The translations under genes were made by a program, and so were the position numbers. This document shows positions 1 through 64,000 of a stretch of 64,000 bases of DNA, piece after piece. Origin of the DNA: Camillea tinctor (taxonomy: Eukaryota; Ascomycota; Sordariomycetes; Xylariales; Xylariaceae); contig MU394072.1 of the NCBI GenBank assembly GCA_022578605.1, positions 310,001 through 374,000 of the forward strand, in the 5' to 3' direction. The stretch's first letter is position 1; every line of letters starts with the position of its first letter. Below the pieces are notes generated by a model. The model had not been told where the DNA came from, did no database searches, and worked only from the letters and a program-made list of their open reading frames with translations.

Positions 1-1637
1 GGCAAGCGATTCTAAGGTAGGTAGCAGTAAGGAAGGCTGCTGTCTTTCCCAAACGAGGCCGAACCAAGCTAGGTAGGCTAGGCAAGAGCTTCAAACGCGT
101 ACAGTGGAAGGGTAATAAGGCTCAAGCTGTACGTAGTGTAACTTGGAATGTGGCTAAGCAGCTAGGTTAGTGTGGTATAAGTTCTCACCAGCCACATTGA
201 CGTGTAGGTTAGCTAAGCTACAAATCTGTTAACGGGCGGGCGAGCTGTTACCGGGTACCTACATAGGTAGGTAGGCTTTGTAAAGGAACCTTTGGAAAGC
301 AATTACACATTATCTCGTAGCACGTATTGACCTCCCTATCCACAAATAAAATCAATTTATTGTCACATTTTTGAGCAATACGTTACCGGGCCTTAAAATA
401 TTATATAAATGCCGAAATTCAATGGCAATGATAATAGTAATCCCATCATGGTGCCCGCTTAGGTCCTTGACGAATAGATAGGTAGTATGTAATGTAATGT
501 TATGTACACTTTACTTAGGTACCTATGGACATAGTTCTCCGTATTTTGTATCTTGTAACCGAGATTTCCTGTGTGTACGTGTAGATGCATGAGCATCACG
601 TGTAACTATGTAGGTACTTAGCTGTAGTAGGTAGGTAGGTACCCACTTTCATCCCACTTTCACTTGCACCCTCCCCCCCAACGCCACCTTGACATGATCC
701 ATCCCTTCCAACTTTTCCATCCCATCTACCCATTAGCTCAGCTATTTAGGTAGGCCTGATAGGGTATTAGAAGGTAAAATACCTAAAGATCCCCAAGAAA
801 GCACCACCGTCACCAACCTTACCCTTATTAACCTAGGCAGCTAGGAAGGTTCCTCTGATCTGGTCCGTGCACCACCTTTTTGGTTACCCCGTTTTAACTC
901 AAAAAAACCTTAGGAGCTTTTTTTTTTTCTTTTTTTTCCTTTCCATCACCTCCACCTTGCGCACTTGCACTTGTCCACCCGTCTCTCTCTCAACCCATCC
1001 CAACATCACAGGTCGACAACTGAGCTCACCCATAACACACGAGCCCCATTCGGACCTATACGCGTGATTCTTCTCACAGAACCTATGTCGCGTCACCTTT
1101 GCTGATATTTTCCCACCTTTTGGTCGAACCTCAATATTATTCCGGCACCAGTAATCCGTACAAGCACCGCCGCACGCCACCACCACTCTTCCTCCTCGTG
1201 TCGCGTTCAACACCATCGCGCGACACAAGAAAAACAACAAGAAAAATAAATAAAAAAAGAAAGAAAAGAAAAGAAAAGAAAACAACTAATTCGGATATTC
1301 TGTTCTTGGTCAAAGGGCCCTTCTAGAGGATCTAGACTGATTCACCATAGGTGTTGGGAGAGCTTCTGGGTCTAAATCTCGCCTTTAGTTGATGGACCTC
1401 TTGGCCCCCCTTTTGCCTCATTCTTCTCGTCACAATCATAGTTCAATCGAGCTCCGTAGAAGTCATGAGTGTCTGAACCAATACTGCCCTATCGCAACGT
1501 AGACCCAAGTACCTAATCATACTATCCCACCATACAAAATTCACACGTATCAGCTGCCGTACGCTTCCATCCCACGCGTACCCTATATCCCACAGTCCAA
1601 CTCCGTACCTCAATCCAACTATTCACTGCCCACCAAC
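1..1637. other. Intergenic / upstream region of the BYE1-like gene
   Basis: I see no credible gene. The first ~650 bases carry many TAGGTAGG/AGGTAGGTA-type tracts (for example around 14-26, 268-276 and 630-642). Around 920-950 there are T-runs and CT-rich DNA, and 1240-1282 is an A/G-rich tract of the kind often seen in fungal promoters and 5' leaders. Short open frames here are low-complexity by-products of these tracts. The final ~140 bases before the ATG at 1638 are C/A-rich, as in a filamentous-fungal 5'UTR. Confidence 0.6.
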
Positions 1638-4421
1638 ATGTCTGGTAAGCCCACTACCCGCAGAGGCTCTGCGACAGGCGGCGGGGCACGAGGTGCAGCG
1701 AAAGCGTCCTCCTCGTTGCCCGCCGTTCCTAGCCGGACTACCCGCTCAACTTCCTCCCTTCAATCTACTAGCCAATCTCTAACACACACAACCACATCTA
1801 AAGGTGAGCCAGAGCCCCGTCGATCCGTCCGTGCCACCAAGGGCCAGCACACGAAGGCCTTTGATCTCGAGAATGGACCCGAGCCCCCGAAACGACGCCA
1901 GACCAAGAAGACCAACAAGAAGGCTACCGAGAAGGAAGAGAAGCAGGACGAGGACGAGGAGATCATCCGGTGTATATGCGGTGCTGTGACTCAAGATGAC
2001 GACGACGCCAACGAGCCGTGGATTGCCTGCGATAAATGTGGTGCTTGGCAACACAATGTCTGCGTCGGTATGAGCGTTTTCACGGAGGATTTAACTAAGG
2101 ATTATTTCTGCGAGCAATGCGCCCCCGAAGACCATAAAGTCACTCTAGAAGCCATGAAGAAGGGGGAGAAGCCGTGGGAAGATCGGAGGCGGAAGTACGA
2201 AGAGGAAAAGAAGCGTAAGAAAGGAGGCAAGAAGGGGAAAGGAAAGCGTGTAAGTGATCCTAAAGATCGAGATCGCGCATCGCCGAGTGCGTCGAATGCG
2301 AAAGCGAAATCATCACCCACTCCAGATGTCAAGAAGGAGGAGCCTATCCCGGAACCCTCTTCAGCCAAGGGCAAGCGGAAATCCCACGACCATTCCCAGG
2401 GGCCACACAGCAAGCTTCGCAAGGTGTCGGATAACCAAGCAGCGCCAGCTTATCCAGCTTACACCCCACCTGAGGACCTACCGGAGAACATCCAAAAGCT
2501 CGAGGGCCCTCGAAGGCAAGCTGCACTTGGCCTGCAAAAGTCACTTGATAGCGCCATCGAGCAAGCCGAGAAAAAGAAGCTATATGCCGTCCCTCAGGCC
2601 ACCACCAAGAAGAACCTTTCCGAACGCCTGGCTATTGAAATCGAGCGTGCCTTTCAGGACACTCATTCCAACACCCCACACAATGCCTCCCAGTTGCGAA
2701 CTCTGGTTTTCAGTCTGAAGAACAACGTCGAGCTGGCTGCCCGCGTGTTGAACCGATCCCTGCCTCCTCCTTCATTTGTTATCATGACAGGCGACGAACT
2801 TGCTACTAAAGAATTGCAGCGCGAGAATGCAGAAATGAAAGCTCGCGCTGACAAACAGTCTATTCTAATTACGGAGGATGGTCCTAGAGTCCGACGAACA
2901 CACAAGGGCGAGGAGGTTGTGGAAGGAGATAACTTTGCTATTGCTACAGACGAGGCGCCATCTAATCTTCGCCAGCAGAGTGCTCGAGAAGCAGCTGAGG
3001 CCGGAAACAGTGCCGAGCCAACCGGTTCGTCTAGCAACGATGTTGAGCTGCCCGCAAACGCTGCCCGCAGGTCCTCTTCTGGTCCTCTCCGTGTCGACAC
3101 CCAGGTGCCTCAGCATTCCCCGAAAGCATCAGACTTTGACATCGGCAAGGTCTTTTCGAGTGTGCGATCGCCATCATCCTCACACCAGCGCCGCGCCTCG
3201 ACTCAAGTAAGGTCAGCTGGCCCTGGAGACGACCCCGAAGTAGATAGACTACTTCAAGATGATGGCAACGAGTCTCCGCCCTACTCACCTACTGAAGATA
3301 TCGATCCAGATATTGTCTGGCGGGGGCCATTAACCATGACCAATGTAGCTGATATACCTACGGTTGCGAAGTATGTTGGTGGTGCTGACCTTAGTAGAGT
3401 AAGGGGGATTCCGTGGAAGGATTTGATACCTCCGCTTCTTACTGTTGCTGGTCGGATTCCGGAAGAGAAGGCGGTGCCATACCTTTGTGGTCTCAGATAC
3501 AACAACCAGATTGACCTAGTCATCACCAGCCTTGCCCCGGCCAATCCCAGTGATGAATCGGCAAGGAAGCAGTTCACTGCTGTCATCGATTATTTCCGAT
3601 CCAAAAAAAGATATGGCGTCGTGGGAGAAAGAAAACTTGGCAATGTTAGAGACACATACCTAGTGCCTGTCCCGGAAGGTGATGGCCCTATTCCAGAGCC
3701 AATGCAGAACATCGGCGACCACATGATTCCTCTAAGGCGGACTGAGCCTATGCTACTGATGGTTTTTGTTGTCCGCGATGAAAAGCAGAGCCCGATTCCT
3801 GTGGACCAACAAAGGACCGAAGTACAGCACACCCCATCCACTACTTCTGCTCAGCCTACCCCTATACCTTCTAGATATTCATCGGTGTCGGGACCAACTT
3901 GGTCGCCTGCGACACCGCAAAATCCTTATAGTCATCCCGATTTCCGGTCACCCCCACCACCTTATAGCCAAACGCCGATACCACCCCCCAAAATTCCGGG
4001 ACAACCAGCTCCACCAATGCCGCAGCGTGTGCCTCCCCCACCGGTTGCGCCGGCACCAGCTAACCAGGATCTTAACGTCAATGCCATGCGTGCAGCACAG
4101 GCAGAGGGCGAATTAAAGGCTCGCCAAGTCCTTGGTCCTCTATTTGGTAGCCCTACAGTGACTTTCCTTTTGCCGCATGCTGCTCGTATGAAGGAAGGTG
4201 AATGGAGTGCGGTTCGAAGGTGCTTTGAACGCGATCCAAGAGCTCGTGACGACCTTCAACTTCTCAGCAAGCTCCTTACGGAGGAGGGTAACAATGCACG
4301 GAAGAATGGTCAACCACCTCAGCCTCATTCGGGATCCCCCGGTGTTGTACAAACAACTCTTGCGGCTGCAACAGCCAGCATGCCGCCGGACAATGTTCAA
4401 GCTCCTCAGCCTAAGGCTTAA
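1638..4421 (+). CDS. bye1: BYE1-like transcription regulator (PHD finger, TFIIS central domain, SPOC domain)
   Basis: Single-exon gene of 927 residues. Family knowledge: yeast Bye1 binds RNA polymerase II through its TFIIS-like domain and H3K4me3 through its PHD finger, acting on early elongation in the nucleus. Seen here: a Ser/Thr/Lys-rich N-terminus; a PHD finger from C112 (CICG) to C161 (CEQC) with the usual Cys/His spacing; a Lys/Glu-rich basic stretch at about 175-205; a TFIIS-M region from about 290 to 430 (RRQAALGLQKSL through HKGEEVVE); a SPOC domain from about 558 to 713 (begins DIVWRGPLTM, ends LLMVFVVRDEK); then a Pro-rich tail and a short conserved-looking C-terminal segment. The start at 1638 is the first in-frame ATG of a long clean frame. 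The order PHD-TFS2M-SPOC is diagnostic of the family, so I am confident of the class. Which histone mark it binds in this fungus is inference. Confidence 0.93.
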   Translation: MSGKPTTRRGSATGGGARGAAKASSSLPAVPSRTTRSTSSLQSTSQSLTHTTTSKGEPEPRRSVRATKGQHTKAFDLENGPEPPKRRQTKKTNKKATEKEEKQDEDEEIIRCICGAVTQDDDDANEPWIACDKCGAWQHNVCVGMSVFTEDLTKDYFCEQCAPEDHKVTLEAMKKGEKPWEDRRRKYEEEKKRKKGGKKGKGKRVSDPKDRDRASPSASNAKAKSSPTPDVKKEEPIPEPSSAKGKRKSHDHSQGPHSKLRKVSDNQAAPAYPAYTPPEDLPENIQKLEGPRRQAALGLQKSLDSAIEQAEKKKLYAVPQATTKKNLSERLAIEIERAFQDTHSNTPHNASQLRTLVFSLKNNVELAARVLNRSLPPPSFVIMTGDELATKELQRENAEMKARADKQSILITEDGPRVRRTHKGEEVVEGDNFAIATDEAPSNLRQQSAREAAEAGNSAEPTGSSSNDVELPANAARRSSSGPLRVDTQVPQHSPKASDFDIGKVFSSVRSPSSSHQRRASTQVRSAGPGDDPEVDRLLQDDGNESPPYSPTEDIDPDIVWRGPLTMTNVADIPTVAKYVGGADLSRVRGIPWKDLIPPLLTVAGRIPEEKAVPYLCGLRYNNQIDLVITSLAPANPSDESARKQFTAVIDYFRSKKRYGVVGERKLGNVRDTYLVPVPEGDGPIPEPMQNIGDHMIPLRRTEPMLLMVFVVRDEKQSPIPVDQQRTEVQHTPSTTSAQPTPIPSRYSSVSGPTWSPATPQNPYSHPDFRSPPPPYSQTPIPPPKIPGQPAPPMPQRVPPPPVAPAPANQDLNVNAMRAAQAEGELKARQVLGPLFGSPTVTFLLPHAARMKEGEWSAVRRCFERDPRARDDLQLLSKLLTEEGNNARKNGQPPQPHSGSPGVVQTTLAAATASMPPDNVQAPQPKA

Positions 4422-5375
4422 CAAACTCTTCTAGTTTGCTTATAATCCAAACCTCACATCATGTTAGGATACACCTTCATGGCCAATGGATTCACATCGA
4501 AAGCATTTCGAGTCTGTTATGGCCCATGGTTCTGAGGAATTGTTGCGAGAAACTGGTTGAATGCCGAAATGACTTGTTTGAGTACTTATAGATGCTACAT
4601 GATGGCGTTGAATGAGCCAGGAGGGAATGGTTATCTTTGTCTTAAAAGCTCCGAGATAGTGCTGACTTTAAATAAATGAGGCTCTGTTGTACAGTGAGGG
4701 GGGCCTCCCTTTCACGTGTATAGGAAATAGGATGATGTATTTAATTCGGAATCAGAAAAGTACAATATACCCAATCACCCATTTGCGGTGCGTTAAATGT
4801 GAATTTTATGACATAGATAGTGATGATGTTATTGCCATTTATTTGACAAAGATATTCCGTCTTGATTATGGTACAGGTACCTTTATTGTTGCTGTTCTAA
4901 CCTAGTAGAATCTTATGTGTATAGATAAGTACAGTCACTTACAGCCCCTTGATCCTTAGCGACTAGAAATATCAACTGATCTGTGAAGTTGGATGTAGAC
5001 TGATATTTATAAAAATGACACTCAGCTGCCAAGTTGGGAACGGTTGTTTACCCCTGACTAGTACTCCAGCCAATAGGGGGAAGTCGAGACTGTTGTGCCT
5101 AAATATGCCTTCAGCCTTGGAACTACCCCCCCATTAAGCCCTAATCTATCCATTCCCGTTAGATGTAATATTACATCTTCAAGTGACAAGAAGTGTTTAC
5201 CTACATATCGATATGCGGATACGACATTTCCCAAGCATCTCTCATCATAGGCGCAGACGAGCAGGAGGCTAGTGCTAATAAATCCAACGTACCTTGGGCT
5301 TCCCCCGAGGTACCAGCTCGAATCTATGAATCTTCCACTTACCTGAGTCTTGATATCAATTTTCTTCTCCCATCT
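4422..5375. other. Intergenic region, BYE1-like 3' side to NIS1-like 5' side
   Basis: This holds the 3' flank of the BYE1-like gene and the promoter of the small secreted protein gene. Only short, AT-rich open frames without family resemblance are present. No RNA gene or repeat is recognised. Confidence 0.5.
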
Positions 5376-5993
5376 ATGAACATCATGTGGTTCCCCAGCA
5401 GTGCCACGGCAGCCACCATCCTCGCTGCCGGAACACTCGCCCACGCGAGACTATCCAAGATCGGAATCCCCCAAACCATCAAACCGGGGGACGTCTTCAA
5501 CGCTACCGTGCAGCAGCTCGCGGGGTCCCCGCTCCAGTATACCATGATCTTCGGCGTCGAGCGGTACGACAACGAGTGGTCCGAGGTCCCGCACCCCGGG
5601 AGCTTGGGGCCGGTACTGCTGGCTACAGTGGACTTGCAGCGTGGGTTTAACCTAACCTCCCCTATCCTATCCTATCCCATCCTCACCTCTCCTCTCTTAA
5701 CCTATCCTGTCCTATTCACTTCCAAGGCCAGTCTAACATTAGCTCCAGAAACCGTCGGAAACGGCACGAGCAGCGAAAACTCCACCATCCCCGGGCTCCG
5801 CGTGCCAGAGGACTTCGCCCCCGGCCCGGCCGCCATCCAGGCCGTGGTGCTGGGCGTCGCGGGACCTCTGAACACGCCACTGCTCGAGACGTGGTGGTGG
5901 GGCGTCAATATAACGAACGCGACGAGCGAGAGGAGGAATTGGGCGAGTTACGAGGATGATAATTCGAGGGTGTGCCAGATTCCGCTGAACTAG
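5376..5993 (+). CDS. Small secreted protein, NIS1-like (putative effector family)
   Basis: Two-exon model: exons 5376-5640 and 5743-5993, intron 5641-5742 (GTGGGT to ACATTAG, 102 bp), giving 171 residues. The N-terminus (MNIMWFPSSATAATILAAG, cut near AHA/RLSK) looks like a signal peptide. The mature start ARLSKIGIPQTIKPGDVFNA and the later segment with an FAPGPAAIQAVVLGV stretch and several NxT sites resemble the NIS1 family, small beta-sandwich proteins secreted by many fungi and reported to damp plant immune kinases. The length is right for that family. The intron is in frame and stop-free, so a retained form (adding 34 residues of PILSYPILTSP-like repeats) cannot be excluded. Frames open upstream of 5376 add a non-secretory extension and were not used. 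The family call rests on pattern memory only. Confidence 0.55.
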   Translation: MNIMWFPSSATAATILAAGTLAHARLSKIGIPQTIKPGDVFNATVQQLAGSPLQYTMIFGVERYDNEWSEVPHPGSLGPVLLATVDLQRGFNLTSPILSYPILTSPLLTYPVLFTSKASLTLAPETVGNGTSSENSTIPGLRVPEDFAPGPAAIQAVVLGVAGPLNTPLLETWWWGVNITNATSERRNWASYEDDNSRVCQIPLN

Positions 5994-6687
5994 ATTGCTC
6001 GTGGTTGGGGGGGTAAGGTTGGGTTCACGTTCGCGGGAACATTTGGGTGCCCGGGGTGGTGGCGAGGTAATCAGGATTCAGAGGCAAAAGTACGGGCTTC
6101 GTAGTGTGGTGTATGATACGAATCAAGCTGTGGTATATGATAGTTGAGTCAGGCAGACGCATGAAATAGTGCTTATTATATCTCGTGGAGATGTCTCTCC
6201 GTTACGTATCCCTCTCCCTTTTCATTTGTCATGCTACCTCTAGACCTTGAGATTTTTATCGTTAGTCCGGGTCTCTTCTACCCCTGGCATTTGAGGACAA
6301 GGCCACGGGTCTATGGCATGCCATGTTATGGCACAAAATATAGACGCTGTGCAACACAAGACTACCTGCGGTGACATCGGATAACTATTGCTAATCTTGT
6401 CCCATGCATAAGTACGTGTTGGTTGAATAAAATGCAAATCTTGCTATCAGATGGGTTATGGGGTTTCTTTCTTTTCAATGTCACATAGATTCCTTTCTCC
6501 TCGCCCCGACACTCCCCCCTCCTCACTTCAAGATCCCTTCTGTTAAAGCCAGGAGACTCTTCTGAATAAACTGTGATAGCCATAAATGGATACTTTGAAT
6601 CCGCTGTGAGTATATTGACTCTATAGATCTATAATTGGAAGAAGTGATAGTAATGCTTAGAGGCAGGACTGAACAAATTTTCTCATT
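5994..6687. other. Intergenic between convergent genes
   Basis: This is the 3' flank shared by the NIS1-like gene (+) and the FunK1 kinase gene (-). No supported gene, RNA or repeat is seen in it. Confidence 0.5.
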
Positions 6688-8514
6688 CTATAACACCTTT
6701 CTTCTATCCACAGAACTAATGGCCTCTTCGAAAGCGCAGATCATTCCATCGTAGAGCTTGTCTACAGCTTCGGGCGAGCTGTCGGTCCCTGTCCAAATTA
6801 CGCCATCCCGTAGGGGAAATAGAATTTGGCGTAGACTTTCGGCGAGTGGCTTAACGGAGTGGAATTCGGGAGTAAATTCCCCCAAAATAGTCTGAAACCC
6901 ATTATGATCCATGTCAAGAGATTTGCGTACCGCTAGTTCGTCCCAGTCGCCATTACTCCATTGTCGAAGCCGGCTTGTCTCTGGGGGGTCCTCCGCATGG
7001 TTCGTTATGATTGTCCAGAGGAAAACATAAAAGAACGACTCTAGGTCGTGACGATAGGTATGATATTCACTCTTCAGAACGCCAATAGCCATAAATGGTC
7101 TAGTGCCGGTAATGTCAAGCTCTGTTCCTGATCCTTCGGCGAGCTCTACTGCGGAATCGAGGTCTATCAGGATCCCTTGGGGCTCTCCTTCATCTTGACC
7201 ATCCAGAATGATCATGTTCCCGGGGGAAATATCTTGGTGAAGAATTTTGGCGTTGTAACAAAGCGATCGGTGACACTTGATAGTATCACGAAACACTTCA
7301 AGCAACTCCAAGAGGGACTGAAAAGTATTGAGAGGTCTGCCGACAGGAGAAGTAACGATGCAAGCAAGAATACGATTTTGAAAGAAGTTATCGGTTTCTT
7401 CTGTATATTCAATGAGTCCGTCAGCGTTGCAAGTAACTTCCTGTCGTTCCTTTTCGATACTTCCCTTTCTCTGGCGAAACTGCATCCTAGCGAACTTTCT
7501 TTGTGTCCCCCACCGGAGACCTCGGCGTAGATTTGCTGTACTTTCAATTTCTTCGTAATAATCAAGGGAGACGGCACCCCAGGCGCATTTCATCTTGGCT
7601 AGCTTTAGAAGCTCGTCCTCCGGACGATCCCTAGCCCAACGCCATTTGAACTTTAAGACATAGTTCCATCGATTTGAATTAGGCATTTTAGCCCGGTAGC
7701 AAGTTGTCCCGGTGCCAACAAGGTCTTCACGGGACGCGATGGGCTGGCTTTCGAGATAAAGCTTCCCCAAAGAGGGCATCACAACACTATCAAGAATAAT
7801 GTAGCTACCGCCCTTATCAGTCTTAATGATGTTGGTTTTCCCCAGGTCCTGATCCGTCATCCGCTGGTAGCTGAGAATAATAGAGAGGAACTGGACAAAA
7901 TCTTTCTGAACATCGAACAGGTCACTACAATATAAGCCAGATCGATCAAAGACCCAAAGTTCGATCAGCGAACCGCGTATGTAGAAGCCATGTAAAAAGA
8001 GCCGCGTAGGCTGGCTAGCGAAGACCTGGTGTGCGGCCCGACAGAGGCGCAATAGTCCATCCTGATAACAAACGCAACCACGGTGGTAAAACTGACCAAT
8101 AACCTGAACATGGTCCCATCTCGCCTGTACGTCGGAGGCTGGAGAAGTGGGCATGGTCAAGAGAAGACGTGCACCGTCGTCATCGCTCTCGTGCTTGGGT
8201 GCTCGATTGTCGCTAGATACAAGCCACGAGCCTCGCGCGCCGTCAAGCTCCCGTGATACGTAGTTAGAAAACCATTGTAGGAAAGTATCCGGTGATGGGG
8301 CAGCTGGTGGAATGGCACAGCGGCCACTAACTCTTCCGCCTGCCTGAATTTCCAAGAAAGCATTTTGGTGGACATATTGAAAGTTGCCGAAGTGTTTTTT
8401 GATAAATCCGTTCATGGGGCCGTGCATGCGGCCGTCTATGTTGTTAAGGATATCCTGGTCAGAGACCGGTGGAGCTGGCAGATGATTTACCGCCGTGGGA
8501 TTCTCCATGGTCAA
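6688..8514 (-). CDS. Fungal-type protein kinase (FunK1 family)
   Basis: Single-exon frame of 608 residues. FunK1 kinases are a fungus-specific, fast-evolving kinase-like family; substrates are generally unknown. Seen here: a long N-terminal half with the FunK1-type accessory region; an ATP-site stretch (GTGTTCYRAKM near residue 270, then YVLKFKWRWA); the catalytic-loop equivalent ILHQDISPGN with H426-Q427-D428 and N433, where the usual HRD is HQD; the metal-binding equivalent IDLDSA with D451; and the family-typical GTRPFMAIGVL...YRHDLESFFYVFLW block downstream. Catalytic Asp and Asn are kept, so activity is possible. The start at 8514 is followed by a second ATG two codons later. Convergent with the NIS1-like gene. 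Confident of the family; function unknown. Confidence 0.88.
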   Translation of the reverse strand: MTMENPTAVNHLPAPPVSDQDILNNIDGRMHGPMNGFIKKHFGNFQYVHQNAFLEIQAGGRVSGRCAIPPAAPSPDTFLQWFSNYVSRELDGARGSWLVSSDNRAPKHESDDDGARLLLTMPTSPASDVQARWDHVQVIGQFYHRGCVCYQDGLLRLCRAAHQVFASQPTRLFLHGFYIRGSLIELWVFDRSGLYCSDLFDVQKDFVQFLSIILSYQRMTDQDLGKTNIIKTDKGGSYIILDSVVMPSLGKLYLESQPIASREDLVGTGTTCYRAKMPNSNRWNYVLKFKWRWARDRPEDELLKLAKMKCAWGAVSLDYYEEIESTANLRRGLRWGTQRKFARMQFRQRKGSIEKERQEVTCNADGLIEYTEETDNFFQNRILACIVTSPVGRPLNTFQSLLELLEVFRDTIKCHRSLCYNAKILHQDISPGNMIILDGQDEGEPQGILIDLDSAVELAEGSGTELDITGTRPFMAIGVLKSEYHTYRHDLESFFYVFLWTIITNHAEDPPETSRLRQWSNGDWDELAVRKSLDMDHNGFQTILGEFTPEFHSVKPLAESLRQILFPLRDGVIWTGTDSSPEAVDKLYDGMICAFEEAISSVDRRKVL

Positions 8515-10182
8515 TGGGACGTACTGTGTATATAGTCTGAGGTTGAAGTTTTGGTGCTAAAGAATGGTTAGTGCTGCCGGCCTGTAAAAAATTAGGAAGG
8601 GCAGCTTTATGCCCATAGAAAGCACTGACCTTCTCCTGAGGGCTCATGCTGACCGAAACGAAAAACAGTTTTGCCAACTTTGGGGGCGCAAACTTCCAAC
8701 TGGCGGCAGGGTAATAGAGAAAATGGATTAAGAGGATGTAAAGATGTTGGTAAATCTAACTACTAAACCACTTGCTGACCTTGTTTTATACCCCTAGGGT
8801 TAGTGTAACCACCCTTCTCTTGCTAACCCCTAGCTACTCCTATTGGTACATACAAGTAGGCCCTTAAGCCTAAGTATCGCTAACAACCGGATGGATTTCA
8901 GCACGTTATCTACACAAAGTACATACCAAACTAGTTAGTCCATTTCATTCATCGTAAGTCTCCCGCAAAACCTCGATTTCAGCAAATACATTTTCTTGTC
9001 TAATAATGAAACAATGTTAACGTAGGCTAAGGCTATAAGCCGCTAAGAATATTAGGTATTTTTAGTCTTTATACTGCTAATAATAAGCATTAACGCGAAA
9101 CTAAACATAACGTTTACTATGAGGTATTGTAGTTAATCAAATGGGAAGTTAATAAAATACATTTATTGTATGTAACAGTTGAGATATGGTACTTAATGTA
9201 TGAGGTATTGTGACAAGGGGTAATAGCTTGGAACATTAGAGTCATATTCAACTAATAATTCTCTTATGGTCTCAACGAGTCTTAAAGGTCTAAGTTCTCC
9301 TGGATCCCATGTCGAGAATTGTGCTCCTATATATACACATACATTCAACCCTGAAGCATCTATTCCATTATGCAAGTTGGTTATTCATGCATCCATAGGC
9401 ATGACCAATACAGGAGTGTCCGAAACAGGGTATCATATTTACCAACAAGCCTTGGCAGTGTCCACGTATGACAGGTATAAAAATATTAGGTGGTTAGCCA
9501 TAGTAATATGAAGGGCTAAGGTTGAGGTTGGCAGCTGAGGTTTGAAGTTGGTGATCAGCTTAGGTTGGCAAAGGGGATCAGGACCTCAGTTATTGGCGAT
9601 GGTTGCATGAGGTATGAGGTTAGGCCGTTTTGACGGCGATGAAGTTCAGTTAACTATTCCGAGTTTAAAAACTGGGTCGGCCTTAAGTGGACCGCTATGC
9701 TGTTTGCTTTGCTTCCTATTAACTTATAGTCAAGAGTGACTTTATATGAGAAGGGCTTGGCGCTGAGTTGGCTGATGTCATGCGAGCGTTGGTTTTGAGT
9801 GAGGAATAATACGTAACAGGTAATTAGCTGATAGAGTTCGAATCCAACGAATACAATAACTAAGGATTGATCTCTGCCCCCTAATCACTTCCCTAGGCTT
9901 TATAGGCCTACTGTTCTGTGAATACACCGTAGGGTAGCCATTGCCTAGCTGCCAGGGTCTGTAACTCCCTTGACCCTGACAGCTGGTCAGACAGACAGTA
10001 GTGCTGCCTTGTCGAGCCTCCAAGAATAATTTGATAAAAATGGCTATAAGCGGTTGTATTTCTATAGATACTCCCGGATGCTTCAGGAGAAAATTGAGCT
10101 ACTAGTATGGCTGACCCTACATACTTCACCACAGACCATGACATGAAAGAAACCAAGCCCAAACGATTCATAATTCACGCAA
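8515..10182. other. Intergenic, partly AT-rich
   Basis: The first ~250 bases are the likely promoter of the FunK1 gene. From about 8770 to 9200 the DNA is AT-rich, with CTAGGGTTAG...CTAACCCCTAG inverted words at about 8793-8832 and many TA/TTA steps. This looks like an old mutated repeat, but no element boundary can be fixed. At 9833-9842 there is a GTTCGAATCC word like a tRNA B box, without a tRNA fold around it. No gene is supported. Confidence 0.45.
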
Positions 10183-10974
10183 CTAAAACGCGGCAATAAC
10201 TCGATCGACAATATCATGGACCGGAGTTCCTGGCAGAATCTTCTGCCCACCCAAGCAAAACCCGGACTCATTATCGTAGTTGACAACACTCTCATCGGGG
10301 TGGCTGTTGCAGTGTTTGCAGTGTTTGCATGTGGACCTCCCGTGCCTACAGGTCGTAGTATGTTTGCAAGTTCTCGGGAGTTCATTGAAGATTGCTTTCC
10401 ACTCTGTGGTGACACTGTAGTCGCTTTCCCCATCAGGCATGGGCATGCCATCCGGGAACATGATAGTGCCGCGCTTCGCGTGGAGTTCGTACTCGGTCCA
10501 TCCTGTCTGGTCCGTATCATCCTCACCCTGAAGTTTGAGCCCGAATTTGCGCTGCAAGCCTCGCTCAGAAACGAGACTGCAGAACTCGGCTAGGAACGAC
10601 TCAAACCCACTCATGTCGGGTACCTCGTAGTTGCCATACTCGTACGCCTGCAAGGATGCATCGTCATCGACGAAATAGTGGATGCCTCGGAGTTGGTTGT
10701 TGTTTGGAGGCACAATAGGCTTCATGATCTGAACGACCCCATGTCCCGGGACTGGAATATTGTCAAAAACCATGACTTCGCCCTCGGTGGTGTCAAAGTG
10801 CTTGTGGATCAATCGGACACTGACGCCTTTGGGGACATTGTGTTTGTTCAGCAACTCGCGGAGGTCTTGGAGATCTTGGGAATGGTCCTTGGATGCCTCG
10901 GAAACTTGGCTGATTAAGGGCAAAGTATTGTAAGTGCTAGAAAGCACAAATTTATCGATGAGAGAGCCCATCAT
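10183..10974 (-). CDS. Hypothetical protein with C-terminal Cys/His cluster
   Basis: Single-exon frame of 263 residues; I do not recognise a family. The N-terminal part is hydrophilic with a short helical stretch (residues ~25-45). The middle is acidic and mixed (YFVDDDASLQAYEYGNYEVPD). The most distinctive part is residues 203-225, with C203, H205, C209, H211, C216, H218, C219, H221, C222 and H225. That density of alternating Cys and His could bind zinc or another metal, but it matches no finger I know. There is no signal peptide or membrane segment. Frame length, lack of low complexity and fungal-like codon use support a real gene. Start chosen at the first ATG (MMGSL); the second ATG directly follows it. 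Confidence 0.6.
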   Translation of the reverse strand: MMGSLIDKFVLSSTYNTLPLISQVSEASKDHSQDLQDLRELLNKHNVPKGVSVRLIHKHFDTTEGEVMVFDNIPVPGHGVVQIMKPIVPPNNNQLRGIHYFVDDDASLQAYEYGNYEVPDMSGFESFLAEFCSLVSERGLQRKFGLKLQGEDDTDQTGWTEYELHAKRGTIMFPDGMPMPDGESDYSVTTEWKAIFNELPRTCKHTTTCRHGRSTCKHCKHCNSHPDESVVNYDNESGFCLGGQKILPGTPVHDIVDRVIAAF

Positions 10975-11833
10975 AGTACTAAAGGATAAGTACTTGGGAA
11001 CAACAGCTATGCAATCAAACTTGGCTACTCAGAGTAAAGAAACTGTCGATGGGATCTAAGGAAACTACGTCGAGAAGGTAAGAGCAGTTATCTCACCTTT
11101 ATAGACCGTATCCGAAGCAGATCCCCAGTTCAGATGCAGTACATTGACTTTTTCATGTTGGTCCTCTCATGTTGGTCCTTTCGTGTTGGCCCGTTCGGTG
11201 TTTTCTTATTGAATCATACGGTATGATTAGCAGCTGTCGTACGAAGAAATTCGGAAATCTGACATTTTTATTCGAACATGCTAATTTTAGACCAGCCCTT
11301 TGGTGCGAATAAACCCAAGTGTCCAAAAGAAGGGCCTGTAGTGAAGCAACTAATCATTCGTATACCCTGGCACGCGGCGGTGCAGGAGCTAAAGTCTATG
11401 TCACACTAACCTCGACCTCGCTCAATGACATACACCTTTGCTACCTTGATTTTGATGTAATAAATTCGGATGAAGATTGAATTGGAGGAATCTCTCGCTC
11501 GGCTAGCACAAGACAACGTATATAGTGGCAGAGGCAACCATATAAAATGAGTCTAGGATTTATTGGAAGTGACTCTTTGCAGTAAGCCCAATAGATGCCT
11601 TCTTTCAGGGGCTAGGAAGAAACAAAGGTTTCCTGTATATAGGTATCCGTGACATCCATAGTTGTTGTCAGTTCCTCGCACAACAACGTATTGATTACCT
11701 AGGTAAGCACTTGCTTGGCCCCTCGTGACAGATCACATCAGACATCTTCGACAGCGATGTTCTGACGGACTTTGCTTATGGGTTTTGAATTGATGTAGAT
11801 TGCCCTTACTTGTATCACTAGTATCTGAAAGAT
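10975..11833. other. Intergenic with small tandem repeat and palindrome
   Basis: This is the promoter side of the gene ending at 10974. At about 11153-11192 a 14-base unit (CATGTTGGTCCTCT-like) occurs three times with decay. An AATCATAC/GTATGATT palindrome lies at about 11212-11228. From about 11700 the DNA may already be the eroded upstream part of the NACHT/ankyrin relic, since a TATCTGAAAGATTTGGTT stretch runs in frame into it after a stop codon. Confidence 0.45.
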
Positions 11834-12015
11834 TTGGTTGATCACAAGCGATTTAAAAACGAGGCATGGTATAAAATGTGCACTCAAAGCCATATTCCAA
11901 TGACAAAACTTTGCTTAAAATGCATCGAACTATCTTCCCAGTCGGAAGTTCAACCCGAGGATGAGCAAATGGTAGAATTAGATCAAGAGACTGCAAACGA
12001 GGGATACGATGACTA

Positions 12016-12563
12016 GGGAGTCAAATTTTTTGGCCAGGGGGTCAAAAAGCTTAGACCATCGCTTTTTGGCCAGGGAGTCGGGTTTTTCTACCCCATCCTC
12101 AGTTAAGCCAACGTTGACCTTACGTTTAAGTATTATATTAACGCATAGTTAATAAAAAGTTATAAAGCTTATATTTACCTACCTAGCTATATTAATATAT
12201 TAAGTTGGCGTAAGGTTAGCGTAAGGTTAACATAAACTTAGCGTAGGCTTTATAACCTTACGTTAAGCATACGTTAAGTATAGGTACGTTAATAAGTATT
12301 ATACACTATTACGATTGTTTATAGTCGCTAACTGTAATATATAATTTTATATGCGCTAATATTTTTAATTTAAAATATTACTGCCTATTTACTTATTACT
12401 TACACTATTATATTAAGTACTTAAGTAACTAACTAGCAATTATAGCTAACTAAACGTAAAGACAGCGGTAGCTTAACTAAAGATAGGTTTAGAAAATCAA
12501 ACCCCATGGTTAAAAAGTAATGGTTTAAGCTTTTTAACCCCCTGGCCAGAAAATTTGACTCCC
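12016..12563. mobile_element. MITE 1: 548-bp non-autonomous inverted-repeat element with TA target duplication
   Basis: The two ends are inverted copies: left end from 12016 reads GGGAGTCAAATTTTTTGGCC, and the right end is its complement, finishing ...GACTCCC at 12563. The match extends over about 57 bases with about seven differences, all transitions. TA lies directly outside both ends (12014-12015 and 12564-12565), as for Tc1/mariner-type insertion. The inside is AT-rich and contains several GCGTAAGGTTA-like words (12203-12300), with no open frame. It sits inside the NACHT/ankyrin relic and supplies the stop codon after EGYDD. Transposase must come from elsewhere. Confidence 0.85.
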
Positions 12564-12603
12564 TAGTCATGTGTATACAGATGAGCTAATAGAAAGATAC
12601 CAA

Positions 12604-12677
12604 TAGCGCTGATAGGAATCGAACCTACACTTTACTATTAAGCTCACCAAGTTATACTCACTGCAAACTCAACGCTA
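12604..12677 (-). other. tRNA-like remnant with intact B box
   Basis: On the minus strand a T-arm GTAGG-TTCGATT-CCTAT contains the exact polymerase III B box GGTTCGATTCC. An AGCGTTG/CAGCGCT pair of 7-base arms brackets about 72 bases, the length of a tRNA. The D arm and anticodon arm do not fold properly, and no convincing A box is seen. It could be an eroded tRNA gene or a piece of a tRNA-derived short interspersed element, and it lies between MITE 1 and the next coding fragment of the relic. Confidence 0.3.
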
Positions 12678-14617
12678 AGCCCGCCCACGCGCGGACCATT
12701 TCAGACTTTAGTGGATTATGCCGTGCTCAACTGGCCCTACCATTTCCTAGAGGCTATATCAAGCAAGCCTAACCAGACAGATGTCGATGAAATACTGAAA
12801 ATGTTGACAGACCCCGTGGTTATCAAATCATTTGGCTTAGGAAGTGGTATGAACTACGTTGTCCTTTAGAGCGTGAATACAATCCTACCTTACGGTTGTT
12901 TCCTGTGCGTTTACGAGCCAGCTCTGGACTATAAATCGATTCTGCGCTGAAAGCCTCTCCCTATTCATTGTAATCTCTCGTGGTACTAGAATTCAACGAA
13001 GATCTCGATCTCTTATGGGGACTTTCGAAGGCTGTTGGTAATGAAACAGCACTGAAATTTTGGAGGGACGAAGTTCCAAATACATCAAACGACCCTGAAC
13101 TACTCATGCGTATGTTTGGACTGGATCCTCACATTGCCTTTGAACTTGTCATGTCAATAGATGCGAATTAATCCCCCCAACACCTTGATCAGTTGTTGGC
13201 ATAGGATATTACGTTCGGAGAGAACAACCTATTGAGGTACACCAAGAAAAATCAATATCTGGAAGTCCCACGACTCTACGAAGAAAACGGGAACATCACC
13301 GTAGCAAAGAGTTCATCAGAAGCTACTGGTTCTCCAGTTGTTCGACTGAAAATTTGCTTAGACCGTCAAATATCGGCACTGGGATTGACTGAATTCCTCT
13401 GCCATTCTGCCGATGACCTTGGGTTCCTAGGGAGGAACTCAAGCATCGGAACTACTTTGGCTATGATAAATACTGCAGTTGGAAGTGGCAATGTGAACGC
13501 ACTTAATGTAATGGCCCCTGGTTCTAATATCAATGCCGATTGCCCCGGAATTATGAACGCAATAGTTCTAGCTTCCTAATACGGGATTCTCCAAGATACT
13601 CAAGAGGCTGTTGATGTCTGGAGTAAAAGTAGAATACTCCAACGAGTATCCTTATCAGTATGGATCGACCCCTTTACATCTTGCAATCGAGAACAGATGT
13701 TTTCATACGGCTAATATCCTGATCAATTTCGGCGCAAGCAGGACCACCAAAGATAGAAGAGGCGTCACGCCATTCCTAGCTGCTGTCAACTCTGGGAACT
13801 TGAAACTCGTTCAGAATTTCTTGGATAGTGACCAGAAACGGGAAACAGTTGACGAGCAAGATGATAACGATAATACTCTGGTCGTGTTTGACGACCCAGA
13901 CAACAATTAACTAGTGCCACTTATTTCAGCTCTTGAAAATGGGCTTCTAGGCATTGCCAGCCTTCTCATAAACAACAATACCAAGGTATATGTTAAGGAT
14001 TCCCGGGGCTACACACCGTTGCATCTAGCGGCAGAGAAGGGATTTAGCGATTTACTAAGAATATTAGTAGAACATCAGGTTTACAAAGACATGGAATATG
14101 AAATTAAGCTGAAGGCACTCGAAGCGGCAGTATCAAAAGGTCACGCAGCCTGTGTCAGTAATTCTTGACAGCACGAATTTTCGGCCTGAGATATCCCTTT
14201 TCCTCCTCGATGCTGTACACGACGATCATGTTGAAATCCTCAAAGTTTTACTAAATTATAAGCCGACTCAGGAAGCATTATCTAAGTCCCTTCTCTACGC
14301 AGCTATGAATGGCAACGTAGAAATAGCGGATATTCTTCTTGATGCGGGAGCAGATAAAGACTACAAGGATTCAGAGGAAAATACCGCTTTACAACTATCA
14401 GCATACTTCGGTAAACACGACGCTGTAAAGACTCTTCTTCTTAGAAGGGTTGATTTAGATCTCAGAGACTCGTTTGGCCGAACTGCTCTTAGTGATGCAT
14501 CGCGTCAAGATTTCCTAAAGATTGTTAAACTCCTTCTCGATGCTGGTGCTGTTACGTCAGCAGATGACTCAGCAGGCTTAGTTATTAGTTCTCCTTCCTT
14601 TGTATTTCATCGTTATT

Positions 14618-14645
14618 TCTCTCTCTCTCTCTCACACACACACGT
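14618..14645. repeat. Compound (TC)n(AC)n microsatellite
   Basis: A short run of TC dinucleotides passes directly into CA/AC dinucleotides. It lies in the non-coding insert that separates two ankyrin-coding segments of the relic. Confidence 0.85.
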
Positions 14646-15803
14646 ATAGCTCCATAGCACGGCAATATATTCCGTTGTGCCTAGAGCCCTGTGTGGAGGG
14701 GGTTATCCCCCACAGGTGCCGACATTGATACCAAGGATCAAGATGGTATGACTGCGCTTGATCTGGTAAATGGAGAAGAAAGTGAGGAGATGCATTTGCT
14801 CCTTTGTAAAACGAAGTTAAAGAATCTTGAAGTTATGGGTGGAATCATTGAAAAGGCCCATCTTCTCCAGAAAATAATCTCCAAAGAATCCTATCGAGCT
14901 GTAGAGTATCTTCTTCATGAAAACGCAGAGATATCTCCCAGAGCCCTTCGAGCAGCTATAGATAAACAGAACGCTAACCTTCTGTCATTGCTGCTCAAGA
15001 ATGGAGCCGACCCTAACTGGGTTGTCGATAACGAGGCAACGCTACCTATCCACAATGCAGTATCTAGGTATGATCATGAACTCGTCAAGGTCCTTCTAGA
15101 TGAGAATCATCCGAAAGGGAAAGCAAACATCAATCAGACAGGGGGTATGCAGTGGAGCGCGCTATATGCATGCATTGATGGGGTAGCAAAAGACGAAGAG
15201 AAGATGGGTATGTTGAAGCTCCTCATAGACAACAAAGTAGACTATTCCGACCCTAAGGGACCGCGTGGGACAATTCTACATAAAGCCTCCCAAGGTCGCT
15301 CCAAGAGGTTAGTGGAATACTTGCTGAAGGAGTGTAGCGATAAGCTCTTCCCGCTCCTAAAAGACCAAGAGGGAAGACTACCTGCACATTTTGCTGCTTC
15401 AACAAGTAACGAGGACATATTTCCCCTACTTCTCGACCCAGCCCTAGATGATAAGGATAAACAAGGCTGAATGCTGATTCATATGGCGGCAGGTGGCGGA
15501 TCTATCAAAGCCTTGAGCTACATTATTGAAAGATCAGACGATGAAATGCTCTGTGAAGTAGACATAGATGGGTGGAATGCGCTACATTGGGCCTGCCGGC
15601 AAGGAGACAGAATGGTTGTAAAGTGGATTCTAGACAAAGTAGCTACTAATGAGTCGTTGCAGACAAAGCTCACAAATGCGAAGGCCTATATCGGGGGTCT
15701 ATAACCGTAGGCTGTCGCAGTAAATCACCACAATGAGAGGTTTGATGATCTCTTCCAAGAGATACTGAACAAGCAGGGGAACGGATTAAGCAGCGCGGCT
15801 TAG

Positions 15804-18754
15804 TTACCGAAAATATATAGAATATGGACATGTGAATATGTGGAATGCGATAGCTGCTTCTGTGTACATCTATTCATCATTCACCTAGGATTCATAAGTA
15901 TAAAGCAATATGCTAACGCGATTATAGACAATACCTATATGGAGAACGGCACGAACCTGCGCAGTATTTGACTTATGTTTCAAGTGTTTGCCATATGCTA
16001 AAGAAATTCATAAAGAGCACACGTTTTGATATATTGTTATTTAGAAAGAAAACTCTGTTAGAGGGCGAAATGGGGTTCAAGAACAATGTAATGGACATTG
16101 CAAAGACTCGGGTAATCATGATATTGCTATGTAGTTGACCAAAACGACAAATATCTGATACACTTACTTATGATTTATTATTCAAATTATTTCATTTGCT
16201 GCCTTGCTAAAAACGTACCGTCATGTTCTATTATCAAGTAATAGACCATTGTCAACGTGGTGTAGTGAAAGTGGGGTGGATACAGGACATTAGGGGCCAG
16301 TGTGCCCAATGAGTATTCTTAGGGTTAGGTCAATATTAGATCTTCGGATTAACTATTTCCGTCTTATGAAAGAGTAGATTCAAGCCTGAATCTCATCTAA
16401 GTATTTATTTATCTAATTCCAATGCGGTGAAATATTGCGGGATAATAATGGCGTATTAGGGTATGAGGTGGATGGTTGTTGTAAAGATGACGGTCCACTA
16501 GTTTACAACAAGCCCCTGAAATATCTTATACAGGGGCTACAGCCTCACAGCCGGTCGAGTTTCTCAGTTTTCGTCTCACTTGATTCGAGACTATACTAAG
16601 TAGCAGCTATGAACTAAACATATCATAATCACAGGGAAGCAGATGAAATCCCCAAGATGCGGGATTCAATGACCCGGCTTACGATACCTCAATTTATCAT
16701 GTATGGCAACAACCTATTCTGATTAGTCGAGTTAGTCTCGCATTCAATTACCTCATATTGGATTCGTTCACAATGTGCACCGCTCATTCTGTAGACATAG
16801 CTGTCCCTGGCATGAGATGATGCGGTTGGGACGATAGGTTCATAACTGCTAATGTATAACAACGGGGCGAGGCCTACCTGCCCGCCATTGGAATTATTCG
16901 CCTCTCCAGTATCAAATGGCGCTTGTCGTGTAAGCTGCGTTTAGTGGAGCTATATCAGTATACGGAGATAACTTGAATGTGACGTGTCGAACTCGCTTCG
17001 ACTTGCCCATCGAGAACCCCCTTTCCGCACACCCGGTGACACAAATATATCGCCAAAGTGCAAATTCTGCTCTAGGTTTACCCGTATACAGCAACTGTGG
17101 CCTTCACATTAGTTGGGCTTTTTCGCTCTATATTAGGAAGATACTGGAAGCTACACGGACAATTCCGGCGCAACGTGACTGGTCTATAAAACCCTCATTA
17201 TCAGAGTGCTAGAACTGTCGATCCCTTGATTATGGCCACCGCTAGAGCATTCTGGGAGCTTCGGAAGACGATCCAAATCGCGGGGACAACCCCATTCCCG
17301 AGATCTCTCCAATGGTCTTAGCTCGTATTGATACTACCTGTGTGTTGAATGCTACTCCACACACTACTAGGGCATTCCAGACTGAGGTGGACTCTTTGCA
17401 TGTGACGCTAGGGACCGATGTCCCCCGGACGAATCGGTGCTCCTAACCCAGCACCGAACGGCATACACAGCACAGTGGCAAAGCGAGAGGAACAACACAC
17501 CGCGGGATAATATGTCTGAAACTTGACGTGCAGCGGGGAACATTTCATTCCCAAGATTCTCCCGGTATTTGATGGTCACGGAAGTAAACAATAGGGGTAT
17601 CGGCATCCGCCGTACTCTCGATACATACTCGGGACTCGTTTTCGACGCATTGCTCACCTGTTCACCTTCCCCAGCGGCACATGTAGTATGCAACTGGTTT
17701 CTCACCTGTATACTAAACTCAGAAATGGAAAATTTTATGTCCAATCGAGACATGAGACATATTTTATCCCACATATGCGTAGAATGTGACACCGGTGCAT
17801 GATACCTAACCTATATGCACTTACTCATAGCCGACCCGTTCAGCTGGAATACCCAGTGCATTCACAAACGACTTCACACAGAAAACTTCATTTTGCCAAT
17901 TTTTGAGTGTGCTATTAAAAATAATTATTTAGGTGAAGTGTGTAGAAGAGAAAAAAAAATAGTATGAGACCCCTATTGTATTATTTTTCTGTAACCAAAT
18001 CCACCTGAATCCCCTCGCCTTTCCATGATAAAAAAAGGAAATAATAATGATAATGATGAGTCCCCAATCCCCCGAGCTCGTGCTCCTTGTTCTAGAACTA
18101 GTTCTTGTACATAAAATATCTAAGGTACAAGATTATTCTTTTTTTGTGTATCCGGTTCCCAAACAAAATAACAAATCCCAAACATTTCCCAACGCATAGC
18201 GGCCCAGTTCGAAGCCTAAAACAAAACATAGCCTCGCTCGGGCTCCTGGAAAGACATAGGAGAAGATAGAAAGGAAAACAACGCAAGGGAAGAAAAAAAA
18301 AACAGGACAAAAACAGGACAAGAAATATGAACATCTATCGGGCTCAGTCTAGGCAACTATGTGTATGTGTATGCATTCTGCCCAAATATTTCCCAACAAT
18401 GCTCATTAGTACAGTGTGAATAGAATAGAATGACAAGGGACAAATGAAATAGCACAAAGGAAAAATTATGTCGTGTAGTCGCAGTAAGAACATAGAAGTC
18501 ATGTTCGTGATCTTTCATCGTCATGGTTCATAGTCGTAGTAGTCCTCCTCCTCTGTCCATCGCAGCGGTCGTTACCTCATCACGTCGTCGTATCGAGACT
18601 TCGTAAATAATAATAATAATAATAAATAATAGTAGTAATAATCGTCTCCCCGAAACACGTGATGGTAACGCAACCGCTCATAATCGTTTCATCTTCGTAA
18701 GGTCTTATCGTGATCGTAGAATCACTCGTATAGGTGAGGTGCCCGGTCATTCAG
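15804..18754. other. Intergenic, about 3 kb without a supported gene
   Basis: The left part (to ~16,450) is AT-rich. 16,600-17,800 has more balanced composition and several medium open frames on both strands (largest on the minus strand, 17367-17792), but none shows family motifs, plausible introns or consistent frame, so they are left out. 17,940-18,360 is A/T-run rich. 18,360-18,754 is the probable 3'UTR of the coiled-coil gene and contains an ATA/ATAA microsatellite at about 18605-18640. Confidence 0.45.
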
Positions 18755-21481
18755 TCACTCGCCGCTCTTCAGCGCCTCCTTCGTGGTGATGTACACGCCG
18801 CTCTTGTCGGCGGGGCTGCGCACGAATATGAGGCTGGACGAAGGGGAGCGATTGTGGTGCTTCGCCCCGGGCGCGCGCGACTTGCTGCGCGACTTGCTCC
18901 GCGACGTCGGCCGCGTGGGGCTCTGGCTCTGGAGCCGGCTCACCGTGGTATGGAGGTCCTGCACCTGCGCGCTGGCCGCGTTGTGCGCCGCGTTGGCGAT
19001 CTCGAGCTGCTGGTTCACCGACAGGAGCTGCGCGACTAGGGTCTGGTTCTGCGCCGTCAGCGAGGCCACCTTGTCGGCCTCGCCCTCGAGCTCGCCCCGC
19101 CGGGCCTCGAGCTCGGCTTTCTCCCGCGTGAGCGCCGCCACCTTCTCGGCTTCGGCTTGGAGCACCGCCGCGCGGGCTTCCAGACCGGCCTTCTCCTGGC
19201 TCAGGGCCGTCACCTTGGCTTCTTGCTCGTCGAGTTGGTTCTCGAGAGCGAACTTCTCGGCGCTCAGCCGGCTGTAGCCCGAGCTGTCCTCGAGGCCTCG
19301 AGCATGCGCAGTCACCTTGTCGTGCTCCTCGCGCAGGGCTTGGTGTGCTGCTCGCAGCTTCTCGTTCTCAACTAGGAGTGATTTGTGGGCCGCGTGGTGG
19401 TGGTCGATGTCAGCTCGTAGGTCGCCGACACGGGTCTCAAGGCTGGCGTATGCCCTGCGCAGATTGTTGAGGTCCTCGGTCTTCTGGTCGAGTTCTGCAG
19501 CCTTCGATCGCTGGTAATCGTTGTCCATCGCGAGAGACTTGTATCGATCTTGCAGTTCGTGGAAGTTCGTCTCCACTGAAGCAAGGTTGACTCGGACCTG
19601 GCTGAGCTCATTGTTCAACTCTAGACGTTGGCTCGCCAGGGAGACATTAGCCTCATTTGAGCCAGCGATCTCAGTCACTAAGCCATCGATTCTGGCCTGC
19701 TTCTCGCTTCTCTCGATTCTAAACGCCTCCGCTTGGTTGTCGAGTTCCTTCTTAGCAAGGTTCAGTTGGTATACAAGGTCGCCCTTGGCCTCGGCTTCGA
19801 TTTGGAGCTTGAAGTTGGTGTCGTCAAGCTTCTCTCTGTAGTCGTGCTTCACCTCCCTCAATTCCTTTTCGAAATCCTCCTTTGAAGCCATTAGCTGCTT
19901 CTCGGACTCATTCTTGACGATTTCAAGGTCTTGGTTAAATTGCTCCTTGGCGTTGTTAAGGTCCTTGCGAAATTGTTCCTTGGAACTCTGAAGTTGTTGC
20001 TCGACATCCTCCTTGGCGATCTTCTCGGCTTCGATCTGTCTTTGGAGGTCTGCCTTCTCAGATTCGAGGAAATGGAGTTTGTCTTGGAGCTCGACCTTGC
20101 TCGCTTTCTCGGACTCGAGCTCCTTCTCAAGTGCTTGCTTCGCAGGTTTCATGTCAGCAATCTGTGCCTTGAGGGCATCAATCTCCACCTCGAGACCCTG
20201 AACCTGCGCTCGGAGGTTCGCCTTTTCGCCTTCAGCTTCCTTCATATAGGTCTGGAAGTTCCCCTTCTCGGCTTCGTACGCCTCTCTCGCCTTTCTAGTC
20301 ATCTCTTGCCCCTCCTCCCGTACAAACTCGATTTCGGCTTGGTACTTCTTAGAAGAGTTGATCAAAGAGTCGCATTCCATTACAAGGTCTTCGACTTCTC
20401 GGTCGCGGGAGTGAATTCGCTTCTCAAGAGTAGCGGCGGCCATCTCGAACTTGTTGATCTGGCTCCTGAGCATATCCTCGGTAGCCTTCTGTTCCGACTC
20501 ACGGAGGGCCAATTCATCCTCTAGTCGAATGAGTTGCTTTTCGAAGTCGTCTCGTGCCTGCTTCAGCTTGTTTCGCTCTCGTTCGGCTTCGTCCAAGATA
20601 CGTTGTTGGAACTCAAAGTCTTGTCGGTAGACATCAAAGAGCCGTCTTTGCTCTCTGAGATCCTGGACAATGAGTTCTTTGGAGTTGCGTTCCTGGGTCA
20701 ACGCTTTTCCGATCTCCTTGTTCTGACGCACCTTGGAGGAGAGTTCCTCAGACGCATCATCAAGCTCCCTGTGCAGGTGATCTTGAGCCTGGCGGAGTTT
20801 CTGTTTGTCACTCTCGAGTTGCTCGATCTTGCATATCAAACTCTGGCTCTGGTCTGGTACGTGGACGAGCTGCAGTTCTTGAGAGGTAGTAGTTTCTTGG
20901 CGGGGAAGTACCTCGATATGCACCGTTCTCTTTGGAATGATGCTCTTGACGACCTCAGTAGAAGGCTTGGGCTTGGGCCGTACCTTGGGACGAGTTCCAG
21001 GCGGGACATGGCGCACGTGCTTGACTAAGGTAGAAGGCTTCGTAGGCTTGGGGGGCCGCATACGCTTCGAGATAACGGAATCAGAGCTAATGCTGGTGGC
21101 CTGTGTGTTGACTGATAGTTCGGAGGAAGCAGACTGAGAATCTGTCTCGAAGTCGAAGCTACTGCCGTGGGTGCTATCCGAAAGATAGGGCGATTGTATC
21201 GAAGAAGGGGATACATGCTTAGCCCGTATAGGCCGCGGGATCCGGTAGAATCGTGCCGCAAGGGGATCCGGGTGAGGCCGTATCGAGGAGTTCTTCAGGA
21301 TTCCCTTCAAAGGGGTAGACACGAATTGGGCCCTGGGGATGGAGGTCTCGGACATGTCCGAGGTCCTTGATCTCAATGGCGGCCGGGAGCTCTGCCGGGA
21401 TGGCGCCTCAGAGAGCGAAGTGACGGAAAACCCATCAGACATTGAGGGGACCCGGCCCCTAAGTCGACGGGAAGATTCCAT
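18755..21481 (-). CDS. Long coiled-coil protein, function unknown
   Basis: Single-exon frame of 908 residues. Residues 1-~215 are Ser/Arg/Pro-rich and probably disordered, with a GILKNS motif near 60, basic Pro-rich patches (RPKVRPKPKPS) and several SP/TP sites. From about 215 to about 850 the sequence is almost unbroken heptad-like coiled coil (LESDKQKLRQAQDHLHRELD and many similar blocks), with Glu/Lys/Gln/Leu bias and imperfect repeats such as KVTALSQEKAGLEARAAVL and KVAALTREKAELEARRGEL. The tail is Ser/Arg-rich (SRSKSRSKSR) and ends SGVYITTKEALKSGE. Such proteins commonly act as cytoskeletal, septal or spindle-pole scaffolds, but no specific family motif allows a choice. The start at 21481 is the first ATG; a second lies at codon 14. 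Confidence 0.85.
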   Translation of the reverse strand: MESSRRLRGRVPSMSDGFSVTSLSEAPSRQSSRPPLRSRTSDMSETSIPRAQFVSTPLKGILKNSSIRPHPDPLAARFYRIPRPIRAKHVSPSSIQSPYLSDSTHGSSFDFETDSQSASSELSVNTQATSISSDSVISKRMRPPKPTKPSTLVKHVRHVPPGTRPKVRPKPKPSTEVVKSIIPKRTVHIEVLPRQETTTSQELQLVHVPDQSQSLICKIEQLESDKQKLRQAQDHLHRELDDASEELSSKVRQNKEIGKALTQERNSKELIVQDLREQRRLFDVYRQDFEFQQRILDEAERERNKLKQARDDFEKQLIRLEDELALRESEQKATEDMLRSQINKFEMAAATLEKRIHSRDREVEDLVMECDSLINSSKKYQAEIEFVREEGQEMTRKAREAYEAEKGNFQTYMKEAEGEKANLRAQVQGLEVEIDALKAQIADMKPAKQALEKELESEKASKVELQDKLHFLESEKADLQRQIEAEKIAKEDVEQQLQSSKEQFRKDLNNAKEQFNQDLEIVKNESEKQLMASKEDFEKELREVKHDYREKLDDTNFKLQIEAEAKGDLVYQLNLAKKELDNQAEAFRIERSEKQARIDGLVTEIAGSNEANVSLASQRLELNNELSQVRVNLASVETNFHELQDRYKSLAMDNDYQRSKAAELDQKTEDLNNLRRAYASLETRVGDLRADIDHHHAAHKSLLVENEKLRAAHQALREEHDKVTAHARGLEDSSGYSRLSAEKFALENQLDEQEAKVTALSQEKAGLEARAAVLQAEAEKVAALTREKAELEARRGELEGEADKVASLTAQNQTLVAQLLSVNQQLEIANAAHNAASAQVQDLHTTVSRLQSQSPTRPTSRSKSRSKSRAPGAKHHNRSPSSSLIFVRSPADKSGVYITTKEALKSGE

Positions 21482-24400
21482 CGTATAAGTTGAGTTGTTG
21501 TCGTGTGATGATGATGTTCTAATTACTTGTCGTACTCTGGGTGATGTTGGATGTTCTGTATTATCAACGGGTGTATAGACTTAAGTCCGTCAGTATGAGT
21601 GCCTTGAATCGGTGGTAAGTAGAGTTCGGTAGTTGTAGTCGCAGTTGTAAAAGTGCATGGCGTTTGGTTTTGTTCTCGGAGGTCTTGGGGCACTGTGCGA
21701 GATGATAAGTCTCTGGGGGTTTACGGAGTACATGATGAGATGCGTGAATTAGTAGGGTGGGTTGCAAGACGCACCAAGTCGAAAAGAGGCTGACGAGTAC
21801 GTCAAATGATCTGGAACGGAATAGACAGGCAGGGAAATACACATCACCATACGCAGCCAAAGATATGCCAGAAACGGTTGCTGCGGTTTGGTCAATGGTG
21901 CACCGCAGGCTGACTAGGATTTCCCTTCAGCGTCTGGGTAGGATTGCTGTGCCTGACTCACTGCGAGGCGCCCAATCACTACAGGGTACGTTGCCCAATT
22001 TGCTATGGGATTGGAAGCCCAGCCGCCTAATTGTCGAAAGAGACTGCCGCTCCGGTGAGTATAAACTGGAGACACATACCGGGTGTTGGGTTGGGGTCCC
22101 GTTGGGACCCCGTTGGGCACGAATGCATCGTGTCTTTGACTATTGGCTACAGTGCAGGACAGCTTTATGATTTGCCACTCTCTGCCAAGTCACGCAAAAA
22201 AACTGCAATATTTTCAACCACTCTTTTTCTTTATCACCTTGTTTCCCTCTGAGACTGGGCAATCCTCTGCTGGCAAATGACGTACTTAGGTCTTCGCTGC
22301 CCTATAATGCCTCGTCGCTGCGAGGCGGTGCGGTCGCCAATGCCCCTCAAAGTCGCGCCCTCGCTCCCTGGGTCCAGCCCATGTGGTTGCCATGAGGGTG
22401 ATCTTGGACGCAGACGCATTCTAATCGAAACCAACCAGGCTGCTGGGGCGATATGCTAGAAAACTGTGACGGCGGCAGCGAGATCGTTGGGAATCGTTCG
22501 CCCTGGCCCTAGCCCCTGGGTCTGTGACGGCCACGGACGATTCCTCGAGTGGTCGGCTGACTGAGTTGGCGTAAGTAATTCCTCTCTGCAAATAATTTGA
22601 AGATCCTCCATGCTAACGCCTGCAAGCTTTGCAGTTCTACTCTGTTTCTGTCTGCTAAACAGTGGACAAGGTGCAGTAGCGTATAGGAGGACGATTATTA
22701 GGACCCGTCCCCCATCAACGAACATCTGGGTCGCGGTGTAGGATAACGGATAACAGGCGCCACGAACTCGGTGCACGGCGGAGTTCAAGGTGAGAACTAC
22801 CACCGTCTAGTGGTATGTTCAAGACTTGAAACAGCTTAAGGCGGCAAACAGTAGATGCAGGTTTTTGCATTTACGAGGACCGTCTTAGGTGACAAGTGAT
22901 TCAGTCTAAATGCCAGGTCATCAAAGCTCTGCCAATATTTGGATCACATTCGATACGCTCAAGATGCCATGACCATCATGCTGACCGAGCTTTGCGGTCC
23001 TCCCGAGGTGGCCGGACATGGTTAGCTGCCATGGGGGAGATGTAGGGAGGGGGAGGGGGACGAATGGAAAGCAGTGCTCCGGCGTGTAAGTGGATGATGG
23101 TTTGTACTAGACCCAAAAATCACCCACAAAACATTTGTATACACTTACATCCTTATTACCCTTATTACCATACAAGGACGGCAACTTGGCGGCATCCCTT
23201 TGCTTGCTATTCTGGTGCTCTCGCAGGCTCGACATTTCCAGGTTCTTGCATGACGAACGGATTGGTCTATTCACATGGCCCGTGATCTTTATCAGATGCA
23301 GCCGATTGCAGCAGGCCGGCGGAAGAGAGTTACCCTACCTATAACCCTAACCTGGCGGTTTGCCGGTGATCCTTGCTATAGGAGGGGGTGCCTGTCTAGA
23401 GTCGCGAAGAGCCGCACGCGTTTAGCGCTTCCCCCATAGCCAAATATGAACAGCCAGCTCACGGTTGCATACACCAGACTCCTATTCAGTTGCTATAGTT
23501 ACTACGGGGGGTGTCCCTTCACCCTTTACCATGCATACCGAATCTCTTACTCGGTCAAGTTGAGCCACTCAGGTGGACTTAGTTGCATGCCTATGCCAAA
23601 TGTGCTGTCTCTTTGCTCTATGTAGCTAGTTAGTTGAAAAGCTTCTCTTATAGTATTAGTGAGATCACGGCTAATGAGGAACATACAGATATGCCTCGAT
23701 AGCATGACAGTTGTATAGTACTTAGCAGATATGCCTACTCTCGTCTCAGCGCAACTCCACCACGGCCCCATATAGCGCGCGGTACCCCGCCAATATGGAC
23801 CTCCGCTAGTAAAATGAAGCGACGGGTCGGGTCAGGGTGGTCCGTCCAAATCCTATCAAAGGTCTCTTTTCAGAATCTGGAGATTACCATTGGGTATTCT
23901 GGAGATTTTCGGATATAGTACCCAAAAGTGGTTCTGTTCTAGAATGATAATAGTAAAGTGGCTTTTTGCGAGCTGCACGTCCAGTTGGAAAAGCTGGGCC
24001 CATATCTGTAAGTATCAGTACTCTCTACCGGCTAATGGTTTCTTTTTATTCCTTTTGGCTAGTTGCGTGTTGAAGTGCGCCACTTGCGGGTCTTACGTCG
24101 AATCCCGATGGGGCTCTTACATCCAATTTCTCCTCTTAGGATATACGCGGGGGGGTGTTCTCGACAGTGTTATCTCAGGGCCATGAAGATCGAGTTTGTA
24201 CGGCTGCAAGAACGATATAGGCGCTGTGTCTATCATTCGCGCTGCTGACGATCGGAGTTCGTGAGAAAATGTTATATCAGCCAATTGATTATGACAGGTT
24301 TTATCTAGGTGAGTTATCTAAACTGAGCAATCCAATGGTGGACTTGTTATTGTTTTTATGGTACTAGCGGTGTGTTTGCAAAGGACGACATCATTGGTTT

Positions 24401-27225
24401 CATTTCCTCTGCATCTGGTCCCAAATAAATCTTCGGCATTAATGCAGCGAATGCGTACGCCCATCGGCCGTCGGCCATTTAAGTGAAGTATCAAATCTGT
24501 GTGCCTTATAAGTTGCAGCCACCCGACTAAAACCTCCGGCTTCGATGTTAAACGGGTGTGGAACTAGTCACCATCGAGTTGGCCTGAGGCAAGGGGGCTT
24601 GGGAACCACAATTTTCCCTGTTATGTGGAATAATGACTCGGTTGCAGGAATCATAGAAGATGAGAAGTATGTAGGTTATCGCAGGGCAGACAAGTCATTG
24701 AGGTTAAAGCGGCATGTCTCCTCTCCTGCAACCGAGCAAACAGAGGTCCTATTCATGAATAAATGAAGGTTTCCACTGATTTGATGTGCCTCATACATAG
24801 TTCTGAAAGGCGAGGCATCATGAGAGAATACTATAAGGTAATGTCATATGGCTCAAGTATGTGAAGCTCTGCCTATTACAAAAAAGCGATTCACAAAAAG
24901 ACATACGTTTCTCCAATTTCTCAGGTGTTGAATAACATCACATACAACACAGACATCCGATGTTACACTAACATGACAAGCAGGCCTATTATCAAAAGCA
25001 TCTCCGCTCATTTACTAAGCGACACAGTAGCGGTGAGCGACGTGAAGTGCAAGCTTGTCCAGAGACAAGAGAGCAATTTGAATATTCTGATCATAATCGG
25101 CTACGTGTATACTACGTCGAGAGTTTAATTCACTCTTTCACTTCGTTGGTATTATTACTCTTATTAACTGCGGTGCAATAGTTATGCAAGTGGATTATGA
25201 GGATGACTGTGAAGGCCTAGAAAAGATAGAACCATCACTTCTCAGTAGTCAAGATATTCTAAGAGAGATATTCGTACATATATGTCTATTTATAGCGAAT
25301 TTGCAGTGCTTACTGGCTTTTATTGGATATTATCTTACTCTCATATATTGGGCAGCACTTAACTTTGAATATAATCTCTCATCGATGCATTGTCTGAGTA
25401 AAGCTACGTATAAGAACTCTAAATACATGCTCCAAGTCCAATTTTTCTAACTCCTTTACGTGATATACCGCCCCGTACGGCAGGTAGGTAACTGGACCTT
25501 AATTCAGGGTAAGACATTTATAATGCATTGCTTTTACATATTGTTGCATAACATCGGAGAAATTCTTTATCTATTCATTGCCGAATAATTGAATGACACA
25601 TTCTGTATCTCTATATATAATCGGAGCTATTCAGGGGTATATGGGTAATAATTGAAATCAATTCATATGCTTACACATGGATGACTTTAAAACATTTGGA
25701 TGTCCTTTATCTATCGGCCACAGGTTGTGTGATTGCCTCGTCTTACAATATTTGTGGTCGCAATCTACTTGTTGTGTACCGGAGCCAAGTCTTATTCGGT
25801 GTAAACCGATATTGTCCCTATTGGTAGATTCGTAGGGTTATAATTAGCGATTGTGACAATAATGGAACAAAACATAGGTATCTATATTCGGGAATTGCAT
25901 TCATACGAAAGTTCACATGGAGAATGTGCTGTGATATGGTTGCAGAGGCTTTTAGAGCTAATTATAGGTTGATTAGATTATACGGTGTGATACTAGACTC
26001 ATGATTGTATGAGTAGTGAAATAACTTGTGTTGATTGAATAAATTAATGTTTTGAATTTTGATCTCAGATGAGTGTGATAGGATAGGGCAAGCATGAAGG
26101 AACCCTATTAGACATATGTGTCCGTAAATGACTCTTAAGCAACGGATTCCAGAATAAGTTACATCGCATTTTGCTATTACTTAAGTAAGACTGAGTATCG
26201 AATCAAAAGATAGAGAGAGCCGTCGTGTCAAGGAGCATTCATTTCTCAAAGATGAATGTGTCTCATTGGGAGCCTAGACTCTGATCTAAATGTATCACTG
26301 AGGTAGCTTTTATAAAGATGATCATGCTATAGTACGAACACTAGCTACCTAGAGTAAAGTTCGAAAGCAAATAGAATCCTATACATTTATCAAGGCCAAC
26401 TGCATTATCACATAACAGCTTCCACTCCGGTTGTTCCAACGTGGTATTGCACTCGCACGGTGATTCGGGGTATGAATCTAAATATTCCTTGATAATATAT
26501 TACATATTGGGCTAAATATTATATAGCATTCAGAAAGGGAGGGACCTTGTACAAATCTGGTGTATAGTAAATGTATTGTCGTTATGAGTTCAAAGAGAGC
26601 TGATTCAGGGGGTATTCCTTTATTGTTTAGACATCAAAGAGTTTAAATGTCGAAGGATTGTAAAAGCTCCGAAAGCATCAAGAACATTTTTAGATAGTTA
26701 GTATATAGGTAGGTACTTATTAAAAATGGCTACCCGATGCTATCTTAATCATGTTGTTGTATGTTCCTTTGATGGTCATCACATTAGTCACATGACCTAA
26801 TCACATGTGACGCATGAAGTTCACGATGGAGCCGTTAGATAGAATATCAAAACAGCAGGTTATGTCAGACTTAACGACTTAAGAGTGTGGGAATTAATAT
26901 TATTATCGAAAGTTTCAGTTATACTGATAAGAGGGGTTTTGTCTTATGCCATGTAAATACATGCCCGTTCAATCGAATATATGGCAAATGAACGTTTACC
27001 TTTATGCGACTCTAAGATCATTCTATATGCATTTCCACAAATAAAACTTGATTGTTCTATATATCGCCTTAATATTTTACTTCTGTAGGTAGATAGGGAG
27101 GTACCTACATTAAGGCCGAATAAGAGTTCAAATCTGTCAAGTCTTGCCCCCGCTTCCCCATCATCGCCCCTTAGAAGGAGAGATATCTTAGGTATTTGCA
27201 TTGGTAACGGGGTTGTTTTCTCTTA
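21482..27225. other. Gene-empty AT-rich stretch of about 5.7 kb
   Basis: 21,482-22,900 is of mixed composition and includes the coiled-coil gene promoter. From ~23,000 to 27,225 the DNA becomes increasingly AT-rich, with many stop codons in all frames. Open frames are short (largest 22456-22803 minus and 23890-24186 plus) and show no recognisable motif. The texture fits old, mutated repeats rather than coding DNA, but no transposase or reverse transcriptase motif is visible. Confidence 0.5.
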
Positions 27226-27227
27226 TA

Positions 27228-27690
27228 AGTCAAGCGCACTAGTCACGAACCATCCTAGTCACGAACCACCAAATTCCCATACAAATTATTAAAAATGCTA
27301 TGTTTACAAATAACTACTATATAGTTAAAATAAATGATATAAATATAATAAAAGTATTTTTAAATAAAGAAATAATTAAAGTTATTTTTAATATTTTTTA
27401 ATTATTTAAAAACGCTTTAATCTTATTATAGATTTAGTAATAAACATGTTATAACATTTTACTATATAAATTATTAATAAATTTGTTAGTAGCGAGATTT
27501 TAAATAACTTTTTTAAATAAAATTAAAAAAATAAAATAAAAAAAGATTTGATATATTAAAAATATAAAGAAAGTAGCATTTCAATGATAAACCTATATAC
27601 TGCTTAATAAAAAAGTTGAAAAAAAGATGGTTAATTTTATATGTGAAAATGGCTCGTGACTAGGGTGGTTCGTGACTAGTGTGCTTGACT
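27228..27690. mobile_element. MITE 2: 463-bp AT-rich inverted-repeat element with TA target duplication
   Basis: The left end begins AGTCAAGCGCACTAGTCACG and the right end is its complement, finishing CTAGTGTGCTTGACT at 27690. Arms match over about 41 bases with three differences, all transitions. TA flanks both ends (27226-27227 and 27691-27692). Each arm contains the word CTAGTCACGAACCA twice in tandem with small decay, possibly a transposase-binding site. The interior is extremely AT-rich with no frame. Its end sequence is unlike MITE 1, so it belongs to a different family using the same TA target. Confidence 0.88.
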
Positions 27691-27692
27691 TA

Positions 27693-28040
27693 GCAGCATA
27701 TGTACAAGCCACGCGAAAATAACTGCATGAACACCAAATTAATCCACTCAACATACTCATTTCAGATCATTGAATAGACGGCAATTAAGTAACCAATCAC
27801 ATTTTAAACCGAGCTCAGGACTCTTGCTGGGATTTCCCCGCAATTTAGGTGAGCGAGACGATAGTTACAGCATAGAAGTATATTGACTTTTCTATTCTAT
27901 ATATATATAGTTTACTTTTTTTTGTTTTTCCATACTACTTACTTTCAATACGCGGTGGCTAAAGGAAACTAAAAACAATGAATAATAAGTGAAACAATGA
28001 CTCAAGGAAAATACATCAAAAATGAAGACGAATCAACGAC
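27693..28040. other. Short intergenic stretch between MITE 2 and the next gene
   Basis: AT-rich DNA with a TATATATATA run at about 27899-27908. It is probably the 3' flank of the gene on the minus strand. Nothing else is seen. Confidence 0.5.
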
Positions 28041-29498
28041 TTAGATATCCCAAGCAGAATCACTGGACGCATCCTCTCCCATAGGCATTTGATACGGGGT
28101 CACTGAAATTGGCATGTATCCTTGTTGAGGTGGGTGATACACTAGAGACTCGAGTGTCAGCGGCTGTGATTTCACAGGAGGAATAACTGGAGGGGACTGG
28201 GAAGAAAGACCCATGGATGTAGCGGGCTGATTTTGGCTATTACTCAATCCGCCCAAGGGTGCCTGGTGTTGGGTTACCGGTTGCGGGATTGGCATAGATC
28301 CAGATGTAGGCGGTACATACGCTATAGACTGCAATACATTCGCCTTTATTTGCATGGGAGACGCAACATTAGGGGATTGGGAAGGAAGTCCTATTGATGT
28401 AGCGGGCTGACCTTGGTTATTACTCCATCCGTTTATGGACGCCTCAGTCTGGCTTATGGGGTTGTTGTACTGGGATACCGGTACCGTGGCTAGCACGTGT
28501 TCATTCGTAGGCAGTTCAGACACTGGAGACTGGAATACCGGTGGCTGGAATACCGGCGGCTGGATTGCTTGAGGTTGCGATACAGGAAGTAATTGCACGG
28601 GAGGTGGAATAACTTTCGTATTTTGGGAAGAGAGCCCCGTTGATGTAGCAGGCTGCTCTTGGTTAATATTTAAACCGTCCTCGGGTGCCTGGTGCTGGGT
28701 CACAAATGACGGAAAATGGTCGTATGCGTGCAGTTCATGTACAATAGGTTCGTTTGTAGGGAATTCGTTGGCAGGCAGCTGGTGTTCTTGAGAGTTGCTA
28801 GGAGCAGTAGGTTCTTGTACCCCAGTCATAGGAGCATCGAGTTCCATAGGATGAAAGGCCTCGGGGGCAGGGTTGACCCCCTTACAATGGCAACCAGGTC
28901 CTTTGTTTTCCAAGTTCAGAACTTGCTCTTGCAGACGGCTTACCTGACCACCTAGCAGTGCACGAGCTTCTTCGAGGCTGGTGACCCTGCGCTCAAGTTT
29001 CTCCATGCAGACTTTGCACTCCGGAGGGAAATTATCTGACGAGCCCAAAGGAGCAATTTTAGAGCCTTCATTCAAAGGCTCTGGAAGATCCGCGCCATCG
29101 TGATTAATCGAAGACATCTTCAAACTCCCGATGTGAGCCAATACATTATCGGGAAGACTCTTGAGAAATGCTCCAGCCTTGCCGGGATACTTCTTACTCA
29201 GAAACTCAAGGTACCCCGAGCCCTGAACAGGATTACTAGAAGGAATGCTCTTAGGCTTCTTGGCCACAAGCCAACTAGCCGGCCATGGCAACGCAGAGGG
29301 ACTCCGAGGCTTCGTGGTTACGAACCAACTAGCTAGCCATGGTAGGGACTTTTTGGTGAATGAAGACGAGGCCGTTTTCTTCGCACCGCCAGTAGGCTTG
29401 GTGGCACCAAGACCAGGACTATTAGCTTTGTGTATAGGTGATTTCTTAGAGCCAGAGCTAGTTTTGTGGCTAGGCGACTTCTTCTTGTAGACTGCCAT
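28041..29498 (-). CDS. Pro/Gln-rich repetitive protein, unknown function
   Basis: Single-exon frame of 485 residues. The N-terminus (~1-95) is Lys/Ser-rich and basic, with a duplicated motif (SLPWLASWFVTTKPRSPSA / LPWPASWLVAKKPKS). Residues ~165-205 form a short coiled coil (LERRVTSLEEARALLGGQVS). The rest is low-complexity Pro/Gln/Ser with three diverged copies of a module of about 60-75 residues marked by QPATSxGLxSQ, plus a short tandem PPVFQPPVFQSPV. There is no signal peptide. It may be a nuclear or scaffold protein, but no family is recognised. The long open frame, ATG start and decaying but in-frame repeats support a real gene. Confidence 0.65.
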   Translation of the reverse strand: MAVYKKKSPSHKTSSGSKKSPIHKANSPGLGATKPTGGAKKTASSSFTKKSLPWLASWFVTTKPRSPSALPWPASWLVAKKPKSIPSSNPVQGSGYLEFLSKKYPGKAGAFLKSLPDNVLAHIGSLKMSSINHDGADLPEPLNEGSKIAPLGSSDNFPPECKVCMEKLERRVTSLEEARALLGGQVSRLQEQVLNLENKGPGCHCKGVNPAPEAFHPMELDAPMTGVQEPTAPSNSQEHQLPANEFPTNEPIVHELHAYDHFPSFVTQHQAPEDGLNINQEQPATSTGLSSQNTKVIPPPVQLLPVSQPQAIQPPVFQPPVFQSPVSELPTNEHVLATVPVSQYNNPISQTEASINGWSNNQGQPATSIGLPSQSPNVASPMQIKANVLQSIAYVPPTSGSMPIPQPVTQHQAPLGGLSNSQNQPATSMGLSSQSPPVIPPVKSQPLTLESLVYHPPQQGYMPISVTPYQMPMGEDASSDSAWDI

Positions 29499-31529
29499 GT
29501 TCTTGACTTTGCCAGTGGATAGAATGATGGTTACGTTGACAAGTTCTTGTTATTGATGCTTGGTTGGTTTGTTTAGATCGGTGTTAATGTTGCTTATGGT
29601 GGAATGAATGCATTTGAAGAGAGGATGATCCAGTCTTTTATAGGCAAGAATATGAGGATAATCTGAAGTCAAATCTATGTTGCTGATGAGATACGAACTT
29701 GCCATTGCTAGCCTACTGTTTTAGAGCATCATAGTTTAACAATGATATTGTTCACTTTCAGCTGTGAATAAACAATTGCCATTGGCGGTCCGAAGGTATT
29801 TTCCCCACAAAGAACGACAAAGGACGCTGGCTTGAAATGAGCATCGAAAGAAACAAATACTATGTGCTATTCAAAGAGATCAATTGCTTTATACAAAACC
29901 TGGATTACGTGCCTTCAATGTAGACCTAGAACTAAACAGCCCATAAAGACGTATTAATTGTAGTTATAATCACCTAAAAACTAAATGGCTATCTGTAACT
30001 ATTAGTGGTGTATAAGGCACAAACTGTAAGTACATGCTCTGGAATGCCTTATTCGCCTGAAGAGGTTAAGTTTCCCGGAATAGATCTCGTGACCTTTTCC
30101 CTTAACATATTAGACCTGACACTTCCAAGCTTGACGGTCTTCGTAGACGTACGCGAGGGCTCCTTAGATGAGTTAAGCTAGCACAACACTTAGTTTCTCG
30201 TACGTTTCCAAACCCCAGTTCTTATGTAAGAGACGTTCTCTAGGTAATTATTACACTATCCCTTTCCATCTCTCAAATACGCATGGATTACTTATAAAGC
30301 TCCCTTAAAATAGTTACAAATCAGGTGTCGCTGACATGTGTTGAACTTTTGTGTTTTCGGCCATTCCAAGTACCGTTTTAGGAACAACGTAGAGCAATGA
30401 GAATTTGCATGTTTCCCTAGTTGCAAGCATGAGACTGTGTGTGACTAGAGACTATTGTCCGTCCATGACACCCAACTGTAATGTCTTTGTGTAATTCCCT
30501 GATGAAGACCTCTTCCAGTCTTCCAAAGTTTATGTAACGCAACACATGTATACCTATTCAGTATATGTTCAGACACCAACATAACACAACCTTATTTCCC
30601 TTTCCACGAGTCCCTACAATAATACCCCAGACTCTTTAATTTTCCGTATTGAAGGGCTTCACTACCCAGTTATCACATGTGCAACGTCCTTTCACTTTCC
30701 CCAAGGGGAACATCCCGTCCATACGTATCACGTATTTCGTATCTGCCCTTAAATCCTTTTCCCGTATCGACTTTGCACCACGCAAACTTCGTATCATGAC
30801 TATTGCCCAAACCAACAGACTCATCTTCCCGGTCCTCTATGTACGTGAAACATTCTAATTTGACTGCTCATGTGTCCTGCGTAAACGCCGGTTCCCTCGA
30901 GACCTCAATATTCGCAGGATTTCCCATTCGAGATTAGCTACGCTATGGAGATTCTTATCTGTCGTGACCTCCACTCCCTAGGCTTTACTCGGCGAGGGGC
31001 AGCAAACTGCAGTACCATTTTCAACGGTAATCTGAAAACCACTGGCGCATAGTTCCAATCATCGGCACGACCCATGGAATTAGACTAGGTATCCCAAGTA
31101 CCGCAATGAGCCCCCTAATCTCTACACCTACTAGTAGCCAACCAGTCATATCAGTTGATCCTTGGCAAGGCTGTATACATCTCACTACACAACGGGTGCT
31201 CGTCAAGTCACGCCATACACGATGGACAATGAGGAAATCCAGGCAGCCCGCGATCCTTCTTCCCCGCTCCCTTCTGACGTGCTGATGCATATGGTGGCAC
31301 CCGCGTTTCGTTCGGTGTGCATGTATACGCGGTTCTGAGTGTGTGGTTGAAGAGGTCTTACGATTATTACATTCATAGTAGGTCGTAAACCGAAGTTTGA
31401 TATTCCTTTCCCGAGATATGAGTATGGGGTAAGCAATATGTATGTCAGATTTCATCTGTACCAGATCTCGTGCGTTTCCCTACTAGCTTAAACTACCTAG
31501 GTATATCCTTCTATTCATTAAGAGGTATA
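29499..31529. other. Intergenic, about 2 kb
   Basis: This holds the promoter of the Pro/Gln-rich gene on its left and the 3' flank of the next minus-strand gene on its right. The 144-codon minus frame at 31021-31455 has no recognisable motif and mixed composition, so it is not accepted. No RNA gene or clear repeat is seen. Confidence 0.45.
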
Positions 31530-33020
31530 CTATGGTCGTTGCAGTGTTCGTATTGGAAGCTTCGTATAGAAACTCTGTACACAAAACGGGGACACTTGCA
31601 TGTCCGAAGCCGAAACGTTACTCTCTTGGTTCCGTTCTTTTTTATGCGGCTGTGGATGCAACACATGCTGCTCTTCTTCCACGGTGGTCTTGGCAGCCAA
31701 ACTATCGCAAGCGTCTCTGGATCCCTTCTCATCAATGATAGCACTTCTCTCTACGATGGAACTACCTTCCATTGATACATCCGTACATCCAAAGGACACC
31801 CGTCGTCTCTTAGCTTGCGGAAGCTGTATATCGTCGGTGATTTCTTCATCTTCTACCCTCCTTCTCTTTCGGATATTTGACATCTTCTGCTTGAAGATTT
31901 TCTCTGCGCGCAGGTCGGGAACTCCGGCCTCTATTAGAGACACTTGCCCCAAAATCCACTCCAGCACAGCATAGTGTGTTTCCGTGTCAAACTTCCGTTC
32001 ATCGTAGCAGCGCATTTCAAAGGACAAGTCTCCGTGAAGGTATCTGGCTCGGGCCATAGTCTTAAAACCTTCCTCCATTTTCTTCAGTCTCATTGCAGCG
32101 ACACATACTTGTCCGTCACCTTTCTGGGTCCTAGGACAGCAGTTTGGTGGATCTCGTCTCTTTCGATGATGCTCAAAGCTTCTCCTGGCGTCTAGTATAA
32201 TCTTCTCATATCGATGCCAGTCCTCCCGAGTATAATCGTGTATACCGTATTGCTTGAGCTCATGCCGGTCCATATTAAGTCGGTATTCAACCCTGCGCAG
32301 CTTGTAATCTTCATGTTCGCACCATGCTTTCGCCCAAGCAAGATATTCCAACCAGGTGGTTAGTTGGTCTTGTTGTGCTGGGTCTCTGCGGAGTCTGAAC
32401 TCCTGAGCAATGCCGTACTGGGCGAGAGCGTTCTTCACTGTCTCCTTGTATTCTGAAAACCCAACCTGATATCTCTGAGCACGCCTCTCTCGTCGAACTT
32501 GTGCTGGACTCTGAGGCATGCCAGGCACACGAAAGTTCCTTTCTCTAGGGACACTTTGCCACAAACGAAAACCAAACCAACTGCTATATTGTGCACGGAA
32601 TACTTTCCAAGTAAACGCCTTTGGGTATCCGAGCCGTTGCCACGGTCTTAATATTTCCCGGTAATCTTTTGGGTTGCTGGCAACTTCGCCGAGAAGTTCG
32701 ATTGGATAGCATGGTCGGCCACCGTCGCTGAGAAGTTTATGGTAGCAAATCCTTTCGTCTACTGGCATGGTGCTCCCCGACCAGATGCCAACACGACCAG
32801 ATGGTAAGGGAAGCAGTTCTGGTCTGTGAATTTCAGAGACTAATGGAACCAGGCCCGTACTGGGCTTTTCAGGACGAATAGGTGGAGGCGAAGATGATCG
32901 TGTATGCGCCTTGTTTGGCAGACTCTCACCATCACGACGAATCACTTTGGCGTTGCTGAGAGTGGCCATTTCGGGAGTGGAGTGACTTTGTAAACTCGGC
33001 TTCGAGCTTGAAGCGTCCAT
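31530..33020 (-). CDS. Hypothetical fungal protein (Trp/Arg-rich, WLEYL-type orphan)
   Basis: Single-exon frame of 496 residues. The first ~65 residues are Ser/Pro-rich and disordered. Residues ~130-330 are rich in Trp, Arg, Tyr and Glu with aromatic motifs (YSSWFGFRLWQ, LTTWLEYLAWAKAWCEHED, DYTREDWHRYEKII). This composition is typical of a widespread group of ascomycete proteins of unknown function, in which a WLEYL-like motif is followed by helical Arg/Glu-rich sequence. Basic clusters RKRRRVEDEE (~405) and AKRRRVSFG (~425) look like nuclear localisation signals. The tail is low-complexity. It is divergently arranged with the FHA kinase gene, sharing a 672-bp intergenic region. Confidence 0.75.
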   Translation of the reverse strand: MDASSSKPSLQSHSTPEMATLSNAKVIRRDGESLPNKAHTRSSSPPPIRPEKPSTGLVPLVSEIHRPELLPLPSGRVGIWSGSTMPVDERICYHKLLSDGGRPCYPIELLGEVASNPKDYREILRPWQRLGYPKAFTWKVFRAQYSSWFGFRLWQSVPRERNFRVPGMPQSPAQVRRERRAQRYQVGFSEYKETVKNALAQYGIAQEFRLRRDPAQQDQLTTWLEYLAWAKAWCEHEDYKLRRVEYRLNMDRHELKQYGIHDYTREDWHRYEKIILDARRSFEHHRKRRDPPNCCPRTQKGDGQVCVAAMRLKKMEEGFKTMARARYLHGDLSFEMRCYDERKFDTETHYAVLEWILGQVSLIEAGVPDLRAEKIFKQKMSNIRKRRRVEDEEITDDIQLPQAKRRRVSFGCTDVSMEGSSIVERSAIIDEKGSRDACDSLAAKTTVEEEQHVLHPQPHKKERNQESNVSASDMQVSPFCVQSFYTKLPIRTLQRP

Positions 33021-33692
33021 TTCGCTGTATAGAAAGCAGAGAGGCTATAGTATGGGCCACGACACTAGCGGATAGGAGGAGCGAGAAAATGATGGGTTTG
33101 GTAGTGGTGGTGATGATGGTGAGCAAGGTTGTCACTAGGCGGGGAGGGGGAAAGAGTCCAGGGGGGGTTAGGGAGCACTATAGTGTATCTTAGTGCGTAC
33201 GGATAGGTACTTAACTTAGCAAGCTTAGGCGGGCGTCTGCTGTGACGAACGCTGTGACTCAGCTTGTCAGCTCTCGGGTTCTTGCATCTACCCCACCTTC
33301 TCAATGTGGTAGTATAAATTGGTTTTGTCCAATCAGAAGTGGGCTTAACCGACCGTAAAGTGACAGCCGCCTGTGCTACAGGCAACGAACACAGCCTGCA
33401 CAGGTATGTTAGGTTATTCAGTTCAGTATAGTCGGCTTTGGTTTTAGGCTACATGTATTGAATTGCATGTAACCCATAAACTGATTTGGTTGGTGTTTAA
33501 TGTTATTCAATATTCCAGAGTACTTACATAACTACCTACCTACCTACCTACCTACCTACCTAACTAGGTATGTATAAACTTGGATATGAACTTGACTATA
33601 AACATAGCCATCAATAGTACTACTTTTTCCACCCACGTGAACGGGTGTTCTTGCACGAGATTGTGCATTTCACTTTGCTTAGTTAGGTAGTC
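33021..33692. promoter_or_regulatory. Divergent intergenic region with a (CCTA)n tract
   Basis: This is the shared upstream region of the minus-strand orphan gene and the plus-strand FHA kinase. A perfect CCTA tetranucleotide tract (about seven units) lies at about 33532-33560, some 130 bases before the kinase ATG. No further element can be named. Confidence 0.5.
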
Positions 33693-36006
33693 ATGGATGA
33701 CTTTGGCCTAATTGCAAGGTTACGTCTTGTCCCGCAACCCCACGATAGTATTTTTCAAACTATCCGAGGGCATTCATGTTATAGGCGTCCGGTTACAGTT
33801 ACCTCCAGATCCTTTGGGTCAGACAGTACTCAAAGCGATCGATCCACAGAAGCTCCAGCCTCAGCAAACCCACCGCGTCTCTATCAAGACCAGCCTTATC
33901 TCGAATTGAGATTTAATAGTGATATGCAAACATCCCGTGGATTCACCTTCGGAAAGGGACAGGATTGTGATTTTACCATCAGCGGGAAAGGTATCAGCCA
34001 ATGCCATGCCGCACTTACATACCGGAAACGCGCCGATGGCTATTACCATCTGATCCTTAGAGATCTGAGCTCTAAGAAGGGGACCAAGGTCACGTATGAT
34101 GAGAAAGGAGACATACTAAGAAATAAATTCGATTGGATCGTAGGCGGAGATCCGGTCGTCGATAAGTGTAGCTGTATTGCTATTCATCTACATAACAACC
34201 GTCTATTCGCAGTTGAACCCCCTCCTGCTACATATTTTAGTTCGTCAACTTATATCAAAAACATCGAACGCTTTCTTCATGGAAACACAGAAATAGAAGA
34301 AGGCCGAGTCGGGAATGGCTTCCAACTCAACTACGACACTCATCATCCCGAAATCGTGTCACGTAGGCGACGCCTGGCTATAGACCAAAAACCCATTTGC
34401 CAGGGCGCATTCGGGATCGTAACTAGAGCATGGGATGTTAGCACTGGGCAGGAATATGCTCGCAAAACACCAATCTCAAAGAGGAGCGACGACAAGCTTT
34501 GGAAAAATGAGATCAATTTAATGCGGAGAGTTAAGCACGTATGTTCACTTCCTCATTGGATCAAAGTGGTTATTAACCCATGACTTTCCAGGATCACATT
34601 ATCAAGCTCCTTGACTGGAGCTTACCACCGTCCACAGAACTTCTCCTGGAATTCATGCCACTCGGAAATCTGCATAAGCAAAACGCAGAAATGGGAATCC
34701 TTCCAGGGGAGTGCTGTCAAATCAATTATCAGTGCTTGTCCGGTTTAAAATATCTCCACGATCAAGGGATTGCACATCGTGATATCAAACCAGAGAACAT
34801 CCTTGTCCAGAATCGGCACAACGAGGGCCTTGCTGAGTTCCTGTGGGTTAAGTTGTCTGACTTTGGATTATCTAAAGCAGGCAGTCTCAAGACATTCTGT
34901 GGGACATGTGACTATATGCCCCCTGAGATCTACCGTCGAAGAAGATATACGAATGCCGTTGATATATGGTCCCTCGGAGTCGTTGTTTTGGAATATTATG
35001 CCAAATTACCAACCAACAGTAGTTTTCATAGCTCTGGGACGTCCACAGATTTCAGTTGGTGCGACATGGTGGCGAGATATGCCTATAGTCGAAAAGATGA
35101 TGACCTGGGCTTGATACCTCTCCTACGGAGAATGCTGGTTATCGATCCGAAGCAGCGTATTAATGCAACAGAAGCTATCGAAGCAACACGCCAAATTTTG
35201 AACCAACATGTCCTTACAAATTCGACAGGAGTATCGAGTCTGAACAATCTAGTAGGTGGAAGCGCCACATATTACCAAACTTACGAAGAACCACTAGGAG
35301 AGGATACGGAGGACCAAGATGATGTGCGCGCCATAACTCCACATGTATGTGCCCAAGCATTGCTTTTATTCATATCCCTTTTATTTTTCATCCTGATATT
35401 CCTTTCTGACTCTAGACTAACCATCACCAGGTTTCAAACACATCTAGTAGTTCTAGACATTCGTCCAAATCCTCACAGGCCAAGTCAAAAACGAAACAGC
35501 CTCACAGCAGTCCAGGAGAATCAATCCCACAATACATGAGAGACGCGAATGTTTTCCACAGATTTATGGGCATGCACGTATCTAGAACGAGCACCAAGCC
35601 ACTGGCGCCGTTGCCTGAGGAAGTCTGGCAGAATCCATCTGGAATACAAGGCGGAGAGCGTACATTGATGGGCATACCGTCGGACTATACTTATACTCCA
35701 GGGGGTGCAAGCAGTTCGCTCGGTCCAGAATTACGGCGGCCGTACCATGCGGTGACAGGCCAAGAAGGCGATGCGGGACTTTTATACAGCAGACCGCTGC
35801 CTGTGTATAACGAGTCTGATGTGAGTCGCATCATTAGGACCGGTGATTTTGACATCAGTCTTCCGAACGAGGTAGAACACGGTTGGGAGGCATATAGTTC
35901 ATATCAGTCCAACCCTTCCAGCGATGGTACAGATCACAATCTACAACAAGAAGGAGATGGTGATGACGATGAGTTCGTTTACGTCCAAAGGACGGAATCT
36001 TATTAA
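33693..36006 (+). CDS. FHA-domain serine/threonine protein kinase (CHK2/RAD53-like architecture)
   Basis: Three exons: 33693-34538, 34592-35344 and 35431-36006 (introns 53 and 86 bp, GTATGT to CCAG in both), 724 residues. The FHA phosphothreonine-binding domain spans about residues 68-170, with conserved G87 (FTFGKGQ) and S102/H105 (ISQCH). The kinase domain runs from about 231 to 510: glycine loop GAFG at 238-241, probable ATP-anchoring K258 (YARK), catalytic H344-R345-D346 (HRDIKPEN), DFG 372-374, then a CGTCDYMPPE activation-segment end and DIWSLGVVVLEYY. All catalytic residues are present. The C-terminal ~210 residues are Ser/Pro-rich with an acidic end. FHA plus kinase is the layout of DNA-damage-checkpoint kinases, but ascomycetes also carry several divergent FHA kinases of unknown role, and I cannot say which this is. 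Confidence 0.88.
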
Positions 36007-37135
36007 CTAAGTACATTTCATTCACCGTCAAGCGCATCCATGGTGCGAAGGACGTTTAGGGTTCCTGTATAATTATACCTTTCCTCGATATCGAATGGCT
36101 GTATTCTCACTGGTACAAATTTTTATATGTACTTGAGTTACCTGGGATTTATGAAGCTTATTTACTTGCGAGGTAATCGGCGTTGGTAACGGGTTTCCTA
36201 CTTAGGATCACGGAGGTGTTGCTTGGGAGGGCCCGTAGGTACCTATTTATCACCACTAAAATGTAAGACTTATGGTAGCTTGTTGAATTATAAAAGCGCG
36301 TGAACCACTAAAAAGGTCAGTTTAGAGGTTGTTGTTAGTGCTGGGAAATGCTTTAGCTGCCTAGGTACCTAGGTAGGCACTCATCAAGTAATTAACCCCT
36401 CTGAAGCACGAGCAGCACAAGCTAAAAGATAGTTACCCCTTCAATTCTACATACCAATCAATGATTTTCAAAGGAATGAGATGCAAAACAAAACTCATAA
36501 GAAATAAAGTCTTAACAAGAACTAGCTTGTTTTCCTTCCGTATTTATCTACTCAACCTAGTGTACTTTAATATTTCATAACCAAAATCTAGTCCTTAGTA
36601 ACTCTTCATGAGAATATTGATATATAATTCATAAGAGTCTAAGGCTAAACGGCTGATTTGCCTCTATTCACCAGTCGGTCCTTGCCGCCTGTGCGGGCCA
36701 CCTCCTAGGTTAGTTAAGTGTCTTATCTTCAACCCGGTGAATATAGAAGCCTGAGTACATACCACAGGCTCTTTGGTCTTGGCGACCAGCCAAGTCGACA
36801 GGGTAAAAGACAGGAATTACCAGCTTGGGAAGGAGACAAGACGACCAAGAACCTCCAAGATGCCCGCTTGTCGTGACCTTCCCCGCTCGGCATGAGATGC
36901 AATTAGAGATCGTGCATACATACGAGCACGTTCGGATCACGCAAGGAAATAAATATGTATCGCGATAAGACAATTTATATTTATGGCCCGGCGTTCCTGG
37001 GTTCGTGGTTCTTTTAAACTCATTCCTCGCCAGTTGGAGTTGAACTGCTCAGTGTAGTTTTGGGTTTGGATCAATCAGGTAGTCTTCACCAATTGGATTT
37101 ACCAAGTCCAGTGTAAGACGCCAAATTCCCCCCAA
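36007..37135. other. Intergenic region, FHA kinase to DPP IV
   Basis: This is the 3' flank of the FHA kinase and the promoter of DPP IV. It includes CCTAGGTACCTAGGTAGG at about 36360-36377, another of the TAGG-type tracts of this genome. No gene is supported. Confidence 0.5.
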
Positions 37136-39490
37136 ATGGCGAATCGTCGGTTCCTCGTTGGAGCGGTGGCAGCGGCTATAGCCCTGCAGCAACACCTAGC
37201 GCTCGCTATTGAGCCACCGCGACAACCGCACCAGCCCACGGGCAATGGCGAAAAGATATTAACTTGGAACGAGACCATGGTGAGCAACCCGTTCGGTGCG
37301 AGCTCGATATCCGTGAACTGGCTTTCGGGTGGGGAGGATGGGCAGTACATCTATGCCGGCAACGACGGCGCATTGGTGCTCGAGAATTTCATTACTGGCG
37401 AGAGCTCGACCTTCGTGGCCGCGGATCTGATCCCTGCCGACACCTACGATTACTGGATTCGACCGGATTTGGCTAAGGTGCTGTTTGCGACCAATTACAC
37501 CAAACAGTATCGCCACTCTTACTTTTCCGACTATTCGGTACTGGATGTGGCCTCTGGTACCGTGACGCCCCTTGTCGACGACCAAGTCGGCGATATTCAG
37601 TATGCTGAACTTGCACCTGCGGGCGACGCCATCGCATTCGTGCGTGGGAACAACCTGTACTTGAGCAAAAACGGCAGTGTGTCGCAGATCACAGATGATG
37701 GGTCCCCTGACCTATTCCACGGCGTGCCTGACTGGGTGTATGAAGAGGAGATATTCGGAACCCGGTCAGCACTATGGTTCTCACCCGACGGAGAGGTCCT
37801 GGCCTACTTAAGCTTCAACGAGACGGGTGTCGAGACCTTCACGGTCCAGTACTTCATGGATAATATGGAAGTCGCCCCGGTATATCCCCGTGAGCTTGAG
37901 CTGCGGTACCCCAAGGTTGGCACCACGAACCCTACGGTATCTCTGACGCTCCTTTTCGTTGAGAGTGAAGAAAAACATGAGGTACCCATCGATGCTTATG
38001 AGCCGGATGATTTGATCATCGGAGAGGTTGCGTGGCTCACAGCAGAGCATAGCAGCGTCATTTACCGTGCCTTTAACCGGGTGCAGGATACGTCAAAGCA
38101 CGTTCGCGTGGATGTCGGTGAAACCGTTACGTCGGAAGTGGTGAGGGAAACGGACGGCACGGATGGCTGGCTTGATAACAATCTTGCTATACAATACGTC
38201 GGTCCTATTAACGGCTCCACGGGTAATTATTACGTAGATCTCTCGGATGAGTCTGGTTGGCAGCACATATATCTATATGCGACCGATGGATCGAGCGCGA
38301 TACCACTTACGGAGGGGGAATGGGAGGTAGTTAGCATATTAAAGACCGATGCGGAACGGGAGTTGATCTATTTCACCTCGACACAAGGCGATAGTACCGA
38401 GCGTCATATTTACTCGGTCTCATACTCTACTCGGGAAATCAAACCCCTGGTCGATGATACTGTACCGGCTTACTGGAGCGCCTCGTTCTCCTCTGGCGGT
38501 GGATATTACATCCTCAGCTACCGAGGTCCGGATGTGCCGTACCAGGAGCTATATGCTGCAAATGACACAGCCACGCCGCTGCGCACTCTCACCTCAAACG
38601 AAGATCTCTGGAATAAGCTTCAGGAGTACAATCTCCCGAACGTGACGTATTTCACGCTTGAACACCCCGACGGGTACAGCCTAAATGTGAAAGAGGTCCT
38701 GCCGCCGAACTTCGACCCAGCTAAGAAGTATCCCGTGCTTTTCACGCCGTACGGTGGGCCAGGCTCCCAGGAGGTCTCCAAGGCCTTTGATACGCCGGGG
38801 TGGAGCACATACATCTCCTCCGACCCGGAGCTCGAGTTCATCACGTACACGGTAGATAACCGGGGCACGGGATACCAAGGACGCGAGTACCGCTCGCTAG
38901 TAGCCTCGCACCTAGGCGAGTTCGAGGCGGAAGATCAAATCTGGGCAGCCCAGGAGCTCGCATCGCGCAACCCGTTCATCGACGCCGGCAAAGTGGGCAT
39001 ATTCGGGTGGTCGTACGGGGGGTACCTATCAGCGAAGGTCGTGGAGGCGGACTCGGGCGTCTTCACGCTGGGCCTCATCGTCGCGCCCGTGAGCGACTGG
39101 CGCTTCTACGACAGCATGTACACGGAGCGGTACATGAAGACGCCCCAGCTCAACGCCGACGGGTACAACCGCACCGCCGTGCGCGGCACCCAGGGGTTCC
39201 AGCACATCGCCGGCGGGTTTGCGATCCTGCACGGCACGGGGGATGATAACGTGCACTACCAGAACACGGCCGCGCTCGTGGACTTGCTGGTGGGCGCGGG
39301 CGTGCCCCCCGCGAAGATGGAGTGGCGCGCCTTCACGGATAGCGATCATAGCATTAATTACCACGGCGCGCACATGTACGTGTATAAGTACCTCACTGAG
39401 CTGCTGTTCCGCGAGAAGATCCGGAGCGGCGAGGGCTTGGCGCACCAGTGGACGAAGAGGGGAGCTGAGAAGCAGTGGTTGGCGGGATGA
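37136..39490 (+). CDS. dpp4: Dipeptidyl peptidase IV (secreted S9B prolyl dipeptidase)
   Basis: Single-exon frame of 784 residues. DPP IV removes X-Pro or X-Ala dipeptides from N-termini of peptides; secreted fungal forms help digest external protein. Seen here: a signal peptide ([19 protein letters not shown], cut near ALA/IEPP); an N-terminal beta-propeller region (~50-520) with the substrate N-terminus-binding double Glu in the motif [10 protein letters not shown]; and a C-terminal alpha/beta-hydrolase domain with nucleophile S626 (GWSYGGY), acid D703 (GTGDDNVH) and H738 ([10 protein letters not shown]). The order and spacing match the S9B triad. There are many N-glycosylation sequons and no C-terminal anchor, so secretion rather than vacuolar-membrane location is likely. 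GC content rises visibly toward the 3' end. Length is slightly above that usual for secreted fungal DPP IV. High confidence. Confidence 0.96.
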
Positions 39491-39795
39491 GTTAGTTGGT
39501 GGGTTATTTGGATACCTAGGTAGCTATTTGGGTATATGTGAGCGTTAATAGTGAAGCTTAATACATAATAAATGCCATCATAATGTTGACCTGAGGGTAT
39601 CTATCCACCTTAACGAGAGAGTTCCGTGTACATATGAACAGGTTTTGACAATGACCTGGAAACCGACACATCTTACTCCAAACCATCTATCTGTAGAGCG
39701 CCTATCCGTCTATGGGGTATATTGCACGCCCTTATTCCCCCCTTCTAGAAAATCCCCCCGTTGTAAACCAAATCCTTGCTACTATCCCCACCATC
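39491..39795. other. Short convergent intergenic region
   Basis: This is the 3' flank shared by DPP IV (+) and the vWA-like gene (-). CCTAGGTAGC-type words appear at about 39514-39523. No gene is seen. Confidence 0.5.
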
Positions 39796-41015
39796 CTACA
39801 CAGCCATCTTATCAATGGACCTCTTCACCGCGCCCAAAATAGTCTTCAGCAGCGCGCCGGGCGACAGCTCTCCGGGCCCACCCGTCCACGTCACCGTGTC
39901 GACGATGTCGCGCACCCCCTCCTCGCTGTGCAGCTGCCGGTCCAGCGTCTGCAGCGCCAGCGTGGCCTCGGGCTCGCGCCCCACCTGGAAGAACTGGATG
40001 CCGAGCTGGTACGGCGGCGCGCCGAGCTGGTCCAGCTCCCGCGCCGCCTTCACCAGCGTGTAGTACGGCGTCGTCTTGTCCATGATGCCCGACGTGACCA
40101 CGATCAGGTTCAGCGGCCGCATGCGCTGCCCCGTCTCCGACAGCTCGTCCTTGTAGTCCTCGACGTAGTCCTCGAGGATGGAGCGCAGGCGACGGTCCAC
40201 TGGGCGGTTGCACGGTTAGTAAGAGCAAAGAGGTATTTGCAGGTAGATTACCTAGGTGGGTGATGAATAGATAGTTCCTGGGGTTATCACGTACTGCGAC
40301 ACTTGCCCTTGGGCTCGGCCTTCGCGAACACAGCTTCCACGTTGTCCTCCAGCTCGAGGTTGCCAGTGGCGGTGACCACGCCCGTGTACCCGCGCCGGCC
40401 CGTTATCAGGTACTCGAGGGGCCAGTAGTTGATGAACTCGATGTCGATGCCGTTAGGGTCGTACATAGTCAGGACGGGCGCGATTATGTCGAGGATCTGC
40501 TTCACCTCGGTCCAGTGCTCCTCCATATGGGCCGAGTCGTCGATCAGCAGCATCGTGTTGAAATGTCTTAGCGCGGCGCAGGGATCTTCGCTCTCCCGGA
40601 AGCTCTCGACCAGCGTCTCGACGCCGTAGGGGCTGGCGGGCTCGTGCTGGTCGGTGACGAGAGTGAGGGTGGCGGAGGAAGAAGGCATGCGCGGCGGCAG
40701 CGGCTTTCGCTTCTTCCTGGGCACGCGCAGCGGCTCGGGCACCAAGTGCGAGTCGGGCACGTGTCGCGGCTCGTACATCCATGATTCCTTCTCCGGCACA
40801 TGCGGCCGCTCGGGCACGTCGCCGGGACCTGTGGGAATCGTCGACTCGAGCGGGTAAGGGAGAGCAAGTGCTTGCTCTTTGGGTTGGGTGAGGTGGTTAG
40901 CTCATTTTCTTTTTCTTTCATTTCCCGTAGCTCCCCCCAAATTGAGCAAATGGGAGGAGAATACAGGAAGGGGAGAGAAGCGCGTACCATAGTAAGATGG
41001 ACGGGTCCACTCCAT
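39796..41015 (-). CDS. von Willebrand factor A-like domain protein
   Basis: Three-exon model on the minus strand: 41015-40988 (28 nt), 40828-40295 and 40199-39796; introns 159 bp (GTACGC to CCACAG) and 95 bp (GTACGT to GCCCAG), giving 321 residues. The small first exon gives MEWTRPSYYG and joins in frame to PGDVPERPHVPE. The two larger frames on their own lack a proper ATG, which is why it was needed. From about residue 98 a vWA-like fold appears: NTMLLIDDSAHM with D106/S108 (MIDAS-like DxS, the third position being His instead of the usual Ser), a helix EEHWTEVKQILDIIAPVL, DIEFINYW, and after the second intron NLIVVTSGIMD. Fungal relatives are cytosolic proteins of unknown partner, and the incomplete MIDAS may weaken metal binding. 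Convergent with DPP IV. Confidence 0.8.
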
Positions 41016-44000
41016 AATAATTAAATGTTAGTTGTATATACGATTCGAAGCTTTTAAAAGTTTCTGCTAGGTTAAGTTTGTTTCAATATATAGGTGTAGA
41101 TATATATATTGATGTTTGTTTGATGTTGTTTAGATGAGATAGTTAAGTAGTGTTATCTGCAGCCTTTTTTTATGTTTTTTTTATAAGAGGAAGAAATGTT
41201 AGTTAAATATTACTCCAGCTCGTTCTTTGTTCATCTACATAGCCTTCGCCAGCTTTAGCCTTTATGCGCCTACTAAACCAGGTTCTCACCAATCACGCTT
41301 CGCTATTATTTTGAGTCACCAGGTTCATCCCAACTGATTGACTAAAGGATCACCTATCGAATTTAATACATCGTGGCCCAGGGGCTGTCATAGTGAGGCT
41401 GTTCATAAGTTGACGTCACTGCAAAAAAGCCCAAGCAGCGTTGCTTGTCTTGTAAGAATGTAATAAGGGCTGTCATTATATTAATTGGCTCTATTCCTGC
41501 AACTTCGTACGCTGAAGATTGAGGATATCGGCACGGAAAACAACTCGCAGCATAAGAAGTGAATTGGTTGGTGCAGTAAGCTTGCTCAACCCAGCCAAAG
41601 CTAACTCACCGCATTGCTATCAATAGTATGTATTGTACAATAATATTTTGTTGTGTGTTATTAAAAGAAGCACTAAACCCAGACCTATAATATCATTATG
41701 CATTGGCAAGCCTATCATCTAGTATGAATTCTCCTCCCCCGGTCTTCAAGTCCACTATACTGTTAGTTGCTTTACTTAAACTCTCTAAGCGCCCTCCTAT
41801 AATCCCGTCCAAGTTAGGCCATGTGCATTATCTCGATTACCAACAACTTCGAGATTCTTCGCTCCATTACTAAGACTTCAACTAAGAGCCTTGAAATAAT
41901 GTCAGGTTCTAGCAATATATGAATTGCGACTCAGCAACACCCAAGCCCCTCTAAATTATGTACCCGCGCCTCATCCCGGACGAGCACGGGCTCTCTATGG
42001 GAGGCTATGGCCATCCTCAAATACAGAACCTATCAGGAGCGGTGTGCTGGATCGTTGGGTACAAGGTACATAGTACGTACTTAGTCAGGGAACCAAAGAA
42101 GCGTTCGATGTATGAGTAACGGATTAAAGGTATATAGCTGTAGTTCTCGATACTCTCCCGTACTGTTAACAACATGGTGATTACCTAAGTTTCAGCTATA
42201 AATCTCGTGACAAAGCTATTTACAACTCCTAGAAGATTATAACAAGCATCAGGAAGGCTTGTATAGCGCGGGAATCGAGGCAAAATATGGCAACCCCAAT
42301 CGCGTCCTCGACGCCTCCCTGCTCGAGGCTTAAACAGCTGAAGAGCTTGTAAGCAGTCTATGCCGGTATATCCGTCGAGATCCCCGCCGCTTTCACGGAA
42401 GAGCTTGTCGCGCCTGTTGGGCGCAAACGTCAAAGCCGTCCTGACGGAACGCGATGATGGGGAAGCCCGGATATGAATGCCGTTTGGTGTGCTCGTGCTA
42501 CACCGCTGGTTATCATCGCCTCATATGCTGGCCCCAATAACCGCGGATTGAAGATGAATCGTCAACGGCTCCGGCCCTATGCCTTATTAAATTACCTATT
42601 GGGAGTACACTTTAATGATGAAGAGGGCCATAGAGCTGGAAAGGCTATTGGCAGTTAATGCGAAGTAGGGCTGTTGAGCGTCGTGTGAGGACTTGAGGGT
42701 GTGGGTGCTGGATACACCTTATCCACCTATCTTCAAGACACAAGAGTAATGGACTGCATGTCGTTCGGAGGACCTGTCTGCGTTAAGACATTGCTGAATG
42801 AAGTAGTATAGGCCGTGGGTCCTATTAGCCAATTTGTGGCCAAGTAGGGATGCCCTTGGTGCACAATTAAGCGCTGGTAGGTTTCGTACAGATAGACGAT
42901 GCTAGCTATTCCATACTACTTGTAGAAAAAATAGTGCTTAGTATGGGATATCTATCAAGCACTCAATAACCAATGGAGAATACTTTGGGATAGCTCTGAG
43001 CTATCAACCTTCTTGAGGTTCATTTCAATCAATATGTGATGATTGAATGCCTAGGTATCACTAGTGATATATCCCAACCAGCTACCTATTACAGTGCATC
43101 GTCATCGAGCTGAAGAACCCCTAGGCAGATAACTAAAGAGCAGCTCAAGACCTATTTTTCATTTGACCAGTATATCATCCCTAGATCTCAAGAACTATGG
43201 ACTGCGGAACTAAAATAGTTTTCGCGGCCCGAGTCGTAACTTATCGGGAGCATCCGTTGCGCCCTCGACATGAACTAGTGTAGTAAGTATCCGCCAGGGC
43301 GTTAAACAATCCCCTCAGATCACGGACACATCTCAATCCATGCGTTTCTATCTATTCTGAATGAGTCTGCTCAATAACAATGTGACTTTGATCCCACTAT
43401 TGTATGCATTGAATCAACTTGATACCAACAAACCCATCTAACACGATTCATAACCCCTAGATCCCATTGCCCCTGCTCTAACATTATATGACTTCGATGG
43501 ACCCGAGGATGAGGAACCGTCCAGATTGCCCGGGGGTTTAAGCCTTCAAAGAGGGGCGACCAACGTCTCGTAGGCGCCAAGCGAAGACCCGTCGATAAGA
43601 TGGTTGGTAACCCCTGGTCGGAGAGTGACCTATCAAGCCTATAACTGCAGTTACCAGGAAAATAGAAAGCTATGTTATGCTTCTGATTGGTACTTATAGT
43701 GTGGGTGAAACGGCAGAAACCATTCGTGGCAGTGCTATTCAAATGCCAATCCCTGAGCCCCCTTCAAGATGGATATCGTTGTAGTGTAATTACCCATAAT
43801 CTAAGGTCAGGCTGCGATGTGGCACAGATAGCAGGACGCCCCTCTTCTTGTTGATACATATAATATGAACGCAGGAAATTGACTCGATGTTCCGTATAGA
43901 ACACCCCCATATAGTATTACCTATGTGTTCACTTCTCACTTCTAAGTCACAAGCCGCAGCTCAGTCTTGCTATGAGCTCAGGGGCCACCCAAAAGCTCCA

Positions 44001-44023
44001 CGGCCTGGTGCGAATTATTAATT
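41016..44023. other. Intergenic, about 3 kb between divergent genes
   Basis: The vWA-like and HET genes point away from this region. 41,040-41,230 is AT-rich with TATATATA runs. A more GC-rich island at about 42,280-42,560 has open frames on both strands (42185-42433 minus is the longest), without recognisable motifs; it could be a worn gene remnant. The rest is unremarkable. Confidence 0.45.
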
Positions 44024-46367
44024 ATGCTCTGCAATGTTTGCCGTGAAGGGCTGGAAGGAATATGGGATCCAGACCGAACAAAGCGTCTCGGGAAACTTGA
44101 AGACTTTTCTGAGATTATAGATATTCAGTTTCAAGACCCCGAGGAAATAGGTGAGTGATAGCATTCTCGACCAGCGATTCGGGATCACGTCATCTCTCTA
44201 AGTCCATGAAAATATCTCGTTATCCGGATATCTAACATTCCTATACCTAGATAATGTAACCCTTCTAGAAGTGGAAAACTACGTTTTCGGCCATCACACA
44301 AGCTATGATTCTCTTCTACGGTCTAAAAGGCAGGGCTGTGTCGCATGTAACACATTTGGGGAATCGAATGACGCCGATGACTTGAATCTGACCTTCGCTG
44401 CCTTTGGGTACTATTCTGTGTTTTGTATCGGTCTAGAGAGAAAAGATCTCTATCCTCGGCCATTAATGCTCATATACACAGGGGATCCTATAGAAGAGAT
44501 ACCTATTGAAATGATACCGCACGATAGTAAGTCAAGATACTCGTTCATCAACCGGTTCTGGGTGTGGCTACAAGAAGAACATATGGTAACATTTTATCCT
44601 ATCTCACCAGCCAAAGATTTCATGAACTCAGCTCTCTCAACATCGACTGCATCCCCTGAGACTTGGACTTTGGTGCAGAACTGGTTGAATGAATGTCTTT
44701 CCAAACACGAAGCATGTCATGCTCGTTTTATGCGCCTGGGCCCAAAGGATGGCTCCTTGTTCTGCCCTACGCGATTACTCGAGCTTCAAACCCCCCCTCC
44801 TCTTCCGATCCCACCTCACCTCCGTTCAAATAAATGGCCAGAGCTTACATCTACATATTTCCGTCTCGTTGACAATACTCAATATCCCGCCAATGTCAAA
44901 TACGTAACCTTGAGCCATTGCTGGGGCCCCGGGCCCGCTCACGAAAAACTTCGCCTGATAAAGTCCACCGAGAGCAAGCTGCGCAAGGGAATGCCTGTAT
45001 CGGACTTACCACGGACCTTCCGCGATGCTTTCGAAATCGTATCCCGCCTTGGGGTGCGGTACCTGTGGATCGACCGGCTTTGCATCGTTCAAGACTCGGC
45101 GGCTGACTGGGCCGCTGAGGCCGGGACCATGAAGGGGGTGTATCGAGGGGGGTTCCTCAACATCGCCGCGCTAGGGGCAGCAGACGACGAGTTCGGCTGC
45201 TTCGTTGAGCGCGACCCGAAGATCGTGGGACCGGGTCTAGTGAACCTAAGGCCCAAAGACAGATTACCAATGTACTATCGGCATCCGGACGAGGCGACCA
45301 AAGGGTGGAAAACAGCATTCTCGAGTGGCCCGCTTATCGGGCGGGCATGGGTCCTTCAGGAGCGCCTTCTCGCCACGCGTAATCTGTATTTTGGCCGGAG
45401 CCAGGTCTTCTGGGAGTGCTGCTCGAATACGTGCTGTGAGACATTACCCACGGGACCACTTGTGAAGACCCATGCCCTAGCGAAGGATACAGAAGCTGGC
45501 TCCAAATACTCCAAGGTAATGGAGGGGCTCTATTCCGCTTGGAAATCACTAATTGATGTGGAAAACACCGCCGGCGGGCCTAGTAGCGACCCATTAGTAA
45601 GTCTCATGGGCGAATGGTCGAAAACTGTCAATATATACAGCAGTTGTCACTTATCTTTCACGGATGACAAGCTCATAGCTGTCTCGGGACTTGCCGAAGA
45701 TATGCGCAGTAAGCTCAAGGTCCTGAATCCAGATTATGGCGATTACATTGCCGGCATGTGGAGAGTAAGCTTACCGAGATGTCTAATGTGGACCGTGATG
45801 GGCCCAAGCGAACGACCAACGCCGTATCGCGCGCCGTCATGGTCCTGGGCATCAGTAAAGGGGGTTATCAGTTTCCCTAAAATCAATACTGGCGATTGCC
45901 TTGTCAGTGTTGATACCGTGGAGATCATAAATAAAGGAGATGGCGTTACCGGACAGGTCATCGGCGGCCTGATCACGCTTCGGGGACCGCTTTGCATATC
46001 AAGAGGCGCCCGCCGGTCGAGGACGAGCAGTTCTTTATATAATCGCCACATTGCACGGCAGCTTCACCACCTCGATACCGACGAACTTCTTGATCTTCCA
46101 TTTAATAGCATTGATATTCACTTCGATGCCTCGGACGATCAATATGACGAGGTAACCCTCCTACTATTTTGGTCCTGGAGCAGCCCTATGCCGGTTATGG
46201 ACACTATTCATGGACTGGCGCTGGTCCGATCCGGGGGGTCCCGCAGCTCTTACCTTCGTGTAGGATGTGTGAAAATAACTGTTTATTTTGACGAGGAAGA
46301 CGAGAGAGACGACTGTGTCTCTCGTTTCTTAAAAGACTGCTCAGTTCAGACGATTGAAGTTGTATAG
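44024..46367 (+). CDS. HET-domain (heterokaryon incompatibility) protein
   Basis: Two exons: 44024-44150 and 44251-46367, intron 100 bp (GTGAGT to CCTAG), 747 residues. An alternative acceptor at 44268 is also in frame and would drop six residues. HET domains are TIR-like modules that trigger cell death when incompatible fungal cells fuse. Seen here: an N-terminal Cys pair (MLCNVCREGLEG) followed by DSLLRSKRQGCVAC, typical of the sub-group with a leader before HET; and the HET domain from about residue 259 (YVTLSHCWG) through LPRTFRDAFEIVSRLGVRYL and WIDRLCIVQDS to about 370 (FLNIAAL). The long C-terminal region carries the usual GRAWVLQERLLATRNLYFG and YRAPSWSWASVKG motifs. It is apparently intact. 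The trigger partner is unknown, and no adjacent NLR or SNARE partner is present; the NACHT/ankyrin relic lies ~28 kb away. Confidence 0.93.
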
Positions 46368-47170
46368 ACTTCTCACAAGTCTCGAAGCTCGAAATATTAT
46401 TCTACCCTAACATATTTCCTAGATACCGGAATTCGATGTATCTAGTCAGAGTCAACGTTTACATCATATCGAAACGTAGTGGTCCATAAAAAGTTCAGAT
46501 CGGCATCACGATGCTCACCAACAAACTCAAGAGATTTAATCCCTCATACTCTACTTCAGTCTCAACTGCAAGCATACTGATGCCAACGCCCAATTCGCGG
46601 TGTGGTAGCAGTTACGTTGTTAGATGAATTACTATATAAATTACACATATGTGAAGCCCCTAATTCTGATATCGTGCATTCGGTATCTCTGCGCTATTTT
46701 CATATTCCTCGCGGGGTAGTTGATAGCATTGGCGTAAACTCCCTCGCTGCTCGGACTCAGGATACGGGCCTGCCGCGGACCTTCTCGAACCCTCAAGTCA
46801 CGAAAAAAAAAATCACTAGTGCACAAGGATGAAGTCACCTCCTCAATCATTTTGCAATTGTCAAATACTGAGATTTAGTGGTCAATGTTTGATCCGAGGA
46901 TCAAAATTATCCATTGACACCACACTGAAGATAACACCGTAAGCGCATCCTTGGATGCGTATTATCAGGTCCTTAGGACACATTATGTTACATGAGTGGA
47001 AAGAACTTGCGCCGCCGCCGGGGGGTTATAGTTGAAGCCATCCAAGCTATCTATCACAATATCCCACACGCCTTGTACAAAACTTGAAAAGGAAGACAAA
47101 AATGCGCAGGGGGAGCTGCTGCTGGAGGAAGTATTGGACCAGATGCGGATATGCTGGCGGGAGAGTTTCA
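46368..47170. other. Convergent intergenic region
   Basis: This is the 3' flank shared by the HET gene (+) and the four-exon minus gene. Short frames only; no RNA gene or repeat is recognised. Confidence 0.5.
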
Positions 47171-48029
47171 TTACTCGGGTATTTCTTCCTTGTTCTTCTT
47201 GTTCTTCTTCTTGCCGCCGATGTTGGAGACGCCGGGCGTGGTGGACAGATGTATGTATAGCCTGTGCCAGTCCTCTTCGTCTTTCTTTTCCGACTTTTCT
47301 TCCTCGCTGTATTCCGCATGTGCTGGGCTCCATTCAAATCCCGCCAGGTATGCCTTGATCAGCTCGTCATCATCCTGTACCGGCGCATGTTAGCAACCTG
47401 ATACGACCCCATGGCACAATTACGACTTAATGAATGAATTGAACATACCTTCTTCTTGTTCTTGCTGTGTATCGCGTCCAATGCGTCCTTGATGGTCACT
47501 GGCTCACTTCTCTTTTTACTCCGCACGGTCATGACCATTCCAGAGTCGGGTACTACCAGGTCAATTGATCGGATATGCGGCGTGACGAGGGGCTTCTTCA
47601 GGATTTCCCTATCCTCGACCGTCATAGAAGATGTGTTGATCTTCCTATCGTGAGAACATTGATGAGTATGCCTAGGAAATACTCAAACTATTTAAAAATT
47701 GGTTATCTTACCACCCTGTTTTCTGCGTTTCTATGGACACCTGGATCGGGGTCTTGGTTTCCCCTTTTATAAGATATTATGTTAGTTTCGAATTACATGA
47801 GAAGGGTAGAGAGGTTGTACTGACACAAGTCCTTGGCACTCGGCAGTGCATTCACGCTGGAACTGGCTCTACGATGAGCCTTCTCCTCTTCCTTTTTCAC
47901 CTCCTTCTTCGCCTTGTCTTTTATGGACAGGTCCGCGAGCCCTTCGTTTATTTCTGGCGCCGTCTTCAACGTAGGTGATGTGGACAAGCCCTCAACGGCT
48001 GAATCTACTCTGGCGAGGGGTTCCGACAT
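47171..48029 (-). CDS. Four-exon small conserved protein (DUF6699-like), function unknown
   Basis: Minus-strand model: exons 48029-47825, 47763-47712, 47644-47449 and 47374-47171; introns of 61, 67 and 74 bp with GTCAGT, GTAAGA and GTATGT donors; 218 residues. Every junction keeps a continuous, non-repetitive frame (for example SAKDLWETKTPIQVSIE and ETQKTGWKINTSS), which supports the model strongly. The N-terminal third is Lys/Glu/Ala-rich and charged. The middle (about 95-160) carries KPLVTPHIRSIDLVVP, followed by VTIKDALDAIHSKNKK, resembling fungal DUF6699 proteins. The C-terminal part is AYLAGFEWSPAHAEYSEEE and a Lys-rich tail (GGKKKNKKNKEEIPE). There is no signal or membrane segment. The family label is from pattern memory; the gene structure is the firmer claim. 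Confidence 0.75.
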
Positions 48030-50642
48030 GTTGGATTGAAGATATGCTTCACTTATTAGAAGATTGGATTGAAGTATAGGTTAGTGGCTAGTTTTCGGAG
48101 ATATGCTATTAGCACTGTCGTTTGTCCTACAGGATCCGTGGACTTGAAGACCAGGGGATTGGGGGGAGGCTACCTCGGGAAAGCCGTGGAATTGAGTATA
48201 GATAACTATATCGAAAGGGGTATTTCGAGTAGGGCTGCTATCCGGTGAAGGGATAGAGAATTGTCTAGTCAATTGTTGTCGTCGCTGCTTGCTGTAAGAC
48301 AGAAGAGGGGGAGAGAGATGTAAGAACCGGTGGGAGGGGAGGAGTTCATAAAGAGGGGAGAGCAGAAGAGGGGGAGAGGGTAATAGGGGTTAGGGAAAGA
48401 GGGGGCTTCCCGTCGTGTGTCTCGTCCCGTGTACCAAATCGTACAGTACAATTAGGTTCACAGCCCACCTACATACGTATGTACATAGCATGATGGCCGA
48501 TGGAATGAGATGGACACACGATTGGTGGGTGGATTAGACGGATTGGTCGTATGGTGTGGTAGATCGGCGACCAGCTGATACAAGTTCCTGCCGTTAGGCT
48601 TCTGCAATTATAGGCGGGGCCAGAAAGTGATGCCATTTTAGTTATTGTCATTAGTATTTGAATTTCTACGACCTTCTTCCCGCCATTTACAACCCCTTAA
48701 GGTTACTCTAAACAGCAAGCCGGTGGTAGGTTGATATGATCCATCTCCAATCGCGTGACCTGGCTTGACGACGACCATATGGCGAGAGTTCCAGCTTTGG
48801 CTGAGACTGGCGTGTTTTCGCTGAGCTCCGTCACGCCACTTTCGTCGCTCGTACCCATTTTACATGATACTTACCCGATCAGGACTGGTATCGGTCAGCT
48901 TGACCTGAGATGTGTTTAAAATCTGGGGAAAATCCGGGGACGATGGGGCTTCCAGTCCCCACCAGAGCTATCTGTAAGCCCGACGAGATCCTTCTTCTGG
49001 TGGGTGTAGGCTAGTAAGGTGTCCTAATGATGTCTACCTATACTGTGCTTAGCGAGGGGTATACATGTAGAGTATATTCAATTCATCAAAGAAATGATGC
49101 CCAGTGTATCACTTGTATGCTGTCAATAAATTGGGAGACATTGTGGAAGTCTACCCATGTATGCACATGTATAGGAGACCCAATCGAGACCTGGAAGCTT
49201 CCCTAGATCTGATGTCGCGTGAACAATGGTCCATCCAATCTGGAGAACCTTTACAGTTCTCGGCAAGTAAAAGGGAGCTTGACGGCGAATTACGATTCGT
49301 TAGTTTCTTTTCGGCCGACAACCTGACTTAGTTTACAGTATCAAAGTCTATAGAATTAGCCAATCATGAGTCAAACCAGACCGTCAAAGGCTCCCTTAAA
49401 TGAGGGGAATTGATGCTCCAACATGAACTATATCTCCTCGTAGCCGGAAGCATCGGAATTGGTAAGGGATTATGCACTCTAATGCTCGACTGATAAAATA
49501 ATAAGTGACCACCGTGGACTGAACAGCTACAAGAAAACAAAAGTAGATATATCTAACACACTTCAATAATTTTATGCTGCTATATCAATTTATTGATGTT
49601 TAGTTTATAATACCCGTGTACGATATTGTATAGACGTATAGGTAGACAACTATAATAGTCCACGTACATGCCTATCTACAGTCAGACACCAGACTGGTGT
49701 TTGAGGGGTTCGAGGACATAAGGAGCTTGGGCCAATTCATGAATCAAACGGATCCACCATACCTCTATGTAGACTTTACACTACCCAGAATCATCTAGGA
49801 TTCCCCAAGTGTGTGTGGCCGTTTGGCTTCGACGGTTCTTATAGGAACATGAGTGGCTGTACTTTGTAAAGGGGGGTGACGTCTACCATGACAGGTCATT
49901 ATCAACACCAAAGTGTACATACTTCCCAAGACCGTGTCAATTCAGACGTAGTATTCACTATGCTTCCTTGTACACACTACCGCTGAGCAGGTAATTCTGC
50001 AGCATGCCGAGTGCAAGAGAGCATGGTATCCAATACATCTCATGTCAGATCAAGGGTGGTGGCCCCCTGTAGGGATATACTACGACATTTACCTAAAACG
50101 CTTTATACTAAAATTCCTGTCCCCGCACCTTGATCTAGAGGATACGGTTGAATCGAGATCATCATGTGACGACGCAGCCACCAAGATGAACATGCTTGAA
50201 TCTATCATGGCAGCATGGCAATGAAACATCTGAAGAGCCTAGTGTTTCAGCTGCAAATGGGTTGTGGGAAAGCCAACCAGATGGGAGAAACACATTGAGG
50301 CACAGCGATAGCTTAAGTATGGTCTTATATAGGAGTCATCACGGGCTCTTAGTGACGTGAGTTGAGACAGAAGAGCAACTCTCACGTCTACAACCAGACG
50401 ATAGATATGTCGATAATGTCGTATGCATCGCGGCCAAAGCGGCCAAGACAGCAAATGAGATGTGAATGATTATTACTCCCTCAACACACACTCACGATTG
50501 TCAAATACAAGATGAGTCCTTGAATCTCATGTCTCATCACGACATCAAGCCGCTAATTGCCCATCCATCACCATACCTGACCCGACTCAAAATATCCGCC
50601 CCGTGTTATCCACAAGTACCCAACTAATAACCATCTCCCCTC
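48030..50642. other. Intergenic, about 2.6 kb
   Basis: The first ~450 bases contain a G/A-rich strand (GGGGAGAG-type at about 48303-48405), probably the promoter of the gene at 47171-48029. The remainder has only short frames without motifs (49104-49331 plus, 50042-50224 plus). Nothing else is recognised. Confidence 0.45.
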
Positions 50643-50951
50643 TTACTGCCTTTGTTGTCCCTGAGTCCCGCCAGGCGCGCCCTTGACGGTGTTGTCCAGC
50701 GTGCCGGTAGCGCCTTGGCCGAGGTTACCAGCGCCCTGGGTCGCGGAGCCGGCGAGATTGCCCACTCCCTGCGTCGTCTGGCCCGCCGTGTTACCAACGC
50801 CTTGTGTCGTTTCTCCGACCGCGCTACCCACTCCTTGTGTCGTCTGGCCGACGGCATTACCCAAACCTCCGGCCGTCTGGCCCACAGCGTTGCCGACGCC
50901 CTCCGTAGTTTTGCCTAGTCCTTCTGTCACGCCGCCCAATAAGCCAGACAT
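50643..50951 (-). CDS. Small glycine-rich repeat protein (LEA-like)
   Basis: Single-exon frame of 102 residues made almost entirely of about seven imperfect 11-residue units of the form GVGNAVGQTTQ, preceded by MSGLLGGVTEGLG and followed by TLDNTVKGAPGGTQGQQ. Eleven-residue, Gly/Thr/Gln/Ala-rich amphipathic units recall LEA-type and other stress-associated hydrophilic proteins. There is no Cys, Trp, signal peptide or membrane segment. The antisense frames of similar length only mirror the repeat. Start at the only sensible ATG. Function by homology is uncertain; desiccation or spore protection is inference from composition. Confidence 0.75.
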   Translation of the reverse strand: MSGLLGGVTEGLGKTTEGVGNAVGQTAGGLGNAVGQTTQGVGSAVGETTQGVGNTAGQTTQGVGNLAGSATQGAGNLGQGATGTLDNTVKGAPGGTQGQQRQ

Positions 50952-53900
50952 GGTTGTAGATGTGTGGGAAAAGTTTATGGTAGATTGATTTGTTGTTATG
51001 AAGATTGTGATGTAGTCGAGCGGTTGTCTCTCAATCGTAATATGAGCTCTTAGAAAAGATAGTAATTATGAAGGAAATGTTCAAGTTGAGTCTTGAGATC
51101 CTGCTCTCATTCTTATGGAGTAAGTTACGGCTTGATAAGAGGCGGTTTTTGGTCCCTTGTATGCGTAGATGCCGCATGTCGTGACGTTGACCGAAGCAGG
51201 GGACAGCGTTATGAGGTCACCATAGTGGCAACTTGTGCGAGGTGCCTGGGTAAACAACAGGAATAGCTGTTGTAAGGATGATGAAGAAGTAAGCACACCG
51301 ACGTCAACACCTTTGCCAACCACTGATATCTTCAGTCACATTCTGTTGAAAACAAGGAAAAATAGAAAACTTGAATTGGATTAATGATTAGTTTTGGGAT
51401 TATTGGGTATCTTGTGTCATTTTGGCGCTGTTGTTGGCACAATTAAAAACATCACCAAGTGAGAATAATTGGAAAGGGGTGGGTGGGGTGGCTTGAGTGG
51501 CTAGTGAGAGAGTTGGGTGTTTTCCTTTTCCAACCATCCGCTTGCTATATAATCAGTGCTTACAGGACCCAGATTTGGGCTCTTTTTATCGCGGCCAGCT
51601 GGTATACTTCGTTTTTACAACAAAGGAATGGATAAGTAAAACGTAGAGTATTATCAAAAAAAAATCTATAAAATAGTATCTCGAAAATTTTTTAACCAAA
51701 TAAAAAATACAACTTGGCATCACTGTTGACTTGAGTGTCTTTGAACAACATGAAAGAGCATCATATGAGATCTTATCCCAATTAAGAAGGTAACACAAGC
51801 TAAATCGGCGATGGGATCTAGTAGCTAACTACTCAGCCACTGTTATTTGTTAGTAACATTTAACGGAACATGAACCCAGCCTACACTAATAGTAGCGATG
51901 AGATCACAACCTTTCTATTCGACAATTCTCATCTTTGGTAGCGTTTCTTCGACAGGAATTCTTGACAGAATTCTCTACTATACCTCTGAGTTTCGCAATT
52001 ACCTTGTTAATAAGCCTTGTCTTCCTTGGTATTGGAATCATTCTCATAAGGGAAATAGCTCATACATCAGCGGTTCAGATCATATTATCCCAAGCAAGTA
52101 TAAGATGTGATAACCTAGACGTTAATTAATTGTCCTAAAGCCTAAAGCAAATGCAACTTTTCCAATCAAGTCAAGTGACAGGAGTGCATGCAATGATGAA
52201 AAAATTACAGCACAATCAAAACGTATGACACGGTCTGGATGTTGAATCCTAGAAGGAGCGGACATTAACGAAATAAAACTCGGTGTAGGCCTGTAATAAC
52301 TGTCAGTTCACCAGAAGGTGCCTCGCTGGGGAATGGTAAAAATAATACATACGGGGTTCGATAATAAATATCATGGGTTTCTCATGTCTATAGATATTGC
52401 CCAAAGTTTCTAATATGAGCGAGTAATTGCTAGAGACTCGGTCTAATTTCATCTCGAGCCTTTCAACTTTGTCACTCAAAGGGTAAACAGGAACTAGTTG
52501 AATATAATATGTATATGGAAGGTTAAACCCTCATTGGCTAAGACTGCTTCTGGTCGAAGTGATTGAGCACTCCTTTCAAAGAGATCTCGACTGGACCCAT
52601 GTCTTTTATATTTCAAGATATGTATTACCAAACAACGGAAAAGGGTGATACACAGCAGAAACCAGATTAGGTCACGTGGTACTAACACTGTCAAAACGAG
52701 TTCTGGATTGAAAGGACAATCTTCTAATTGTTGAATTACTATCGCAAAATGGCAATTGAGTTATCTACCAGAAGTGTGTTACGATAAAAGAATAAGTATA
52801 GTGTTGCAGGGATAAGGGAAACCAGAGCTATATGAATGCTTAGGTGTATACATATACCTATAAAAGGGGTTCTTTTCTTTCCCTTTCCTCGCTCTGCAGC
52901 CAATCTGCCACAGTATGAAGGTTAACATACTCTTTTACTTATCATTTTTTAAGTATGTCTTTAAATATTAAACTGTATCAATGTCGGATACCGGAGACTG
53001 AAGGTTGCCTCCAGTCCCTTACAGCGCCATACAGTGGAAGGTAGTAGGTCTCCTCGGCCCCCATATAAATATGTAAGTCGAATGAAGCTTTCTAGTTTAT
53101 TTATTTAATTGTTTGTTTAATCATTAATACTAAACAACCAATCAAAGTTTTTTAAGACTATAGTAAGAGCATCCTCTAACTATTAGTTATTATACATTTT
53201 ACCTCAACTACTACTGTGTCTATTATCATTACTGCAAATTAGGAAAACCTCCACTACTAAGTGACCTGCCTGCGAAGTTAACTGACGAAGGTAACAGGAG
53301 TATTCGTCACAGTATCGACCGGTGAAAGGTTAATCAAAGGCTTTCCACAACTGCATACGCTGCATATGCTTAGCGCGTGATACATCTCTAGGAGTTGATA
53401 ATATATATGATGGCCTGATCATCTGAGACTACCCTTCCGTCCCATACGTAGGCAAGTTACAGTGGGAAATGCACCCAAAAGCCATGGCAGAGGTAGGTGT
53501 CATAATGTATACGCAGGCTTGTTAGCTCGTCTGTTAATGGATCTGATGATTTCTTGCCAGCTAACTCCATTGAATAAAATGATTAAGGATTTCAATAGAT
53601 GATTATTCCAATAAATGTGATATGGCGGCAGCACATAAGTTTGAGTACCGTTCACATCGCAGATATAGTTTTGATGTTATGACGGGTAGTGTATTTTTAA
53701 GACCTCGTCTTACTAGCAGCTAACATGCATATCAGTATACATCAACAAAGAAGATGGCGCCCTAGATACCACTGAAAAACCATTAGTAGTGACTCAGCCG
53801 TCATATACATCAAGCGACCTGTGTCTCCAAACCATCATGCCTGAGACCTGCAGCCACTTCGGAATTTCAGCCGACACAAGCGTACATCCACCATTATAAA

Positions 53901-55272
53901 TCTTCCATATATGTATCGTGCATGTTATAAATGAAGTCATAACGAGTCATATAAATATGCACAGTATCCGACTATCAGCTAGCCACAACGTTTAGGGGAC
54001 AAGTGCTAAGAATGATGATAGGTGGTGATAAATTATAGGGTGCATTGTTGACCCCGCCTTGACTACCCAGGTAAGTATTGATACTATATGCTACGTAATA
54101 AGGTATATATGTTGCTAATGTACTTGGATATGACTACATTCAACTTTCCGGTGGCTGAACACAAGTAAGCTGGGCTCTGCGGGGACGTTATTTAGGCCTT
54201 TCACCAACGCCAATAAATATTTACAAACCGGAATACTTTCTTGAGAAAGGTCTGTTATGCATCGTTACATGCCGCTTCCAAGACACAGCATTTTTCATTG
54301 CAATACAATCCACCTTGACGGAAGCCGCTCTACGTTATTGGATCGGCCAAGTGAGAAAGCAAGAAGTCACAAAAATCGGGCCACTTATACTTGCATTAGT
54401 CTGACGTACCGAAAGAAACGACTGGTAAAAGGTAGCGAACCTTCGGTCCCGCGAGTGAGGTCTAGATATAGGAGATGCTGCGATGTCGGATTATCGATGT
54501 GGTGTCTGCTTGTGAACAGACGCCTTGGTCGGCAATTACCTCCTCACTCTAAGATACTCACCCTCAATGCGGCTGCGTACATAGTAATGCACACGACAGG
54601 CAATATCAGAATGTCAGCCATGTTGATATGTGGACTGTGCTAGGTAGGTATAACAGAATGAATTAGCAGGTGGATGACTCTTTTATATCAAAGCAGTATA
54701 TATAATATCTGAGCAGAAAGAAAAAATTATTTAGTAAAAAAAGCTCTTGATATATAAGCCTAAATTAGGTACATAATAAGTAAAGACCTGCTACTTATGA
54801 GTTGAATCATAGTATTAGGTACTGTGGGCAAGCCACCCAAGAAGAGTTCATATACTAACTGTGTCGACTAGACGAAGAATACTATAATCTGCACAGCAAT
54901 CACACACAAATCTGTGCCGGAAAAGTTATACGTCACTAAGGTATTCCTTTTGGATGTTACACAACTCACACGCCCCCCCTGTGATGAGGAGACAACATAT
55001 CTAGCTTACCGTACATCACATATGGCTACAAGTTTCATCAGCAACGGCACATGTCTTACCGTTACTTGAAGAGATGCTCCTATGGTGATACAAAGTAACT
55101 GGAAATGGAATCATGTAGCTTTCCTTATGGTCGGCCCCGTACCTCCTAGAATTGGATATAAGGAGTGTAGTTTCATGCCCACAGGATTTCTAGTCAATCT
55201 CATGTCCTCTTCAGCCCGGCTAGTTTCTACTCACATTTTTGAAATTCTAGACGGATATCGACTCGGGATACA
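50952..55272. other. Gene-empty AT-rich stretch of about 4.3 kb upstream of the fusion gene
   Basis: Promoter of the Gly-rich gene at the left, promoter of the peroxidase-radical enzyme fusion at the right. The rest is AT-rich with numerous stops. The 128-codon plus frame at 54257-54643 and the hydrophobic 64-codon frame at 51935-52129 show no recognisable family. I looked specifically for a radical-SAM CxxxCxxC motif and saw none. Confidence 0.5.
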
Positions 55273-58200
55273 ATGGATAAAAAACTTAATCCGATCAACG
55301 CTGCTCAGCGTGGCCTTCTCATGAGACCCGTGTTCGGTCAGATCTTGACCATAACCCTCAAACAGCAAGACAGCCAAACGCAGAAAGCACTTATTCAGAT
55401 CATCCAAGACCTGGACAATGATATCATGAAGAACCACGCGGACGACTGCGGCTTAATTGCTGCCTTTTCTCCGGCGCTCTGGGGTCAATGGACAGGCCGG
55501 AGCATCGACATCTCAACCACGGTCCTCGACCGTGGTTACAATTTTGCTAATACTGGCGGGGATGCTTTGATCTATATCAAGTCCCCCGACCACAAGACAG
55601 CAGCAATGCTAGCAGCGTCTATATTTCCATCATTAGAGCCGCTTGTCACTGCCACAGGCATTGAGGCTCTTGAAGTGGGCAAGCGCCCCGATGGCCGAAT
55701 CAGTGAGTAATTTTCAGAGTCGTTTACTTCTCCTTTTGACCTGTCTTGGGCCGGTGTAGGAGTCAAAATTTCCTATCATAATTAAGCGTATAAGTTTTTA
55801 GGAGTTTTGAATCTTAAAACAATAGGCTCAAGAGCGAATAAGTTATCTAATATGGCAGTTACTGACTCCTAATGTTGTAGTGGGTGGCCGTTATGTCGAT
55901 CATATCAGCAACCCTAATGATCCTATCAGCTTAATCGAAGATATCCTAGTTCCTGGTTCTGACCCTTACTGCGGTGCCACTTTCGGCATCACACAGAAGT
56001 TTGTTTTCGACTGGCCTGACATTGCCTCACAATCCGGCGACGCCCTTGACGCCGTGATTGGGCGCAGGCCGGATGGTGAGGTGATCTCTCAGAACGCCCG
56101 TAATGCTCATATTCACCGTGCGCATATTCTGGACGACAATCATGATCAGAGGAAACTACTTCGTCAAGCTTTGCCATTCGGAGAGTCAAAGGGGCAGGCT
56201 AGTCGTGAAGAGGGTCTCATGTTCGTGGCCTTCTGCAACGACCAGCAGAGGTTCGAGAATATCTTGCAGAACATGGTTGGTGATCGTCCGGAGAGACCTC
56301 TCGATCGTCTGATGGATTTCATTCAGGGTACCGGCGGCAGTTACTGGTATGTCCCATCAGCGACTGAGCTGGGGATCACTAGTGTTAGTATTGGAGATGA
56401 TGTGTTCGAAGATCCACATTGGGCCGTTCGTAGTCCCAATCCTTATCTTTTCTACAATTCGCAAGACTATATGCACCGTATGGCAAAGGAGTCATCCATT
56501 GAAGGTGATTCTCCCAGTGTCCGCATCTTGAGCCTCGTGTCAAGAACGCTCTCTCATTGGCGGGATGGCTGGATGACAAGGAAGCATTTTCCACGCTTGC
56601 CGCATCTCAAAGAGCAAATTTCTCAGGAGAATATCCCACAGTCAATCCTTGAGCGCAAGGGCCTTGCTAATCTTCTAACGCTATCTGATCTGCTTTCCTC
56701 ACCAGACTCCGTTATCGCGCGGGACACTGGCTTGACTCGCATCGCAGCCAAGGAGTTGATTGTTGGCGCAATCCCTGATTTCTCTCTAGGAAGGGGGAAA
56801 GAAGTTGTCCCCTATCTGGATGAAGATGAAACCATGGCTGCATGGTTGAAAGCATCACTTAATGAGTGGTCGGCTATGGGACATGTCGTGCCTAACTACC
56901 AAACCCTGGTCGGTAAGGGCCTAGCGGCAATGGTCACGGATCTCGACCAACGGAGAGAGGAAGCTCAACAGCAAAAGGATGATGCCAAGGCATCTTTCTA
57001 CACCTCTGCGAGAGATTCTATCAAAGGTGTTCAAAAATACCTTGCGAACTGGGCAAAGATTGCTCGCCAGGCGCATGATCGAACCATTGACGTGGAGGAC
57101 AAAAAAAGCCTGCAGACTGTCATTGATTGCCTAGAACACCTTGTGAATGACGCACCCACCAGCTTCCATGAGGCGGTTCAGCTGATCTTCTCTTTCCACT
57201 GCTGTCTCCATCTTGTTGGAGAGCTCACATCCTTCGGCCGACTCGACCAGATCCTCTGGCCCTTCCTCAAGCGGGACATCGAGGCAGGTAGCATTACGCA
57301 AGGTCGTGCTCAGGAGATAGTAGACTGCCTCTGGATCAAGATTGGCGAGAACGCCTTCGTCAACCGCGCGTTTATCTACGACTACGGAACCTACGGCACT
57401 ACGTCCGTGTGTGGTCTCGGCGGGAACTTCCCCCAGGGCGGTGGCATCAACCAGTGGGTACAGCAAGTCACCGTGGGCGGGTACACGGCCACGGATGCAG
57501 AGTCTCCAGTAGACGGGGCCAATCCTGTCACTCTCATGTGTTTGAAAGCAGCACGCCGCATCCCCGTCAACGCCCCTAGCCTCTCGTTGCGTGTGAACAA
57601 GAGCATACCCAAGGAATATCTCGATGAAGCGGCCAAGGCGATCCTAGCTGGCGGTGCACAGCCCATTCTCTACAACGATGATAGGTTGTGTGAGGGGCTT
57701 TTCCAATCAGGTGAGACCGTCACTCGTGCCTGGTCCCGCGACTACGCAGCGGACGGGTGTTATGAGCCGATGATGACGGGCGCATCGGAGTTCACGTTCG
57801 GTAACGTCACCCCCATGTTGGCGCTGGAGCAGACCCTTAATCAGGGCTCAACCTACGGCGACGCAGGACCGGTGTATCTCCGTGGCCTGAAACAGACGTT
57901 CCGCTCCCGTCCCGCCTCTGAGATCGCCTCCTTTTCCGAACTCCAGGACATCTTCCTTCGTCAGGTCTCCTGGCTTGTCATCCAGACCTACAACACCCTT
58001 CTTAGCGCATATGGCAATCTTGAGGGCATATGCCCGTCGCCCATGCTGTCCGCACTCCTCGACGGCTGCGTCGAGTCGGGGCGCGACCTAACATCCGGTG
58101 GCGCAAAATTTCATATCAGTGCGTATTCTTCTCCCGTTCATCGTCATAATCCTATCCAAGTACTACTAACCTAATCTCATACCTTCATTAAATAGTTGCC

Positions 58201-59253
58201 CCACTATGCGTTGGCGTAGCCAACACGATCGACTCCCTCTACGCCATCAAGAAGCTATGCTTTGACCCGGTAACTGCGCGCGCCACGCTCCCGGAGCTGG
58301 TGCGATGCCTCATCTGCGACTGGGGCTTTGGCATGATCGAACCATACCAGGATGCCAGCCTAGGCCCTGCCCACGCGGCCGAGAAGGCCGTGCGGTATAA
58401 GGAGCTTAGGGAGGTGGCTCTGGGCCTGCCAAAGTGGGGGAGCGGTGACGAGGACGAGGAGCTCCGGGAGCTCGGGACGTGGCTCGTCGACAACCTGGCG
58501 CGCCTGTGTGTGGAGACCATACGCAAGCCGGCACCGGCCCTCCAGGGTGCGCTAGACGCGATCCAGAAGAAGTACGGCCCCGGTTTTGAGTTCGTGGTGA
58601 CGCCCGGCATCGGGACCTTCGAGGGCTATGTTGGCGATGGCATCGTCTGTGGTGCGTCAGCGGACGGCCGCCGGAAGGGCATGCCCATTGCATCAGACCT
58701 CTCCCCCGCCCCAGCGGCGCAGGTAAGTTTCCAGAGTTGTCTTCTTCCTCCATCAAGCTTAAGTTTACGAGTGGATTACTCCCCACGATTTAAACTTAGC
58801 TATTCATTCCCTTTGTTCACATCGAATATCTGCTTCTGGTATTCAATTGTCGTTGATGCCATATGACGGAATCACTAACTCACGAACGTAAAATAGGATC
58901 TACCCGCGGCACCGGTGCATCGGAATATATACCGCGCGATGGAGAGCTACAAAGGCGAGGCAATTGGGATCAAGTTCTCAAACGCGACGCCGATCGACAT
59001 GAACATTCCAGAGAACTTCCCTCTAGACGAGCTGCAGCAGTTCCTGGCAGACTATGCGCAAGGCAGGGTTGGAGGAAACCTGCTCACTCTCACTTGTGCC
59101 GATCTCGAGACATATCAAAAAGCTTCGGAGGATTCCGAGAAGTATAACCTCCTTCGTGTTCGGATGGGTGGATGGACAGAATTCTATGCTACCATGTTCC
59201 CGGATTATCAAGAACAGCAACAACGAAGGCAGTATTTCGAGGCAAAGGAATAA
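55273..59253 (+). CDS. Fusion: DyP-type haem peroxidase domain + glycyl radical enzyme
   Basis: Four exons: 55273-55702, 55881-58118, 58196-58722 and 58897-59253; introns 178, 77 and 174 bp (GTGAGT, GTGCGT, GTAAGT donors); 1183 residues. Residues ~1-305 read as a YfeX-like DyP peroxidase: AFSPALWGQW; YVDH (D150) in place of the GxxDG motif; CGATFGITQKFVFDW; probable haem-ligand H220 in NAHIHRAH; distal R238 in LLRQALPFGE; and a closing GTGGSYWYVPS. From ~330 a full glycyl radical enzyme follows: helical N-part; SLRVNKSIP; active-site C770 and E772 (DGCYEP); GVANTIDSLYAIKKL; LPKWGSGDED; ADGRRKGMPIASDLSPA; and a C-terminal glycyl loop LLRVRMGGWTEFY with predicted radical G1157. The CxE signature resembles dehydratase/lyase/decarboxylase members rather than pyruvate formate-lyase, which uses CC. 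Substrate unknown. No targeting signal is clear. A separate radical-SAM activase would be required and is not in the window. Haem and radical chemistry are inferred from motifs. Confidence 0.88.
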
Positions 59254-59550
59254 TTCTGCTGCCCGGTCCAAAATGCTACGCGTTCTATGTCTATCTTAGA
59301 GGTATGATGGAACAAGCCATCCTTAGGCAAATCAGAGAAATTCCACAAGTGTGCATTGAGGTTTTGCCAATCTCATGGATATTTTGATAGGAAAACTCAG
59401 TTTAGAAAGGTTTTTGCTATTATGAACTCACTTGCTATTATCCATTGTGTGAACCTTATGCTACGTAGTGTACGCACCAACTTCCTGTAAGCTAGAATTG
59501 ACCCTATAGAGATCATTTCTCAACTCCCAACGTAGTTTTTTCGACTGCCT

Positions 59551-61533
59551 TCACTTGGCCGCGGGTATAGACGGCTCATCTTGTGTTTCCGGATCAGGCC
59601 GGACATGACTTGAGGTTGTAGGTTCGGAACAAGGTTGTGCACCAACCTTCGACTGTATTGAGAGATCTAGCCCATTATCGTCAAGTAGCTCTTTAGTCTT
59701 ATTTGGGTCTGATGGCTGGCCCTCAGTGGCCGACTCTGCCGAACCTGCAGACGAACGTTTCTTCTTAGAGAATATGTTGACGGTGGGTCTTGGTATCGAA
59801 GGCATTTGTGGGATCTGCGTTGGTATGATTGACTTGAAGCTCGGACCTGAGGGCATCTCAGGCATTTTAGTGGGGACGTAAGATTTCACCCCAGTTCCAG
59901 CTTGTTGAGCTATGCCCATCAAATAGCGCATGTATGTGGTCTTTTGGACCTCTTTGGTCTCTGCTATAGGCGGAGTCTCTTCATCGTCGTCCGGCAATGG
60001 CACGGCAGCGGCAGCCGCGGCAATATCTAAGGGTGACTCGTCCGGAAGATCAATGTTCTGATCGTTATCCATTAGACTCTCTGTTGACATGTCTACACCA
60101 CTAGTGATACCATCTGTTCGTGGAACCTCGTTGCCATCTTCCGTAGTAGCGACGAGTTGCTCCACCGATTCAGGAGGTAATGGTACTGCAAACTGAGGGT
60201 CGTCGACAATGTCGGAATCGGCATTGAACCATCTCACCACGAGGGAACTTGCTTCCTCTGTCATCTGCTCGTACTCTTGATTCTTGTCCCGAACAAACAT
60301 GCTAACATGGGCATCCACTTCATCCTCCGTCTTTTTGATGACTTGGCGTGAGAATATACGATAGGCTTTGTGGTCGTTCGTAGGCACAGCGCAGAATGTG
60401 CGTTCCGGGACGAAGTAGCCCCCACTCCACATGCCGTTCTCACCGAGGGATGTGTAGAAATCATGAATGCCGATGCCCTCGAGCGATGCCATACGTTCCA
60501 ACCTTCGGTTCAATTCCTGTTGCTTCATGAGCGTCCCCACGAATGTGAAGTGATCTGATAAATATTCAAAGGACCGCCCGACATTTCCACGGTTGATATA
60601 TGCCAGCCCCTGACTAAGTGTGTCAATGCTTTGTTGGTAGCCCTCCTTGATTGACTCCTTATTGAGATTGCGCATACTTCGCATTCCATTCAAGATATGT
60701 TGCCGGTTCATGTAAGCTGCCACACCTCCAGCAGCGATGGCACCAACAGTGCCTGTATGCACTGCGACAATCTGCCAGCCTTGCCAAGCTGGGTTCGTGG
60801 ACCTCTTCGAGGGAAGGCTAGCCGCTGTTCGCTTGAAAGCTGACTTGCTTAGAACTGCCGGAGCCGCTGATAATGCTGTCATGACGTTGAACACACTGCT
60901 AACTTTCTGGTAATTCGAGAATGCGCCATAAACAAACATTGACCGCGCGAGGCCATTGAAAGGAGTATCGAACGTTAGAATCCCTTGAATTAGAGGGAAG
61001 ATAGGCGATTCCCCCTTGTTATTGACCATCCTCTCATTCAAGACAAGAAATAGGGAATCTGACGCGACGAAACCCCTTCGCATTGGTTAGATGCATTTTC
61101 TTATCATAAAAGAAGGTTCAAGAACTTACCCCATAGAATGTGCCACCAGAATAACACCAACATCCCGATCATGAGGCGGCCATGGTTTATCGCAATGTGC
61201 CTTTCGCACCTCCATAACCCTTTCCTTCAGCCTATTAACATTAGTCTTCCAACTATTCTTATGTGCGTGTCACGACAGGGGATGTTACCATGAGAGAAAA
61301 GCTTCGGTGCATTGACCCAATTCCCCCTTCGTCTCGTACTTCGGATACACGGTAGACTCTACATTATGATCTGGGAGCTTCTTCGCAACCTGTGCCTTCA
61401 GATCAAATGGAAAACTACGAAATGTATCATCGTTCCCCTATTGAAGCATTAGCTAACCACTAAACTGTGTCCCCTGCCTTGTCTCACTCGCCTTGAACCC
61501 GTGGATAAAACAGAGCAAAAGTGTTCGCGGCAT
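59551..61533 (-). CDS. Alpha/beta-hydrolase (lipase-like serine esterase, DUF676-type)
   Basis: Minus-strand model: exons 61533-61492, 61437-61289, 61231-61130 and 61075-59551; introns of 54, 57 and 54 bp; 605 residues. The first intron appears to be GC-AG (AAG/GCGAGT to AATAG), because only that splice keeps MPRTLLLCFIHGFK joined to GNDDTFRSFPFDLK. The nucleophile elbow is VILVAHSMGGF with S96, assembled across the third intron. Then LTFDTPFNGLA, typical of fungal relatives that pass a Ser-His-Asp triad; the other triad members were not assigned. Hydrophobic GTVGAIAAGGVAAYM near 205 could be a membrane-associated helix. Residues ~380-605 are acidic, then Pro/Ser-rich low complexity. Convergent with the radical-enzyme fusion, about 300 bases apart. 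Biological role unknown. Confidence 0.83.
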
Positions 61534-62349
61534 TTTCTCTGGAAGGATGTATAAGAAGAGTGAAATGGATATTAGGTATGAACAACGAATTATTCGATTC
61601 CTTTAGGTTGAGTATGTCCAAGAGTCTATAGAGGAAGGGCAAGCCACGTTTAAAAAGCCACCGCGTTCTAGACAAAGACTCTCGCCATCTCTGTCGCACC
61701 CTCCAAGTTGCCTTCCGCAACGTCATACAACGTCATCATCCCATACATGTTCTGTAATATCTTGATTTCTAGTGAAACTAAGTGCTTAGAAGCCTATTAT
61801 GTCCTTCTTTTTTCAGGGGTCGCTAGTCTGAATACTGCGATGCATGGTGCCGCCAACATGAAAATTGATGAAGCTATTTTGAATCACTTGCTAAATCGTA
61901 GTACTTCGATATCTAGAAATCGACTTCTGCTAATTCAAGCGCGCAGTTTGATAAATTTGGGGCTCTCGCGATAGTCATGTCGATATTTCACTATGGTCGT
62001 GAATGTAGTTTTGGGCAAAATAACGCAATCGTTGGCCATCAGGCGCACAACTAAAATACATGTACATGTTATGTAGCAGAACTTTTGTAATTCAAAATCC
62101 AAACTAGAACAAAAATAAAAGAAAAGATATCAAGACGAACAGATATTACAAGACGGAGACGTGTAGTCATATCCCATGAAACAAAATATCCAATTAGCGT
62201 ACCCCTTTTTTCAAAAAGGAATCCATATCAGAAACCCACTCGTTGCCAAGTACAAGACAGTGAAATATTACAGGACCGTATCAAACATTACAACATTATG
62301 TACCCCGTTTCGTACAGGAGAAACTACATAGAAGAAAAAGGGAGGCACA
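61534..62349. other. Intergenic region between two minus-strand genes
   Basis: This is the promoter of the hydrolase gene followed by the 3' flank of the DUF3659/LEA-like gene. AT-rich from ~61,980. The 88-codon plus frame at 61708-61974 has no recognisable motif. Confidence 0.5.
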
Positions 62350-64000
62350 CTATTTCTTCTTTCCAGTGATGGGAGCGAGAATGGACCCAAGTCCAAGACC
62401 GTCTAGGACCTTAGTGAGCCCGAGTCCGCCGAGGAGGTTGTTCACTAGACCTCCCAGGCCCAGGCCGTTGAGCAGCTTTCCGACGAGCCCCAGTACACCG
62501 CTTAGCAGCAAGCCGACGGCGGCGAGAATCTGGAAGAGCGGCTCGGAGAGCAGGCCCCAGAGGGGGTTGATGCCCTTCTTGGCATGGGGCATGTCCTCGA
62601 GCTTGCGCTTCGCGTTCTCGATGGTCTCGGTCACGGTGCCCGTGAGTTCCTTGAGCAGTTCCGCGAGCCGGTACTCCTCCGGTGTGGCCTCGCGCGCTGC
62701 CGTCTTGTGCTTCGCGTTGGCCGAGATGCGACCGTCGGGGTCGAGACCCCGGATCACGCCGTTGGCCTCCGTTAGGATCTTGCCGCCCTCCTCGATCAGT
62801 GGGCGTACCTGCTTCACGAGCTCTTCCTCGTCGCGCTCGTCTTCGGGCTTGCGCTCCTCAGCGTCGATTCTCTGTGCGTGTGTGTTAATAGACTTATTCA
62901 TTCCACAAGTGGTAAATCGTAAGTAGGTGGGGGTTGGTAGCACTTACGTCGACAATCATCTTGCAGATCGGCTTGATCTTGTCGAGCGACTGCTCGATAC
63001 AGAAGGCAATTTGGCCGGCGATCTTGCGGTCCTGCTCCTGTTGCAGGCGGGCAGCTTTCTCATCCTCGCTCTCCTCGGGTTCGGGTTCGGGCTCAGGTTC
63101 GGGCTCCGGGATCTCCTCAAGGAGAGAGCAATGACCGAGGGTAGTGCCCTTTTGGTCGACGACATCGCCGTCATCATCAATCTTCTTACCCGCGCATTGG
63201 CTTAGAATGCCGCTCGTAAGTTTACCCATGATGTCGCCGTTCTCGTCAACGACGTTACCCTCACGGTTAACCTTGCGGCCAGACATGGGGTTGATGTCCT
63301 TGGGGACCTCGGGCTCTTCCCAACGTTCCGCATGACCAAGAACGTTACCGTTCTTGTCACAGATGTCACCATCATCATCGACAGGGCGACCATAAAGGAC
63401 CTTCGGATCACCAGAGACCAAGCGACCCACAACGTCTCCACCTGGGGTGACCACCTTGCCCTCCTTGGTGACCGTGCAGCCAGGAAGTTCAGTGAAGGGG
63501 CCTTCTTTCATGCCCTCACGCTCGGCCTCGGGGATCAACTCACACTTGCCGATGACATCGCCGCCCTCGTTCCGGATGAAGCCATTCTTGTCGCACATCT
63601 TGCCAACTAGGCGCTGAATATTGCCCTCGATGACGCGACCGTAGATATCGCCGTGCTTGTCCACCGCGTTTCCGGCCTTGTTGATGCGCTTGCCGGCCAA
63701 AGCAGACATGTCGATTTCGGGCTCAGGCTCGGGCTCTTCGGGCTCCCAGCGCTCAGCGCGGCCGAGAAGATTGCCCGCCTTATCTAGGATATCACCGTCG
63801 GCATCAACTGGCTTGCCCTTGAGCTTCTTAGCGTCGCCCTCGACGACAATACCGATTTGCTCCCCATTGGAGATAACCTTGCCGTCATCGCCGACGATAG
63901 CATCAGGGAAGTCCTCGAACGGAGATGGCTCCTTGACATCTTCCCGCTCGTTGTCCGGGAGGGGCTCTGCCTTACCAATCACCTTACCAGCATCGTTGAA
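62350..64000 (-). CDS. DUF3659/LEA-like repeat protein (partial, continues past the window)
   Basis: Minus-strand, 5' end missing: exon 62948 to beyond 64000, intron 62947-62872 (76 bp, GTAAGT to GCACAG), last exon 62871-62350. The frame remains open to the window edge (FNDAGKVIGKAEPLPD), so no start is given. The visible ~525 residues contain repeated modules built on GKPVDADGDILDKAGNLLG and GRRVNxxGNVVDENGD-like units, often ending in GHAERWEEPE or GKCELIPEAER. This pattern is typical of the DUF3659 repeats found in long fungal proteins often annotated as LEA-domain proteins. An EPEPEPEPEPEE linker precedes a helical segment (IAFCIEQSLDKIKPICKMIVD). The C-terminal end is a Gly/Leu-rich hydrophobic region (LLSGVLGLVGKLLNGLGLGG). 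Role uncertain; structural or stress function is inference. Confidence 0.88.

Follow-up and report, generated by a model that had tools for sequence, protein, structure and literature searches.

A dye-decolorizing-type peroxidase fused to a glycyl radical enzyme in the fungus Camillea tinctor, a possible peroxide-primed radical enzyme

Glycyl radical enzymes (GREs) catalyse reactions at C-C, C-N and C-O bonds that rank among the most difficult, but O2 and the fragility of their activating enzyme restrict their use. In a 64,000-nucleotide stretch of Camillea tinctor DNA (hereafter the window) we found a gene that joins such an enzyme to a dye-decolorizing-type (DyP) haem peroxidase, which raises the question of what a peroxidase does for a GRE and how the radical of the fused enzyme would be started.

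The gene lies on the forward strand at 55273-59253 and consists of four exons that encode 1183 residues without internal stops, the DyP domain preceding a GRE of the pyruvate formate-lyase (PFL)/glycerol-dehydratase type. Exon 1 (55273..55702, residues 1-144) carries the first part of the DyP domain, and its alignment with bacterial relatives begins at the start codons of the latter; exon 2 (55881..58118, residues 144-890) carries the rest of it and most of the GRE barrel. Exon 3 (58196..58722) encodes residues 890-1065, and exon 4 (58897..59253), with residues 1066-1183 and the stop codon, holds the predicted glycyl-radical loop. All three introns are of the GT-AG type (55703..55880, GTGAGT...AG; 58119..58195, GTGCGT...AG; 58723..58896, GTAAGT...AG). 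The fungal protein shares 62-63% identity with four bacterial proteins that are each encoded in a single frame (L011-L014), and as this alignment has no gap at any of the three splice junctions, homology lends support to each of them. An initial annotation of the window had already proposed the fusion from exon 2, completed by the flanking exons; the rebuilt model bears this out, with H220, R238, the VPS motif (301-303) and C770 at the positions given there, and profiles match both domains (TIGR01413 and PF02901). A profile search of the 44.7-Mb C. tinctor genome found one locus for each of these two models, namely the fusion gene. The window also contains HET and fungal-kinase genes, from which the host looks like a filamentous ascomycete, in agreement with the filamentous fungus named in that annotation.

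The annotation knew of no described protein with this layout, but the layout is in print: the portion of PMC5041501 available to us reports a DyP_B-PFL fusion in Chaetomium cochliodes and C. globosum, with fused relatives in prokaryotes and other eukaryotes, and that of PMC8469222 a similar gene, g1956, in Xylaria grammica. By these published descriptions, rather than by sequence alignment, the Chaetomium and Xylaria fusions resemble that of Camillea in the kind and order of their two domains, in occurring in ascomycetes and in having fused bacterial relatives. The same portion of PMC5041501 proposes horizontal transfer of the fusion between proteobacteria and ascomycetes, terms its significance elusive, names a putative PFL activase, and reports that Chaetomium dyprx mRNA rose 3-fold with H2O2 and 18.5-fold with peroxyacetic acid. 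A PFL fusion is not mentioned in the available parts of PMC9064869 and PMC4420034, and no work on the function of the fusion was found in the open-licence literature. New relative to the available text of PMC5041501 and PMC8469222 are a survey of host genomes for activases, the altered radical sites, and an unfused pair in Hymenobacter.

A scan of genome contigs returned five loci, four of them full fusions with 65-66% identity in the GRE part: Paracidovorax anthurii (L011), Andreprevotia (L012), Pseudomonas cichorii (L013) and Collimonas humicola (L014). The fifth, from Planctomycetota (L015, 27% identity), covers only part of a GRE next to the end of a contig and was left out. Among 399 genomes of the Collimonas order four matched, two being fusions already used as queries, one a new, divergent full fusion (L071) and one a decayed-looking copy (L072). 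The P. cichorii phylum, surveyed at E 1e-30, gave 17 matches in 398 genomes, which comprised the query genome, a further full fusion (L101), a piece with two stops (L104) and 14 matches to the PFL-like part only; in the class of the L101 host, the single match among 385 genomes at E 1e-60 was that host itself. Two plasmid records were retrieved, one with a 1326-aa fusion in Asticcacaulis sp. AND118 (L139), the other with an unfused arrangement in Hymenobacter cellulosilyticus (L140), and none of 49 pattern stretches in viral contigs encoded a relative. As matches were few in the order, phylum, class and plasmid surveys, the DyP-GRE fusion is scarce and scattered across these samples. An assembly chimera was rejected on account of the identical architecture of seven bacterial loci from other records, and a fungus-specific invention was considered and also rejected. 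Two small unrooted trees placed the fungus, for either half, on the branch leading to the two divergent fusions L071 and L101, with discordant placement of Collimonas; joint inheritance of the two halves is uncontradicted by these trees, and we claim nothing more from them. The fungal fusion is probably of bacterial origin, for which donor and direction rest on the proposal in the part of PMC5041501 that we could consult.

On the Hymenobacter plasmid the GRE is made by two overlapping frames, and a DyP gene lies 11 bases after the second. This gene matches PF04261 and PF20628, the latter also being matched by an overlapping continuation frame; the frame splits may be real or may be sequencing errors. 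Judged by its motifs, the Hymenobacter DyP seems to differ in type from the fusion DyPs, so this GRE lineage may have acquired a DyP partner more than once. The lineage is thus linked with a DyP that is either fused or adjacent.

By profile and by its His, Arg and Asp residues, the N-terminal half of the fungal protein is a DyP-type peroxidase, for which haem binding and peroxidase activity are predicted. TIGR01413 matched residues 24-307 with 127 bits (cut-off 100.5) and Pfam Dyp_perox_C residues 148-304 with 78.4 bits; the Pfam N-terminal DyP model was unmatched, and TIGR01413 covers that part. Conservation was counted over seven full fusions (the fungus, L011-L014, L071 and L101). H220 (56108..56110), which we take to be the proximal haem ligand and which occupies the same aligned position in solved DyPs, and R238 (56162..56164), presumably the distal Arg, are invariant in all seven. 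D150 of the GRYVD motif (55898..55900), the presumed distal Asp, is Asp in six and Glu in L071, and its Asticcacaulis equivalent, read by eye, is Glu as well. Thus the domain resembles type-B (P) DyPs such as DypB in its whole-domain profile match and its His/Arg/Asp motifs, and differs from them in being tethered to a GRE and in these Asp-to-Glu replacements.

The C-terminal half, with its PFL-like barrel and Cys loop, belongs by sequence to the glycyl radical enzyme superfamily, the radical itself being predicted. PF02901 matched residues 466-992 (56846..58503, spanning intron 2) with 360.1 bits against a cut-off of 24.3. In C770-Y771-E772 (57758..57766) a Tyr separates the residues predicted to be the catalytic Cys and Glu, and here the fungal GCYEP aligns to GCVEP of choline trimethylamine-lyase. 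The predicted glycyl-radical loop, R1152-V-R-M-G-G1157-W1158 (59155..59175), is altered from RVAGY, the fungal RVRMGGW aligning to VRVAGY of the same lyase. Both C770-Y771-E772 and GGW are invariant in the seven fusions. Scores fell below the cut-offs of all NCBIfam GRE subfamily models (for TIGR01774, 213.7 versus 678.2). PFL proper (formate C-acetyltransferase), whose active site is Cys-Cys, was ruled out, since TIGR01255 gave 28.7 bits against a cut-off of 994.2 and a single Cys is followed by Tyr-Glu. In known GRE families Cys-x-Glu goes with eliminase-type chemistry, which points here to a reaction of that kind and away from PFL chemistry. The fusion therefore shares a PFL-like barrel, Cys-x-Glu and a predicted C-terminal glycine loop with PFL2/glycerol-dehydratase-type GREs (choline trimethylamine-lyase, diol and glycerol dehydratases), but has R-x-GGW in place of RVAGY and GCY in place of GCV or GCI, and its lineage has a fused or adjacent DyP without an adjoining activase gene.

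The alterations at the two radical sites go together with linkage to DyP. In all nine DyP-linked GREs (the fungus, seven bacterial full fusions and the unfused Hymenobacter enzyme) the catalytic Cys is followed by Tyr and the radical Gly by Trp, as seen in Asticcacaulis (GCYEP, RMGGW) and Hymenobacter (GCYET, RMGGW). For comparison we used 20 stand-alone GRE loci, nine from the phylum survey (L102, L103, L105-L111) and 11 from plasmids (L141-L151), and left motifs that could not be read uncounted: Tyr followed Cys in none of 13 readable loci and Trp followed Gly in none of 15, where the Gly motif was RVAGYS in 14 and RIGGCS in one (L142).

Although the Dyp_perox_C and PFL-like profiles matched, as the initial annotation would have it, the third domain profile that it named did not: Gly_radical (PF01228) had no match in the fungal protein or anywhere in its genome. 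This, several hosts in which an activase was not found (see below) and the decayed copies L072 and L104 could indicate that the GRE half has lost its radical function and serves as a GRE-fold ligand binder or scaffold, with DyP as the sole catalyst. However, the Hymenobacter C-terminal GRE piece passes Gly_radical, narrowly (22.7 versus 22.2 bits), and between the fungus and the four bacteria conservation is higher in the GRE half (67-68%) than in the DyP half (53-55%). Moreover, the 258 of 1183 fungal positions that are invariant in the seven fusions include H220, R238, C770, Y771, E772, R1152, G1156, G1157 and W1158, and the predicted catalytic Cys and Glu and the radical Gly are retained, as are H220 and R238, at identities down to 36-39%. 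We regard loss of the radical as very unlikely.

If the GRE half is a radical enzyme, an activase might be expected, and we searched the surroundings of the bacterial loci with a restricted CxxxCxxC pattern, an activase-type motif that other small radical-SAM enzymes can also fit. It was absent from all eight DyP-linked stretches (L011-L014, L071, L101, L139 and L140), which extend 6-10 kb on both sides except for L011 (1.5 kb on one side) and for L071 and L101 (1.1-1.5 kb). Among 11 stand-alone plasmid GRE loci, hand-picked from 43 matching records and reaching 4-5 kb to either side, less far on one flank of L149, ten had one motif each. All ten motif genes are annotated as activating proteins or enzymes, adjoining the GRE in eight cases and standing three genes off in two Enterococcus records. 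In the Moraxella and Rahnella controls the activase gene occupies the very place that the DyP gene holds in Hymenobacter. The exception, the Novosphingobium GRE L142, had neither an activase motif nor a recognised DyP within 5 kb, so a missing activase neighbour is not peculiar to DyP-linked GREs. A bacterial operon with a hidden activase was considered and rejected.

We extended the search to six whole bacterial host genomes, G001-G004 (hosts of L011-L014), G209 (L071) and G635 (L101). Radical-SAM matches to PF04055 numbered 12, 13, 16 and 12 in G001-G004 (53) and 16 and 10 in G209 and G635 (26). The cysteine motifs of all 79 were read, with putative families assigned, and 16 were checked with profiles; L051 and L067 matched no NCBIfam family at 1e-25. 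By these motifs and profiles, no GRE activase was found in G001, G003 and G004, draft genomes being able to miss genes. The sole activase of G002 is PflA, whose gene lies some 600 bases away from a canonical PFL; G209 has only an NrdG-like frame beside an NrdD-like frame, both named by eye; and G635 has only an AmmeMemoRadiSam enzyme (TIGR04337, 640.9 bits). These three likely serve another partner. Across G000-G004, TIGR02493 found nothing in G001 at E 1 and gave only weak matches in G003 and G004, which are, by place, QueE, PqqE-like and HxsB in the former and MoaA-like in the latter. TIGR02494, run over G000-G004, G209 and G239, found nothing in G000 and G001 and only weak matches, at profile positions 39-107, in G003 and G004. 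An activase is present in G239, where the decayed copy occurs, and adjoins that genome's own PFL. In five of the six bacterial hosts PF02901 detects no PFL-like GRE other than the fusion, and the three hosts in which no activase was found presumably live aerobically.

The fungus has seven radical-SAM loci, six of them MoaA-, LipA-, BioB-, viperin-, TYW1- and ELP3-like. The seventh, L009, which we take to be PflX-like, is a remote activase candidate (TIGR02495, 44.0 bits, cut-off 131.15; then TIGR02493, 34.1 bits, cut-off 231.75). It may be the putative PFL activase of PMC5041501, which the part we could consult proposes as the activator. This candidate, the conserved Gly, Cys and Glu, and the peroxide induction of the Chaetomium gene reported there argue for a conventional GRE that is activated in trans by a radical-SAM enzyme, PflX-like in fungi, while the tethered DyP removes peroxide and guards the radical. 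On the other hand, an activase was found neither in three of six bacterial hosts nor near any of the eight loci, and the radical loop is altered to R-x-GGW. Furthermore, O2 is the usual killer of glycyl radicals, and removing H2O2 gives no protection against O2 itself. We consider trans-activation with DyP as guard rather unlikely; it is nonetheless the main rival explanation, above all for the fungus.

The reading that we favour as the simplest account of these observations, tentatively and with somewhat less than even confidence, is that of a peroxide-primed radical enzyme in which DyP replaces the radical-SAM activase. Compound I would arise in the DyP domain by reaction with H2O2 or a peracid, and the oxidising equivalent, or electron hole, would pass through aromatic residues of the same protein into the GRE domain. 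There it would generate the catalytic radical on C770 via the adjacent Y771, or on the G1157 loop via W1158, the two being in exchange, and this radical would drive a Cys/Glu-type reaction (elimination or related) on a small substrate in aerobic cells. The sequences show which genes are present and which residues are conserved; the haem and its Compound I, the transfer of the radical, the reaction and its substrate are all inferred. An AlphaFold2 model of the Collimonas fusion built with four sequences was discarded (mean pLDDT 31.6, pTM 0.26).

Peroxide priming is supported by the activase motif counts (0/8 DyP-linked, 10/11 stand-alone) and the three bacterial hosts in which no activase was found, by the Hymenobacter DyP gene standing where controls keep an activase gene, by Tyr and Trp beside both radical sites in DyP-linked GREs only, by the invariant H220, R238, C770, E772 and G1157, and by the induction of Chaetomium dyprx by peroxides described in the consulted part of PMC5041501. 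Peroxide induction fits protection equally well, however, and the same text names a putative PFL activase in Chaetomium, as the fungus studied here has its remote activase-like L009. The activase-like enzymes in the other three bacterial hosts could moonlight, draft genomes can miss genes, and L142 lacks the motif although no DyP was recognised beside it. Finally, the loop retains a glycine that a class-I-like enzyme would not strictly need. The two activities could also be independent and fused for co-regulation, DyP oxidising an aromatic compound and the GRE acting on the product or elsewhere, with no radical passed between them. Conservation of both active sites and the broad DyP substrate range given in the accessible portion of PMC5041501 are consistent with this, but it leaves unexplained both the missing activase and the restriction of Tyr and Trp to DyP-linked GREs, and we think it unlikely. 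As for the roles suggested in the initial annotation, control of the radical by redox state comes nearest to peroxide priming, and shielding, though possible, fails to explain why an activase was not found in half of the bacterial hosts.

Class I ribonucleotide reductase relies on an O2-dependent radical generator, class III on a glycyl radical. Under peroxide priming, DyP would do the job of the radical-SAM activase much as the class I generator replaces the class III glycyl radical. By this analogy an O2- or peroxide-using cofactor would make a thiyl radical through aromatic residues in both systems, although the generator in the fusion would be a haem rather than a metal pair and the barrel enzyme is a different one. 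A bolder reading, which we put forward as possible while leaning against it, is that this is a GRE-fold lineage that works in air without a radical-SAM activase, a haem peroxidase, fused or encoded by an adjacent gene, making its radical from H2O2 via the Tyr and Trp next to the Cys and Gly.

If a GRE does carry its own peroxide-driven activator, its chemistry would become open to aerobic use, and two textbook routes to enzyme radicals would be joined. Should the bolder reading be true, it would add a further way of delivering a thiyl radical to the barrel, alongside glycyl radicals made by radical-SAM enzymes and the metal cofactors on which class I ribonucleotide reductase relies, and one gene would be enough to carry GRE chemistry into aerobes and fungi. 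Even if that reading fails, a GRE with intact radical sites in hosts without a detectable activase poses a sharp question left by the 2016 description.

Glycyl radical enzymes (GREs) are usually activated by radical-SAM activases, and the only activase candidate found in the genome of C. tinctor was a radical-SAM gene at positions 1459-2480 of locus L009 (minus strand), of which two exons were seen and which we take to be PflX-like. Another radical-SAM gene of this genome (locus L006, 1063-2169, minus strand) encodes a viperin-like protein according to its profile matches, scoring 243.3 bits against NF038283 (cut-off 180) and 335.2 bits against TIGR04278 (cut-off 450). The window itself also carries a HET-domain gene (44202-46364, plus strand) and a gene for a protein with four DUF3659 stretches (62899-64000, minus strand).

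Among the four named bacterial hosts, Paracidovorax anthurii (after 5050 of its locus) and Andreprevotia (after 12376) share a similar reading frame downstream of the fusion; it contains the motif RHVEAHP and, judged by eye, would encode a putative histidine-phosphatase-like protein. Directly upstream of the Asticcacaulis sp. AND118 plasmid fusion, the annotation places a SUMF1/EgtB/PvdO-family non-haem iron enzyme (6387-7391 of locus L139, plus strand).

Stand-alone GREs are found on plasmids. Those of Moraxella osloensis and Acinetobacter towneri, both of aerobic genera, carry the same GRE and activase cassette, and one protein accession is common to the two activases. Plasmid Mpl of Novosphingobium sp. 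PP1Y encodes an 831-aa stand-alone GRE (4395-6890 of locus L142, plus strand) with the radical sites GCLGV and RIGGC; a motif scan detected no activase motif within 5 kb of it, and this is perhaps another unusual GRE.

Finally, in two bacterial genomes the copy of the fusion looks decayed, one (L072) having an apparent large internal deletion and the other (L104) being a fragment that contains two stops, which indicates that the fusion gene is not only gained but also lost.
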